From: Cellulomonas biazotea
GTDB taxonomy: Bacteria > Actinomycetota > Actinomycetes > Actinomycetales > Cellulomonadaceae
NCBI RefSeq assembly: GCF_004306155.1
Contig: NZ_BIMR01000012.1
Location: forward strand, 1-45,834
Length of the DNA: 45,834 bases
Direction of reading: 5' to 3'
The position numbers and the translations under genes are program-made. Under the pieces are notes generated by a model. The model saw only the letters and a program-made list of their open reading frames with translations, ran no database searches and was not told the DNA's origin. This document shows positions 1 through 45,834 of the stretch, piece by piece (position 1 is the first letter of the stretch; each line of letters begins with the position of its first letter).

Positions 1-2
1 AG

Positions 3-602
3 GCGAGCGTGGCCGCGGCCGGGACCGGGACGGCGGGTGCGGCCAGCGCCCCGGCCGTGACCCGGGACCGCGCAGCCCGCACCGGCGAGGCACGGGACGA
101 CACCGCCACGGCCGGCGACCGCGGAGCGGGTGGCGAGGTCGTCTCCCTGAGCTCCCCGCGCCGCGCGCGCGGGCCGTGGACGTGGGTCGCGGCGGCCGCC
201 GCGGTCGGGCTCGTCGTGGGCGGGGCCGGCACGTGGTGGGTCAGCACGCGTGACGCCCGGACCGCGGACGTCGTCGCGTCGGCGACGCTCGACGCGCTGC
301 CCGGCTGGGACGCGTCGGGCACGGCGACCCTGGAGGTCGACCGTGACGGCGCGCGGGTGCTGGTGGTCGACGTCGAGGGAGCCGTCGACGGCGACGCCGG
401 GTTCCGTGAGGTGTGGCTGCTCACGCCCGACGTCTCCGGGCTCGTCAGCCTGGGGACGCTCGCCGGGACGTCGGGACGGTTCGACCTGCCCCCCGGCCTC
501 GACCTCGACGAGTTCTCGGTCGTGGACGTCTCGGAGGAGCCGTTCGACGGCGACCCGGCACACTCGGGCGACTCGATCGTCCGCGGTCCGCTGTCCGCCT
601 GA
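3..602 (+). CDS. RskA-type anti-sigma factor, C-terminal part (5' truncated by window edge)
   Basis: The reading frame is open at the left edge, so the true start lies upstream. What remains is a low-complexity Ala/Arg/Asp segment, one membrane segment (about residues 57-78 counted from the GTG at 9) and an extracytoplasmic domain of about 120 residues. That domain carries FREVWLL, SLGTLAGTSGRFDLP and EEPFDGDPAHSGDSIVRG, typical of the RskA C-terminal (anti-sigma-K) domain. These proteins hold an ECF sigma factor at the membrane through an N-terminal domain, which is not in the window. The partner sigma gene would be expected just upstream. The family call is firm; the partner is inferred. 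Confidence 0.75.
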   Translation, partial: ASVAAAGTGTAGAASAPAVTRDRAARTGEARDDTATAGDRGAGGEVVSLSSPRRARGPWTWVAAAAAVGLVVGGAGTWWVSTRDARTADVVASATLDALPGWDASGTATLEVDRDGARVLVVDVEGAVDGDAGFREVWLLTPDVSGLVSLGTLAGTSGRFDLPPGLDLDEFSVVDVSEEPFDGDPAHSGDSIVRGPLSA

Positions 603-625
603 CGCGGCGGCGCGGGGTCAGCCGG

Positions 626-1024
626 TCAGCCCTGCGCGGCGCGGCAGGTGGCGCACGTCCCGACCAGCTCGATCGTGTGGTCGACGTCGTCGAACCCGTG
701 CGCCTTCGCGACCTGCGCGGCCCACGCCTCGGCCTGGCCGGCGTCGATCTCGACCGTCCGCCCGCAGGACCGGCACACGAGGTGGTGGTGGTGGCTGCGC
801 TGCGCGCAGCGCCGGTAGACGGACTCGCCGTCGGGGGTGCGCAGCACGTCGACCTCGCCGGTCTCGGTGAGGCTCTGCACGGCGCGGTAGACCGTGGCGA
901 GCCCGACGCTCGAGCCGCGGGCACGCAGGATCTCGTGCAGCTGCTGGGCGCTGCGGAACTCGTCGAGGCCCCCGAGCAGGTCGAGGATCTCGGCGCGCTG
1001 CCGCGTCTGCCGGACGACCACCAT
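626..1024 (-). CDS. zur: Fur-family metalloregulator, probably Zur (FurB)
   Basis: This 132-residue protein has the Fur layout: an N-terminal winged helix (about 1-80, with SSVGLATVYRAVQSL as recognition helix region) and a C-terminal metal-binding dimerization domain. The HHHHLVC stretch, the CRSC pair and the late CATC pair form the His and Cys metal sites, and the two Cys pairs are the structural zinc site. The family represses zinc uptake (Zur), iron uptake (Fur) or peroxide genes (PerR). Zur is preferred because of the short length and a Zur-box-like sequence just upstream. The ATG at 1024 has AAGGAG at good spacing. It is convergent with the anti-sigma gene, and no zinc transporter is nearby to settle specificity. 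Confidence 0.75.
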   Translation of the reverse strand: MVVVRQTRQRAEILDLLGGLDEFRSAQQLHEILRARGSSVGLATVYRAVQSLTETGEVDVLRTPDGESVYRRCAQRSHHHHLVCRSCGRTVEIDAGQAEAWAAQVAKAHGFDDVDHTIELVGTCATCRAAQG

Positions 1025-1038
1025 GCGCTACCGCTCCT

Positions 1039-1056
1039 TCATGAGATTCGTTCGCA
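1039..1056 (-). promoter_or_regulatory. Zur-box-like operator
   Basis: The 18-bp sequence TCATGAGATTCGTTCGCA matches about 13 of 18 positions of the Streptomyces Zur box as I remember it (TCATGAAAATCATTTTCA). It lies 14 bp upstream of the regulator's ATG, where an autoregulatory operator would sit. The match was made by eye. Confidence 0.4.
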
Positions 1057-1076
1057 TCATAGTCGAGACAGGACGA

Positions 1077-1119
1077 CACAGGGCCGGGCCCGACGCGACG
1101 GTCGGGGCCCGGCCCTGTG
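1077..1119 (-). terminator. Terminator after the HU gene
   Basis: A near-perfect inverted repeat has arms at 1077-1094 and 1101-1119 with one bulged base and a 6-nt loop. It lies just past the HU stop codon. There is no T tract, as is common for actinobacterial terminators. Confidence 0.7.
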
Positions 1120-1129
1120 CGGCGGGGTG

Positions 1130-1411
1130 TCAGCCCTGGACGGCGCGCTTGAGGACGCTGCCCGCGGTGAGCTTGACGCGGTAGCCCGCGGGGATCTCGA
1201 GCTTCTCGCCCGTCTGCGGGTTGATGCCCGTGCGAGCGGAGCGCTCGGCCCGCGACACGGCCAGGAAGCCGGGGATCGTCACGGACTCGCCGGCGGCGAG
1301 CTGCTCCACGAGGACCTCCTGGAAGGCCTTGAGGACCTTGTCGGCCTCGGCGTTGGCGGTGCCCGCCTTCGCAGCCACGGCCTGGACGAGCTCGGTGCGG
1401 TTGACGCTCAC
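1130..1411 (-). CDS. hup: HU-family nucleoid DNA-binding protein
   Basis: This 93-residue basic protein matches HU throughout: N-terminal dimerization helices (MSVNRTELVQAVAAKAG), then the GFLAVSRAERSARTG beta-arm region with the conserved NPQTGE turn, and a C-terminal helix (VLKRAVQG). HU binds and bends DNA non-specifically and compacts the nucleoid. It is the short form, without the long Lys/Ala tail of the mycobacterial-type HU. The GTG start at 1411 has AAGGAG upstream. It is probably monocistronic, with its own terminator and a 142-bp upstream gap that contains a small GC hairpin at 1453-1470. Confidence 0.93.
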   Translation of the reverse strand: MSVNRTELVQAVAAKAGTANAEADKVLKAFQEVLVEQLAAGESVTIPGFLAVSRAERSARTGINPQTGEKLEIPAGYRVKLTAGSVLKRAVQG

Positions 1412-1553
1412 GAGATGGTTGCTCCTTGTTCACTCGGTACGGCGGCCCCTCGGACGGGCCTGAGCCCGTCGGGCGCGCGGGGACACCGCGTGACCGGGGG
1501 CTGCGCAGACACTAACCCCTCCGCGCCCCTGCTCCGTGCACGCCGCGCCCGCC

Positions 1554-2594
1554 TCAGCCGTGCGTGCGCTCCCGCAGGCGCTCCACGGGCCACGTCGTGA
1601 TCACCCGGTCGGCGTCGACGCCGTGCTGCACGACGCGCTCGCAGCCCGTCAGGAGCCAGTCGAGCTGGCCCGGTGCGTGCGCGTCGGTGTCGATCGACAG
1701 GTCGCACCCGACCTCCACGGCGAGGGCGAGCAGGTCGTGCGGCGGGTCCAGGCGGTCGGGCCGGCAGTTCACCTCCACGGCGACGCCGTGCTCGGCGCAC
1801 GCCTCGAAGACGGCCCTCGCGTCGAACTCGCTCTGCGGCCGCGCGCGACCCGTGAGGCGACGCCCGGTGCAGTGCCCGAGGACGTCCGTGCGCGGGTTGC
1901 TCACCGCGGCGACCATGCGTGCGGTCATCGCCCGGCTGTCCATGCGCAGCTTGGAGTGCACGGACGCGACGACGACGTCGAGCGCGTCGAGCAGGTCCGG
2001 GTCCTGGTCGAGACCGCCGTCGTCGAGGACGTCGCACTCGATGCCCGTGAGGACGACGAACGGTCCGACCGCCCGGTTGAGCGCGGCCACCTGGTCCATC
2101 TGGGCGCGCAGCCGCGGGGCCGAGAGCCCGTTCGCGACCGTCAGGCGCGGCGAGTGGTCGGTGATCGCCAGGTACTCGTGCCCGAGCTCCATCGCGGCGA
2201 GCACCATCTCCTGCACCGGGGTCGCGCCGTCGCTCGCCTCGGTGTGCGCGTGCAGGTCGCCCCGCAGGCGCTCGCGCAGGGCCACCGCGGCCGGGTCGAC
2301 CTCGCGTGCGGACCGCTCGGCGTGCTCGGCCTCGAGCGTCTCGAGGTACTCGACGGGCTCGCCCCGCACGACGAGCGCGACGACCTCCGCGGTCCGCGCC
2401 CCGACGGCCGGCAGGTCCGTGAGCGCGCCGGCCCGCACGAGGGCGCCGACGCGGTCGGGCGCCTCGCGCTCCACGGACCGGGCCGCGGCACGGAATGCCT
2501 CGCTCCGGTACGGGCTCGCTTGGGCGCGTTCGAGCAGGAACGCGATCCGGCGCAGCGCGGCGACCGCGTCCGCCTGCCGGTCCGCTGCGCTCAC
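1554..2594 (-). CDS. PHP-domain phosphoesterase with N-terminal helix-hairpin-helix, PolX-like
   Basis: This 346-residue protein starts with a helical region carrying a helix-hairpin-helix-like turn (LTDLPAVGARTAEVV, about residues 58-72). A PHP domain begins at GDLHAHTEASDG (about 112-123) and continues with ITDHSPR, GIECDVL, VVASVHS and IDTDAHAPGQLDW, whose His, Asp and Glu residues form the trinuclear metal site. The layout matches the C-terminal half of bacterial PolX without the polymerase domain. PolX PHP domains trim 3' ends of DNA. The GTG start overlaps the Ku stop codon (GTGA), so translation is coupled to Ku, which suggests a role in preparing breaks for end joining. Histidinol phosphatase activity is the main alternative. 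Confidence 0.85.
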   Translation of the reverse strand: MSAADRQADAVAALRRIAFLLERAQASPYRSEAFRAAARSVEREAPDRVGALVRAGALTDLPAVGARTAEVVALVVRGEPVEYLETLEAEHAERSAREVDPAAVALRERLRGDLHAHTEASDGATPVQEMVLAAMELGHEYLAITDHSPRLTVANGLSAPRLRAQMDQVAALNRAVGPFVVLTGIECDVLDDGGLDQDPDLLDALDVVVASVHSKLRMDSRAMTARMVAAVSNPRTDVLGHCTGRRLTGRARPQSEFDARAVFEACAEHGVAVEVNCRPDRLDPPHDLLALAVEVGCDLSIDTDAHAPGQLDWLLTGCERVVQHGVDADRVITTWPVERLRERTHG

Positions 2595-3619
2595 GACGCC
2601 TTGCGGCGCGTCTTGCGGGGCGTCGTCGGGGCGTCCTCACCGTTCTTCGCGGACCCGGACGTGGACTTCGACGCCCGCTTCGTGGCCGGCTTCTTCGCCG
2701 ACGGTCCCGCCTTGCCGGCCCCCGACGCGGCACCGTCGGCACCGTCGGCACCGTCGGCGGCGTCGTCGGTGCCCGTGCGCTTGCGCGACGCCGCACGCTC
2801 CGGCGCCTTCGGCTCCGCCGCCTCGCCCTTCGTGCCCCGCGCCTTCTCGACGCTGCGCTGCAGCGCGGCCAGCAGGTCGACGACCTCGCCCCCGCCCTGC
2901 TCCCCCTCCTCGGCCGCAGGCGCGGGGACGGCCCGCGTGTCCCCCGTCGAGATCTTCGTCTCGATGAGCTGCTCGAGCGCCGCCGAGTACCGGTCCTCGT
3001 ACTGCGACGGGTCGAAGTCGGCGGCGAGGGAGTCGACGAGCGACGACGCCATCGCGAGCTCCTGCGGCTTCACGGACACGTCCGCGTCGAGGATCGGGAA
3101 GTCCGCGGCACGGATCTCGTCCGGCCACAGCAGGATCTGCATGCAGATCACCTGGTCCCGGACGCGCAGCACCGCCATCGACTCGCGCTGCCGCAGCGCG
3201 ACCTTCACGACCGCCATCCGGTCCGCCTGCTCGAGCGCCCCGCGCAGCAGCGCGTACGGCTTCGCGGCCGTCTTCTCCGGCTCCAGGTAGTACGTCTTGC
3301 CCAGCAGGATCGGGTCCACCTGCTCGGCGGGCACGAACTCCATGACCTCGATCTCGCGCTCGGTCGACAGCGGCAGGCGCGAGAAGTCCTCGTCGGTCAG
3401 CACGACGAGCTCGCCCTCGTCCGTCTCGAACCCCTTGGCGATCTCCCGGTACTCGACCTCCTCGCCGTCGATGCTGCACACCTTGCGGTACCGGATCCGA
3501 CCGCCGTCGGCCTTGTGCACCTGGTGGAGCGTCACCTCATGCTCGCCCGTCGCCGCGTACAGCCGCACCGGGACGTTGACGAGCCCGAAGGCCACCGCGC
3601 CCTTCCAGATCGCTCGCAT
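2591..3619 (-). CDS. ku: Non-homologous end-joining protein Ku
   Basis: This 342-residue protein opens with MRAIWKGAVAFGLVNVPVRLY, the bacterial Ku signature, followed by the ring-forming core (about residues 1-250). Ku homodimers thread onto double-strand break ends and recruit LigD. After residue 250 comes a long Ala/Lys/Arg/Ser tail ending KKPATKRASKS and TPRKTRRKAS. Such basic tails strengthen DNA binding in actinobacterial Ku. The ATG at 3619 is set by the conserved N terminus, and upstream extensions in the same frame do not look like protein. The gene is divergent from the ligase and polymerase genes with a 96-bp shared promoter region, and it is coupled to the PHP gene downstream. Confidence 0.96.
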   Translation of the reverse strand: MRAIWKGAVAFGLVNVPVRLYAATGEHEVTLHQVHKADGGRIRYRKVCSIDGEEVEYREIAKGFETDEGELVVLTDEDFSRLPLSTEREIEVMEFVPAEQVDPILLGKTYYLEPEKTAAKPYALLRGALEQADRMAVVKVALRQRESMAVLRVRDQVICMQILLWPDEIRAADFPILDADVSVKPQELAMASSLVDSLAADFDPSQYEDRYSAALEQLIETKISTGDTRAVPAPAAEEGEQGGGEVVDLLAALQRSVEKARGTKGEAAEPKAPERAASRKRTGTDDAADGADGADGAASGAGKAGPSAKKPATKRASKSTSGSAKNGEDAPTTPRKTRRKAS

Positions 3620-3715
3620 CGTCCGCCACCTCCGTCGGCGTGGGGTGCACCGCTGCGACCGGGCACGCCCCGACCAGCCCGCGCCGGACGCGGCCCACCT
3701 GGGCAGGATGGACCC

Positions 3716-4651
3716 GTGGAGCCCATGCTCGCCACCCCAGCAGCCCGGACGGGCGCCCTCCCCCACGGGCCGCAGTGGGCCTTCGAGGTGAAGTGGGACG
3801 GCGTGCGGGCGCTCGCGGACACGACGTCCGGACGTCTGCGGCTGTGGAGCCGCGGCGGGCGCGAGACGACGCCCGCGTACCCCGAGCTCGCGGGCCTGGC
3901 GGACCTCCCGGACACGGTCCTCGACGGCGAGATCGTGCTCCTGGCCGACGGTCGCCCGTCGTTCGCCGCCCTCGCCGAGCGCATGCACGTGCGCGACGCG
4001 CGTCGCGCTGCGGCTCTCGCCCGTGCCCGGCCGGTGACGTACCTCGTCTTCGACGTGCTGCGGACGGACGGCGTCGACGTCGTCGGCCGTCCCTACGACG
4101 AGCGCCGTGCCCTGCTGGCGGGGCTCGCCCTGCCCGACCGGGTGGAGCTCTCGCCGGTGTACGACGACGGCGACGAGCTGTGGGCGGTGACCGCGGCGCA
4201 CGGCCTCGAGGGGGTCGTCGCGAAGCGCCGCTCGTCGCCCTACCGCGCCGGCCACCGCTCGTCCGACTGGGTGAAGGCGGCGCACCAGCACCACCGGACC
4301 GCACTCGTCGTCGGGTGGCGCGAGGAGACGTCGGGCAACGGGAGGCTGGGGGCCGTGCTGCTGGGCGCCCGCGACGGCGACGGGCGGCTGCGCTACCTCG
4401 GCCGGGCGGGCAGCGGGCTGACCGGCGCGGTCGCGACGACCCTGCGCACCGCGCTCGACCGCGCACCCGCCGACGCCGCCCCGTTCGACGACGACGTCCC
4501 GCCCGTCGACGCCCGCGGCACCCGGTGGTGCGCGCCGGTCGTCGTGGTCGACACCCGCTACCTCAACCGCACCCCGACCGGACGCCTGCGCCAGCCGGTG
4601 ATCCGCGGCGTGCGGACCGACGCCGACCCCGACCCGTGGGAGCAGCCGTGA
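3716..4651 (+). CDS. ligD: ATP-dependent DNA ligase (stand-alone LigD ligase domain)
   Basis: This 311-residue protein has the LigD-type adenylation domain. Motif I is FEVKWDGVR, with the AMP-accepting lysine at residue 26. Further motifs are LDGEIVLL, VFDVLRTDG, EGVVAKRRSSPY and DWVKAAH. A C-terminal OB-fold runs from about residue 195 to the end (GWREETSGNGRLGAVLLG and onward). It seals nicks during Ku-dependent repair. The GTG at 3716 is chosen because the family starts just before PMLA; an ATG at 3725 is possible. The stop overlaps the GTG start of the polymerase gene (GTGA). In mycobacteria these domains are fused with a 3'-phosphoesterase; here they are separate genes. A LigC-type name is also possible. 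Confidence 0.92.
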   Translation: MEPMLATPAARTGALPHGPQWAFEVKWDGVRALADTTSGRLRLWSRGGRETTPAYPELAGLADLPDTVLDGEIVLLADGRPSFAALAERMHVRDARRAAALARARPVTYLVFDVLRTDGVDVVGRPYDERRALLAGLALPDRVELSPVYDDGDELWAVTAAHGLEGVVAKRRSSPYRAGHRSSDWVKAAHQHHRTALVVGWREETSGNGRLGAVLLGARDGDGRLRYLGRAGSGLTGAVATTLRTALDRAPADAAPFDDDVPPVDARGTRWCAPVVVVDTRYLNRTPTGRLRQPVIRGVRTDADPDPWEQP

Positions 4652-5529
4652 CACCCGAGCGTCAGATGGTCGACGTGGACGGCCGGCAGGTCCGCGTCAG
4701 CCACCTCGAGAAGGTCATGTTCCCGCAGACCGGGACGACGAAGGCCGAGGTCATGAACTACCTCGTCCGGGTCGCGCCCGCACTCCTGCCGCAGCTGCAC
4801 GAGCGGCCCGTGACACGCATCCGCTGGCCCGACGGGGTGACGGGCGAGAAGTTCTTCGAGAAGAACGTGCCGCGCGGCGCCCCGGACTGGCTGCGCCGGC
4901 AGACGCTGCCCGCAGCCCCCGGCAACGACGACGGCGAGGGGACCGAGCTCGTCCTGCCGTTCGTCGACGACCTCGCGGGCCTCGTGTGGTGCGCGAACCA
5001 GGGTGCGCTCGAGCTGCACACGCCGCAGTGGTCCGTCGGGCCGCGCGGCGGGGTCCGGAACCCGGACCGGCTCGTCGTCGACCTCGACCCCGGCGCGCCC
5101 GCGGGGCTCGCGGAGTGCGCGCAGGTCGCCCACCTGGTGGCGGACCGCCTGCGCGAGGACGGGCTCGCCGAGACGGTGCCGGTGACATCGGGCAGCAAGG
5201 GCATGCAGCTCTACGCGCCGCTGCCCGGCCGCCGCACCGCCGTCGAGGTCCGCCAGTACGCGCGCGACCTGGCGTTCGCCATCGCCAAGCAGCACCCCGA
5301 CCTCGTCGTCGCGGTCATGCGCAAGGACCTCCGGCCGGGGAAGGTCCTCATCGACTGGTCGCAGAACCACCCCGCGAAGACGACGATCACGCCGTACTCG
5401 CTGCGGGGCCGCGACCTGCCCCGCGTGGCGGCGCCGCGATGGTGGGACGAGGTCGGCCCCGACCTCCAGCAGCTCGGCCCGGACGAGGTCGCGGACCGCC
5501 TCGAGCGGGACGGCGACCCCTTCGCCTGA
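4648..5529 (+). CDS. ligD: LigD-type polymerase/primase domain protein (PolDom)
   Basis: This 293-residue protein matches the archaeo-eukaryotic-primase-like polymerase of LigD. It starts with VSHLEKVMFP and has RIRWPDGVTGEKFFEKNVP, the metal-binding RLVVDLDPG (DxD), TSGSKGMQLYAPL and VLIDWSQNHPAKTTITPYSLRG. The enzyme fills gaps with preference for ribonucleotides and aligns 3' ends during Ku-dependent joining. The GTG start overlaps the ligase stop, so the two are expressed together and jointly replace a fused LigD. No 3'-phosphoesterase domain is encoded next to it, though the PHP protein across the divergent promoter could supply end trimming (inference). Confidence 0.93.
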   Translation: MTPERQMVDVDGRQVRVSHLEKVMFPQTGTTKAEVMNYLVRVAPALLPQLHERPVTRIRWPDGVTGEKFFEKNVPRGAPDWLRRQTLPAAPGNDDGEGTELVLPFVDDLAGLVWCANQGALELHTPQWSVGPRGGVRNPDRLVVDLDPGAPAGLAECAQVAHLVADRLREDGLAETVPVTSGSKGMQLYAPLPGRRTAVEVRQYARDLAFAIAKQHPDLVVAVMRKDLRPGKVLIDWSQNHPAKTTITPYSLRGRDLPRVAAPRWWDEVGPDLQQLGPDEVADRLERDGDPFA

Positions 5530-5640
5530 CGACCGCGTCCGACCGGCACCGCTCCGCTGGCGAGGTGCTGACCGGTGAGGCAGCGTGGAGGGCGGCCGGG
5601 CAGGGATCGTCCGGCGCACGAGCTGAAGGAGGAGCGCCAC

Positions 5641-6213
5641 ATGGCACGCACGCTGCCCAAGTACACCGTCCCGTCGCTCACCCCCCAGGAGGGGGCGAAG
5701 ATCGCCGAGATCCTGCAGCGGCGACTCGACGCGCTCAACGACCTGGCGCTGACCCTCAAGCACGTCCACTGGAACGTCGTGGGGCCGCACTTCATCGCGG
5801 TGCACGAGATGCTCGACCCGCAGGTCGACGCCGTGCGCCTCATGGTCGACGCGATCGCCGAGCGCATCGCGACCCTGGGCGTCGCCCCCGTCGGCACGCC
5901 CGGCGCGCTCGTCGCCGCGCGCACGTGGGACGACTACTCGATCGGCCGGGACACCGCGATCGCGCACCTGGGCGCGCTCGACGAGGTCTACGTCGGCGTG
6001 ATCACCTCGCACCGCGAGGCGGCCGCGGAGACCGAGGAGCTCGACACCGTCACGAACGACCTGCTCGTCGGGCACCTGCACGAGCTCGAGCTGTTCCACT
6101 GGTTCGTCCGCGCGCACCTCGAGTCGGCCGGCGGTGCGCTCAGCACGGCGTCGGCGGACGGCGAGAAGGCCGCCGCGGACAAGGCCCGCGCGAAGGGCAA
6201 GGCATCGGCGTGA
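5641..6213 (+). CDS. dps: Dps-family DNA-binding ferritin-like protein
   Basis: This 190-residue protein has the Dps four-helix fold. The intersubunit ferroxidase residues are visible in LKHVHWNVVGPHFIAVHEMLDPQVD and the following DAIAERIATLG. Dps dodecamers oxidise and store iron using peroxide and can coat DNA. The ATG at 5641 follows a strong AAGGAGGAG site at 5626. The C-terminal tail is rich in Lys and Ala (GEKAAADKARAKGKASA) and could bind DNA. The stop overlaps the GTG of the next gene. Stress protection by Dps fits the neighbouring repair cluster, but no shared regulator is visible. Confidence 0.93.
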   Translation: MARTLPKYTVPSLTPQEGAKIAEILQRRLDALNDLALTLKHVHWNVVGPHFIAVHEMLDPQVDAVRLMVDAIAERIATLGVAPVGTPGALVAARTWDDYSIGRDTAIAHLGALDEVYVGVITSHREAAAETEELDTVTNDLLVGHLHELELFHWFVRAHLESAGGALSTASADGEKAAADKARAKGKASA

Positions 6214-7379
6214 CCCCCCGCACGGAGCACCGGGCGGACGACCGCGCGGTGCTCCGTGCGGCACGTCCGGGCACCCGCCCCACCGGCTCGTCCCAGCCGC
6301 CCAGCCCGTCCCGCCGCCTGCACGTCGCGGGGCGCCTGGAGGACGCGTTCGACCGGGCGCTCGTGTCGGTGCTGCGTCGGCAGGGGTGGACGGTGCGCAT
6401 CGAGCCCTTCGCGGGCTACGGCGCGCCCGGCTGGGTGCGTGTGATGGCGCGGACCCTGCTCGCCGGGCCGTCGGTCCGGGGAGCGGACCTGCCCGCCGCG
6501 GGTGGCGACGCGCAGGTCGACGCCGGCAGCACCGACGCGGTCCGGGGCTGGCGCAGCTTCGCGACCGCCCAGGTCGCCGGTGCCGAGCTGCGCGTGCAGG
6601 TCGGAGACGTCGAGCACCGCGTCGTGACGGACCGCGGCGGGTACCTCGACGTCCTGCTCGAGTCCGACCTGCCTCCCGGGTGGCACCGACTGCGCGTCAC
6701 GACCGCCGACGGGGCGCAGGCGCACGCGCCGGTGCTCGTCGTCGACCCGGCCGTCCGCGTGGGACTGGTGAGCGACATCGACGACACCGTCATGGTCACG
6801 CGCCTGCCGCGTCCCCTGGTCGCGGCGTGGAACGTGCTGGTGCGGCACGAGAACGCCCGCGAGCCCGTGCCCGGGATGTCGGACCTCTACGCCGAGCTCG
6901 GCCGCCGTAACCCCGGCATGCCGGTCGTCTACCTCTCCACCGGCGCCTGGAACGCCGCCCCCGCGATCGCCCGGTTCCTCCGCCGGAACCGGTATCCCGC
7001 GGGCCCGCTGCTGCTCACCGACTGGGGGCCGACCAACTCGGGCTGGTTCCGCAGCGGCCGCGCGCACAAGGTCGCGCAGCTGCGCCGGCTGGTGCGCGAG
7101 CTGCCCGACGTGCAGTGGATCCTCGTGGGCGACGACGGGCAGCGCGACCCGGAGATCTACGCAGGCGCCGTGCAGCACCATCCCGAGCACGTGCGGGCGG
7201 TCCTGATCCGCCAGCTCACGTTCAGCGAGCACGTCCTGGCGCACGGCCTGCCCGCGCCGACGCCCGAGTCGCGGTCCGCCGAGCGCGCGACCGTGCGCGA
7301 GGGCATCCCGGTGCTGCAGGGGGCCGACGGGCACGCCCTGCTGGAGTCGCTGGGGCCGGACGACCTGCGCTCCACCTGA
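6210..7379 (+). CDS. App1-family (DUF2183) phosphatase domain protein
   Basis: This 389-residue protein carries a C-terminal App1/DUF2183 domain, a HAD-like phosphatase. VGLVSDIDDTVMVT supplies the nucleophile DxDDT motif, and YLSTGAWN, LLTDWGPTNSGWFRSG, HKVAQLRRL and WILVGDDGQRDPEIY are the later family motifs. Yeast App1 dephosphorylates phosphatidate; bacterial substrates are unknown. About 170 N-terminal residues include a beta-rich domain (VAGAELRVQVGDVEHRVVTDRGGYLDVLL). No signal peptide is seen. The GTG at 6210 overlaps the Dps stop; an internal start is possible because the first 40 residues are low-complexity. Confidence 0.8.
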   Translation: MTPRTEHRADDRAVLRAARPGTRPTGSSQPPSPSRRLHVAGRLEDAFDRALVSVLRRQGWTVRIEPFAGYGAPGWVRVMARTLLAGPSVRGADLPAAGGDAQVDAGSTDAVRGWRSFATAQVAGAELRVQVGDVEHRVVTDRGGYLDVLLESDLPPGWHRLRVTTADGAQAHAPVLVVDPAVRVGLVSDIDDTVMVTRLPRPLVAAWNVLVRHENAREPVPGMSDLYAELGRRNPGMPVVYLSTGAWNAAPAIARFLRRNRYPAGPLLLTDWGPTNSGWFRSGRAHKVAQLRRLVRELPDVQWILVGDDGQRDPEIYAGAVQHHPEHVRAVLIRQLTFSEHVLAHGLPAPTPESRSAERATVREGIPVLQGADGHALLESLGPDDLRST

Positions 7380-7399
7380 CCGCTCCCCTGCGGTCGCCC

Positions 7400-7437
7400 C
7401 GTCCGGCGTCGGCGCTCACGGGCGTCGACGCCGGACG
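7400..7437. terminator. Hairpin terminator between convergent genes
   Basis: A 12-bp perfect stem (CGTCCGGCGTCG and its complement) has a 14-nt loop. It lies between the convergent App1 gene and the small minus-strand gene and could serve both. Confidence 0.65.
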
Positions 7438-7496
7438 CGTGCCGGGCCGACGGTCCGCGCGCACGCCACGACGGGACGTCGCTGCGCCGGCGGGCG

Positions 7497-7703
7497 TCAG
7501 AGGCGGGCGGGGTCGTCCCAGTCGTCGCTGCTCGCGATGGCCTCGTCGTCCGCCTCGAGCTCGACCGCGTGCAGCGATCGCGGTGCGCGGCTCGGGTCGC
7601 CCCCGGAGCGGGCGTCGGCGGCGGCGAGCTCGGCCTCGGGCAGCTCACGGTCGGCGAGGTGCTCGGCGGCGGGGTCGGACGTCAGGTCGCGGTCGCGGCT
7701 CAT
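7497..7703 (-). CDS. Small acidic hypothetical protein (68 aa)
   Basis: I do not recognise this family. The 68-residue product is highly acidic (LEADDEAIASSDDWDDPARL at the C terminus) and has no membrane segment or Cys. A strong GGAGGT ribosome-binding site lies 11 nt before the ATG, which supports real translation. That site is the left arm of a 6-bp hairpin (7705-7720, mRNA sense GGAGGT-AGAA-ACCTCC), so initiation may be controlled by structure. The gene is convergent with the App1 gene and separated from it by a terminator. A chance frame in GC-rich DNA cannot be excluded. Confidence 0.55.
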   Translation of the reverse strand: MSRDRDLTSDPAAEHLADRELPEAELAAADARSGGDPSRAPRSLHAVELEADDEAIASSDDWDDPARL

Positions 7704-7704
7704 G

Positions 7705-7720
7705 GGAGGTTTCTACCTCC
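7705..7720 (-). promoter_or_regulatory. Hairpin sequestering the ribosome-binding site of the 68-aa gene
   Basis: In the transcript the perfect Shine-Dalgarno GGAGGT pairs with ACCTCC across an AGAA loop directly before the start codon. This is seen in sequence; translational control is inferred. Confidence 0.45.
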
Positions 7721-7840
7721 GCGACGCGTGCCCCGCACCCGCGGGCCAGGACGTGGGCGTCCCGGCTCGCGTGCTGGACCCCGGCGCTGCGACCTGCGCG
7801 GTCCGGGCTCTGACTAAACGATTCGCCCTCTCACTCGCAC

Positions 7841-7854
7841 TCGAAGCGCTTCGA
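7841..7854 (+). promoter_or_regulatory. LacI-family (CebR/CelR-like) operator upstream of the xyloglucanase
   Basis: TCGAAGCGCTTCGA is a perfect 14-bp palindrome centred on a CpG-flanked AGCGCT core, 121 bp before the GH74 start. Actinobacterial cellulase genes carry the related palindrome TGGGAGCGCTCCCA bound by CelR/CebR. The outer bases differ here, so a different LacI-family sugar regulator may bind. The regulator gene is not in the window. Confidence 0.6.
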
Positions 7855-7974
7855 TACCGTGACCGCCACCTGGCGGCCGGACCTGCACCGGAGCACCCCG
7901 GCGACCGGGCACCGACCGTCCGGGCGACCCTCGCCCGGAGGGCACCCCACCGCCTTCACGAAGGAGTGCAGCGG

Positions 7975-10782
7975 ATGCGCGTCCCTGCTTCGACCTCTCC
8001 CTCCCGGCCAGGCCGCCGGTCACGACGGCTCGCCGGCGCCGTCCTCGCGGCCGCCCTCGCCACGGGCGCGGGCACCGCCGTCGCCCTCAGCTCCCCCGCC
8101 ACCGCGGCGACGCCCACCTACACGTGGGGCAACGTCGAGATCGTCGGCGGCGGCTTCGTCCCCGGCATCGTCTACAACCAGTCGGAGAAGGGGCTCGTCT
8201 ACACCCGGACCGACATCGGCGGCGCCTACCGGCTCGACAAGGCCACCCAGCGCTGGGTGCCCCTGCTCGACCACATCGGCTGGGACGACTGGAGCCACAC
8301 GGGCGTCCTGAGCCTCGCGACCGACGCTGTCAACCCGAACAAGGTGTACGCCGCCGTCGGCACGTACACCAACAGCTGGGACCCGCAGAACGGCGCGATC
8401 CTGCGCTCGAGCGACCGTGGCGAGACGTGGCAGAAGACCACGCTGCCCTTCAAGGTCGGTGGCAACATGCCCGGGCGCGGCATGGGCGAGCGCCTGCAGG
8501 TCGACCCCAACGACAACCGGGTCCTGTACTTCGGCACCGAGGGCGGCAACGGCCTGTGGCGCAGCACCGACTCGGGCGTCACCTGGGCGAAGGTCAGCGC
8601 CTTCCCGAACCCCGGCAACTACGTGCAGGACCCCGACGACACCAACGGGTACCTCACGTCCAACCAGGGCGTCGTCTGGGTGACCTTCGACCCCACGAGC
8701 GGCACCAAGGGCTCCCCGACCAAGACGATCTACGTCGGCGTCGCCGACAAGGAGAACACCGTCTACCGGTCGACCGACGCGGGCGTCACGTGGTCGCGCG
8801 TCGCGGGGCAGCCGACCGGGTTCATCGCGCACAAGGGCGTCTACGACGCCGCGGGAAAGCATCTCTACATCGCGACGAGCGACACGGGCGGCCCGTACGA
8901 CGGCGGTCACGGCGACGTGTGGCGCCTCGACACCGCGACCGGGACCTGGACGAACATCTCCCCCGTGCCGTCGTCGAGCACCGACAACTACTTCGGCTAC
9001 TCCGGCCTGACGATCGACCGGCAGGACCCCGACACGATCATGGCCGTCACGCAGATCTCCTGGTGGCCGGACATCATCGTGTTCCGCTCGACCGACCGCG
9101 GCGCCACGTGGAGCCGGATCTGGGACTGGGCCGGGTACCCGAGCCGCACCCTCAAGTACAAGCTCGACATCTCCGGGGCGCCGTGGCTCGACTTCGGCAA
9201 GCAGGGCGTCGACCCCGAGCCCAGCCCCAAGCTCGGGTGGATGACCGAGTCGTTCGAGATCGACCCGTTCGACTCGAACAGCTTCCTCTACGGCACGGGC
9301 GCCACGATCTACGGCGGCAGCAACCTCACCGCGTGGGACACCGGCGGCACCGTGAACATCGGCGTCAAGGCCCAGGGCATCGAGGAGACGGCCGTCCAGG
9401 ACCTCGCCGCTCCCCCGGGCACGACCGAGCTCATCTCCGGGATGTACGACATCGGCGGCTTCGTGCACAAGGACATCACCAAGGTGCCGTCGAAGTACGC
9501 GATGACCGCGCCCTACCACGGCGGCGTCGTGAGCCTCGACTTCGCCGAGAAGTCGCCCTCGACCGTCGTGCGCGTCGGCAACGGTGACGCGGGCGTCGCG
9601 CACATCGGCGTCTCGACGTCGGGCGGCGACTCGTGGTGGGCCGGGCAGGACGTCGCCGGTGTGACGGGCGGCGGCACGGTCGCCGTGAGCGCCGACGGCG
9701 GGCGCATCGTGTGGAGCCCGGCGGGTGCCGGCGTGCACGTCTCGACGACGTACGGGTCGAGCTGGACGGCGTCGTCCGGCGTCCCGGCGGGTGCGCGCGT
9801 CGAGTCCGACCGCGTCAACGGGCAGAGGTTCTACGCGTACGGCGGGGGGAAGTTCCACTACTCCACCGACGGCGGCGCGACGTTCACCGCGTCGTCCGCG
9901 ACGGGCCTGCCCACCGAGGGCAACGTGCGCTTCGGTGCGGTGCCCGGCCGTGAGGGCGACGTGTGGCTCGCGGGCGGCGCGACGACGTCGGCCTACGGCC
10001 TGTGGCACTCGACGGACGGCGGCAAGACGTTCACGAAGCTCTCGAACGTCGAGCAGGGCGACGCGGTCGGGTTCGGCAAGGCCGCCCCCGGGGCGACCTA
10101 TCCCGCGATCTACCTGTCGGCCAAGGTCGGCGGCGTGCGCGGGCTGTTCCGCTCGGTCGACGCCGGTGCGTCGTGGGTGCGGATCAACGACGACGAGCAC
10201 CAGTTCGGCTGGACGGGCTCGGTCGTCACGGGCGACCCGGACGTGTTCGGCCGGGTCTACGTCGGGACGAACGGGCGCGGCATCGTGGTGGGGCACTCGT
10301 CGGGCACGGAGCCGACGGTCACGCCGACGGTGACCCCGACCGTGACCCCGACGGTGACCCCCACGGCGACCCCCACGGTCACGCCGACGCCGACCGTCAC
10401 CCCGACGCCGACGGTGACCCCCACGGTCACCCCGACGCCGACCGTCACCCCGACCGTGCAGCCCACCGGGTGCACGGTGCGCTACACGACGAGCGACTGG
10501 AACACGGGCTTCACGGCGTCGGTCAAGATCACGAACAACGGCTCGACGGCGATGAACGCCTGGAAGCTGGCGTTCACGTTCCCCTCGTCGCAGCAGGTGA
10601 CCAACGGCTGGTCGGGCGTCTTCAGCCAGACCGGGGCGTCGGTGACGGTGTCGAACGCGCCGTGGAACGGCACGATCGCCGCGGGCGGCAGCGTCGAGGT
10701 CGGCTTCAACGGGTCGCACCCCGGCAGCAACCCGAAGCCGACGGTGTTCACGCTCAACGGGACGGCCTGCACGACGGCCTGA
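7975..10782 (+). CDS. Secreted GH74 xyloglucanase with C-terminal CBM2
   Basis: This 935-residue secreted enzyme has a twin-arginine-rich signal region (RRSRRLAGAVLAAALATGAG, likely cut after ATAA near residue 45). The GH74 tandem seven-bladed propeller follows (about 50-775) with many sialidase-like STDGG/SxDxGxTW repeats. Asp80 (TDIGGAYR) and Asp492 (YDIGGFVHKD) sit where the two catalytic Asp residues of the family are expected. A TPTVTP linker (about 777-828) joins a family 2 cellulose-binding module from GCTVRYTTSDWN to the end, with the usual Cys near each end. The substrate is the xyloglucan backbone in plant cell walls. The ATG at 7975 has GAAGGAG upstream. A palindromic operator upstream suggests sugar-responsive repression. 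Confidence 0.94.
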   Translation: MRVPASTSPSRPGRRSRRLAGAVLAAALATGAGTAVALSSPATAATPTYTWGNVEIVGGGFVPGIVYNQSEKGLVYTRTDIGGAYRLDKATQRWVPLLDHIGWDDWSHTGVLSLATDAVNPNKVYAAVGTYTNSWDPQNGAILRSSDRGETWQKTTLPFKVGGNMPGRGMGERLQVDPNDNRVLYFGTEGGNGLWRSTDSGVTWAKVSAFPNPGNYVQDPDDTNGYLTSNQGVVWVTFDPTSGTKGSPTKTIYVGVADKENTVYRSTDAGVTWSRVAGQPTGFIAHKGVYDAAGKHLYIATSDTGGPYDGGHGDVWRLDTATGTWTNISPVPSSSTDNYFGYSGLTIDRQDPDTIMAVTQISWWPDIIVFRSTDRGATWSRIWDWAGYPSRTLKYKLDISGAPWLDFGKQGVDPEPSPKLGWMTESFEIDPFDSNSFLYGTGATIYGGSNLTAWDTGGTVNIGVKAQGIEETAVQDLAAPPGTTELISGMYDIGGFVHKDITKVPSKYAMTAPYHGGVVSLDFAEKSPSTVVRVGNGDAGVAHIGVSTSGGDSWWAGQDVAGVTGGGTVAVSADGGRIVWSPAGAGVHVSTTYGSSWTASSGVPAGARVESDRVNGQRFYAYGGGKFHYSTDGGATFTASSATGLPTEGNVRFGAVPGREGDVWLAGGATTSAYGLWHSTDGGKTFTKLSNVEQGDAVGFGKAAPGATYPAIYLSAKVGGVRGLFRSVDAGASWVRINDDEHQFGWTGSVVTGDPDVFGRVYVGTNGRGIVVGHSSGTEPTVTPTVTPTVTPTVTPTATPTVTPTPTVTPTPTVTPTVTPTPTVTPTVQPTGCTVRYTTSDWNTGFTASVKITNNGSTAMNAWKLAFTFPSSQQVTNGWSGVFSQTGASVTVSNAPWNGTIAAGGSVEVGFNGSHPGSNPKPTVFTLNGTACTTA
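10312..10461 (+). repeat. Pro/Thr linker-encoding tandem repeat in the GH74 gene
   Basis: Tandem units of roughly 12-18 bp built from ACGGTGACCCC and ACGCCGACC encode the (TPTV)n linker between the propeller and CBM2. The unit is in frame, so length changes would alter linker length without breaking the protein. Confidence 0.85.
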
Positions 10783-10816
10783 GGTCCTGACCTGGGCCGG
10801 GACTCCCCGGCCGCAC

Positions 10817-10863
10817 CACGAGGGGTGGTGGACCGCCGCGGGGCGGGACCACCACCCCTCGTG
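10817..10863 (+). terminator. Terminator after the xyloglucanase gene
   Basis: A 15-bp perfect stem (CACGAGGGGTGGTGG at 10817-10831 with its complement at 10849-10863) and a 17-nt loop, 34 bp past the stop codon. Confidence 0.8.
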
Positions 10864-10961
10864 CGTCCGCGGACCTAGCACGTGAAGTCATGGGACGAAC
10901 GAGACGAAGGTCACACCTTCCTCGTCGTGGAGATTCTCGACGTCAACATACGATCGAGATC

Positions 10962-12443
10962 GTGGCGCAGCGCGAAGAGTCAGTGGACGTCGTCCTCGTC
11001 GGTGGCGGGATCATGAGCGCGACCCTGGCCGCCCTCATCACGACCCTCGAACCGTCGTGGACCGTCGAGATCCACGAGCGCCGGGGCGAGGTCGCCCAGG
11101 AGAGCTCGAACCCGTGGAACAACGCGGGCACCGGCCACGCGGCTCTCTGCGAGCTCAACTACACGCCGCAGCGCCCCGACGGCACGATCGACATCGCCAA
11201 GGCCGTCACCATCAACGAGCAGTTCGAGCTGTCGCGCGAGCTCTGGAACCACCTCGCGACGAACGGCCGCCTGCCGGGCGGCACGGGCTTCCTGTCGACG
11301 ACCCCGCACATGACGTTCGTGCGCGGCGAGGCCAACGTCGACTACCTGCGCCGCCGGTGGGAGACGCTGCGGACGCACCCCTTGTTCTCCGACCTCGAGT
11401 TCTCGGCAGACCCCGCGCAGGTCGCCGCCTGGGCGCCGCTGCTCATGGACGACCGCGACCCGGCCGAGCCCGTCGCCGCGACGCGCGCCGCGTCCGGCAC
11501 CGACGTCGACTTCGGCGCCCTGACCCGGTCGATGATCGAGGACGCCGAGCACCGCGGCGCCCGTCTGCACGTCGAGAGCGAGGTCACGCGCCTGCGGCAG
11601 GCCCGCGACGGCTCGTGGACGCTGCGCATCAAGGACCGCCGCTGGAACGGCCGCCGCAAGGCCCGCGCCGTCCGCGCCCGGTTCGTGTTCATCGGCGCCG
11701 GTGGTGGCGCCCTGCACCTGCTGCAGCGCTCCGGCATCCCCGAGGCGAAGGGCTTCGGCGGCTTCCCGATCAGCGGGCAGTTCCTCAAGACCACGAACCC
11801 GCGGATCGTCGCGCAGCACCAGGCGAAGGTCTACGGCAAGGCCGACATCGGCGCCCCGCCCATGTCCGTCCCCCACCTCGACACGCGCGTCGTCGACGGC
11901 GGCACCGCGCTGCTCTTCGGCCCCTACGCGGGCTGGAGCATGAAGTTCCTCAAGCACGGCTCGTGGCTCGACCTGATCCGCTCGATCCGACCCGGCAACG
12001 TCGTGCCGATGCTCGCGGTCGGCGTGCGCAACCTCGACCTGCTGAAGTACCTCATCTCCGAGGTCACCGCGACGGATCTCGACCGGCTCCGCACGCTGCG
12101 CGCCTTCATGCCGACGGCCCACCCCCGCGACTGGGAGCTCGTCACCGCGGGCCAGCGCGTCCAGGTCATCAAGAAGGACCGGAAGAAGGGCGGCGTCCTC
12201 GAGTTCGGCACCGAGCTCGTGACGTCCGCCGACGGCTCGATCGCCGGCCTGCTGGGTGCCTCGCCCGGCGCGTCGACGGCCGTCGCGACGATGCTCGACC
12301 TGCTCGAGCGCTGCTTCCCGGAGCGTGTCGAGGGCTGGCGTCCGCAGCTGCGTGCGATGATGCCGAGCCTGGGTGGCGCGCAGTGGGACGAGTCGTTCGA
12401 GCTCGACCAGCTCGTCGACGAGCGCGTCGCCACCGACCGCTGA
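10962..12443 (+). CDS. mqo: Malate:quinone oxidoreductase
   Basis: This 493-residue FAD enzyme has the dinucleotide motif VDVVLVGGGIMSATLA at its N terminus, ESSNPWNNAGTGHAALCELNYTP and, later, KGFGGFPISGQF and LLGASPGASTAV, all diagnostic of Mqo. It oxidises malate to oxaloacetate at the membrane face and passes electrons to quinone, working beside or in place of malate dehydrogenase. The GTG at 10962 gives the usual family length; an ATG at 10890 would add an Arg-rich leader that does not look native. It follows a strong terminator, so it has its own promoter, and a small hypothetical gene lies 23 bp downstream. Confidence 0.95.
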   Translation: MAQREESVDVVLVGGGIMSATLAALITTLEPSWTVEIHERRGEVAQESSNPWNNAGTGHAALCELNYTPQRPDGTIDIAKAVTINEQFELSRELWNHLATNGRLPGGTGFLSTTPHMTFVRGEANVDYLRRRWETLRTHPLFSDLEFSADPAQVAAWAPLLMDDRDPAEPVAATRAASGTDVDFGALTRSMIEDAEHRGARLHVESEVTRLRQARDGSWTLRIKDRRWNGRRKARAVRARFVFIGAGGGALHLLQRSGIPEAKGFGGFPISGQFLKTTNPRIVAQHQAKVYGKADIGAPPMSVPHLDTRVVDGGTALLFGPYAGWSMKFLKHGSWLDLIRSIRPGNVVPMLAVGVRNLDLLKYLISEVTATDLDRLRTLRAFMPTAHPRDWELVTAGQRVQVIKKDRKKGGVLEFGTELVTSADGSIAGLLGASPGASTAVATMLDLLERCFPERVEGWRPQLRAMMPSLGGAQWDESFELDQLVDERVATDR

Positions 12444-12466
12444 GGATCGCACCGCTGGGGAACACC

Positions 12467-12772
12467 ATGACCGTCGACGGCCCGGCACCGCCGGTCGTGC
12501 CGGTGAGCGCCGAGATGCGCTACGCCAAGGTGCGCGCCGCGACCGACCACACGACCGTCGGCGTCGTCTGCGAGACCCCCGACGGCCGCGTGACCATCGC
12601 GTGCGCGTGCGGCATGGAGCTCACCAACGGCCCGACGTGGACGCTCGACGAGCACATCCGTCTGCACCGTGCCGAGGCGCGCTACCTCGCGCTGTCGGCC
12701 GTGGCGCCACCGGGCATCCCGCGCCTCGTGCCGCTCGCCCCCGCGACGGCATCCCGCGCGACGACCGACTGA
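12467..12772 (+). CDS. Small hypothetical protein with Cys/His motif (101 aa)
   Basis: I do not recognise this family. The product has a beta-rich N-terminal half (VGVVCETPDGRVTIACACGMEL) with three Cys (VVCE, CAC), then DEHIRLHRAEARYLAL with two His. A small metal site is possible but unproven. The ATG at 12467 has GGGGA at good spacing, and the gene lies 23 bp behind mqo, so the two are likely co-transcribed. The C terminus is Pro/Ala rich without a membrane segment. Confidence 0.6.
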   Translation: MTVDGPAPPVVPVSAEMRYAKVRAATDHTTVGVVCETPDGRVTIACACGMELTNGPTWTLDEHIRLHRAEARYLALSAVAPPGIPRLVPLAPATASRATTD

Positions 12773-12801
12773 CACCGACCGCGCCCGCCGGAGCGGACGT
12801 G

Positions 12802-13167
12802 TCAGTGCGCCGCCGCGTGGACGCCGTCGACGAGGTCGTCGTCCTCGTGCGTGTGGGGCAGCCCGAGCTCGTGCGCCCGCTCGTGCTCCTCCCGCGCCGC
12901 CATGCGGGCGGCGATGGCGGCCTGCACCTCCGGACGGCGCAGCGGCGGGACCGTCGTGGGCGGCTGACGCCGCGCCGGCAGGTCCTCCAGCAGGCGGGCG
13001 GTGATCGCGGCGATCTCCGCGACGGCCGCCTCGAAAGGGTCGCGCGTCGCGTCGCTCAGCTGCTGCACGCCCGTCACCTTGCGCACGTACTGGCGCGCGG
13101 CGGCCTCGATCTCCGCGGAGGTCGCGGGCGGCTCGAGCCCCCGCAGCGTCGTGATGTTCCGGCACAT
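12802..13167 (-). CDS. DUF2277 family protein
   Basis: This 121-residue protein opens with MCRNITTLRGLEPPAT, the conserved start of DUF2277, followed by EEIxAAARQYVRKVTG-like helices. The family is widespread in actinobacteria and proteobacteria and has no known function. The C-terminal half (PEVQAAIAARMAAREEHERAHELGLPHTHEDDD) is charged and probably coiled. The ATG at 13167 is set by the family N terminus. It lies 10 bp downstream of the ogt stop and may be the last gene of the sigma-ogt unit. Confidence 0.8.
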   Translation of the reverse strand: MCRNITTLRGLEPPATSAEIEAAARQYVRKVTGVQQLSDATRDPFEAAVAEIAAITARLLEDLPARRQPPTTVPPLRRPEVQAAIAARMAAREEHERAHELGLPHTHEDDDLVDGVHAAAH

Positions 13168-13177
13168 GCGCTCGACG

Positions 13178-13921
13178 TTACGCCGCCGCACCGACGCCCG
13201 TCTCGAGGGCCAGCAGCGCGAGCTTCGCGTCGTCGCCGCCCGCGTACCGTCCCGGGCTGCCGTCGGACCGCACGACACGGTGGCACGGCACGACCAGCGG
13301 CACGGGGTTGAGCGCGCACGCCGTCCCCACCGCCCGCACCGCGCGCGGGCTGCCCGCCAGCGCCGCGACCTGCGCGTAGCTCGCCGTCCGCCCGTACGCC
13401 ACGTCGCCCAGGTGCTCGACGACCGCCCGGCGGAAGCCGCTGGTCAGCCGCAGGTCGACCGGCACGTCGAACGTCCGCCGCGTCCCCGCGAAGTACTCGT
13501 CGAGCTCGCGCGCCACGTCGTCGAGCGCCCCGGGTGCCTCCAGCACGCGCGGGCTGACCCGGTCGGCCAGGTCCTGCAGCACCGCGTCGTGGTCCTGCAC
13601 CGCGAACGCGACCCGGACCACCCCCGCCGGGGTGCGGGCGAGCAGCAGCCGGCCGACCGGGCTGTCGACCGTCCGGTAGGCCACGTCGAGCAGCGCGTCA
13701 TCCGCTGCCCGGGCGACCAGGCGGGCGTGCAGGCGCGCCACCTCGTCGGCCGTGACGGCCACGCCGTCGAGCAGCGCCTCGTCGAGCAGCGCCTCGTTGA
13801 GCTGCGCCTCGTCGAGCACGGCCTCGTCGGGGGCGGTGCCGTCGAGCACCGCGTCGTCGGGAGTCGTGCCGTCGGGAATCGTGCCGTCGCGCATCGTCGT
13901 CTCCCTCGTCCCGGCGCCCAT
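13178..13921 (-). CDS. ogt: Methylated-DNA--protein-cysteine methyltransferase with repeat-rich N terminus
   Basis: The C-terminal domain (about residues 150-245) is a full O6-alkylguanine-DNA alkyltransferase: YGRTASYAQVAALAGSPRAVRAVGTACALNPVPLVVPCHRVV, where PCHR holds the suicide cysteine. The central part is the usual N-terminal ribonuclease-like domain (YRTVDSPVGRLLLARTPAGVVRVAF). The enzyme removes alkyl groups from O6-guanine and O4-thymine. The first 50 residues are unusual: eight pentads of the type D-x-(T/A)-x-(P/L), encoded by 15-bp tandem repeats. The ATG at 13921 touches the stop of the sigma gene (TGATG), so the two are coupled; an ATG at 13894 would remove part of the lead-in. 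Confidence 0.9.
   Translation of the reverse strand: MGAGTRETTMRDGTIPDGTTPDDAVLDGTAPDEAVLDEAQLNEALLDEALLDGVAVTADEVARLHARLVARAADDALLDVAYRTVDSPVGRLLLARTPAGVVRVAFAVQDHDAVLQDLADRVSPRVLEAPGALDDVARELDEYFAGTRRTFDVPVDLRLTSGFRRAVVEHLGDVAYGRTASYAQVAALAGSPRAVRAVGTACALNPVPLVVPCHRVVRSDGSPGRYAGGDDAKLALLALETGVGAAA
13766..13900 (-). repeat. Nine-unit 15-bp tandem repeat inside ogt
   Basis: Nine consecutive 15-bp units each begin with GTCG or GTTG on the plus strand; the first two (13766-13780 and 13781-13795) are identical and later ones drift. They encode acidic pentads on the minus strand. The unit length is a multiple of three, so copy-number change would keep the frame. Confidence 0.85.
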
Positions 13922-14406
13922 CACGCCCTCCCCTCGTCCGCGAACCGCGGGTACGTGCGGCGCAGCGCCGCGACACCGTCGGCCGACGCCCGGCGGGCGG
14001 CCGCGGCCGTGCCGCCGAGCAGCGCGGCGACCTCCTCGTACGGCAGCCCGCCCAGGTGGTGGTAGGCCACCGAGCGCCGCTGCTTGTCCGGCAGAGCCGC
14101 GAGGGCCGCCCACAGGTCCAGGTCGCGCGACACCCCCACGACCGCGCGGTCCGGCAGGTCCGCGACGGGGACGGCGTGCCGGGCGGCCCGTCGCACGACG
14201 TCCACGGACTTGCGGTGCGCGATCGTCACGAGCCACGCCTCGACGTTCGCGTCCGCGGGAAGGTCCGGGTACGCGCGCAGCGCCGCGAGGAACGTCTCCG
14301 ACCACGCGTCGTCGGCGTCGACCGGTCCGAGCACGGCCCGGCACACGCGCAGGACCGTCGCCCCGTGGTCGGTGACGACGCGCTCGAAGGGGTGCTTCAC
14401 GTCCAC
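13921..14406 (-). CDS. ECF-like RNA polymerase sigma factor
   Basis: This 161-residue protein has region 2 (HGATVLRVCRAVLGPVDADDAWSETFLAALRAYP and VEAWLVTIAHRKSVDVVRR) and region 4 (LDLWAALAALPDKQRRSVAYHHLGGLPYEEVAALLGGTAAAARRASADGVAALRR). It would direct polymerase to a small promoter set. The downstream ogt gene is joined by TGATG overlap; sigma-ogt pairs of this type are common in actinobacteria and suggest a link to alkylation damage. No anti-sigma gene is adjacent. The region 4 helix reads GTAAAARRA, lacking the common GTVKSR signature, so the recognition helix is atypical. Confidence 0.85.
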   Translation of the reverse strand: MDVKHPFERVVTDHGATVLRVCRAVLGPVDADDAWSETFLAALRAYPDLPADANVEAWLVTIAHRKSVDVVRRAARHAVPVADLPDRAVVGVSRDLDLWAALAALPDKQRRSVAYHHLGGLPYEEVAALLGGTAAAARRASADGVAALRRTYPRFADEGRA

Positions 14407-14522
14407 AGTGTGCAGACGCGCGGGGCCCGACGGGTGTGAGGTCCGTCCGCGAGGTCACCGTCGGCGTGTCCCGGCTCGGCGAGGACGCGGCGCCGGAGGC
14501 TGCCGTCGGGCACAGTGGGGCC

Positions 14523-15497
14523 ATGACGAACCTCGACGTCCGACCGGAGCCCGAGGTGTGCGCCCTGGCACCCGCGCACGGTCCCGTGGCGGTGCTGCAC
14601 CCGGCCCGCGAGGTCCCGCTCGGCGGCGTGCGGGGGATGCAGGTCCGCCGGACGCTGCCGCAGCGCGAGCTGCCGTTCGTCGGTGCGTGGTGCTTCCTCG
14701 ACGAGATGGGCCCGCAGGACGTCGACATGCGTGTCCTGCCGCACCCGCACACCGCGCTGCAGACGGTCACGTGGCCGCTCGTCGGCGACATCCTGCACCG
14801 CGACTCGGTGGGCTCGGAGGTCGTCGTCCGGCCGGGGCAGCTCAACCTCATGACGGCCGGGCACGGGGTGTCGCACTCGGAGTTCACGCTCGGTGACGCC
14901 GCTCCCCTGCACGGCGTGCAGCTGTGGGTCGCCCTGCCCGACGCGGTGGCCGACGCCCCGCCGTCGTTCGAACAGGTCGCGGCCCCGCCGGTCTGGGAGG
15001 CCCCGGGGGTCCGCGCGACGGTGTTCGTGGGTGCCCTCGACGGTGCCCACTCCCCTGCGCGTGTCCACTCGCCCCTGCTCGGCGCCGACCTCGTGGTCGA
15101 CGCCGGACGAGACGTCGTCGTCCCCCTGCAGCGGGGCTTCGAGCACGCCGTGCTGGTGCTCGACGGCGCGGCCCACGTCGCCGGGGTGCCGGTCGAGCCC
15201 GGTCCGCTGCTGTTCCTCGGCGACGGGCGCGACGAGGTGCACGTCCGCGCCTCGACCCCCACGCGGCTCCTGCTGCTCGGCGGTGCCCCGTTCGAGCACG
15301 ACCTCGTCATGTGGTGGAACTTCGTCGGCCGCACCCACGCCGACATCGCCGCCGCACGTGACGCGTGGGAGTCGCCCGACGCCGCCGAGCGCTTCGGGGT
15401 GGTCGCCGGGCACGGATCCGACCGCATCCCCGCCCCCGCCCTGCCCAACGTGCGGCTGCAGCCGCGCCGCCGCCGACCCCGACCGGAGACCGCATGA
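14523..15497 (+). CDS. Pirin family protein
   Basis: This 324-residue bicupin has pirin motifs in the N-terminal cupin: FLDEMGP, LPHPHTALQTVTWPLVGDILHRDSVG, and PGQLNLMTAGHGVSHSEF, whose His residues bind the metal. The C-terminal cupin includes PLQRGFEHAVLVLDGAAHVAGVPVEPGPLLFLG. Bacterial pirins act as quercetin dioxygenases or as modulators of central metabolism; the function here is open. The ATG at 14523 has only a weak upstream site. The stop overlaps the ATG of the YbaK gene (ATGA), giving a two-gene unit divergent from the sigma-ogt unit. Confidence 0.9.
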   Translation: MTNLDVRPEPEVCALAPAHGPVAVLHPAREVPLGGVRGMQVRRTLPQRELPFVGAWCFLDEMGPQDVDMRVLPHPHTALQTVTWPLVGDILHRDSVGSEVVVRPGQLNLMTAGHGVSHSEFTLGDAAPLHGVQLWVALPDAVADAPPSFEQVAAPPVWEAPGVRATVFVGALDGAHSPARVHSPLLGADLVVDAGRDVVVPLQRGFEHAVLVLDGAAHVAGVPVEPGPLLFLGDGRDEVHVRASTPTRLLLLGGAPFEHDLVMWWNFVGRTHADIAAARDAWESPDAAERFGVVAGHGSDRIPAPALPNVRLQPRRRRPRPETA

Positions 15498-15994
15498 CCG
15501 ACGCGCCCCTGCCCCCGTCCGCCCGCCGCGTCGCGGACGCCCTGCACGCCGCCGGGGTCGCCGGCCAGGTCGTCGTGCTGCCCGACTCGGCGCGCACCGC
15601 CGCGGAGGCCGCCGCCGCGCTCGGCTGCGAGGTCGGCGCCATCGCGAACAGCCTCGTGTTCCTCGCCGACGGTGCGCCGCTGCTGGTCCTGACCAGTGGC
15701 CGGCACCGCGTCGACACCACCGGCCTGGCGCAGCGGCTCGGACGCGACCGGGTGAGCCGCGCGAGCGCCGAGCAGGTGCGCGCGGCGACCGGTCAGGCGA
15801 TCGGCGGCGTCGCCCCGCTCGGCCACCCGGCGCCGCTCGAGACCGTGGTCGACGTCGCGCTCGCCGAGCACGCGCAGGTCTGGGCCGCGGCGGGCACCCC
15901 GCACAGCGTCTTCCCGACGACGTTCGACGAGCTCGTCCGGGTCACCGGCGGCACGCCGCACGTCGTCGCCGACGACGAGGTGCCCGCGGGCTGA
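15494..15994 (+). CDS. YbaK/EbsC-type aminoacyl-tRNA deacylase
   Basis: This 166-residue protein matches the YbaK/ProX editing-domain family: RTAAEAAAALGCEVGAIANSLVFLADGAPLLVLTSGRHRVD, then GQAIGGVAPLGHPAP and AEHAQVWAAAGTPHSVFPTTFDELVRVTGG. Members hydrolyse mischarged tRNAs such as Cys-tRNA-Pro or Ala-tRNA-Pro. The family's conserved lysine (usually S-L/V-x-F-K) is replaced or shifted here (NSLVFLA), as in several actinobacterial subgroups, so substrate and activity are uncertain. It is translated in overlap with the pirin gene. Confidence 0.88.
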   Translation: MTDAPLPPSARRVADALHAAGVAGQVVVLPDSARTAAEAAAALGCEVGAIANSLVFLADGAPLLVLTSGRHRVDTTGLAQRLGRDRVSRASAEQVRAATGQAIGGVAPLGHPAPLETVVDVALAEHAQVWAAAGTPHSVFPTTFDELVRVTGGTPHVVADDEVPAG

Positions 15995-16034
15995 CCCGCC
16001 CGCCAGGTGGGCCGCGAGGGCGTCCTCAGGCGGG

Positions 16035-16775
16035 TCAGACCATTGCGGCCGCGAGGGCGTCGCGCGCGCCCTGCACCCGGATCTCCACCCGGGCGATGTC
16101 CGCGGCCGGGACGCTCGACGACGCGCCGAGCCCACGTGCGTGCCCCGTGGTCGCCGACCACGTCGCCACGACCGTCGCCGTCCCGTCGTCCTCGACGAGG
16201 ACGAGCTCGTACACCGGGCTCGGCCCGTAGACGGTCTCCTCGGGCGCCGCACCCTCCGGGTAGGTGCACGACCAGTCCAGCCGCGTGCCCCAGCCCTTCT
16301 CCTGCAGCGTCAGGTCGGCCGTCACCGCGATCTCGCCGGTGGGCCGCAGCTCGAGGCGGGCCGCCTCCGCGACGACCGGCGCCGGTGCGACGGTCCGCGC
16401 CGCCCAGGCACCCCCGAACGCCGCGCCGACCACGAGGACCGCGGCGGCGCCGGCGAGCACCAGACGGCGCCGCAACCGGGCCGATCGGGTCGACCGGGCC
16501 ACCGTCGCGAGGTCGACCACCTCGGCACCCTCCACGTCGACCCGCGGCGTGCCGTCGACCAGCGCCGTCCCCTCCTGCGCCGTGAGCGCCCGCAGCACCC
16601 CCGGCATCCCCGCGAGCTCCGTCACCCGCTCGCGGCACGCCGCGCACGAGGCCAGGTGCTCCTCGAACAGCCGCCGGTCCGACGGGCTCAGCGCACCGAG
16701 CACGTAGGCGGCGTCCCACTCACGGAAGACGTCCTCGCCGGGCGTCCCGGGACGGTCGGGGTCGTGGACGGTCAC
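16035..16775 (-). CDS. Zinc-binding anti-sigma factor (RskA-like)
   Basis: This 246-residue protein has an N-terminal anti-sigma domain with the zinc motif H40-x3-C44-x2-C47 (EEHLASCAAC). A Thr/Ala region, one membrane segment (about 103-125, LVLAGAAAVLVVGAAFGGAWAA) and an extracytoplasmic domain of about 120 residues follow. It should hold the ECF sigma factor encoded just upstream until a signal releases it. The GTG start overlaps the sigma stop codon (GTGA), the classical arrangement for keeping sigma and anti-sigma in balance. The inducing signal is not evident, though the divergent lipoprotein is a likely target. Confidence 0.88.
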   Translation of the reverse strand: MTVHDPDRPGTPGEDVFREWDAAYVLGALSPSDRRLFEEHLASCAACRERVTELAGMPGVLRALTAQEGTALVDGTPRVDVEGAEVVDLATVARSTRSARLRRRLVLAGAAAVLVVGAAFGGAWAARTVAPAPVVAEAARLELRPTGEIAVTADLTLQEKGWGTRLDWSCTYPEGAAPEETVYGPSPVYELVLVEDDGTATVVATWSATTGHARGLGASSSVPAADIARVEIRVQGARDALAAAMV

Positions 16776-17308
16776 GAGGTCACTCCCCTCTCCTGCAGCG
16801 CGAGGCGCAGCGCCCGCAGACCGTAGTGCATGCGCGACTTCACCGTGCCCTCCGGGATCTGCTGCTCGCGCGCGAGCTCGGCGACCGACCGGCCGCCGTA
16901 GTAGGCGCCGACGACGACCGCCCGGTGCTCGGCGGTCAGCTGCGCCAGGGCGTCGGACACGAGCCACGCGTCGAGCACCGCCTGCGTGCCGTCCGGGCCC
17001 GCCCGCTCCGGGGTGCGGTCCGTGACGCGCTCGCGGGCGTACCGCGCGCTGCGCCGGTCGTCGATCACGAGGTTGCGCGCCACCGTGTACAGCCACGCAC
17101 GGGTCGCGTCGTCGTCGCGAGCGAGGACCTCCGGGTGCCGCCACGCGCGGACCATCGCCTCCTGGACGACGTCCTGCGCGAGCTCGTGGTCACCGGTCAG
17201 ACGCACCACGAAGTGGTGCAGAGGGCGCGCGTAGGACGCGTGCAGGGCGCGCAGCAGCGCGTCGGCATCCTCGTCCACGCCGTCCCCACCTCCCGTCTCG
17301 TCACCCAC
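16772..17308 (-). CDS. ECF RNA polymerase sigma factor
   Basis: This 178-residue protein shows sigma region 2 (YARPLHHFVVRLTGDHELAQDVVQEAMVRAW and WLYTVARNLVIDDRRS) and region 4 (LTAEHRAVVVGAYYGGRSVAELAREQQIPEGTVKSRMHYGLRALR, with the canonical GTVKSR). It belongs to the SigK/SigL-like ECF group, with an RskA-type anti-sigma gene in overlap behind it. The start at 17308 is GTG; the N-terminal 15 residues are Gly/Asp rich. The 116-bp gap to the divergent lipoprotein gene contains a 43-bp inverted repeat and is the natural place for autoregulation. Confidence 0.92.
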   Translation of the reverse strand: MGDETGGGDGVDEDADALLRALHASYARPLHHFVVRLTGDHELAQDVVQEAMVRAWRHPEVLARDDDATRAWLYTVARNLVIDDRRSARYARERVTDRTPERAGPDGTQAVLDAWLVSDALAQLTAEHRAVVVGAYYGGRSVAELAREQQIPEGTVKSRMHYGLRALRLALQERGVTS

Positions 17309-17316
17309 CCAACGGT

Positions 17317-17359
17317 GCAGGGGGCCGTGAGGTTCACGGTGAACCCGGACGGCCCCTGC
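17317..17359. promoter_or_regulatory. Imperfect 43-bp palindrome between sigma and lipoprotein genes
   Basis: Arms GCAGGGGGCCGT / ACGGCCCCTGC enclose a second pair GGTTCAC / GTGAACC. It starts 9 bp before the sigma start codon and lies about 75 bp before the lipoprotein start. It could be an ECF promoter pair, an operator or a leader hairpin; the GTTCAC/GTGAAC core is what draws attention. Confidence 0.5.
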
Positions 17360-17433
17360 CCCGTGGTCCCGGATGGAGGCGGTGACGACGCACCACCGGT
17401 GCGGGCCCGCTCCCCCGTCGGAAGGTGACCACC

Positions 17434-17937
17434 GTGCGACGCTCCATCCTGCTCACGACGCTCGGCCTCGTCACGGCCGCCACGCTGGTCGGCTGCTCCG
17501 GCTCGGGCGACGACGACACCGCCGGGTCGGACACCACCGAGTCGACGGCCGAGGAGTCCGAGTCCGCCGAGGCGCCCGCCGGGGACGCCGACCTCATGAC
17601 CGCCGAGACGTCGCTCGGCACGGTCGTCGTCGACGGCCAGGGCATGACGGCCTACTACTTCCTCAAGGACACGCCCGGCTCGGGCACGAGCGCGTGCACC
17701 GGCGACTGCCTCACCGCGTGGCCGCCGATCATGGCAGCGACGGAGGAGCCCGTCGTCGAGGGCGTCACGGGCGACGTCGGCACGATCGAGAACGCCGACG
17801 GCGAGTACCAGGTGACGATCGACGGCCGGCCGCTGTACCTGTTCGCGCAGGACATGGCCCCGGGCGACGTCAACGGGCAGGGCGTCAACGAGGTCTGGTA
17901 CGCGGTCGCGCCCGACGGCGCGCAGGTCGGTCCGTGA
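17434..17937 (+). CDS. Lipoprotein with secreted-repeat domain (Lipoprotein_15 / COG4315)
   Basis: This 167-residue protein has a lipobox TLVGC with the lipid-modified Cys21, an acidic Ser/Thr/Glu linker (about 22-55), and one region with two copies of the secreted-repeat motif: GMTAYYFLKDTPGSGTSACTGDCLTAWPP and RPLYLFAQDMAPGDVNGQGVNEVWYAVAP. The C-x3-C pair in the first copy is typical. The family is common in envelope-stress and electron-transfer contexts, but its role is unknown. The GTG at 17434 has GGAAGG 8 nt upstream, which fits better than the GTG at 17425. It is divergent from the ECF sigma pair and is likely one of its targets (inference). Confidence 0.85.
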   Translation: MRRSILLTTLGLVTAATLVGCSGSGDDDTAGSDTTESTAEESESAEAPAGDADLMTAETSLGTVVVDGQGMTAYYFLKDTPGSGTSACTGDCLTAWPPIMAATEEPVVEGVTGDVGTIENADGEYQVTIDGRPLYLFAQDMAPGDVNGQGVNEVWYAVAPDGAQVGP

Positions 17938-17940
17938 CGG

Positions 17941-18327
17941 TCAGGCCTGGGTGCCCGTCTCGACGTTGAGGACGTTGCCGTCCGGGTCGCTGAACCACGC
18001 GGCCTTCATGTCGCCCTGGACGAGCACGCCGTCCTGCCACGTGCCCTCCGGGGCGTCGAACGTCTGCAGCTCGACGCCCCGGTCGCGCAGGTCCGCGACC
18101 TCCGCGTCGAAGCGGTCGCCCGAGAGCTGGAACGACACGGCCGTCGCCTGGTTCGTGCCCGCGTACCCCGACGGGTACACGAGGAACTGCCCGGACCCCG
18201 CGCGGTACATGACACCCTCCGCGGCCTCCCCGGCGCTCGTGAACCCGAGCGTCCCCTCGTAGTAGGCGCGCGCCCGCTCGAGGTCCGTGACCGCGAGGAC
18301 GGGGATGGCGACGAAGTCGGAGAGCAT
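17941..18327 (-). CDS. VOC (glyoxalase/bleomycin-resistance-like) family protein
   Basis: This 128-residue protein has two beta-alpha-beta-beta-beta halves: FVAIPVLAVTDLERARAYYEGTLGFTSAGEAAEGVMYRAGSGQFLVYPS and the second half ending DMKAAWFSDPDGNVLNVET. The first-half His is replaced by Ile/Pro-type residues, while the C-terminal Glu of the metal site (LNVE) is present. Without the full metal triad the reaction cannot be assigned. The gene is convergent with the lipoprotein gene, with 3 bp between stops. The ATG at 18327 follows GGAGGCC. Confidence 0.85.
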   Translation of the reverse strand: MLSDFVAIPVLAVTDLERARAYYEGTLGFTSAGEAAEGVMYRAGSGQFLVYPSGYAGTNQATAVSFQLSGDRFDAEVADLRDRGVELQTFDAPEGTWQDGVLVQGDMKAAWFSDPDGNVLNVETGTQA

Positions 18328-18536
18328 GGTGGCCTCCTGGGCGGGCCAGACGACCCTCGGCTGGCCGGCGGCTCGACGCTAGGACCGCCCCGTGACAGGG
18401 TCAATCACGCTGCACGGACGTGCAGGCATGCCCCTTCGCACGGAACCGCGCGCGCGAGTTGTCGATCCACGGCGACCTCGCGCGTCATGGCCCCGACGAC
18501 CGGGAACCACCCGGCCCGGACCCACGGAGACCACCC

Positions 18537-18869
18537 ATGCGCTACCTGATGCTCGTCTGCACCGACCCGACCGGCGACACCGACACCGTCGAGGGCGACG
18601 GCGACATCGTCACGTGGCTCGACGAGACCGGCACCGCCCGGCTGCACGGCGACCGCCTGCGCCCCGCCGAGGAGGCCCGGACCGTCCGCGTCCGCGGTGA
18701 CCGGACCCTCGTGACCGACGGCCCGTTCGCCGAGACGCAGGAGCAGATCGCCGGCTACGACGTGCTCGAGTGCGACTCCCTGGAGCACGCCGTCGCGATC
18801 GCGGCGAAGCACCCCATGGCGCGGTTCGGCCGCATCGAGGTGCGTGAGTTCTGGCCCATCCCCGACTGA
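18537..18869 (+). CDS. YCII-family (DGPF domain) protein
   Basis: This 110-residue protein is a compact YCII/DGPF protein: MRYLMLVCTDP at the start, then TVRVRGDRTLVTDGPFAETQEQIAGYDVLECDSLEHAVAIAAKHPMARFGRIEVREFW. The DGPFAETKE-type motif marks the subgroup often encoded beside ECF sigma factors of the ECF41-like type, whose function is unknown. The ATG at 18537 lies behind GGAGACC. No sigma gene is directly attached; the nearest ECF pair is 1.2 kb away. Confidence 0.9.
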   Translation: MRYLMLVCTDPTGDTDTVEGDGDIVTWLDETGTARLHGDRLRPAEEARTVRVRGDRTLVTDGPFAETQEQIAGYDVLECDSLEHAVAIAAKHPMARFGRIEVREFWPIPD

Positions 18870-18946
18870 CGCGGATCCCGGGCAGCGCGCTGCACGAGCA
18901 CCCCGGTCAGGTGAGGTAGAGTTTCCGAGGCCCCTGCGGGGGCCAT

Positions 18947-19020
<74 letters not shown>

Positions 19021-19025
19021 CGCAT

Positions 19026-19058
19026 CAGGCCTGGTGAGACGGTGTCTCACCAGGCCTG
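19026..19058 (+). terminator. Perfect hairpin directly after tRNA-Pro
   Basis: A 15-bp perfect stem (CAGGCCTGGTGAGAC and its complement) with a GGT loop, 5 bp after the tRNA. It is probably the tRNA terminator, or a core element of the attachment site. Confidence 0.65.
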
Positions 19059-19080
19059 AGGAGTCTCTGGACATTGGTCC

Positions 19081-19102
19081 ATCCCGCGTTTATCCCGCGT
19101 TT
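19081..19102 (+). repeat. Tandem 11-bp direct repeats near the attachment site
   Basis: ATCCCGCGTTT occurs twice in a row, perfectly, 60 bp after the tRNA and about 100 bp before the excisionase-like gene. Tandem short repeats here are typical arm-type integrase or excisionase binding sites. Confidence 0.55.
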
Positions 19103-19203
19103 TCGACTCACGAGCAGCGTCGCGGGAGCGTCAACGTCGAGCTGGGCGCGCAGCGTCTCGCACTGCGTCGCGACATCTGAACGCCCTGCGCACACCTGGC
19201 TGC

Positions 19204-19464
19204 ATGACCACGCAGACCCATCTCCCGAACGACGTCGCCGGCCCGAGCTCGACGCTCCCGGGCCTCGAACCGCTGCTGAGCATCGACGCACTGGCCGAGT
19301 ACGTCGGCGTGCCGGTGGTCACGATCTACCGCTGGCGTACGGAGGGCAAGGGGCCGTGCGCCCTGCGTATCGGCCGGCACCTGAAGTTTCCGTTGTCGTC
19401 TGTGCAGACCTGGCTCGACAGCGTGCGGGAAACCACGCCGGGGACGTATCGCGCCGAGCGGTGA
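19204..19464 (+). CDS. xis: Excisionase-like helix-turn-helix protein
   Basis: This 86-residue protein contains a MerR/AlpA-like winged helix: EPLLSIDALAEYVGVPVVTIYRWRTEGKGPCALRIGRHLKFPLSSVQTWLDSVRE. Such proteins act as recombination directionality factors or as regulators of excision. It lies 6 bp upstream of the integrase gene, between the integrase and the tRNA attachment site, which strongly supports the Xis role. The first 20 residues are unstructured; starts inside them are possible. Confidence 0.82.
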   Translation: MTTQTHLPNDVAGPSSTLPGLEPLLSIDALAEYVGVPVVTIYRWRTEGKGPCALRIGRHLKFPLSSVQTWLDSVRETTPGTYRAER

Positions 19465-19470
19465 GCGGAC

Positions 19471-20688
19471 GTGCCTAGGTCACGGCTGGGGGTGGGCACC
19501 TTCGGCGAGATCTCGACGCAGCAAACACCCAGCGGCCGGTTCCGAGCGCGGGTGCGCTATCGGGACGGTCATGGCCGTTACCGCCAGCTCGAGTCGACCG
19601 GTGGCAGCCGGGCCGACGCGCGGCGGCGGTTGCAGCTCAAGATGAGGACGGTGTCTGACGAGCTCGAGCCGACGAGCGAGATCACGGGCGGGACTTCGTT
19701 CGCGGACCTCGTGGCGTACTGGCTCGCGGCTCTGGAGGCCGAAGGCGAGCTGGCGATCAGCACGCGTGAACGCTACGCGTGGGAGGCCGAGCACCTCCTG
19801 CTGCCGGCGTTCCGGGACTTCACCGTCCGCGAGATCACCGTGGCCCGCGTGGAACGCTGGCTCACGCAGCAACGCGCGTTCAGCTACGCCCGCGCCGTGC
19901 ACTCGAAGAAGGTCCTCAGCCTGGTGATGGGCCTCGCGGTGCGGCTCGAGGCGGCCGACCGCAACCCTGTCCAGGGCACGCGACGTCTCAAGCGGCCGGC
20001 CCGGCCTCCCATGGCCCTCGAAGCGGTCGAGCTCGACGTCATCCGCGATGCCGTCGCGTCATGGCGTCGGAACGGAACGTCGATGGGCCCCAGACCGGAT
20101 GGTCAGCTCGAGGCGATCATCGAGGTCATGGTCGGTACGTCCGCGCGCATCGGAGAGGCGCTTGCTCTTCGGGTGTGCGACCTGGACCTCGACGCCGAGC
20201 CGCCGACCATCCGGATCGCCGGCACGGTTGTCTCGCCCAAGAGCCGGCCGACGTACCGGCAGGACCACCCCAAGTCCGCGAAGTCCGTGCGCCGGGTCGC
20301 CGTACCGTCCTTCACCGCCGAGGCCGTTCGCTCGCGCCTCGCCGTGACTGGGGCCCTGCCACAGGACCACCTCATCTTCTTCAGCCGCAACGGCACGCCC
20401 CTCACGACCGCGAACGTTCGACGACGACTCCGTGAGGCGCTCCGGTCCGCGGGGGTTGCGACGGTGACTCCGCATGCATTCCGTCGCACCGCCGCCACGG
20501 TCGTCGACAAGCATGGCGGGCTCGACCTCGCCGCTGAGCTCCTCGGACACACCTCGACCGCAATCACGCGGCTCCACTACATCCAGCCGGACGAGCAGGT
20601 GGACGCACGAACCGCCGAGATCCTCGAACACCTGTCGCCGCGAAGCGGTCGCTCTCACGAAGCAGGGGTCTGCTGCACGAGTAGGTGA
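19471..20688 (+). CDS. int: Tyrosine recombinase (integrase); 3' end altered by an IS
   Basis: This 405-residue protein has an arm-binding AP2-like N terminus (about 1-50), a SAM-like core-binding domain (about 70-165) and a catalytic domain with R226 (TSARIGEALAL), H335-x2-R338 (HAFRRTAA), H360 (GHTS) and Tyr370 (HYIQ). It integrates the element at the tRNA-Pro 3' end. The last seven or eight residues (GVCCTSR) are read from the terminal inverted repeat of the IS3 element starting near 20666, so the native C terminus is lost. About 27 native residues remain beyond Tyr370, so the enzyme may still work. The GTG at 19471 is the likely start. Confidence 0.9.
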   Translation: MPRSRLGVGTFGEISTQQTPSGRFRARVRYRDGHGRYRQLESTGGSRADARRRLQLKMRTVSDELEPTSEITGGTSFADLVAYWLAALEAEGELAISTRERYAWEAEHLLLPAFRDFTVREITVARVERWLTQQRAFSYARAVHSKKVLSLVMGLAVRLEAADRNPVQGTRRLKRPARPPMALEAVELDVIRDAVASWRRNGTSMGPRPDGQLEAIIEVMVGTSARIGEALALRVCDLDLDAEPPTIRIAGTVVSPKSRPTYRQDHPKSAKSVRRVAVPSFTAEAVRSRLAVTGALPQDHLIFFSRNGTPLTTANVRRRLREALRSAGVATVTPHAFRRTAATVVDKHGGLDLAAELLGHTSTAITRLHYIQPDEQVDARTAEILEHLSPRSGRSHEAGVCCTSR

Positions 20689-20697
20689 CAGCGGGTC

Positions 20698-21558
20698 TCA
20701 GGCGGCGAGTGCGACCTGAGGGGTGTTGATGGTCTCGTACTCGATGGGGGTCAGGCGACCGAGTCGCGCTTGGCGTCGGCGGCGGTGGTAGGTCCGTTCG
20801 ATCCAGACGATGATCGCCAGGCGCAGCTCGTCGCGGGTGGTCCAGCGGCGCCGGTTCAGGACGTTGTTCTGCAGGAGTGAGAAGAACGACTCCATCGCGG
20901 CGTTGTCGCCCGCGGAGGCGACCTGGCCCATCGACCCGACCAGGTCGTGGCGGGCCAGCTCGCGCAGGACCTTGCGGCTTCGGAACTGGCTCCCACGGTC
21001 CCCGTGAACGATGCACCCGGCCACGTCACCGCGACGTTGCACGGCGCTGGCCAGGGCGTTCACCGCGATGTGGGACGTCATGCGGTCACTGATCGAGTAC
21101 CCGACGATCCGGTTGGAGAACACGTCCTTGATCGCGCAGAGGTAGACCTTGCCCTCGCTCGTGGGGTGCTCGGTGATGTCCCACAGCCACAACCGGTTCG
21201 GTCCGTCGGCGGTGAACACGCGCAGCACAAGGTCGTCGTGCGCCGGCGGCCCGGCCTTCTTGCCACCTCGGGGGCGCTTCTTGCCGAACACCGACCACCA
21301 GCCGTTGGACGAGCAGATCCGCCACACCGTGCGGTCGCAAGCCACCAGACCGGCCCGAGCCGCCTCGTCGGCGAGCAGCCGGTGGCCGAACTCGGGGTCG
21401 TCGCAGTGGGCGTCAAACAGCGCGTTCGCGAGGTGCGCCTGCTTGAGCTCACGCGCACCGACAGGCGCTGCGAGCCAGCGGTAGTAGGGCTGTCTGGCGA
21501 GCTTGAGAACCCGACACGTCACCGCCACAGGCACCCCGTCGGCGGCGAGCTCACTCAC
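20698..21558 (-). CDS. IS3-family transposase OrfB (DDE integrase domain)
   Basis: This 286-residue product carries the HTH_21-like N terminus (YYRWLAAPVGARELKQAHL, FGHRLLADEA) and a complete rve catalytic core: the first Asp in WLWDITEH, the second in IVHGDRGSQF, and the Glu in NAAMESFFSLLQ. It likely belongs to the IS150/IS51-type branch. Its GTG start overlaps the orfA stop, but in IS3 elements the active transposase is the OrfAB fusion. Here the -1 frame reads GKGLYPLVSELAADG straight into orfB. All catalytic residues are present, so the element may be active. Confidence 0.93.
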   Translation of the reverse strand: MSELAADGVPVAVTCRVLKLARQPYYRWLAAPVGARELKQAHLANALFDAHCDDPEFGHRLLADEAARAGLVACDRTVWRICSSNGWWSVFGKKRPRGGKKAGPPAHDDLVLRVFTADGPNRLWLWDITEHPTSEGKVYLCAIKDVFSNRIVGYSISDRMTSHIAVNALASAVQRRGDVAGCIVHGDRGSQFRSRKVLRELARHDLVGSMGQVASAGDNAAMESFFSLLQNNVLNRRRWTTRDELRLAIIVWIERTYHRRRRQARLGRLTPIEYETINTPQVALAA

Positions 21559-21866
21559 GAGCGGGTAGAGCCCTTTCCCGGCAGCTGCGCCTGCGAGAGA
21601 TACGCCGCTGCGCGACGCAGCACCTCGTTCTCCTGCTCCAGCAGCCGGATCCGCCGACGCGCCTCACGCAGCTCGACCGACTCCGAGGCGGTCACGCCCG
21701 GACGGTTGCCGTCCTCGACGTCCGCGTCACGCAGCCAGTTGCGCAGACACGACTCGGCGATCCCGAAGTCGTGCGCGATCTGCTTGATCGGGGCCTCGCC
21801 ACGGCGGGCGACCGCCACGACGTCCCGGCGGAACTCCATGGGATAGGGCCTGGGCACGGTGCACAT
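21555..21866 (-). CDS. IS3-family transposase OrfA (helix-turn-helix)
   Basis: This 103-residue product has the HTH region RPYPMEFRRDVVAVARRGEAPIKQIAHDFGIAESCLRNWLRDADVEDG and a leucine-zipper-like coil VELREARRRIRLLEQENEVLRRAAAYLSQAQLPGKG, which binds the terminal repeats and dimerises. The mRNA contains the heptamer GGGAAAG (plus-strand 21573-21579) in the G GGA AAG phase near its end, a classic -1 frameshift site for producing OrfAB. Start 21866 is the first in-frame ATG; a start at the internal MEF is possible. Confidence 0.9.
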   Translation of the reverse strand: MCTVPRPYPMEFRRDVVAVARRGEAPIKQIAHDFGIAESCLRNWLRDADVEDGNRPGVTASESVELREARRRIRLLEQENEVLRRAAAYLSQAQLPGKGSTRS

Positions 21867-21984
21867 CCTTCCAGCGGGGACCGCGTCCCCACAGGTCAGG
21901 TGTCACCCATCCGTGCAGCAGACCCATGTGTGCACCTTGCGGCTGACTGCGCTGCGGCGTTCGCGCGCAGGTACGGCGGATGCT

Positions 21985-22383
21985 TCAGGCGGTGGGGATG
22001 AGGTGACAGACCTGGGCGGGGGTGCACTGGTCAGGGTGCAGAGTCTTTGCCCGCGCGCTGAGCTGGCGCACCTGGGTTAACAGAGTCGTGAGCTCGGCGA
22101 TCCGCCGCTCAAGATCGTGGGCGTGCTGTTCGAGCACTGCCGCGACGTGTGCGCACGGTGCGCCGGCGCTTTCGCGGGCAGAGACGACGTCGACGATCTC
22201 CGCCAGGGTCAGCCCGGCCGCCTGCGCGGCCTTCACGAACGCCAGCCGGTCGACCGCCCGGTGGTCGTACTCCCGGTAGCCCGACGCTTGGCGAGCCGGC
22301 GCTGGCAGCACGCCGGCGCTCTCGTAGTAGCGGATCGTCTTGGTCGTCACGCCGGCCGTGGCGGCCAGCTCTCCGATGCGCAT
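21985..22383 (-). CDS. merR: MerR-family metal-responsive regulator
   Basis: This 132-residue protein starts with the MerR winged helix MRIGELAATAGVTTKTIRYYESAGVLPAPARQASGYREYDHRAVDRLAFVK, followed by the dimerization coil. Cys77 (GAPCAHV), Cys120 and Cys126 (CTPAQVC near the C terminus) are placed as in thiolate-metal sensors (compare MerR Cys82/117/126). The last spacing is C-x5-C here rather than C-x8-C. MerR proteins bend and untwist a promoter with a long spacer. Its divergent neighbour is merA, so mercury is the probable ligand; zinc, cadmium or lead sensors share this architecture. The start is fixed by the conserved N terminus. Confidence 0.88.
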   Translation of the reverse strand: MRIGELAATAGVTTKTIRYYESAGVLPAPARQASGYREYDHRAVDRLAFVKAAQAAGLTLAEIVDVVSARESAGAPCAHVAAVLEQHAHDLERRIAELTTLLTQVRQLSARAKTLHPDQCTPAQVCHLIPTA

Positions 22384-22391
22384 GGTCAACC

Positions 22392-22430
22392 GTAGACCTT
22401 GACCTTCCCCCGCACTGGAACGTCTACCGT
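22392..22430 (+). promoter_or_regulatory. MerR-type operator-promoter for merA
   Basis: The -35-like TTGACC (22399-22404) and a -10-like TACCGT (22425-22430) are 20 bp apart, the overlong spacer typical of MerR-controlled promoters. Inside lies the imperfect dyad ACCTTCC-N6-CTGGAACGT. It sits between divergent merR and merA. Confidence 0.7.
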
Positions 22431-22464
22431 CCGATGACCTGTCCGCGCGCGCGAGGAGAATGCC

Positions 22465-23835
22465 ATGGACGAGTACGACCTGATCGTCATCGGGACCGGC
22501 GGCGCTGCGATGGCCGCGGGCATCGAGGCACGGTCCCGCGGCAACAGCGTCTTGCTCGTCGAGCACGGGCCGCTAGGCGGGACCTGCCTGAACATCGGTT
22601 GCGTGCCCAGCAAGAACCTCCTCGCCGCCGCCGGGCAGCGCCACCGTGCGGCCACGCACCCCTTTGAAGGCATCTCCACCAGCGCGGGCCCGGTCGCCTT
22701 GGGCGCCCTGATGGAGCAGAAGCAGGCCTTGATCGACCGCCTGCGCCAAGCGAAGTACGCCGACGTCGCCGACGCCCACGGCTTCCCGATCCTGCAGGGC
22801 CACGCACGCTTCATCGACCAAGAGACACTGCAGGTCGACGGCCAGGCCCTGCGAGCACGGCACGGGTACGTCGTGGCCACCGGCGTGGCACCACACATCC
22901 CGGACCTCCCGGGGTTGGGTGACGTGGCGTACCTGACCTCCACCACCGCGATGGAGCAGCAGGACCTACCCGCATCCATGGTGGTGCTCGGCGCCGGGTA
23001 TGTCGGGCTCGAGCAGGCCCAGCTGTGGGCGCACCTCGGTGTCGCCGTCACCATCGTCGGACGCTTCGCGCCCCACGCGGAGCCGGAGGTTGCAGACGTG
23101 TTGCTCGGCGTGTTTCAGGACGAGGGCATCACCGTGGTGCAGGAGCGCGCGACGGAGGTGCGGGCGACTCACGACGGCGTTGAGGTCCGGACCGGGAGCG
23201 AGAGGCGGCTGACGGGCCAGCGGTTGCTCGTGGCGACCGGGCGCTTCGCCGACACGTCCGACCTGGCTCTCAATGCAGCAGGTGTTGCTACTGACAGGCG
23301 CGGCTTCGTCGTCGTCGACGAGAACCAGCGGACCACCAACCCACGGGTCTTCGCGGCCGGGGACGTGTCCGGCGTCCCGCAGTACGTCTACGTCGCAGCC
23401 CAGACAGGACACGTCGCCGCAGCCGGCGCGCTCGGCCAGCCCTCAGCAGTGGACTATCGAGGGCTGCCCGGCGTCACCTTCACCACGCCCCAGATCGCCA
23501 GCGCGGGACTGACGGAGGACCAAGCTCTCGCCGCTGGGCACGCCTGCGAATGCCGCGTCCTAGGAGCGCAAGACATCCCGCGCGCCCTGGTCAACCAGGA
23601 CACCCGCGGTGTCCTCAAGCTCGTCATCGACGCCGAGAGCCGCAAGATCCTCGGGGTGCACGCTGCCCTGGACGGCGCAGGCGAACTGATGCTCGCAGCG
23701 ACCTACGCGATCAAGTTCGGCCTCACCGTGGACGACCTCGCCGACACTTGGGCCCCCTACCTAACGATGAGCGAAGCCCTGCGCATCGCCGCCGGCTTGT
23801 TCCGCTCAGCGCTGCCCACGAGCTGCTGCGCATAG
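22465..23835 (+). CDS. merA: Mercuric reductase
   Basis: This 456-residue flavoprotein disulfide reductase has the FAD motif DLIVIGTGGAAMAAG, the redox pair Cys41/Cys46 in GGTCLNIGCVPSKN, the NAD(P) motif VVLGAGYVGLEQAQL and the dimerization domain. It ends SCCA: the vicinal Cys454-Cys455 are the MerA-specific C-terminal pair that hands Hg(II) to the active site of the partner subunit. It reduces Hg(II) to volatile Hg(0) with NADPH. No N-terminal HMA (NmerA) domain is present, and there is no merT, merP or merB nearby, so uptake must come from elsewhere. The ATG at 22465 has GAGGAGA upstream. Confidence 0.94.
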   Translation: MDEYDLIVIGTGGAAMAAGIEARSRGNSVLLVEHGPLGGTCLNIGCVPSKNLLAAAGQRHRAATHPFEGISTSAGPVALGALMEQKQALIDRLRQAKYADVADAHGFPILQGHARFIDQETLQVDGQALRARHGYVVATGVAPHIPDLPGLGDVAYLTSTTAMEQQDLPASMVVLGAGYVGLEQAQLWAHLGVAVTIVGRFAPHAEPEVADVLLGVFQDEGITVVQERATEVRATHDGVEVRTGSERRLTGQRLLVATGRFADTSDLALNAAGVATDRRGFVVVDENQRTTNPRVFAAGDVSGVPQYVYVAAQTGHVAAAGALGQPSAVDYRGLPGVTFTTPQIASAGLTEDQALAAGHACECRVLGAQDIPRALVNQDTRGVLKLVIDAESRKILGVHAALDGAGELMLAATYAIKFGLTVDDLADTWAPYLTMSEALRIAAGLFRSALPTSCCA

Positions 23836-23852
23836 GCACCCGAGCCGGCGCG

Positions 23853-24017
23853 TCACGGCTCGTGCGAGCCCGCGCCGACAGTGTCGCCCTTCAGCCTCAG
23901 GGCCACCCATAGGCCGCAAGGCCGACAGATGTACGACGCCCCGCCGTCCAACGCATGAAGAGCGCGGCGCGGCTTGCTGCGCCCGCAGCACGAGCACTCC
24001 CTCGAGTCCTGGCTCAT
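23853..24017 (-). CDS. Small zinc-ribbon-like protein (54 aa)
   Basis: I do not recognise the family. The short product carries two Cys pairs, CSCCG near the N terminus and YICRPCG in the middle, spaced like a zinc ribbon and separated by a basic stretch (RSKPRRALHALDGGAS). The ATG at 24017 has GGGAG about 10 nt upstream; a GTG at 24041 would add eight residues. It is convergent with merA (17 bp between stops) and lies between two IS3 elements, so it could be mercury-related cargo or element baggage. Confidence 0.55.
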   Translation of the reverse strand: MSQDSRECSCCGRSKPRRALHALDGGASYICRPCGLWVALRLKGDTVGAGSHEP

Positions 24018-24091
24018 CACGCGATGCTCCCACTCCCGCACCAGAAGACACAGGGCCAGGCTGGGTCAACGCGTCAGACAGAGTTGAGCCT

Positions 24092-24115
24092 GTCCCACTT
24101 CCTTGGAAGTGGGAC
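24092..24115. terminator. Perfect 11-bp hairpin left of the second IS element
   Basis: GTCCCACTTCC and its complement flank a TT spacer, 6 bp outside the left inverted repeat of the second IS3-like element. It could be a terminator or part of the element's target. Confidence 0.45.
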
Positions 24116-24192
24116 GAGCGGTGGTGTGTCCCGCGTTCGGTGGAGTCGGATTCCTGGACTCTGGTGCCACTTGACCCTTGGAGGAGGGCCTC

Positions 24193-24498
24193 GTGGGACG
24201 TCGTGGGTATCCGCCGGAGTTACGGCGCAGGGTGCTGGATCTGGTCGCCAGTGGACGCTCGGTCGCGGACGTCGCTCGCGACCTCGGAATCAGCGAGGAG
24301 TCGATCTACACCTGGCGCCGCCAGGACCGCGTTGACGCTGGCCTGGCGCCGGGGCTGACGTCGGCGGAGAAGGCCGAGCTGACCGCGGCCAAGCGCAGGA
24401 TCGCCGAGCTGGAGGCCGAGCTCGCGGTGCACCGACGCGCGAGTGAGCTGCTGGGGAAGGTGGTGCCCCCAAAAGGCGGTTCGAGGCCATCGCGGTGA
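24193..24498 (+). CDS. IS3-family transposase OrfA of the degenerate element
   Basis: This product of about 101 residues has the helix-turn-helix GYPPELRRRVLDLVASGRSVADVARDLGISEESIYTWRRQDR and a coiled coil (SAEKAELTAAKRRIAELEAELAVHRRASELLGKVV). Near its end the transcript carries CCCAAAA (24468-24474) in the C CCA AAA phase, the usual IS3 -1 frameshift site. The shifted frame reads PKRRFEAIAVMAEEG into orfB. The GTG at 24193 follows GGAGGG. orfA itself looks intact, though the OrfAB partner is destroyed. Confidence 0.85.
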   Translation: MGRRGYPPELRRRVLDLVASGRSVADVARDLGISEESIYTWRRQDRVDAGLAPGLTSAEKAELTAAKRRIAELEAELAVHRRASELLGKVVPPKGGSRPSR

Positions 24499-25142
24499 TG
24501 GCCGAAGAAGGACTACGTGTCCAGGTCGCCACCCGCGTTCTCGGGACCTCGGAGTCGGGGTTCTACGCCTGGCGCACCCGCGCACCGTCGGCCCGAGCGA
24601 TTCGGCACGTCATCCTCACCGACGCGATCCGCGAGATCCACGCCGTCTCGCGCGGGGTCTACGGTGTCCGGCGGGTTCACGCCGAGCTGAGACTCGGTCG
24701 AGAGATCTCAGTGGCGCAGGGCACGGTGGCAATCCTGATGCAGCGAGCCGGCCTCAAGGGCATCGGCGGGCGGCCCAAGTGGCGCCGCCCGCACCCGGAC
24801 CTGATCTCCACCGACATGGTCGACCGCCGGTTCCGTCGCGAGGGCCTGGACCAGCTGTGGGTCACCGACATCACCGAACACCACACCCGCGAGGGCAAGG
24901 TCTACTGCGCCGACCCGCACTCACCCTGGCAGCGCGGCACGAACGAGAACACCAACGGGCTGCTGCGCCAGTACTTCCCCAAGGGCACCGACCTGTCTCG
25001 CTGGCCCGCCGAAGACCTCCTCGCCGTCCAGGCGGCGATCAACAGCAGACCCCGCAAGGTCCTCGGCTGGAGAACACCAGCCGAAGTCCTCGACGAGCAG
25101 CTACGGTCGCTCCAACAAGCAAGCGTTGCAACGACCGGTTGA
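24495..25142 (+). pseudogene. Chimeric transposase: IS3 OrfB N-terminal half fused to IS30 C terminus
   Basis: The first 138 residues are IS3 OrfB (VQVATRVLGTSESGFYAWR, the HTH region, and the first catalytic Asp in WVTDITEHHTREGKVYC). At about 24909 the protein switches without a break to an IS30-family C terminus beginning ADPHSPWQRGTNENTNG and continuing LRQYFPKGTDLS, INSRPRKVLGW and TPAEVLDEQL. The second catalytic Asp of IS3 (HSDHG motif) is missing, and the IS30 part lacks its own N-terminal DNA-binding domain. The open frame is thus an accident of rearrangement, probably not functional. Confidence 0.88.
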
Positions 25143-25143
25143 A
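24909..25143 (+). mobile_element. IS30-family transposase 3' remnant
   Basis: The 78-codon fragment encodes the end of an IS30 DDE transposase including the catalytic-Glu region NENTNG. It runs to the native-looking stop at 25140-25142, where GTTGCAACGACCGGTTGAA resembles an IS30 terminal repeat. The left half of the IS30 element is gone. Confidence 0.82.
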
Positions 25144-25431
25144 CCCAGTCAGTTCGGTTCATGGGCATTCACCCGCCGCGCGAAGGACTCCGGACTCGTC
25201 CCGTCGATGGGCTCCATCGGAGACTGCTACGACAACGCCGTCATCGAGTCGTTCTGGTCCCGCATGCAGGTCGAGCTCCTGGACCGTCAGCGCTGGCGCA
25301 CCCGGCTGGAACTGGCGAACGCGATCTTCGAATACCTCGAGATCTTCCACAACCGCCAGCGCCGGCACTCCGCACTGGGCTGGCTCACGCCCATAGAGTT
25401 CGAGACGAGACAACCGATCACCGTGGCCTAG
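25144..25431 (+). pseudogene. IS3 OrfB C-terminal remnant
   Basis: The frame resumes IS3 OrfB after the IS30 fragment: QFGSWAFTRRAKDSGLVPSMGSIGDCYDNAVIESFWSRMQVELLDRQRW, with the catalytic Glu in VIESFW, then FHNRQRRHSALGWLTPIEFE. It belongs to the same gene as the 24495 fragment by family; about 60 residues between the two parts (from after KVYC to before QF) are missing. No start codon of its own is convincing. Confidence 0.85.
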
Positions 25432-25470
25432 CGTCCAGCAACGCGGCTCCACGGAACCCGAGACACACCA

Positions 25471-25498
25471 GAGCCTCCATGGAACCCGGGGCGGTTCA
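25471..25498 (-). repeat. Second IS3-like terminal repeat, outside the element
   Basis: Read on the minus strand it begins TGAACCGCCCCGGGTTCC and shares the core CGGGTTCC-x-TGGAG with the adjacent element end. It looks like the end of another, now deleted, IS3-type element. The following stretch to 25632 shows no gene. Confidence 0.5.
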
Positions 25499-25632
25499 GC
25501 CGGCGCGCGAACAGCCAAGGTCACTCGAGTGCTCATCGTCGCCGTCGACGGGCGGGGCAGCCAGGTCCTCGACCCCCCGCAGTACGTCCCCACGCCGTGC
25601 GCTCCTGAAAGAACGCCCGCGGCGGCGGAACA

Positions 25633-26028
25633 TCAGCCCCGAGTCCGGTGCTCAGCCGGGCGGCAACCGCTGCGTGCCACGCAGTCGGACAGCCTCGTGC
25701 GCGCCGCGGCGAACTGCTCGAGCCACCTGAGCGGGGCGTCGGCGTTGGCGGTGGTGGCGTAAGCCCCTTGCCACGCGAGGTGGAGTGCTGACAGCTCTTC
25801 GATGAGCTCGGTGTGGTCGTGCCAGCATGCCGGGACGACGCGGCGGTCGAGCTGGAAGCGTTCGACGAGCCAGCCGATCCAGAGATCGAGCTCCTCGAGC
25901 AGGAGTTCCTGGTCCTCCGGTGCGTGGGCAGACCACACGATCGGCACGGGTAGTGCTGTCGGTTGCGTCATCTGTCGCGGCGGGTAGAAGAGATCGCCTC
26001 GGCTGTCATCGCGGTTCACGAGAGTCAC
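25633..26028 (-). CDS. DUF4913-like protein coupled to the relaxase
   Basis: This 131-residue product contains LFYPPRQMTQPTALPVPIVW, then EELDLWIGWLVERFQLDRRVVPACWHDHTELIEELSALHLAWQGAY, which resembles DUF4913 proteins of actinobacterial conjugative elements (tryptophan-rich helix, C-W-x-H-x-E-L-I-E-E-L-x-A-L). The function is unknown. The GTG at 26028 overlaps the relaxase stop codon (GTGA), so it is translated with the relaxase; an internal ATG at 25971 is less likely. It is the last gene of this unit before the IS remains. Confidence 0.7.
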   Translation of the reverse strand: MTLVNRDDSRGDLFYPPRQMTQPTALPVPIVWSAHAPEDQELLLEELDLWIGWLVERFQLDRRVVPACWHDHTELIEELSALHLAWQGAYATTANADAPLRWLEQFAAARTRLSDCVARSGCRPAEHRTRG

Positions 26029-29000
26029 CTCCCCATGGCGTTCGACCGCGCAACGGCGGGACGGCGCACAGCCTTGGCTGGCGACGCGGCGTTGATGTGG
26101 AGCTCGAGGGTCGTACTCCAACCTTCGTCGGGCGTGCCCGATTCGGCTGCTTCGGCGCACAGGCCTCGCCAAGACTCGTCGTTCACCCCGTCTGCGGTTC
26201 TCCGGGTCGCGTCGTGCTCCGCCATGAGGCCCTCGACCCGTTCGAGAATCTCGATGCCGTCTGCATCGAGACCGACGCGGAAACGGGGAGCCGGCGTCGC
26301 GTCCTGCTCTTCAACGACTCGCTCGATCCATGCCCGGGCTCTTGCAAGCAGGCGCATGGACGCGTCAGGTCCGTGGATCCCGTTCACCAGTCCTCGGACG
26401 ACGCCCGTCGGGCGCGATGTCAGAGCCGTGATGCGGTCGAGAGCGATGAAGATCCCGCCGCTCTCGGGCGACGCCGCGATGTCCCGAACGGATGTCGCAT
26501 TGAGGCCGCAGGCGTGCAGCCGTTCCGTCCACCTGGCGCGCGCGGCGTCGGCGTAGATGGTGCGGATGATCGGTTCGAGTCGTCGCACCGACGTCGACTC
26601 TGCCTCGCGAAGGGCGATCGTGGCCGTCGCCGACCGTTCCGCGCCACTGGTCGCGAGGATGCACTCGAGAATCTCGTGCGCGTCGCCAGCGGCATGGGGA
26701 TCCGGCAGCTCGTCGCACTCGGGGTTCACGGGATCGACCGAGATGTAGAGGCGATTGCTGCGCCTTCCCCGCGTCATTGCGACGTACAGGTTCTCTCGCG
26801 TCATGCCGGGGTGGACCAGGACGTGGGCGAGGTCGACGGTGATCCCCTGCGCGCGATGTGTCGTCGTCGCGTAGGCGAGGTCGACGTTGTCCGTCGCGTA
26901 TTCGGCCGGCAGCGTCACTGACCGTGCCTCGTCAGAGCCCGCAGTCCCGACGACGCCTCGCCTCGCCAGCGCAGTCCTCGCCGCCACGACGACGAGGTGG
27001 CCGTCGGCCCCCACGGCCTTCACGTCCCACAGGTCGCCGTTCCTGACGTGGCCGTGCGCGGCGCGCAACCCGCGGTCGTTGAGGCGGGTCACCACGCGGT
27101 CTCCGACGCAGATCATCGTGCCGCTCTTGGTGGTCACACCGTCCCGCGCGACGAGGCCCTCCTGCACCCGGTCGTTGTGGGCGCGTGTGTTCAGCGCCGC
27201 GACCGTCGCCGCGTCGGGCGCCAGCAGGATCGTCGTCGCACCCGACGCCACGTCCGCCGACCACGCGGCATACGCCTCTTCGAGCATCGACTCGGCCGGT
27301 CCGGCGCGCAGCCGCCCTGCGTCCTCGTACTCGTCCAGCACGCGCGCGTCGCCGGCTCGCAGCCGGATGGTCGCCCGCGCCTCCCACTCCTCCGCGAACC
27401 GCCACAGCGTGCGCAGCTGCGCTCCCCCGGTCGTGTCGACGATCAGTCCGAAGGCACCACCGGCGTCGACAGCGGAGAGCTGCTGGTGATCGCCGACAAG
27501 CAGCACCTTGCCGCGGGCCCGGGCGACCTGGTCGACGAGCTCCCGCAGCATGAGCGTCCCGGCGAGCGACGCCTCGTCGACGATGACCAGCTGACCATCG
27601 CTGATCTGCCACCGTCGCGCCTCGCGAGTCAGGCTCATCAGCGCTGTGTCGACCAGCCGCAGCCGTCGTATGTCGCCGCCAATCGCCGACCTCCCGTCGA
27701 TCAGTCGCTGGATGACGGCGCGGCGCTGCTCGCCGCCCAAACCCGTCGTCTCATGACGCCATTTGGCGGTGTTCTCGCACGCGATGCCCAGCGCTCCCGC
27801 GAGGTTTGCTGCCGCAGAGGCGGAGGGCGCCAGGCCGATCACCGATCCGTGCCCGTGCTGCCGTTCCCACACGTGGCGAAGGGCGGCGAGGGCGGTCGTC
27901 TTGCCCGACCCCGCCGGTCCCACCAGGACGTCCACCAACCTCCCCGAGGAGGAGATCGAGGCGACTGCGGCGAGCTGGTCTGACGCCAGCTCGAGCGCGT
28001 CGTCAACGCGCATCATGCGTGACGTCGGCGCCGACGTGTCGGCGGCTGCGGCGAGGAGCGCGTGCTCAGCATCGAGGATGACCATGTCGGTGTAGGTGTG
28101 CTCACCAGGGCGCTCGAACACGCTCGAGCCGTCCTGGCGCGCGTAGCGTCCGGATGACGGGAACGCTGGCGCGGCCTCGAGGCTGACGCACCGCCGCAGG
28201 GCGGCGTCGCACACGTCGTCGACGATCCGCAACCGGTCTTCCACACTCGCGGAGATGAGCGGCTTGGTGACGCGGAGCGCCTCGGCCATCACGTTCCACC
28301 GGGTCCACGTCGCGCGCCGCTCGCGCACGCCGTTCAGCACGTGCGTCGCAAGGACGTCCACCACAGGCGGAGCGAGGTCGGACCGGCGGACGGGTCGCGC
28401 CGATGACGCGCCGATGACGCGGGAGGTCAGCTGCTCAGGCGTCTCCCCCGTCACCTCGCTCGCCCGGCGCCTCCATCGCTCGACGAGCCGTCCCAGCGCG
28501 CGCACCTTTTTCGCTGGCCGGGTCGCCCGAGCGACCTGCTGACGCAGCCGGAGGATCTCGATCCGGTTCGGCGCGCGTCCGTGCGTCGCCGCGAAGTCCG
28601 CGACCTCGGTCGTCATCGCCGCGTCGATCTGAGTCGACCGCTGCGAGAACGCCGCCATGAGCTCGTCTGTGACGCCGTCGAGCTCGAACGCGGGCGTCCG
28701 CCTCGGCCCGCGGGAGCGCCAGTTCCACCGCACGGGCAGGCTTCTCGCCAGCTCGTCGACCAGAAGGGCCTCGTACAGCTCGCTGATCGTGACGACCGCG
28801 TGGTGCAGTGCCCGCGAGTCGAGCGAGCGCCACGCACCGTCGAGCCCTTGGACTTTGTTGGCCACCACCAGGTGGGTGTGGAGGTTCGGGTCGCCGGCCC
28901 GTGAGTCCCAGTGGTCGAACGCCGCGGCGACGGCACCTCCGATCGGCTCCTGCCGGCATCCTGCGGCACCGGTCCTCGTGAAGAGCGCACGGTCCTCGAG

Positions 29001-29561
29001 GAATTGCAGCGACACGCCCACGGCTCGCCGGTGGGCCGCGTAGACCGCGGCCTGAGTCGTCCCGTCGGCGACTGCCCAGAGGGTGGAGACCGACTTCATG
29101 ACCGTGAACGTGAGGTCGAAGCCGGCGATGCAGGGCGACGTCTCCTTCGCGAGCTCCACCTTCGTGATCGCGTCCACCGCCCGCTGCCTCGCCTCCGCGG
29201 TGAGATCGCCGGGAAGCGCGCGCACCTGGGCGGCGACGCGGTCGGCCGGCGAGGTCGCTGGGGTGTAGCGGCGGCCGAGCGGTGCGCCCGTCGACGGGTC
29301 AAGACCACGGCTGTAGAGCCGCGCCATGGCCACCTCTGTCACCACTGTCCCAGGTCGTACTGCGGCATCCTGCGGGGTGCTGGGTGCGGGGCCGCCACCC
29401 AGCGCGGCGAGCCCACGCCCCAGCCAGCGGCCGGGTGGGTTTCCGGAGGCGGCGTAGTAGGCAGCCATCGGCGACGGTCCGTGCCGCTCGCAGTCCCCGG
29501 TGGCGATGTGCCGGAGCAGGTAGCGGTAGCCCGCGCCTGCGGTGAGCCGGTGCAGCGTCAT
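26025..29561 (-). CDS. MobF-type conjugative relaxase with helicase domain (TrwC/TraA-like)
   Basis: This 1178-residue protein starts with the relaxase signature MTLHRLTAGAGYRYLLRHIA, the tyrosine pair Tyr35-Tyr36 (MAAYYAASGNPPGRWLG) and the metal-binding three-His motif around residues 215-230 (HWDSRAGDPNLHTHLVV). A RecD-like helicase follows, with Walker A VGPAGSGKTT (about 540-550), Walker B LVIVDEAS (about 660), and later ATTTHRAQGITVD and ENLYVAMTRGR motifs. It nicks oriT, becomes covalently bound to the strand and unwinds it for transfer. No type IV secretion or TraB-like gene is in the window, so the element may be mobilizable rather than self-transmissible, or the rest lies outside. 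Confidence 0.93.
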   Translation of the reverse strand: MTLHRLTAGAGYRYLLRHIATGDCERHGPSPMAAYYAASGNPPGRWLGRGLAALGGGPAPSTPQDAAVRPGTVVTEVAMARLYSRGLDPSTGAPLGRRYTPATSPADRVAAQVRALPGDLTAEARQRAVDAITKVELAKETSPCIAGFDLTFTVMKSVSTLWAVADGTTQAAVYAAHRRAVGVSLQFLEDRALFTRTGAAGCRQEPIGGAVAAAFDHWDSRAGDPNLHTHLVVANKVQGLDGAWRSLDSRALHHAVVTISELYEALLVDELARSLPVRWNWRSRGPRRTPAFELDGVTDELMAAFSQRSTQIDAAMTTEVADFAATHGRAPNRIEILRLRQQVARATRPAKKVRALGRLVERWRRRASEVTGETPEQLTSRVIGASSARPVRRSDLAPPVVDVLATHVLNGVRERRATWTRWNVMAEALRVTKPLISASVEDRLRIVDDVCDAALRRCVSLEAAPAFPSSGRYARQDGSSVFERPGEHTYTDMVILDAEHALLAAAADTSAPTSRMMRVDDALELASDQLAAVASISSSGRLVDVLVGPAGSGKTTALAALRHVWERQHGHGSVIGLAPSASAAANLAGALGIACENTAKWRHETTGLGGEQRRAVIQRLIDGRSAIGGDIRRLRLVDTALMSLTREARRWQISDGQLVIVDEASLAGTLMLRELVDQVARARGKVLLVGDHQQLSAVDAGGAFGLIVDTTGGAQLRTLWRFAEEWEARATIRLRAGDARVLDEYEDAGRLRAGPAESMLEEAYAAWSADVASGATTILLAPDAATVAALNTRAHNDRVQEGLVARDGVTTKSGTMICVGDRVVTRLNDRGLRAAHGHVRNGDLWDVKAVGADGHLVVVAARTALARRGVVGTAGSDEARSVTLPAEYATDNVDLAYATTTHRAQGITVDLAHVLVHPGMTRENLYVAMTRGRRSNRLYISVDPVNPECDELPDPHAAGDAHEILECILATSGAERSATATIALREAESTSVRRLEPIIRTIYADAARARWTERLHACGLNATSVRDIAASPESGGIFIALDRITALTSRPTGVVRGLVNGIHGPDASMRLLARARAWIERVVEEQDATPAPRFRVGLDADGIEILERVEGLMAEHDATRRTADGVNDESWRGLCAEAAESGTPDEGWSTTLELHINAASPAKAVRRPAVARSNAMGR

Positions 29562-29603
29562 GACCACGACAGCGCCGCCGTGCTCACGGTCCGGTTCCGA
29601 TCG

Positions 29604-29625
29604 CCCACACTTCCGGGAGTGCGGG
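29604..29625. other. Candidate oriT hairpin upstream of the relaxase gene
   Basis: CCCACACT and AGTGCGGG form an 8-bp imperfect stem with a 6-nt loop, 43 bp upstream of the relaxase start. Origins of transfer often sit beside the relaxase gene and carry such hairpins; nothing more specific supports it. Confidence 0.3.
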
Positions 29626-29745
29626 TTGGCGGCCAAACACCCGACGTGACTCACGCGGCCAGCCCTAGTGCCAGACGAGTCAGGGCCTAGTAGACCCGTT
29701 GGCCGGCTGGCGGGCTGGCATCCGGCGACGCCGCGGGCGGGCGGA

Positions 29746-30144
29746 TCACTCGGCCGGCGGAATCTCCGGCTGCGATCGGTCGATCTGAAGCGGCCGCAGC
29801 GCCGCAGGCTGCTCGGCGACGCCCGGGCCACCCTTCTCGAGCCACCGCTCGAGCTCATGGGTGAGTTCGTCTCCTGCGAGACGTTCGAACCACACCGGTC
29901 GGCCCGAAGCGCGTCGGCCCACGGCGCTCGGTCGCGCGACGACGACGTCGCCGCGCTCACACTCGTCGAGGCACTCCGACAACGTGAGGTCGGCAAGCCC
30001 GCGACTGCGCAGCGCCTCGAGCCGCGCGAGCTGCCCGCCTTCCAGCGGGTCGTGGACACCCAGGGTCTCGCCGGCGCACAGGCTGCAGGCGGTCAGCCCT
30101 GGACGCGATGCAGGGCGCGGAGGGGTGGTCGAGCGATCGGGCAC
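29746..30144 (-). CDS. Thioredoxin-fold (2Fe-2S) ferredoxin-like protein
   Basis: This 132-residue protein carries four Cys in the pattern C20-x2-C23 (TACSLCAG) and C58-x3-C62 (SECLDECERGDVVVARPS). A strand-helix end follows (RPVWFERLAGDELTHELERWLEKGGPGVAEQPAALRPL). This matches the actinobacterial single-domain (2Fe-2S) ferredoxins with a thioredoxin fold. It could pass electrons to or from the ETF encoded divergently. The GTG at 30144 is the only reasonable start, though no strong ribosome site precedes it. It lies just outside the relaxase unit; whether it belongs to the mobile element is unclear. Confidence 0.72.
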   Translation of the reverse strand: MPDRSTTPPRPASRPGLTACSLCAGETLGVHDPLEGGQLARLEALRSRGLADLTLSECLDECERGDVVVARPSAVGRRASGRPVWFERLAGDELTHELERWLEKGGPGVAEQPAALRPLQIDRSQPEIPPAE

Positions 30145-30201
30145 TTGATCAACGGTACCGACGTTCTGCAGGGCCTCGATCGATGAGCGGTCCGATCCGC
30201 A

Positions 30202-30239
30202 TGAAGGTTCGATCAAGGTCCACGGGCGATCCCCTTGAG
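30202..30239 (+). promoter_or_regulatory. 11-bp-phased direct repeats between the ferredoxin and etfB genes
   Basis: Half-sites TGAAG (30202), TCAAG (30213) and TTGAG (30235) lie at offsets 0, 11 and 33, that is, exact multiples of 11 bp. The pattern recurs at five other places in the right-hand part of the window and resembles an OmpR/PhoB-type response-regulator site. Confidence 0.5.
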
Positions 30240-30382
30240 CCGGGCCGATCCGGGACCTTCGGTGCGGTTCGTGGCAGGACCGGTCCTCGTACGGTCGTCG
30301 CGCCCTGGACCGACCTCGATCCGGAGGGCAGGCGGGTCGAGCAGGTCGCGACCGCGCGAGTGGTGACCGAGAGGAGCAGCAG

Positions 30383-31105
30383 GTGCAGATCGTGGTGTGC
30401 GTCAAGCACGTCCCCGACGTCCAGTCGGACAGGAGGTTCACGGAGGACGGCCGCGTCGACCGGGACCAGGACGCCGGCACGCTGAACGAGTTGGACGAGT
30501 ACGCGCTCGAGGCAGCGCTCGTCCTCGTCGAGGCGCACGGCGGAGAGGTCACCGTCCTGACGATGGGACCAGCTCGGGCCGAGGACGCGGTTCGTCGGGG
30601 GCTGCAGGTCGGTGCCGACCACGGCGTCCATGTTCGCGACGAGACACTCGAGGGATCCGACGTCTTCGCGACCGCACGCGTGCTCGCGTCGGCTGTCCGC
30701 CGCGTCGGTGAACGAGCGCCTGTCGACCTCGTACTCACGGGAACGTCGTCGTTGGACGGTCAGATGGCCGTGCTGCCGGCGCTGCTCGGCGCCGAGCTCG
30801 GCTGGCCGACGGCGCCCCTCGCGGCGCGGATCGACGTCGCAGGCGCGAGCCTCGAGGTTCATCGTCACCTCGAGGACGCCGAGGAGACGCTGGTGGCACC
30901 GCTTCCCGCCGTCGTCAGCATCACGGACCGGGCGAACGAGCCGAGGTACCCGAACTTCAAGGGAATCCAGGCCGCGCGGAAGAAGTCCGTCGAGCTCTGG
31001 ACGCTCGCCGACCTCGCGATCGCTCCGAACGAGGTCGGGCGGTCCGGCGCCCGGACGCGCGTTGCGACCAGCACGCTCCGCCGCGGGACGGCCGCGTGCT
31101 GCTGA
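30383..31105 (+). CDS. etfB: Electron transfer flavoprotein beta subunit (EtfB), 3' frameshifted
   Basis: The 240-residue open frame has the EtfB core: MQIVVCVKHVPDVQSD, LNELDEYALEAALVLVEAHGGEVTVLTMGPARAEDAVRRGLQVGADHGVHV, TGTSSLDGQMAVLPALLGAELGWP, and the family signature VVSITDRANEPRYPNFKGIQAARKK. It binds AMP and pairs with EtfA to shuttle electrons from acyl-CoA or other dehydrogenases. The GTG at 30383 has GGAG upstream. The frame goes wrong about residue 230 and ends GTAACC. A -1 frame continues with RVLLTDTGDAGVRIADFLAAHQLI, the expected EtfB C terminus, to 31167, just at etfA. A 1-nt deletion, a sequencing error or a recoding event is implied. Confidence 0.85.
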   Translation: MQIVVCVKHVPDVQSDRRFTEDGRVDRDQDAGTLNELDEYALEAALVLVEAHGGEVTVLTMGPARAEDAVRRGLQVGADHGVHVRDETLEGSDVFATARVLASAVRRVGERAPVDLVLTGTSSLDGQMAVLPALLGAELGWPTAPLAARIDVAGASLEVHRHLEDAEETLVAPLPAVVSITDRANEPRYPNFKGIQAARKKSVELWTLADLAIAPNEVGRSGARTRVATSTLRRGTAACC

Positions 31106-31167
31106 CCGACACGGGCGATGCCGGGGTGCGCATTGCCGACTTCCTCGCCGCCCACCAACTCATCTGA
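31075..31167 (+). pseudogene. etfB: Displaced C-terminal segment of etfB
   Basis: In the frame one base behind etfB, the codons from about 31075 read APPRDGRVLLTDTGD, then AGVRIADFLAAHQLI, and stop at 31165-31167, where the TGA overlaps an ATG (TGATG) of etfA. ETF beta chains normally end in such a GxxRIxxFL helix. This places the lesion between about 31056 and 31078. Confidence 0.8.
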
Positions 31168-31178
31168 TGGGGACAACC

Positions 31179-32156
31179 ATGACCACGCAGCCTGACCCGG
31201 TGCTCGTTCTCGTCGACCACGACCACGGAGGGGTCGCGCCGTCGGCCTGGGAGATCCTGGCCGTGGCTCGTCACCTCGGGCCGGTCCACGCTGTTCTTGT
31301 CGGTGCCGGCCCTGAAGGGGCGCTCGAGGAGCTCGCCGCCTACGGCGTCGCGGCCGCGCACCTCGTCGAGGCGCCAGCTGACGTGGCGCTTCTCGCACCG
31401 ACCGTCGCGCGCTCGCTGACCAGGGTTGCCGCGTCCGCGGACGCGACGACCGTCGTACTGGCGGCGAGTCCGCGGAACGCCGAGATCGCCGCGCTCGCCG
31501 CCCGCGAGCTCGGTGCCGGACTCCTCCTCGACGCGCGGTCCCTTGGCCGTGGCGCCGACGGTCGCCTGGTGACCGAACAGCTCGCGTTCGCGTCCATGTG
31601 GTCCGTCGTCGCGGAGTCGCTCGCTGAGCGCTGTGTCGTCACGCTGCGCCCGGAGCCGTCACATGTGCTTGCGCACGACGCTCGTACAGAGCCCTCGATT
31701 CGTCGGCATCGGTTGCCCGAGGGCGATGAACTGCGTGGGCTGCGCCTGAGCTCTCGGACCTCGAGCATAGCGGCGGAGGGTCCGAAGCTCTCCAGCGCCC
31801 GGGTCGTCGTCGCGGGCGGCCGTGGTACCGGCGGCGACTTCGGGCCGCTGCGGGAGCTCGCCGCCGCACTCGGAGGCGCGGTGGGCTCGACGCGTGTCGC
31901 CACGGATGAAGGGTGGATAGCCGCCGACACCCAGATCGGGCAGACCGGTGCAACCGTGAGCCCGGCGCTCTACGTCGGAGCTGGCGTCTCGGGAGCCGTC
32001 CACCACCGCGGTGGCATGCAGTCGGCGGGCGTCGTGGTCGCCATCAACAACGATCCCGACGCACCGATCTTCGAGATCGCCGACTTCGGGGTCGTGGGCG
32101 ACCTGTTCGAGGTCGTCCCGCAGCTGACGGCGGAGGTGCTGCGCCGTCGATCGTGA
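31179..32156 (+). CDS. etfA: Electron transfer flavoprotein alpha subunit
   Basis: This 325-residue protein has the N-terminal alpha-subunit domain (VLVLVDHDHGGVAPSAWEILAVARHLG) and the C-terminal FAD-binding domain. The latter runs through SSARVVVAGGRGTGGDFGPLRELAAALGG and GWIAADTQIGQTGATVSPALYVGAGVSGAVHHRGGMQ to VVAINNDPDAPIFEIADFGVVGDLFEVVPQL. It binds FAD and completes the ETF dimer. ATG 31179 has GGGGA 6 nt upstream; ATG 31167 overlaps the ancestral etfB stop. The sequence is intact, so loss of etfB function would leave it without a partner. Confidence 0.93.
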   Translation: MTTQPDPVLVLVDHDHGGVAPSAWEILAVARHLGPVHAVLVGAGPEGALEELAAYGVAAAHLVEAPADVALLAPTVARSLTRVAASADATTVVLAASPRNAEIAALAARELGAGLLLDARSLGRGADGRLVTEQLAFASMWSVVAESLAERCVVTLRPEPSHVLAHDARTEPSIRRHRLPEGDELRGLRLSSRTSSIAAEGPKLSSARVVVAGGRGTGGDFGPLRELAAALGGAVGSTRVATDEGWIAADTQIGQTGATVSPALYVGAGVSGAVHHRGGMQSAGVVVAINNDPDAPIFEIADFGVVGDLFEVVPQLTAEVLRRRS

Positions 32157-32254
32157 GAGGCAGGCAGCCTTGACCCGACCTCAGGAGCACCGTGATCCCT
32201 CCTCAACCCGACAAGAGCAGGATCGAGCCGGGACGGATCGACGGAGGAGGCCAC

Positions 32255-33604
32255 ATGGACGTCGAAGTCCTCGTGCGCGCGCTCGCCGAACGACGCCGGC
32301 TCGCGCACCGGGATCGGTGGTCGCGTGAACAGGTCCGCGTCTACCGCCAAGCGCGGTTGGCGGAGCTGCGCCGGTGGGCAGTGACCCGGTCGACGTTCTA
32401 CGAGCGCCACCATGCAGGGCTCGTCGACGCACCGCTGTCGGAGTTGCCTCCCGTCACGAAGCCCATGCTGATGGACGCGTTCGATGACGTCCTCACCACG
32501 CGAGACATGACGCTCGCAGCCATCGAGGAACGTCTCCGGCGCCTGAGCGACTCGAGCGGCGACCCCGGCGCGCGCTGGCGCCGCCGCTGGCGCACAGCCG
32601 CTACCGCGGGGACGACAGGTGTGCGCGCCGTCTTGGTCTGGAACGAGCGGGAGTGGGCGACCGTGCTGGCGTCCTACGCACGGGCGACCGTCTGGGCGGG
32701 TACCCCCACGGGCCTGCGCCCGGTTCGAATGGCGGTGGTGAGCTCGCGCAACCCCACCCACCAGAGCGCGGTGGTCGCAGCGTCGGCCCATTCGCCTTTG
32801 ATCCGCTCGCTGCGGCTGGACGCGACGGCACCGTTGAGCGAGACCGTCAGCGCTCTCAACGCCTTCGCCCCCGAGGTGCTGGTCGGCTATTCCTCAGCGC
32901 TGCGGCCGCTCGCACTCGCGCAGATCGAAGGGTCCTTGCACATCCGGCCTCGGGCGGTCATGTCTGCCTCCGAGGTCTTGAGCGAGAGCGCGGCACGGGT
33001 CATGACGACCGCGTGGACCAGGGCGCCGTTCGATGTCTACGCCGCCACGGAGACGGCTGGCATCGCCTCGACGTGCGAGCACGGCCGGCGCCACCTGTAC
33101 GACGACCTCGTCATCGTCGAGCCGGTCGATGCCGCAGGGGCGCCGGTTCCCATGGGAACTACCGGAGCGCGACTTCTGGTGACGGTGCTCTTCTCACGCA
33201 CCGTGCCGCTGATCAGGTACGAGCTGTCCGACCGTGTGGCGATCGGCTCCGGTGACTGCCCGTGCGGGCGGCCGTACCGGCTGCTCGAGACCCTCGAAGG
33301 CCGCGCCGAGGACGCATTGAGCGCGGCCGGACGGACTCACGCCGGCGACCTCACGGGGCTGCTGAGGAACGTGGTGGAGCAGTTCCCCGTCGACATGTGG
33401 CAGCTCGCTGAGACGGCACCGGACGAGATCCGAGTCCTCGTCGTGCCCCACGGCGGCGACGCGCTCGTCGTGGACGAGATACGACGACGCCTCGAGGCAC
33501 GCCCGGAGCTGCACGGCCATCGGGTTCGGGTCGACGAGGTGGCGACACTGCCGCGAACACCGCTCGGGAAGGCGCCGCTGCGCCGCTCACCTCCCGGGCG
33601 GTGA
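32255..33604 (+). CDS. CapK/PaaK-like adenylate-forming enzyme
   Basis: This 449-residue protein resembles phenylacetate-CoA ligase and the CapK/coenzyme F390 synthetase group. It has RRWAVTRSTFYERHH at the N terminus, the phosphate-binding loop ATAGTTGVRAVLVWNE, the YAATETAGIAS motif, CPCGRPYRLLETLEGRAED and a C-terminal domain ending RTPLGKAPLRR, with the Lys expected for the second half-reaction. It probably activates a carboxylate with ATP. The substrate is unknown. The ATG at 32255 has a strong GGAGGAGG site. It follows etfBA by 98 bp in the same direction, suggesting an acyl-CoA-forming step feeding an ETF-linked dehydrogenase encoded elsewhere. Confidence 0.85.
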   Translation: MDVEVLVRALAERRRLAHRDRWSREQVRVYRQARLAELRRWAVTRSTFYERHHAGLVDAPLSELPPVTKPMLMDAFDDVLTTRDMTLAAIEERLRRLSDSSGDPGARWRRRWRTAATAGTTGVRAVLVWNEREWATVLASYARATVWAGTPTGLRPVRMAVVSSRNPTHQSAVVAASAHSPLIRSLRLDATAPLSETVSALNAFAPEVLVGYSSALRPLALAQIEGSLHIRPRAVMSASEVLSESAARVMTTAWTRAPFDVYAATETAGIASTCEHGRRHLYDDLVIVEPVDAAGAPVPMGTTGARLLVTVLFSRTVPLIRYELSDRVAIGSGDCPCGRPYRLLETLEGRAEDALSAAGRTHAGDLTGLLRNVVEQFPVDMWQLAETAPDEIRVLVVPHGGDALVVDEIRRRLEARPELHGHRVRVDEVATLPRTPLGKAPLRRSPPGR

Positions 33605-33623
33605 TCGCCTGGCACGCGGCCGC

Positions 33624-34784
33624 TCAGCCGTGGTGATCGCCTTCGCCGTGTCCGTGCCCGGCGTCGTCACCCTCGTCGCCCGCCGCGTCGGCCGAGTAGT
33701 CCGGCACGTCTACCGCGGTCTCGGCAGAGGCCCCCGTGACCGTCACCGGGGAGAACGAGATCCCGTTCGGCATGTCCCCGACCGTGATCGTCGCCGTCAC
33801 CGCGAGGTTCGTGAGGTCTAGCACCGAGACCGTGTCGGCGTAGAGATTGGTCACCCAGGCCCGACTCCCGCTCGGGTCGACGACGACACCGTGCGGCCCC
33901 GCTCCCGTTGTCACCGTCCCGCTCACGGTCATGGTCGCCACGTCGATGATCGACACCGTGTCGCCGGGTGCGTCGGCGGTGCCCTGGTCGGCGGAGAGCA
34001 GCCGGGCACCGTCCGGCGTGAGGTAGAGCTGCACGGGGGGCGTGGGGACGGTGACCTTCTGGACGACCTCGTGGCGGACGAGGTCGACCTTCGCCACGGC
34101 GCTCTCCCCGGCGAGGCTGACGTACGCGAACGCGCCGTCGTCGGAGACGGCGACCTGCACGGGCGAGCTGCCCACCGCGATGGTCGTCGTGCGTGTCAGG
34201 TTCCGCGGGTCGACGACGTCGATCGTGCCCGCCGTCGTTCCGGCGACGACGAGCGCTGCCCCGTCACGGCTCGGCCGCAGACCGTGTGGGCCCGCGCTGA
34301 GGGCGACCGTGCCGGTCGAGCTCGCGGTGGTGGCGTCGTACCGAGCGAGAGTGTCTTCGCCCGAGTTGGTCACGTAGACCGACGATCCGTCCGGACCTAC
34401 GACCACGTGAGCAGGGCTCGCGCCTGTAGCGGCGGTCATGAGGAGCCGCGAGGTCACGCCGTCAAGTGCGACGAGCGCGTTGTTGTGACCGCTGACCGCC
34501 CACACGGTCGCCCCGTCGGGGCTGGCCTGGACGTTGTGCGGGCTCGGGATTCCGGTGACCGTGGTCAGGACCTCCCCGGTCGCAGCGTCGATCGCCGAGA
34601 GGCTGCCGGCACCCTCGTTCGCAACCCAGACCGTGCCCGACACCCCGGGATCCGCTGTCCGCGAGAGGGTAGGCACGGGTGAGTCCAGGCCGGCAGGGAT
34701 CGCGGTCGCCGCGCCGCACGCCGCTAGGAGGAGAGGGCTCACGGCGAGCAGCGCGGTCTTGCGTCGACGGGTCCAGGTCCACAT
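33624..34784 (-). CDS. YVTN-type beta-propeller lipoprotein with His-rich tail
   Basis: This 386-residue protein has a lipobox LLLAACG (Cys23) and a seven-bladed propeller of about 42-residue YVTN-like repeats (GTVWVANEGAGSLSAIDAATGEV, TSRLLMTAATGASPAHVVVGPDGSSVYVTNSGEDTLARYD and so on). The C-terminal tail ends HGHGEGDHHG, which can bind metal. Its partner upstream is another propeller lipoprotein, and both lie in a copper-related stretch. Start 34784 is chosen because it gives a lipoprotein signal and has GGAGAG upstream. No enzyme motif is visible; a metal-binding or scaffold role outside the membrane is likely. Confidence 0.85.
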   Translation of the reverse strand: MWTWTRRRKTALLAVSPLLLAACGAATAIPAGLDSPVPTLSRTADPGVSGTVWVANEGAGSLSAIDAATGEVLTTVTGIPSPHNVQASPDGATVWAVSGHNNALVALDGVTSRLLMTAATGASPAHVVVGPDGSSVYVTNSGEDTLARYDATTASSTGTVALSAGPHGLRPSRDGAALVVAGTTAGTIDVVDPRNLTRTTTIAVGSSPVQVAVSDDGAFAYVSLAGESAVAKVDLVRHEVVQKVTVPTPPVQLYLTPDGARLLSADQGTADAPGDTVSIIDVATMTVSGTVTTGAGPHGVVVDPSGSRAWVTNLYADTVSVLDLTNLAVTATITVGDMPNGISFSPVTVTGASAETAVDVPDYSADAAGDEGDDAGHGHGEGDHHG

Positions 34785-34890
34785 GAGTGCTCTCCACGGT
34801 CGGGTGTCGGGTTCCGCACCACTGTTGGCGACCGACCCCGCACGCACCCCGGTTATCCCATGAAGAATCCGTGGATATCCGCTCGACGGC

Positions 34891-35805
34891 TCATCCGTCG
34901 CCGAGCGGCGCGAACCCCGCGGCGAGGTCGCGCGACTCGAGGGCGCCACCCTGGGTGATGGCGACGACGCGGAGCGAGCCGTCCGACTCTCGCACCGCAG
35001 CGAGAGCAGAAGGCGGAGCTTCGAGCTCCGCCTTCTGCTCCCACCTGGCCCCGCGGTCCTCGCTCACCGCGACGACCCCGTCCGGGGTCACCCCGACCAC
35101 CGTGTCGTCATCGGCCCACGCGACCACCTGCAGTAGCGGCGCGTCGGCGAGCTTCTCCCACTGCGCCCCGCCGTCCGTGGACCGCACTGGGCCGGACTCG
35201 CTGGTGACCACGAGAGTTGCGCCGTCGGGCGAGACGTCCATCGCGAAGGGCGGGACCGGAACGGAGAGCGGACGCCACGTCGTGCCGTCGCTCGTGCTCT
35301 CCAGGCGTGAGCCGTCGAACGCGACGACGCCCTCTTGCGATGCGGTCATCGCGTGGAAGTCGGACACCCCCTGTCGGGAGAGCGGCTGCCACGTCTCCCC
35401 GGCGTCGGTCGACTCGATGAGCCCCACCGGGTTCGGGAGGTCAACTCCCGCGCCCGGGTGGCCGGAGGCGTAGAAGTGCCCAGGGCCGGCCGCGGTGAAG
35501 CCCATGAGGTCGATGACCGGGCCGACGCGCGTCCACGTCGAGCCGTCGCGCAGGAACAGTCCTTCGTGTGTCGCGAGGTAGACGCGACCGTCGGCCGCGT
35601 CGATCGCGACACCGTGCACATGCTCACCGGGCAGTGCCGAGCCCGAGCTTCCGTCGTCGTCGTGTGAGTGGGCGTGCCCGTCGCTCGCAGTGGCCACCGG
35701 CGCCGCCGATGTCGGTTGACCGTCGGCGTCGGAGCAGGCGGTCAGGAGGGTCGCAGCGACGAGCGCGGTCAGAGCCGCCACGGCGCGGCGGGGCATGCGG
35801 TTCAT
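34891..35805 (-). CDS. F510_1955-type / sialidase-fold propeller lipoprotein
   Basis: This 304-residue protein has lipobox TLLTAC (Cys24), a His/Asp-rich segment (DGHAHSHDDDGSSGS) and a beta-propeller with Asp-box-like repeats (STDAGETWQPLS, STSDGTTWRPLS, STDGGAQWEKL, SEDRGARWEQK). It matches the family annotated as F510_1955 glycosylhydrolase, though glycosidase activity has not been shown for it to my knowledge. The HAHSHDDD stretch and genomic setting suggest a metal-related role. The start at 35805 is chosen for the lipoprotein signal; the site AGGA lies 10 nt before it. It is probably co-transcribed with the YVTN gene 106 bp downstream. Confidence 0.82.
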   Translation of the reverse strand: MNRMPRRAVAALTALVAATLLTACSDADGQPTSAAPVATASDGHAHSHDDDGSSGSALPGEHVHGVAIDAADGRVYLATHEGLFLRDGSTWTRVGPVIDLMGFTAAGPGHFYASGHPGAGVDLPNPVGLIESTDAGETWQPLSRQGVSDFHAMTASQEGVVAFDGSRLESTSDGTTWRPLSVPVPPFAMDVSPDGATLVVTSESGPVRSTDGGAQWEKLADAPLLQVVAWADDDTVVGVTPDGVVAVSEDRGARWEQKAELEAPPSALAAVRESDGSLRVVAITQGGALESRDLAAGFAPLGDG

Positions 35806-35907
35806 GGGGTCGTCCTGATCGATGGCGGAACGAGATGCGCAGGTCACGTCGCGGCCCGCGCATGACCAGCCTCACCCGAGCCGCTGGCGAGCGGCGCCGC
35901 GATTTGC

Positions 35908-35923
35908 TCAAGGTTTGATGAAG
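35908..35923 (+). promoter_or_regulatory. 11-bp-phased direct repeat upstream of the lipoprotein genes
   Basis: TCAAG-GTTTGA-TGAAG, half-sites 11 bp apart, 103 bp upstream of the 35805 start. It shares TCAAGGTTT and TGAAGTC with the site in front of the response-regulator gene. Confidence 0.5.
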
Positions 35924-35977
35924 TCGCCTCCCCCAGCGTGCGCAGTGAACGCCGTCTAGGCCCTTGGTCTCGTTCTA

Positions 35978-35993
35978 TGAAGATCCGGTTGAG
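35978..35993 (+). promoter_or_regulatory. Second 11-bp-phased direct repeat in the same intergenic region
   Basis: TGAAG-ATCCGG-TTGAG, half-sites 11 bp apart, 55 bp downstream of the previous site's end. It could serve the divergent NlpC/P60 leader or the lipoprotein unit. Confidence 0.45.
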
Positions 35994-36081
35994 TTTCGGG
36001 TCGGCGGGGTCGGCGAAGACGGACGCTCGTCTAGCCTCGACTTGCCGGTGCACCGCCGGCACGTCCTCGGTGGGCGCCGAA

Positions 36082-36226
36082 CCCTGCCGACCCCGAGGCC
36101 GCACATCGAGCACGAGAGGCAGGGACGGGGGACCCAGGAGTGCGGGCACCACGGTGCCCTCGGGGTGAAGCCACGATGTGGCCGGGAGACTTCCGCCCGA
36201 ACCCGACAGCTAACCTCGCAGGCGTT
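36082..36226 (+). ncRNA. ydaO/yuaA-type c-di-AMP riboswitch
   Basis: The leader holds a CCCTGCC/GGCAGGG hairpin, GGGGTGAAGCC (36162 onward) and CCGCCCGAACCCGACAGC-TAACCTCGCAGGCG (36193-36224). These are conserved core elements of actinobacterial ydaO riboswitches as I know them. It ends about 15 bp before the start of an NlpC/P60 cell-wall hydrolase gene, the classical target. Binding of c-di-AMP normally turns such genes off. The exact 5' edge is uncertain. Confidence 0.82.
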
Positions 36227-36240
36227 CGGGAGGTTCTTCT

Positions 36241-37026
36241 ATGCCCGCTCGCTCCGCGAGTTCCCGCCACCGCGCGGCCCGTCGTCCACGCACGGCCCTC
36301 GACGACCTGGTGATCCGTTCCACCGACAGCATGAACGAAGCCGGTCGACGCTCCGTCGCCGTCGCTGCCGCCTCCGGCCTCGCCCTCGGGCTCGCTGCCG
36401 CACCGACGTACGCCAACCACCCGCGCGAGTCTGCCCAGTCGATCGGCGGAGTTGACACGGACGCCGCCACGGCGGCCGCCCGCGCCCTCATCGGTGCGCG
36501 GGTCGTCACGGCGCCGGCTGAGGCGACGTGGACGTTCGACGCTCCCGTCGTCACCGCGGTCGCCCCACCTCCGGCCCCGGCTCCGGCCGAGACCCGGGCG
36601 ACGGCGTCCAGCCGTTCCCAGGAGCGCCGCGCCACCACCCCCGCCGCTGCACCGGCGGCCGTGGCCCCTGCCGTGGAGGTGCCGGCGAGCGCGTCCGGGA
36701 GTGCGGTGGTCGAGATCGCGATGCGGTACATCGGCGTGCCGTACGTGTCGGGCGGCACGACTCCCGCTGGCTTCGACTGCTCGGGTTTCACGTCGTACGT
36801 CTACGCGCAGGTCGGCATCAACCTCCCGCGGACGTCGAGCCAGCAGCGCTACGCAGGGACGGTCGTGTCCCGTGCCGACGCGCAGCCGGGCGACCTGATC
36901 TGGTCCCCGGGGCACGTCGCGATCTACGCGGGCGGCGACATGCAGGTGGACTCCCCGCGTCCTGGCAAGACAATCCAGCTGCGCGAGATCTGGCAGTCCA
37001 GCCCCACCTTCATCCGCCTGGGCTGA
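36241..37026 (+). CDS. Secreted NlpC/P60 peptidoglycan hydrolase
   Basis: This 261-residue protein has a long basic lead-in, a hydrophobic export segment (about 40-57, SVAVAAASGLALGLAAAPTYA), a Pro/Ala linker and a C-terminal NlpC/P60 domain (about 160-261): VEIAMRYIGVPYVSGGTTPAGFDCSGFTSYVYAQVGINLPRTSSQQ, with the catalytic Cys in DCSGFT, and PGHVAIYAGGDMQVDSPRPG, with the catalytic His. It cleaves stem-peptide bonds. GGGAGG precedes the ATG at 36241. Control by the c-di-AMP riboswitch just upstream fits resuscitation or cell-wall remodelling enzymes. A terminator follows. Confidence 0.93.
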   Translation: MPARSASSRHRAARRPRTALDDLVIRSTDSMNEAGRRSVAVAAASGLALGLAAAPTYANHPRESAQSIGGVDTDAATAAARALIGARVVTAPAEATWTFDAPVVTAVAPPPAPAPAETRATASSRSQERRATTPAAAPAAVAPAVEVPASASGSAVVEIAMRYIGVPYVSGGTTPAGFDCSGFTSYVYAQVGINLPRTSSQQRYAGTVVSRADAQPGDLIWSPGHVAIYAGGDMQVDSPRPGKTIQLREIWQSSPTFIRLG

Positions 37027-37087
37027 CGGCCGCCCGGCGGGCGACCAGCGGCACCGACCGGCGCGACCGTCTGCCAGGACGGCTGAG

Positions 37088-37135
37088 ACGACGAGAGGGC
37101 CGGCCATCGCACCCGCGGTGGCCGGCCCTCGTCGT
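37088..37135. terminator. Terminator between the NlpC/P60 and DUF305 genes
   Basis: Stem ACGACGAGAGGGCCGGCCA with its complement at 37119-37135 (2-nt bulge) lies between convergent genes and can serve both. Confidence 0.75.
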
Positions 37136-37142
37136 GCGCTGA

Positions 37143-37763
37143 CTAGATGTCGCTCAGCAGGTTCGTCATCTCCGTGATCTCGGCCGTCTGCGCGTCGATG
37201 ATCGTGCGGGCGAGCGCGAGCGCGTCGGCGTTCTCGCCGTCCTCGAGCTGCTGCTCGGACATCTCGATGGCGCCCTTGTGGTGCTCGATCATGAGCTCGA
37301 GGAAGCGCCGGTCGAAGTCCGCTCCGGACAGGGCTTCGAGGTCCGCCATCGCGCCCTCCTGGTCCATGCCGTCCATGTCCATGCCGCCATGGTCCATGCC
37401 GCCGTGCCCCATCTCGTCCGGACCCGGCTCGCCCCACGTCTCGAGCCACCCGGTCATCTGCTCGATCTCGGGTCCCTGGGCGGCAGAGATCCGCTCCCCG
37501 AGGGCGACGACCTCAGGTCGTTCGCCGCGTTCGACGGCGAGCTCCGCCATCTCGATCGCGCCCTCGTGGTGGACGATCATCATCTGCGCGAACTGGGCGT
37601 CGGCGTCGTTGTGCCCCTCGGTCTGGGAGGTCTCGGCGGTGGTCGGCGACTCGCCGGCGCCGGTGCCTTCGGAGGCGTCGCCGCCGGAGCATGCGGCGAG
37701 CGTGAGGGCAAGGGTCGTGGCGGCCGCTGCGGCTACCAGGCGGCGGCGTGCGGTCGTGGTCAT
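37143..37763 (-). CDS. DUF305 lipoprotein with Met/His-rich insert
   Basis: This 206-residue protein has a lipobox TLAAC (Cys25) and a DUF305 four-helix domain with two HHEGAIEM/HHKGAIEM repeats (His65-His66 and His161-His162). Between the two halves (about 117-139) lies a Met/His-rich stretch, MGHGGMDHGGMDMDGM. The family is frequent in copper-resistance loci, and such Met/His clusters bind Cu(I)/Cu(II). It probably binds copper outside the membrane. The ATG at 37763 has AGGAGA. It lies 41 bp downstream of the Cys-rich peptide gene, at the end of the thiol/metal operon. Confidence 0.92.
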   Translation of the reverse strand: MTTTARRRLVAAAAATTLALTLAACSGGDASEGTGAGESPTTAETSQTEGHNDADAQFAQMMIVHHEGAIEMAELAVERGERPEVVALGERISAAQGPEIEQMTGWLETWGEPGPDEMGHGGMDHGGMDMDGMDQEGAMADLEALSGADFDRRFLELMIEHHKGAIEMSEQQLEDGENADALALARTIIDAQTAEITEMTNLLSDI

Positions 37764-37804
37764 GGGGATCTCCTGAACCTCGGGACGGTGCGGTCGGTGC
37801 GGAC

Positions 37805-37927
37805 CTAGGCGGCAGGCGTCTGCGAACAGCATCCGCTCGCGGCGGGTTCGGTCGAGCTGCAGCACTGCTGAGGCTCGGTGGTGGTGCTCTCCGGTTCGGT
37901 GACGTCGTTCTGCTGGCAGCAGGACAT
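37805..37927 (-). CDS. 40-residue peptide with three Cys-Cys pairs
   Basis: I do not recognise a named family. The gene has an excellent AAAGGAGAAG ribosome site 4-5 nt before ATG 37927 and encodes 40 residues. Cys pairs fall at positions 3-4 (MSCCQQ), 22-23 (QQCCSS) and 33-34 (GCCSQ), joined by acidic Thr/Glu/Pro spacers that repeat the theme TEPQQCC / STEP. It has no signal peptide or hydrophobic stretch, so it should be cytoplasmic, and it has six thiols for soft-metal or disulfide chemistry. It lies between the redoxin gene (38 bp) and the DUF305 gene on the same strand, which points to copper or mercury handling. It could be a metallothionein-like buffer or a carrier. Confidence 0.78.
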   Translation of the reverse strand: MSCCQQNDVTEPESTTTEPQQCCSSTEPAASGCCSQTPAA

Positions 37928-37964
37928 GCGCTTCTCCTTTATGGTGGTGGTGGATCGGAACGGG

Positions 37965-38591
37965 TCAGAGGTGGCGTCGGACCTCGGTGAGCAGGTCGTC
38001 GGGCGCGAGCCACATCGACGGGTAGTCGCCCTGCCACACCTGCTGGCCCTCGGCGTCGACGAGGACGAAGCCGTGCCCCGGAAGGCCCTCGTGCATGCCG
38101 GTGCCGAGCGTGCCGTACGCCTCGGAGACGGTGCCGTCGTCGAGGAGGAACGGTGACTCCACTCCTAGACGCTCGCGGTCGGCGTTGATCTGGTCGGCCG
38201 TGTTCATGACGATCGGCAGGACGGTGATCCCGGCCTCGGCGAAGTCGGCGTCCTTCTCGATCTCGGCCATCTGCTGCAGGCACGAGTCGCAGCCGGCCCC
38301 TTCGTTGAAGTAGAGGACCACGGGCTCGCCACGGTAGTCGGCCAGCGACACCTCGGAGCCGTCGGACGTGGGCAGCGTGAAGGGCGGTGCCGCACGGACC
38401 TCGCTCGAGGCCGTCGGTCGGGATGACAGCAGCCCGGCGGTGACCAGGACACCGACCACGACGGCACCCACGCCCCACAGCACCCAGGTCCGCAGCCTCG
38501 CGCGTCGTTCGGCCCGCTGCTCTGCCGCACGGGCTCGCGCAGCTGCGAGCTCGCGCTCCTCACGCCGTCGTGCGGCGGTTCCGGACGTCAT
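37965..38591 (-). CDS. Membrane-anchored thioredoxin-fold redoxin
   Basis: This 208-residue protein has a charged cytoplasmic N terminus (RRREERELAAARARAAEQRAERRARLR, likely helical), one membrane segment (about 35-56) and an extracytoplasmic AhpC/TSA-like redoxin domain. The redox motif is Cys101-Asp-Ser-Cys104 in VVLYFNEGAGCDSCLQQM, followed by GLPGHGFVLVDAEGQQVWQGDYP. It could reduce disulfides or metal-thiolates outside the cell membrane using electrons from the CcdA protein encoded just upstream, with which its start overlaps (ATGA). Compare ResA/TlpA and CcdA pairs in cytochrome c maturation; no cytochrome genes are nearby. Confidence 0.9.
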   Translation of the reverse strand: MTSGTAARRREERELAAARARAAEQRAERRARLRTWVLWGVGAVVVGVLVTAGLLSSRPTASSEVRAAPPFTLPTSDGSEVSLADYRGEPVVLYFNEGAGCDSCLQQMAEIEKDADFAEAGITVLPIVMNTADQINADRERLGVESPFLLDDGTVSEAYGTLGTGMHEGLPGHGFVLVDAEGQQVWQGDYPSMWLAPDDLLTEVRRHL

Positions 38592-39577
38592 CGTGTGGTC
38601 CCTTCCGTCGTAGGTGCCGCCGACTCATGGCAGGTCGGCTCGTGCGGGACGGTGTCCGCGTCGTGAGCCGTGAACCGCTCCGCCTCGAGGGTCGCGCCAC
38701 CCGCGCTCGAGGTCCGGGCACGGCGGCCCACCAACGCGCCCCAGACGAACGCCCCGGCGAGCGCGAGGAGCCCGATGCCCAGCACGACCTCGGGGACGGG
38801 AGCCAGCCAGCTCTGCACGGCGCCGAACGTCCGCGTCAGGACACGGCTGGCGGCGTCCTGTGCCGACGTCCCACCGGTCATGTCCTCGCTCGCGGCGAGC
38901 GCGATGACGAGCAGCCCCATGATCGCGAAGGCGATCGCCACGGCGACGTTGATCGTGTTCGTCACGAGCGTGAACCGGCCAGCGTGCAGCCGGACGACCC
39001 GCGCACGCAGCAGCCGCCGCTCCCCCAGCCGCGCGCGGTCCCACAGGAGCGCCATGACGAAGAGCGGGAACACCATCCCGAAGACGTACGCGAGGCCGAG
39101 AGCGAACCCACCGGCCAACGACCCGGAGAGGGCGGACAGCGTCATGACGCCCGCGAGGACCGGCGCGCAGCACGAGGAGGCGATGCCCGAGAAGACGCCC
39201 AGGGCGAAGAAGCTGGCCGTGTCCCCCCGTGCGGTGTCGGGTGCCCGGACGAACGACGGCAACGACCACATGCGCCCGGACAAGGCGAGCGCCGCCAGCG
39301 CCAGCATGAGCACTCCCCCGGCCCAGTACAACGGCGCGTGGTAGCGCGCGATCGCTCCGGCGAGCGCGCTCACGCCCAGCGTGATCGGCACGAGCACCGC
39401 AGCGAGCCCGGCGGCGAAGACGAACGTCAGCGGCAGCAGGCGCCAGCGAGCGTTCTTGACCGCCCCCGCGAGGTAGGACGGTGCGAGGAAAACGATGCAG
39501 CACGGCGCGAAGAGCGCGACGCCGCCGGCGAAGAACGCGGCCAGGATGCTGCCGGTCGCGAGGAGCTCCGTACCCAT
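38588..39577 (-). CDS. CcdA/DsbD-type transmembrane thiol reductant transporter
   Basis: This 329-residue membrane protein has about seven to eight helices. Cys26-Cys27 (LFAPCCIVFLAPSY) and Cys136-Cys137 (GIASSCCAPVLAGVM) sit at the membrane places where CcdA carries its redox Cys pair, each time as an unusual vicinal CC rather than a lone Cys. The C-terminal tail is cytoplasmic and contains a late Cys-His (PTCHESAAP). CcdA moves electrons from cytoplasmic thioredoxin to extracytoplasmic thiol proteins. Its start touches the stop of the glutaredoxin-like gene and its end overlaps the redoxin start, giving a tightly coupled three-gene chain. A mercury or copper importer is a weaker alternative. 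Confidence 0.88.
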   Translation of the reverse strand: MGTELLATGSILAAFFAGGVALFAPCCIVFLAPSYLAGAVKNARWRLLPLTFVFAAGLAAVLVPITLGVSALAGAIARYHAPLYWAGGVLMLALAALALSGRMWSLPSFVRAPDTARGDTASFFALGVFSGIASSCCAPVLAGVMTLSALSGSLAGGFALGLAYVFGMVFPLFVMALLWDRARLGERRLLRARVVRLHAGRFTLVTNTINVAVAIAFAIMGLLVIALAASEDMTGGTSAQDAASRVLTRTFGAVQSWLAPVPEVVLGIGLLALAGAFVWGALVGRRARTSSAGGATLEAERFTAHDADTVPHEPTCHESAAPTTEGTTR

Positions 39578-39873
39578 CAGGCCTGTGCCCTTTTCAGCGC
39601 GTGGGGGCGTGCGGTGAGCGTGCGCTCCAGCTTTCGGCGGGGCAGCCGCCCGGCGGAGAAGTACACGCCGTCGACCAGGACGAGAGGCGCGAGCGGCGGC
39701 CGGTGCCGTGCCACGAGCTCGCGGCCCGCGTCGGACTCGGCCTGGACAGTGTCGACGACGATCGGATGGTCCTTCGCCAGCTCGGCGAGCACAGCCTTCG
39801 CGTCGTCGCACAGGTGGCACGCCTGCGCCTGGACGACGGTGATCCGTACGGGTGGACGGACGTGGACCGGCAC
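39577..39873 (-). CDS. Glutaredoxin-like protein
   Basis: This 98-residue protein has the DUF836-type glutaredoxin fold: VRITVVQAQACHLCDDAKAVLAELAKDHPIVVDTVQAESDAGRELVARHRPPLAPLVLVDGVYFSAGRLPRRKLERTL. The Cys19-His-Leu-Cys22 motif is at the start of the first helix and the cis-Pro region is APLVLVDG. It should be a cytoplasmic dithiol oxidoreductase and is the first gene of the glutaredoxin-CcdA-redoxin unit. The GTG at 39873 has GGAGG-type sequence upstream. The 124-bp gap to the divergent response-regulator gene holds a phased direct repeat. Confidence 0.88.
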   Translation of the reverse strand: MPVHVRPPVRITVVQAQACHLCDDAKAVLAELAKDHPIVVDTVQAESDAGRELVARHRPPLAPLVLVDGVYFSAGRLPRRKLERTLTARPHALKRAQA

Positions 39874-39943
39874 GGGGGCTCCTCGGCTCGTTCTGGAGGG
39901 TCCAGCGTCACCCCGCCGCCTCGAAGGGCCGCTCGCCGTTCGA

Positions 39944-39959
39944 TCAAGGTTTCGTGAAG
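39944..39959 (+). promoter_or_regulatory. 11-bp-phased direct repeat between the glutaredoxin and response-regulator genes
   Basis: TCAAG-GTTTCG-TGAAG lies 39 bp before the response-regulator start. The preceding bases make GTTCGATCAAGGT, identical to 13 bases at 30207-30219. It is the best candidate for autoregulation. Confidence 0.55.
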
Positions 39960-39997
39960 TCCCGGGACACCGCGCGTCAGTCCCGGAAGATGGAGCC

Positions 39998-40726
39998 ATG
40001 ACACCCGCACCCGCACCCGCACCGGTCGCCGCGCGACGAGCCGTCGTCGTCGACGACGAGGTTGCGCTGGCTAGGCTCGTCGGTGGGTACCTCGAGCGCG
40101 AGGGGTTCGAGGTGACGCTCTGCCACGACGGCGCCCAGGCTGTGGAGGTCGCCCGCGAGGTCGACCCCGACATCGTGATCCTCGACCTCGGTCTTCCTGG
40201 CGTCGACGGCGTCGAGGTGTGCCGGAAGATGCGTACCTTCTCCGACTGCTACGTGCTCATGCTCACCGCGCGAGCTGAGGAGGTGGACACGCTCATCGGG
40301 TTGTCCGTCGGTGCCGACGACTACGTCACGAAGCCTTTCAGCCCGCGCGAGCTCATGGCGCGCGTGAACGTGCTGCTGCGTCGTCCGCGGCAGTCCAGCG
40401 CCCCCCCTCCGCCTGCACCGCCTGCGCTGCAGGTCGGTCCCCTCAGGGTCGACGTCGACGCCCGCGAGACGCACCTGGACGGTCGCCGGATCGACCTGAC
40501 ACGGACCGAGTTCGACATCCTGACCGCGCTCGCGTCGCGTCCAAGCATCGTGTTGTCGCGACGAGCGCTGATCGACGCCGTGTGGGGTCCGGGGTGGGTC
40601 GGCGACGACCACCTCGTCGACGTGCACGTCCTCCACGTGCGGCAGAAGCTTGGCGACACCGCCAAGGAGCAGCGCTTCGTCCGCACGGTCCGCGGCGTCG
40701 GGTACCGGATAGGCACCGGCGAGTGA
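39998..40726 (+). CDS. OmpR-family response regulator
   Basis: This 242-residue protein has a receiver domain (about 14-125) with acidic pocket DDE, phospho-acceptor Asp63 (VILDLGLPG), MLTARAEE and the Lys in DDYVTKPF. A winged-helix DNA-binding domain (about 145-238) carries LTRTEFDILTALAS, GDDHLVDVHVLHVRQKLGD and FVRTVRGVGYRIG. OmpR-type regulators bind direct repeats about 10-11 bp apart, which fits the repeats found nearby. Its stop overlaps the sensor kinase start (GTGA). The setting resembles CopRS/CusRS systems, so copper or thiol stress is the likely signal (inference). Confidence 0.95.
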   Translation: MTPAPAPAPVAARRAVVVDDEVALARLVGGYLEREGFEVTLCHDGAQAVEVAREVDPDIVILDLGLPGVDGVEVCRKMRTFSDCYVLMLTARAEEVDTLIGLSVGADDYVTKPFSPRELMARVNVLLRRPRQSSAPPPPAPPALQVGPLRVDVDARETHLDGRRIDLTRTEFDILTALASRPSIVLSRRALIDAVWGPGWVGDDHLVDVHVLHVRQKLGDTAKEQRFVRTVRGVGYRIGTGE

Positions 40727-41829
40727 CGTCATCCACGCGCCGGTTCGGCCTGGCGTCACGGCTCCTGGTCGCGATCGCGATCGTGCTGGCGACCGCGGCC
40801 GCCACGGCATGGGTCGTCGTCGCGGCGGTAGGACCAGCGGTGTTCCACGAGCACCTCACGCGGGCAGGTATCTCCGACCACGCGATGGCGGACATGCACG
40901 TCGAGGAGGCTTTCAGGTCGGCCACCACGGTGGCCTCCGCCATCGCCCTCGTCGCCGCGGGCGTGGCGGCGGCGGCGGTGAGCCTGGTCCTGACCCGACG
41001 GATCGGCGGGTCCCTGTCAGCGGTGTCGACCGCCGCTACCTCACTCGGTGCCGGGCACTACGACGTGCGCGTCCCGTCGCCCGGCCTCGGCGCCGAGTTC
41101 GACGACCTCTCCGAGTCCTTCAACCGGCTCGCCGACCGGCTCGAGGAGGCGCAGCGGCTCCGAGGACGGCTTCTCGCGGACCTCGCGCACGAAGTCCGGA
41201 CGCCGGTCGCCACCATCAAGGGCTACCTCGAAGCGGTCGAGGATGGCGTCCAGCCGCTCGACCAGACCACCATTGCCGTCCTGCAGGAACAGGCCGACCG
41301 CCTGACCCGGCTGGCCGCCGACCTCGCCGCGGTCACACACGCCGAGGCGGGCGACGTCATCCTCGACGCCACGCCGACACAGCCCGGTGAGCTCGTCGAC
41401 GCCGCCGTGAACGCTGCGCAGGAACGCGCGCTCGCCCGGGGCGTCGCCCTCAGAGGAATCGCCGAGCCCGGCCTCGCAGCCGTACTCGCTGACCGTCACC
41501 GCATGTCGCAGGTGATGGACAACCTCGTCACCAATGCGCTGCGCCACACGCCGAGCGGTGGCGAGATCGTCGTCCGAGCCGAACGCGAGGGTGACGGCAT
41601 CCGCCTCGTCGTGACCGACACAGGCGCGGGTATCCCACCTGAGCATCTCGCGCACGTCTTCGACCGCTTCTACCGCGTCGGGACCGCACGAGACCGTGCG
41701 AGTGGTGGTTCAGGCATCGGCCTGGCCATCAGCAAGGCGCTCGTCGAGGCCCATGGCGGCTCCATCCGCGCGGCGAGCGCGGGAACCGATCGCGGTGCCA
41801 CGTTCACCGTGACCCTGCCGGCGGCCTGA
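40723..41829 (+). CDS. Sensor histidine kinase with His/Met-rich sensor loop
   Basis: This 368-residue kinase has two membrane helices (about 12-36 and 68-90) around a 30-residue extracytoplasmic loop containing His42, His44, His53, Met55, Met58 and His59 (FHEHL, DHAMADMH). HAMP, HisKA with His156 (LADLAHEVRTPVATIKG) and an HATPase domain (NLVTNALRHTP, DTGAGIPPEHL, GGSGIGLAISKALVEAHGG) follow. Such a short loop rich in His and Met is well suited to copper or silver sensing, though the ligand is inferred. It pairs with the OmpR-type regulator through overlapping codons. Confidence 0.94.
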   Translation: MTSSTRRFGLASRLLVAIAIVLATAAATAWVVVAAVGPAVFHEHLTRAGISDHAMADMHVEEAFRSATTVASAIALVAAGVAAAAVSLVLTRRIGGSLSAVSTAATSLGAGHYDVRVPSPGLGAEFDDLSESFNRLADRLEEAQRLRGRLLADLAHEVRTPVATIKGYLEAVEDGVQPLDQTTIAVLQEQADRLTRLAADLAAVTHAEAGDVILDATPTQPGELVDAAVNAAQERALARGVALRGIAEPGLAAVLADRHRMSQVMDNLVTNALRHTPSGGEIVVRAEREGDGIRLVVTDTGAGIPPEHLAHVFDRFYRVGTARDRASGGSGIGLAISKALVEAHGGSIRAASAGTDRGATFTVTLPAA

Positions 41830-41835
41830 CAGACG

Positions 41836-41985
41836 TCAGCGCCGGTGGTATGACCAGGGGCGCTCGGCGACCCTGCGTGGCCGCGTCGGGAAGAGGCGGG
41901 CGATCGCCCAGACGGCGACGGTGACCGCGACGAAGACGACAGGCACGACCACCCACACGCCGGGTGACGAGGCGACGTCGAGCAT
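41836..41985 (-). CDS. 49-residue single-span membrane protein
   Basis: I do not recognise a family. The product starts MLDVASSPGVW, has one strongly hydrophobic segment (about 10-29, VWVVVPVVFVAVTVAVWAIA) and a basic C-terminal tail (RLFPTRPRRVAERPWSYHRR), predicting a small inner-membrane protein with its tail in the cytoplasm. The ribosome site is weak (GGGGTG). It is convergent with the kinase gene, ending 6 bp past the kinase stop, and a phased direct repeat lies 62-99 bp upstream of its start. It could modulate the kinase or the CcdA/redoxin chain, but nothing proves it. Confidence 0.55.
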   Translation of the reverse strand: MLDVASSPGVWVVVPVVFVAVTVAVWAIARLFPTRPRRVAERPWSYHRR

Positions 41986-42046
41986 GGTGGGCACCCCCAG
42001 AGCCGCGACCGGACGGCCGCACGTCCTCGATGCTGCCGGGCTGGGA

Positions 42047-42084
42047 TCAAGTCAGGGGTGATGGCACATGAAGACTCGCTCAAG
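42047..42084 (+). promoter_or_regulatory. 11-bp-phased direct repeats upstream of the 49-aa gene
   Basis: TCAAG (42047), TGAAG (42069) and TCAAG (42080) fall at offsets 0, 22 and 33, in phase with an 11-bp period. The site lies between the small membrane protein and the end of the M15 peptidase gene. Confidence 0.5.
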
Positions 42085-42098
42085 CCCGGCGGATCGCC

Positions 42099-42677
42099 TC
42101 AGCGGGCGTACACCCAGTGCCACGGCTCTCGGGGTGTGTCTTCGACGAAGCCGTACGCGCCTGCGTTTGCGCGCAGCCATCCCACCGCACGGTCGGTAGG
42201 AGCGAGGTCGAGGGCCAGCCCCCAGCCGTGCGGGCTCGTCCCGGGCTCTGCAGCGAGGCCGCCCTGCGAGTACAGACCCTTGCGCGCGGCAACGTCGACC
42301 TGACCGTCGTAGGAGCGGTAGGAGTCGGTGATGTCGAGCCGCACACCGTCACGGGCTGCCGCAGCCAGCATTGTGTCGAAGGCCTGCGCGGCCGGTGCCC
42401 ACAGGCGGTGCGACGTACCGCCGACGGTGGCGAGCGCGTCGGCGGGGATCCGGCCGTTGCCGTAGCGCGCCAGGTCGGGGGGGACTCCGTCGGCGTTGCG
42501 CGCGGTCGACGTGGCCGACGACGCCGTCACAGCGGACTCCAGCGCCGCCACGAAGGCCGTCGCGCTGCTGGAGCCGCTCCGTGCCGCCCGACTCGCCACC
42601 ATGGTCGTCGGAGCGACGGCCTGCAGGCTGCTGCGGATCTCCGCCATGCGGTGAGCGATACCCACGATTGCGTCCAC
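42099..42677 (-). CDS. M15-family (VanY-like) D-Ala-D-Ala carboxypeptidase domain protein
   Basis: This 192-residue protein has a C-terminal M15 peptidase domain: RLDITDSYRSYDGQVDVAARKGLYSQGGLAAEPGTSPHGWGLALDLAP and REPWHWVYAR. The zinc ligands are the His in SPHGWGLALD, the Asp after it and the His in WHW. The N-terminal 80 residues are helical then low-complexity Ala/Ser, with no export signal (MDAIVGIAHRMAEIRSSLQAVAP), which is odd for a peptidoglycan enzyme. A similar lead-in occurs in flagellar-associated peptidases, so another export route is possible. The GTG at 42677 follows GGAGAGG. The gene is divergent from the copper ATPase. Confidence 0.85.
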   Translation of the reverse strand: MDAIVGIAHRMAEIRSSLQAVAPTTMVASRAARSGSSSATAFVAALESAVTASSATSTARNADGVPPDLARYGNGRIPADALATVGGTSHRLWAPAAQAFDTMLAAAARDGVRLDITDSYRSYDGQVDVAARKGLYSQGGLAAEPGTSPHGWGLALDLAPTDRAVGWLRANAGAYGFVEDTPREPWHWVYAR

Positions 42678-42763
42678 GAAGCACCTCTCCTCGTCTCGTC
42701 GATCGACCGAGAACGCCGAGACTTGAGGAACGTCAAGGGCGCAGCGGACCGCCGGACGCCGCT

Positions 42764-42780
42764 CTCAATCGAATCTTCAT
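42764..42780 (-). promoter_or_regulatory. 11-bp-phased direct repeat between the M15 and P-type ATPase genes
   Basis: Read on the minus strand it is ATGAAGATTCGATTGAG, that is TGAAG-ATTCGA-TTGAG with an 11-bp step. It is 87 bp upstream of the M15 start and 44 bp from the CsoR-type palindrome. Confidence 0.5.
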
Positions 42781-42823
42781 GGAAGCGCGGGAGTAGAAGA
42801 GCGGAGCCTCGCGTTACCGTGAC

Positions 42824-42840
42824 ATACCCCCTGGGGGTAT
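42824..42840 (+). promoter_or_regulatory. CsoR-type copper operator
   Basis: ATACCCCCTGGGGGTAT is a perfect palindrome around a central T and fits the CsoR consensus TACCC-N4/5-GGGTA of actinobacteria. It lies 64 bp before the P-type ATPase start. CsoR normally represses until Cu(I) binds; no csoR gene is in the window. Confidence 0.85.
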
Positions 42841-42903
42841 TCGGCGGCGTCGGGCATGGCGCGGTCGCAGCAATGACTGGACGACGACTGAAGGGACACG
42901 GCG

Positions 42904-45366
42904 ATGGATCACCAGACGGCCGTCCTCGAGGTCGGAGGGCTCCACTGGGCGACGTCGGCAGGATCGGTCGAGCGGGCGCTGTCGCGCCGGCCCGGCGTGA
43001 TCGCGGTCGACGCTAACGCTGCGGCACAGACCGCCAGCGTGACCTTCGACCCGAGGCGTACCTCCGTGCCGCAGCTCACCGACTGGGTGCGCGAGTGCGG
43101 CTACCACTGCCGAGGTGAGTCCGTGCCGGAGCACGTGTGCGAGCCGATGTCGAGCGCCAGGGCGCCCCTCGAGGGCGTGACCGGAACGACGTCCGACCAG
43201 CAGCACCCTGCGGAGCACGGATCGACTGTGACGGAGCTCGGCCACGGGCACGGCCACGGTGCGCAGGTGATGCCGTCGCCGCATGACGCCATGGGGCACG
43301 GCGGTCACCACGGGGGCGGCTCCATCGCCGACATGGCGCGGGACATGCGCAACCGTTTTCTCGTCGCACTCGTGCTGTCGGTCCCGATCACGCTGTGGTC
43401 ACCGATCGGCCGGGAGCTGATCGGGTTCACGGCACCCGCCCCGTTCGGGCTTCGCGACGACGTCTTCGCGCTGCTCCTGTCCCTGCCGGTCATCTTCTAC
43501 TCCGCGTGGATCTTCTTCGACGGCGCCTACCGGGCCCTGCGTGCACGCGCGCTGGACATGATGGTGCTGGTTGCCGTCGGCGTCGGGACCGGCTGGCTCT
43601 ACAGCCTCGGCGTGACGCTGACCGGTGGCGGGGAGGTCTTCTACGAGGCTGCGAGCGTGCTGGCCACCTTCGTCCTGCTGGGTCACTGGGTGGAGATGCG
43701 TGCGCGAGGCGGGGCGAACGACGCGGTCCGCACGCTGCTCGAGCTGGCGCCTGCTACCGCCGTCGTCGTCCGGGACGGCGTCGAGGTCGACGTGCCGACG
43801 AGCGACGTCCAGGTCGGGGACCTGCTGCTGATCCGGCCGGGGTCCAAGATCCCGGTCGACGGCGTGGTCGAGTCCGGCGAGTCCGAGGTGGACGAGTCGA
43901 TGGTGACCGGGGAGAGCCTGCCGGTGGCGAAGGAAGTCGGCGAAGAGCTGATCGGTGCCTCGATCAACACGACCGGCGTCATGCGCGCCCGTGCGACGAA
44001 GGTCGGGGCAGACACCGCGCTGGCTCAGGTCGTGGCCCTCGTGCAGCAGGCGCAGAACTCTAGGGCGCCCGGGCAGCGGCTGGCCGACCGGGCCGCGTCC
44101 TGGCTCGTGCTCGTAGCGCTCGCCGGCGGAGCGGCGACGTTCCTCGTGTGGATCCTGGCGGGGGCGAGCGCGCCCACGGCGATGCTCTTCGCCATCACGG
44201 TCGTCGTCATCACCTGCCCCGACGCGCTCGGCCTCGCGACACCGACCGCGATCATGGTCGGCACCGGGCTGGGCGCCAAGCGCGGCATCCTGTTCAAGAA
44301 CGCGTCCGCGCTGGAGGCCGCCGCGAGCATCGACACGGTGGTGCTCGACAAGACGGGGACTCTCACCGTCGGCCAGCCCGAGGTCACCGACGTCGTCATC
44401 GACGGCATCGACACAGAGGAGCTGCTCGCGCTCGTGCGCTCGGTCGAGCGGGAGTCGGAGCACCCCCTCGCCCGGGCCGTCGTCCGCTACGCGGAGGCCG
44501 AGGGTGCGCCCGAGGTGGCCGCGACAGGATTCGTCAACGTGCCCGGCCACGGTGCGACCGCGCAGGTCGGCGGCCGGCGCGTCGCCGTCGGGAACTACCG
44601 CCTCATGGTCGCCGAGAGCGTCACGCTCGGGTCACTCGACACGGAGCGGGACCGCCTCGCGGCGGCCGGTCGCACGGCGATCGTCGTGGCTGTCGATGGC
44701 CGGGCCGTCGCCGTCTTCGCCCTCGCCGACGCACCGCGGCCCACCGCTCCCGCAGCCGTCGCCGCGCTGCACGACGCGGGGACGCGCGTCGTGATGCTCA
44801 CGGGCGACAACGAGTCGACCGCACGGCGTATCGCAGACGAGCTCGGGATCGACACGGTCATCGCGGAGGTCCTCCCCGGCGACAAGGCGGCGAAGGTCGC
44901 CGAGCTCCAGCACGCCGGCCGCCGTGTGGCCATGGTGGGCGACGGGGTCAACGACGCGCCTGCCCTCGCGACCGCCGACCTCGGCATCGCGATCGGTGCG
45001 GGGACCGACGTGGCCATCGAGACGGCCGACGTCGTCCTCATGCGGTCCGACCCGTTGGACGTCCCGGTGGCGTTGCGCCTCGGCCGGGGCACGGTGCGCA
45101 AGATGCGGCAGAACCTCGGTTGGGCGATCGGCTACAACGCCGTCGCGCTGCCGATCGCGGCAGGGGTGTTCTACCCCTCGCTCGGCCTGTCTCTGAGCCC
45201 GGAGATCGCCGCTCTCTCCATGTCCGGCTCATCCGTCATCGTCGCGGTGAACGCCTTGCTCCTGCGGCGGCTGCGCCTTCCGGGCGCGACCGCCGAGCCG
45301 AAGGCCTCGAAGCCCGACGCCCGGGTATCGGTGGAGCCGGCATCCGCGGGGCGGGCAGAGACGTGA
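42904..45366 (+). CDS. Heavy-metal P1B-type ATPase, copper efflux type with CPD motif
   Basis: This 820-residue pump begins with an HMA-like fold in which the CxxC is gone ([16 protein letters not shown]). A His-rich segment follows ([26 protein letters not shown], CopB-like), then eight membrane helices. The A-domain has VTGES. The metal-site helix reads [15 protein letters not shown], so Cys438-Pro-Asp440 replaces CPC. The phosphorylated residue is Asp482 (DKTGTLT); [16 protein letters not shown] and [11 protein letters not shown] complete the P/N domains. It exports Cu(I), Ag(I) or a similar ion. The CsoR-type palindrome upstream and the copZ gene downstream support copper; CPD sites are less common, so specificity could differ. 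Confidence 0.92.
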
Positions 45367-45490
45367 ACGCTCCAGCCCTCTTGACGGAGGCCGGTCGACG
45401 GTCCTCCACGGGCTCCCCCATCGTGCGGCGCACCCCGCCGCCCCGCGTCGTCCGACCGGTCGACGCACCGTTCCACCACAAGGAGTCGAG

Positions 45491-45715
45491 ATGAGCACCA
45501 CCACCTACGGGGTCACCGGGATGACGTGCGGGCACTGCGTGTCCTCGGTCACCGACGAGGTGAGCAAGCTCGCCGGAGTCAAGGACGTGACGATCGAGCT
45601 CGTCACCGGTGGCGAGTCCAAGCTGACGGTCGCCAGCGACGAGCCGCTCGATGTCGACGCCGTCCGCGCGGCCGTCGACGAGGCCGGCTACGCCCTGACC
45701 GGCGCGACGGCGTGA
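45491..45715 (+). CDS. copZ: Copper chaperone, CopZ-like HMA protein
   Basis: This 74-residue single HMA domain has the metal loop GMTCGHC (Cys13, Cys16) and the fold TTTYGVTGMTCGHCVSSVTDEVSKLAGVKDVTIELVTGG to VRAAVDEAGYAL. It carries Cu(I) in the cytoplasm and hands it to the efflux ATPase or to CsoR. AAGGAG precedes the ATG at 45491. It lies 124 bp behind the ATPase and may share its CsoR control; its stop overlaps the start of the last gene. Confidence 0.94.
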   Translation: MSTTTYGVTGMTCGHCVSSVTDEVSKLAGVKDVTIELVTGGESKLTVASDEPLDVDAVRAAVDEAGYALTGATA

Positions 45716-45834
45716 GTACCGCCGGTCGGCTCGCTGGGTTCGGCGCCCTGCTGGCCGCGTCACTCGGCCTCGGCCTCGGGCTCGGCGCGGTCCTCGGACC
45801 GCTCGAGCCCGGCGCCTCGGCGCCCACCGTCGAG
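45712..45834 (+). CDS. Start of a putative exported/membrane protein (3' truncated by window edge)
   Basis: The GTG at 45712 overlaps the copZ stop (GTGA). The 41 visible residues include a hydrophobic Ala/Leu/Gly segment (LAGFGALLAASLGLGLGLGAVLGPLE), a signal peptide or membrane anchor. Such genes often follow copZ in actinobacteria and encode secreted proteins of unknown role; the rest lies outside the window. Confidence 0.7.
   Translation, partial: MSTAGRLAGFGALLAASLGLGLGLGAVLGPLEPGASAPTVE

Follow-up and report, generated by a model that had tools for sequence, protein, structure and literature searches.

The window, i.e., the complete 45,834-nt stretch of Cellulomonas biazotea DNA analyzed here, carries on its minus strand a short open reading frame that lies within a cassette of thiol- and metal-related genes (Table 1). 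A sequence-only reading had described a 40-residue peptide with three vicinal cysteine pairs, a good ribosome binding site and a position between genes for a redoxin and a DUF305 lipoprotein. In full agreement with that description, translation of 37927..37805 on the minus strand places the CC pairs at residues 3-4, 22-23 and 33-34, the AAAGGAG element at 37940-37934 is followed by six bases and then the ATG, and both neighbors are borne out by protein family models (PF00578/PF08534 for the redoxin, PF03713 and NF049983 for the lipoprotein). The stop codon of the redoxin gene is separated from the ATG of the peptide gene by 37 nt, and 41 nt lie between the peptide stop codon and the start of copM at 37763. 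In the genome to which the window belongs, the peptide has one full-length match; the four further matches listed are weak, with E values from 0.19 to 1.24.

Table 1 Features of the CC-peptide locus in the window
Feature	Position	Strand	Remarks	Basis
CC-peptide ORF, stop codon included	37805..37927	(-)	MSCCQQNDVTEPESTTTEPQQCCSSTEPAASGCCSQTPAA, 40 aa	direct reading and relatives
Shine-Dalgarno sequence AAAGGAG	37934..37940	(-)	6 nt ahead of ATG	
Membrane-anchored redoxin (AhpC-TSA/Redoxin)	37965..38591	(-)	CDSC active site	PF00578/PF08534; anchor by eye
CcdA/DsbD-like membrane protein	38588..39820	(-)	two vicinal CC pairs; actual start likely within the ORF	weak DsbD-type matches
Glutaredoxin-like protein	39577..39873 (approximate start)	(-)	CHLC	PF05768, 22.6 bits, short of the gathering threshold (26)
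DUF305 lipoprotein, CopM family metallochaperone	37143..37763	(-)		PF03713; NF049983, 117.7 bits, cut-off 90
Divergent response regulator, OmpR type	39989..40726 (approximate start)	(+)		
Sensor histidine kinase	40732..41829 (approximate start)	(+)		
P1B-type heavy metal ATPase	42904..45366	(+)	CPD motif; opposite to the direction of peptide transcription	

Several of the neighboring proteins have conserved cysteines. In the best 80 of 98 named loci, the CxxC motif of the redoxin is kept in 80 of 80, and the cysteines of the glutaredoxin-like protein are kept in all 77 loci in which it could be aligned. The CcdA-like membrane protein encoded between them matches DsbD-type models over residues 74-260, approximately, with scores far under the cut-offs, and a Pfam search with it yielded no match. 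Its pairs APCC and SSCCAP are invariant where aligned (77/77 and 79/79, respectively, in the same set of loci). CcdA has single cysteines, unlike the cassette protein with its two vicinal pairs. Neither the response regulator nor the kinase of the window scored above the cut-off of any heavy-metal model. In the P1B-type ATPase, CPD replaces CPC/CPH, and the N-terminal HMA domain is devoid of CxxC. Among the 17 named loci covered for this motif, CPH occurs in 12, CPC in two and CPD in L047, L051 and L070. CPH is the motif of copper/silver type P1B ATPases. The ATPases of the window and of L047 exceed the cut-off of the copper-ATPase model TIGR01511, and that of the window is also above the cut-off of the Cd-family model TIGR01512. 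Elsewhere in the window, a c-di-AMP riboswitch (RF00379, 57.3 bits) is located at 36075-36239 (+), directly before an NlpC/P60 gene that starts at 36241.

Relatives of the peptide were collected via redoxin relatives that served as anchors. These comprised the best 80 of 98 from named genomes and 57 loci, the window included, from a family sample for which 200 genomes were sampled; the resulting count of 137 leaves out L185-L188. Small ORFs were accepted when they contained CC, at least three cysteines and few arginines, were preceded by a Shine-Dalgarno-like triplet and started at most 120 nt from the redoxin stop codon. Such an ORF directly follows the redoxin gene in 20 of the best 80 of 98 named loci and in 29 of the 57 sample loci, and it thus survived the check on whether frame and cysteine pairs are conserved next to the same neighbors. 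As many loci of the two overlapping sets belong to the same species, the 31 distinct peptides are the better measure. All 20 named relatives have a Shine-Dalgarno-like stretch ahead of the start codon, the triplet being a condition of the finder; a scan that did not require the triplet recovered 19 of them, and the remaining one, from L067, stems from another scan. When the 201-nt gap was subjected to dinucleotide shuffling, 2,752 of 20,000 shuffles contained any ATG-initiated ORF of 30-70 codons and none contained one with at least three CC pairs. GC content at codon positions, pooled over the 31 distinct relatives with cysteine codons excluded, amounts to 0.873 at position 3 compared with 0.658 at position 2, a difference whose p value is not to be taken literally because the pooled sequences are related. 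Judged by these sequence comparisons, we are dealing with a real, if small, gene.

The 31 distinct peptides consist of 38-69 amino acids, contain four to seven cysteines and, in 28 cases, lack phenylalanine, tryptophan and tyrosine. Linkers and spacings drift while the cysteines are kept: in column-wise comparison, identity is 130/130 for cysteine and 603/822 for other columns. Zero non-synonymous changes at cysteine codons were found in 22 same-length pairwise comparisons, the pairs not being independent of each other. In the only deep pair (L043-L170), all six cysteines are kept as opposed to 16 of 36 other residues (P 0.014). The nearest pair, formed by the window and L036, differs by three non-synonymous and no synonymous changes, such that purifying selection is not visible in that pair. 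As read from the alignments, the conservation pattern is that of a protein with few important residues. A class defined by the spacing CC-x17-19-CC-x8-11-CC, as it had been put forward, fails because spacing differs among the relatives, some of which have only one or two CC pairs and make use of HxC or CxC. In some relatives CC is located near the middle, and in some the HxC or CxC motif is found at the end. Two of the 31 distinct peptides, those of L067 and L150, contain six histidines each. The fewer cysteines a peptide has, the more histidines it tends to contain (rho -0.71 over 21 clusters, kinship uncorrected and CC a condition of the finder). Exchange of cysteine for histidine is expected for metal ligands and not for the sensing of cysteine codons. 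By eye, the peptides are free of signal sequences and hydrophobic stretches. AlphaFold, run on a single peptide sequence, returned no fold (mean pLDDT 53.6). The peptide is hydrophilic and signal-less, probably unfolded, and would reside in the cytosol.

Among the best 80 of 98 named loci, the peptide gene comes after the redoxin gene in 18 of the 30 from Cellulomonadaceae, in the single loci from Jonesiaceae and Beutenbergiaceae (1/1 each) and in none of the 48 others. The slot is empty in the remaining 12 of the 30 Cellulomonadaceae loci, which renders the peptide dispensable for the cassette. On the redoxin tree, for which L074, L078 and L081 were not counted as their sequence breaks off no more than about 170 nt from the stop codon of the redoxin gene, peptide presence requires nine changes compared with 18.6 in shuffles, and 0 of 500 shuffles were as low. 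At least four presence changes are forced by well-supported branches. Read from this tree, the peptide is an inherited accessory gene that has been gained or lost repeatedly. Four genomes have two cassettes each, of which just one carries the peptide (pairs L045/L062, L048/L059, L056/L071 and L063/L055). In L092, a comparable ORF (MSGCC...CC...CC) is located after an Lgt-like gene instead. A profile search with alignment A1 of the peptides matched 25 of 221 genomes of the family at E ≤ 0.05; 11 of the 27 rows are peptides beside the redoxin by their coordinates. In a phylum sample of 396 genomes, six gave matches at E ≤ 0.01; besides the window's own, the loci examined contained no convincing peptide. 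Since this search is insensitive, absence outside the family is a weak statement only. The DNA pattern GGAG-N7-ATG-N3-TGYTGY was discarded as a finder; it matched 126 of 296 genomes and its reversed control was also common. A tblastn search of plasmids with the peptide of one relative, with the low-complexity filter on, gave no match.

The neighborhoods of loci with and without the peptide were compared by tblastn for those 68 of the 80 named loci that extend at least 2.5 kb downstream, shorter loci being left out. Within the fetched stretch, CopM is encoded in 15 of 19 peptide loci versus 20 of 49 loci without the peptide. The corresponding numbers are 11/19 versus 15/49 for the HMA ATPase and 19/19 versus 29 to 33 of 49 for the two-component pair. 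The next gene after the peptide varies and encodes CopM, an ATPase (L047, L051), MerA (L052), Lgt (L067, L080, L150) or an ion channel (L048). In three lineages the peptide gene is the last one before a convergent gene, which encodes an AMP-ligase-like protein in L045 (63 nt away), a multicopper oxidase in L056 (123 nt) and a BNR protein in L173 (111 nt). The Lgt-like prolipoprotein diacylglyceryl transferase recurs after the peptide (assigned by PF01790 for L150 and by tblastn for the others, L067 and L080 included) and perhaps serves the CopM lipoprotein. In L055, L058 and L072, the slot just after the redoxin gene is occupied by a gene for a YHS-domain protein.

Taken together, CopM, the P-type ATPases, the multicopper oxidase, the YHS protein and, once, MerA suggest that the cassette deals with soft metals, most likely copper. 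What favors copper is the presence of CopM and of the multicopper oxidase, together with ATPases above the TIGR01511 cut-off. The metal is not fixed, as the window ATPase also passes TIGR01512, one locus contains MerA and the two-component genes score under the heavy-metal cut-offs. With moderate confidence, we propose that the peptide is a lineage-restricted, cytosolic, metallothionein-like buffer for Cu(I) or another soft metal and a member of the thiol/metal cassette. It would act as the product of a small gene alongside the glutaredoxin-like protein, the CcdA-like protein, the redoxin and CopM, with the two-component system encoded divergently. Its cysteine side chains, or histidine in relatives, would bind a soft metal ion, presumably Cu(I), which, in cells exposed to metal stress, would thereby be buffered or handed on. 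The cysteine pairs may be held in the reduced state by the glutaredoxin-like protein of the cassette. The suggestion of a short metal or thiol carrier of a new class can be retained in its first part, with a carrier as the best reading of the cysteine/histidine replacement and the metal-related neighbors, and has to be given up as far as the class was to be defined by spacing.

In principle, the CC pairs could also work in a metal-free manner, cycling between dithiol and disulfide as a carrier or substrate of the glutaredoxin-like protein, the CcdA-like protein and the redoxin. These three are indeed constant partners, all of them occurring in every peptide locus (19/19) that extends 2.5 kb or more downstream. 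However, they are equally usual where the peptide is missing (45/49, 48/49 and 49/49, respectively), histidine substitutes for cysteine in relatives, and neither the linkers nor the spacing nor the pairing is conserved, which is unusual in a redox partner. We consider a purely redox-active peptide unlikely. Mercury or another thiophilic ion in place of copper is a somewhat weaker candidate for the ligand, with the vicinal pairs serving as an Hg(II) shuttle that links CC pairs in a membrane protein with those in a reductase. A reductase of this kind is encoded in L052 (Cellulomonas humilata), where a mercuric reductase gene at 5655-7034 (+) lies between the peptide and a CPD ATPase; the protein scores 482.9 bits against an equivalog cut-off of 454.45 and ends with SCCA, and the CcdA-like protein with its invariant CC pairs could be the membrane component. 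Against this, of the 19 loci that carry the peptide and extend 2.5 kb or more downstream, only one has MerA, compared with 15 for CopM. It is likewise conceivable, if rather unlikely, that the peptide, as soluble partner, and the CC-bearing CcdA-like protein form a CC-to-CC relay of a new kind. Either reducing equivalents or Cu(I), with Hg(II) as an alternative, would be moved through the actinobacterial membrane to the anchored redoxin and CopM, with the peptide as an intrinsically disordered, exchangeable carrier.

A cysteine-responsive leader peptide appears improbable. Ribosomes stalling at the cysteine codons would sense cysteine or charged tRNA-Cys and control the next gene, and a short ORF with pairs of cysteine codons just ahead of other genes would fit such an attenuator. 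The mechanism exists in actinobacteria: according to PMC9031893 and PMC9094748, the mycobacterial polycysteine short ORFs described by Canestrari et al. (2020) are leaderless and located upstream of the gene that they regulate. The peptide gene shares with these small size, contiguous cysteine codons and proximity to operon genes, but differs in being led by a Shine-Dalgarno sequence, in its internal or terminal position and in having cysteines exchangeable for histidine. In addition, the 226-nt RNA has no advantage in folding over shuffled versions (z +0.75, with 160 of 200 shuffles equal or better), no terminator-like site was found and no Rfam family matched at the peptide. As outlined above, the downstream gene differs among loci, and in L045, L056 and L173 there is no following gene to be controlled. 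All of these points, i.e., internal position, ribosome site, lack of RNA structure or terminator-like site, changing or absent downstream gene and cysteine/histidine exchange, disfavor a leader peptide. RiPP copper chelators exist and a short, cysteine-rich peptide of variable sequence might be the precursor of such a modified metallophore, which is nevertheless very improbable given that no maturation enzyme was found among the neighbors scanned (in relatives and in part of the genes of the 45.8-kb window), that a conserved leader cannot be distinguished from a variable core and that cysteines are spread from residue 3 onward. Finally, a non-coding or spurious ORF, to which its shortness, its dispensability and its absence from most cassettes outside Cellulomonadaceae might point, is hardly credible with frame, start, Shine-Dalgarno-like site, cysteine codons and GC bias at position 3 maintained across 31 distinct sequences.

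The proposed soft-metal buffer was compared with known systems. No peptide matched above a gathering score in Pfam (five peptides submitted), none matched in NCBIfam (four peptides), and alignment A1 had no match in the PDB at E ≤ 10. The 31 distinct peptides share the metallothionein trait of being small and cysteine-rich with few or no aromatic residues. Known bacterial metallothioneins have their cysteines in motifs of the CxC/CxxC type. Unlike SmtA/BmtA and MymT, the window peptide features vicinal CC pairs, a lower cysteine content (15%, the low end for the class) and no match to a curated family. Like these proteins, it is small, cysteine-rich and apparently unfolded without metal. MymT of Mycobacterium tuberculosis, according to PMC7558416, is the 4.9-kDa product of a non-annotated ORF, is needed for copper resistance and has a predicted capacity of as many as six Cu(I); passages of PMC8832061 mention metallothionein in general terms only. 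The YHS-domain small metal proteins resemble the CC peptide in occupying the same slot after the redoxin and, unlike it, are folded domains with their own Pfam model and bear no sequence relation. ArsD, which is encoded in the ars operon, is larger and folded. None of the peptides submitted to Pfam and NCBIfam showed a relation to it above the cut-offs, and no ars gene was found among the neighbors scanned. What the two have in common, according to PMC4562236, are vicinal cysteine pairs, found at positions 12-13, 112-113 and 119-120 of this metallochaperone/regulator. The passages retrieved from open-access papers contained nothing on the CC-peptide family. If our proposal is right, the peptide would be metallothionein-like in the way it works; by sequence, it lies outside the known metallothionein families.

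The peptides form a conserved gene family that is too short and too variable for the family libraries used and was found only by anchoring on a neighbor. They also draw attention to the uncharacterized CcdA-like protein with its invariant CC pairs. If Cu(I) is bound, the family would represent a second, vicinal-cysteine type of metallothionein in actinobacteria beside MymT, and its natural cysteine-to-histidine series could help to explain the metal preferences of disordered peptides.
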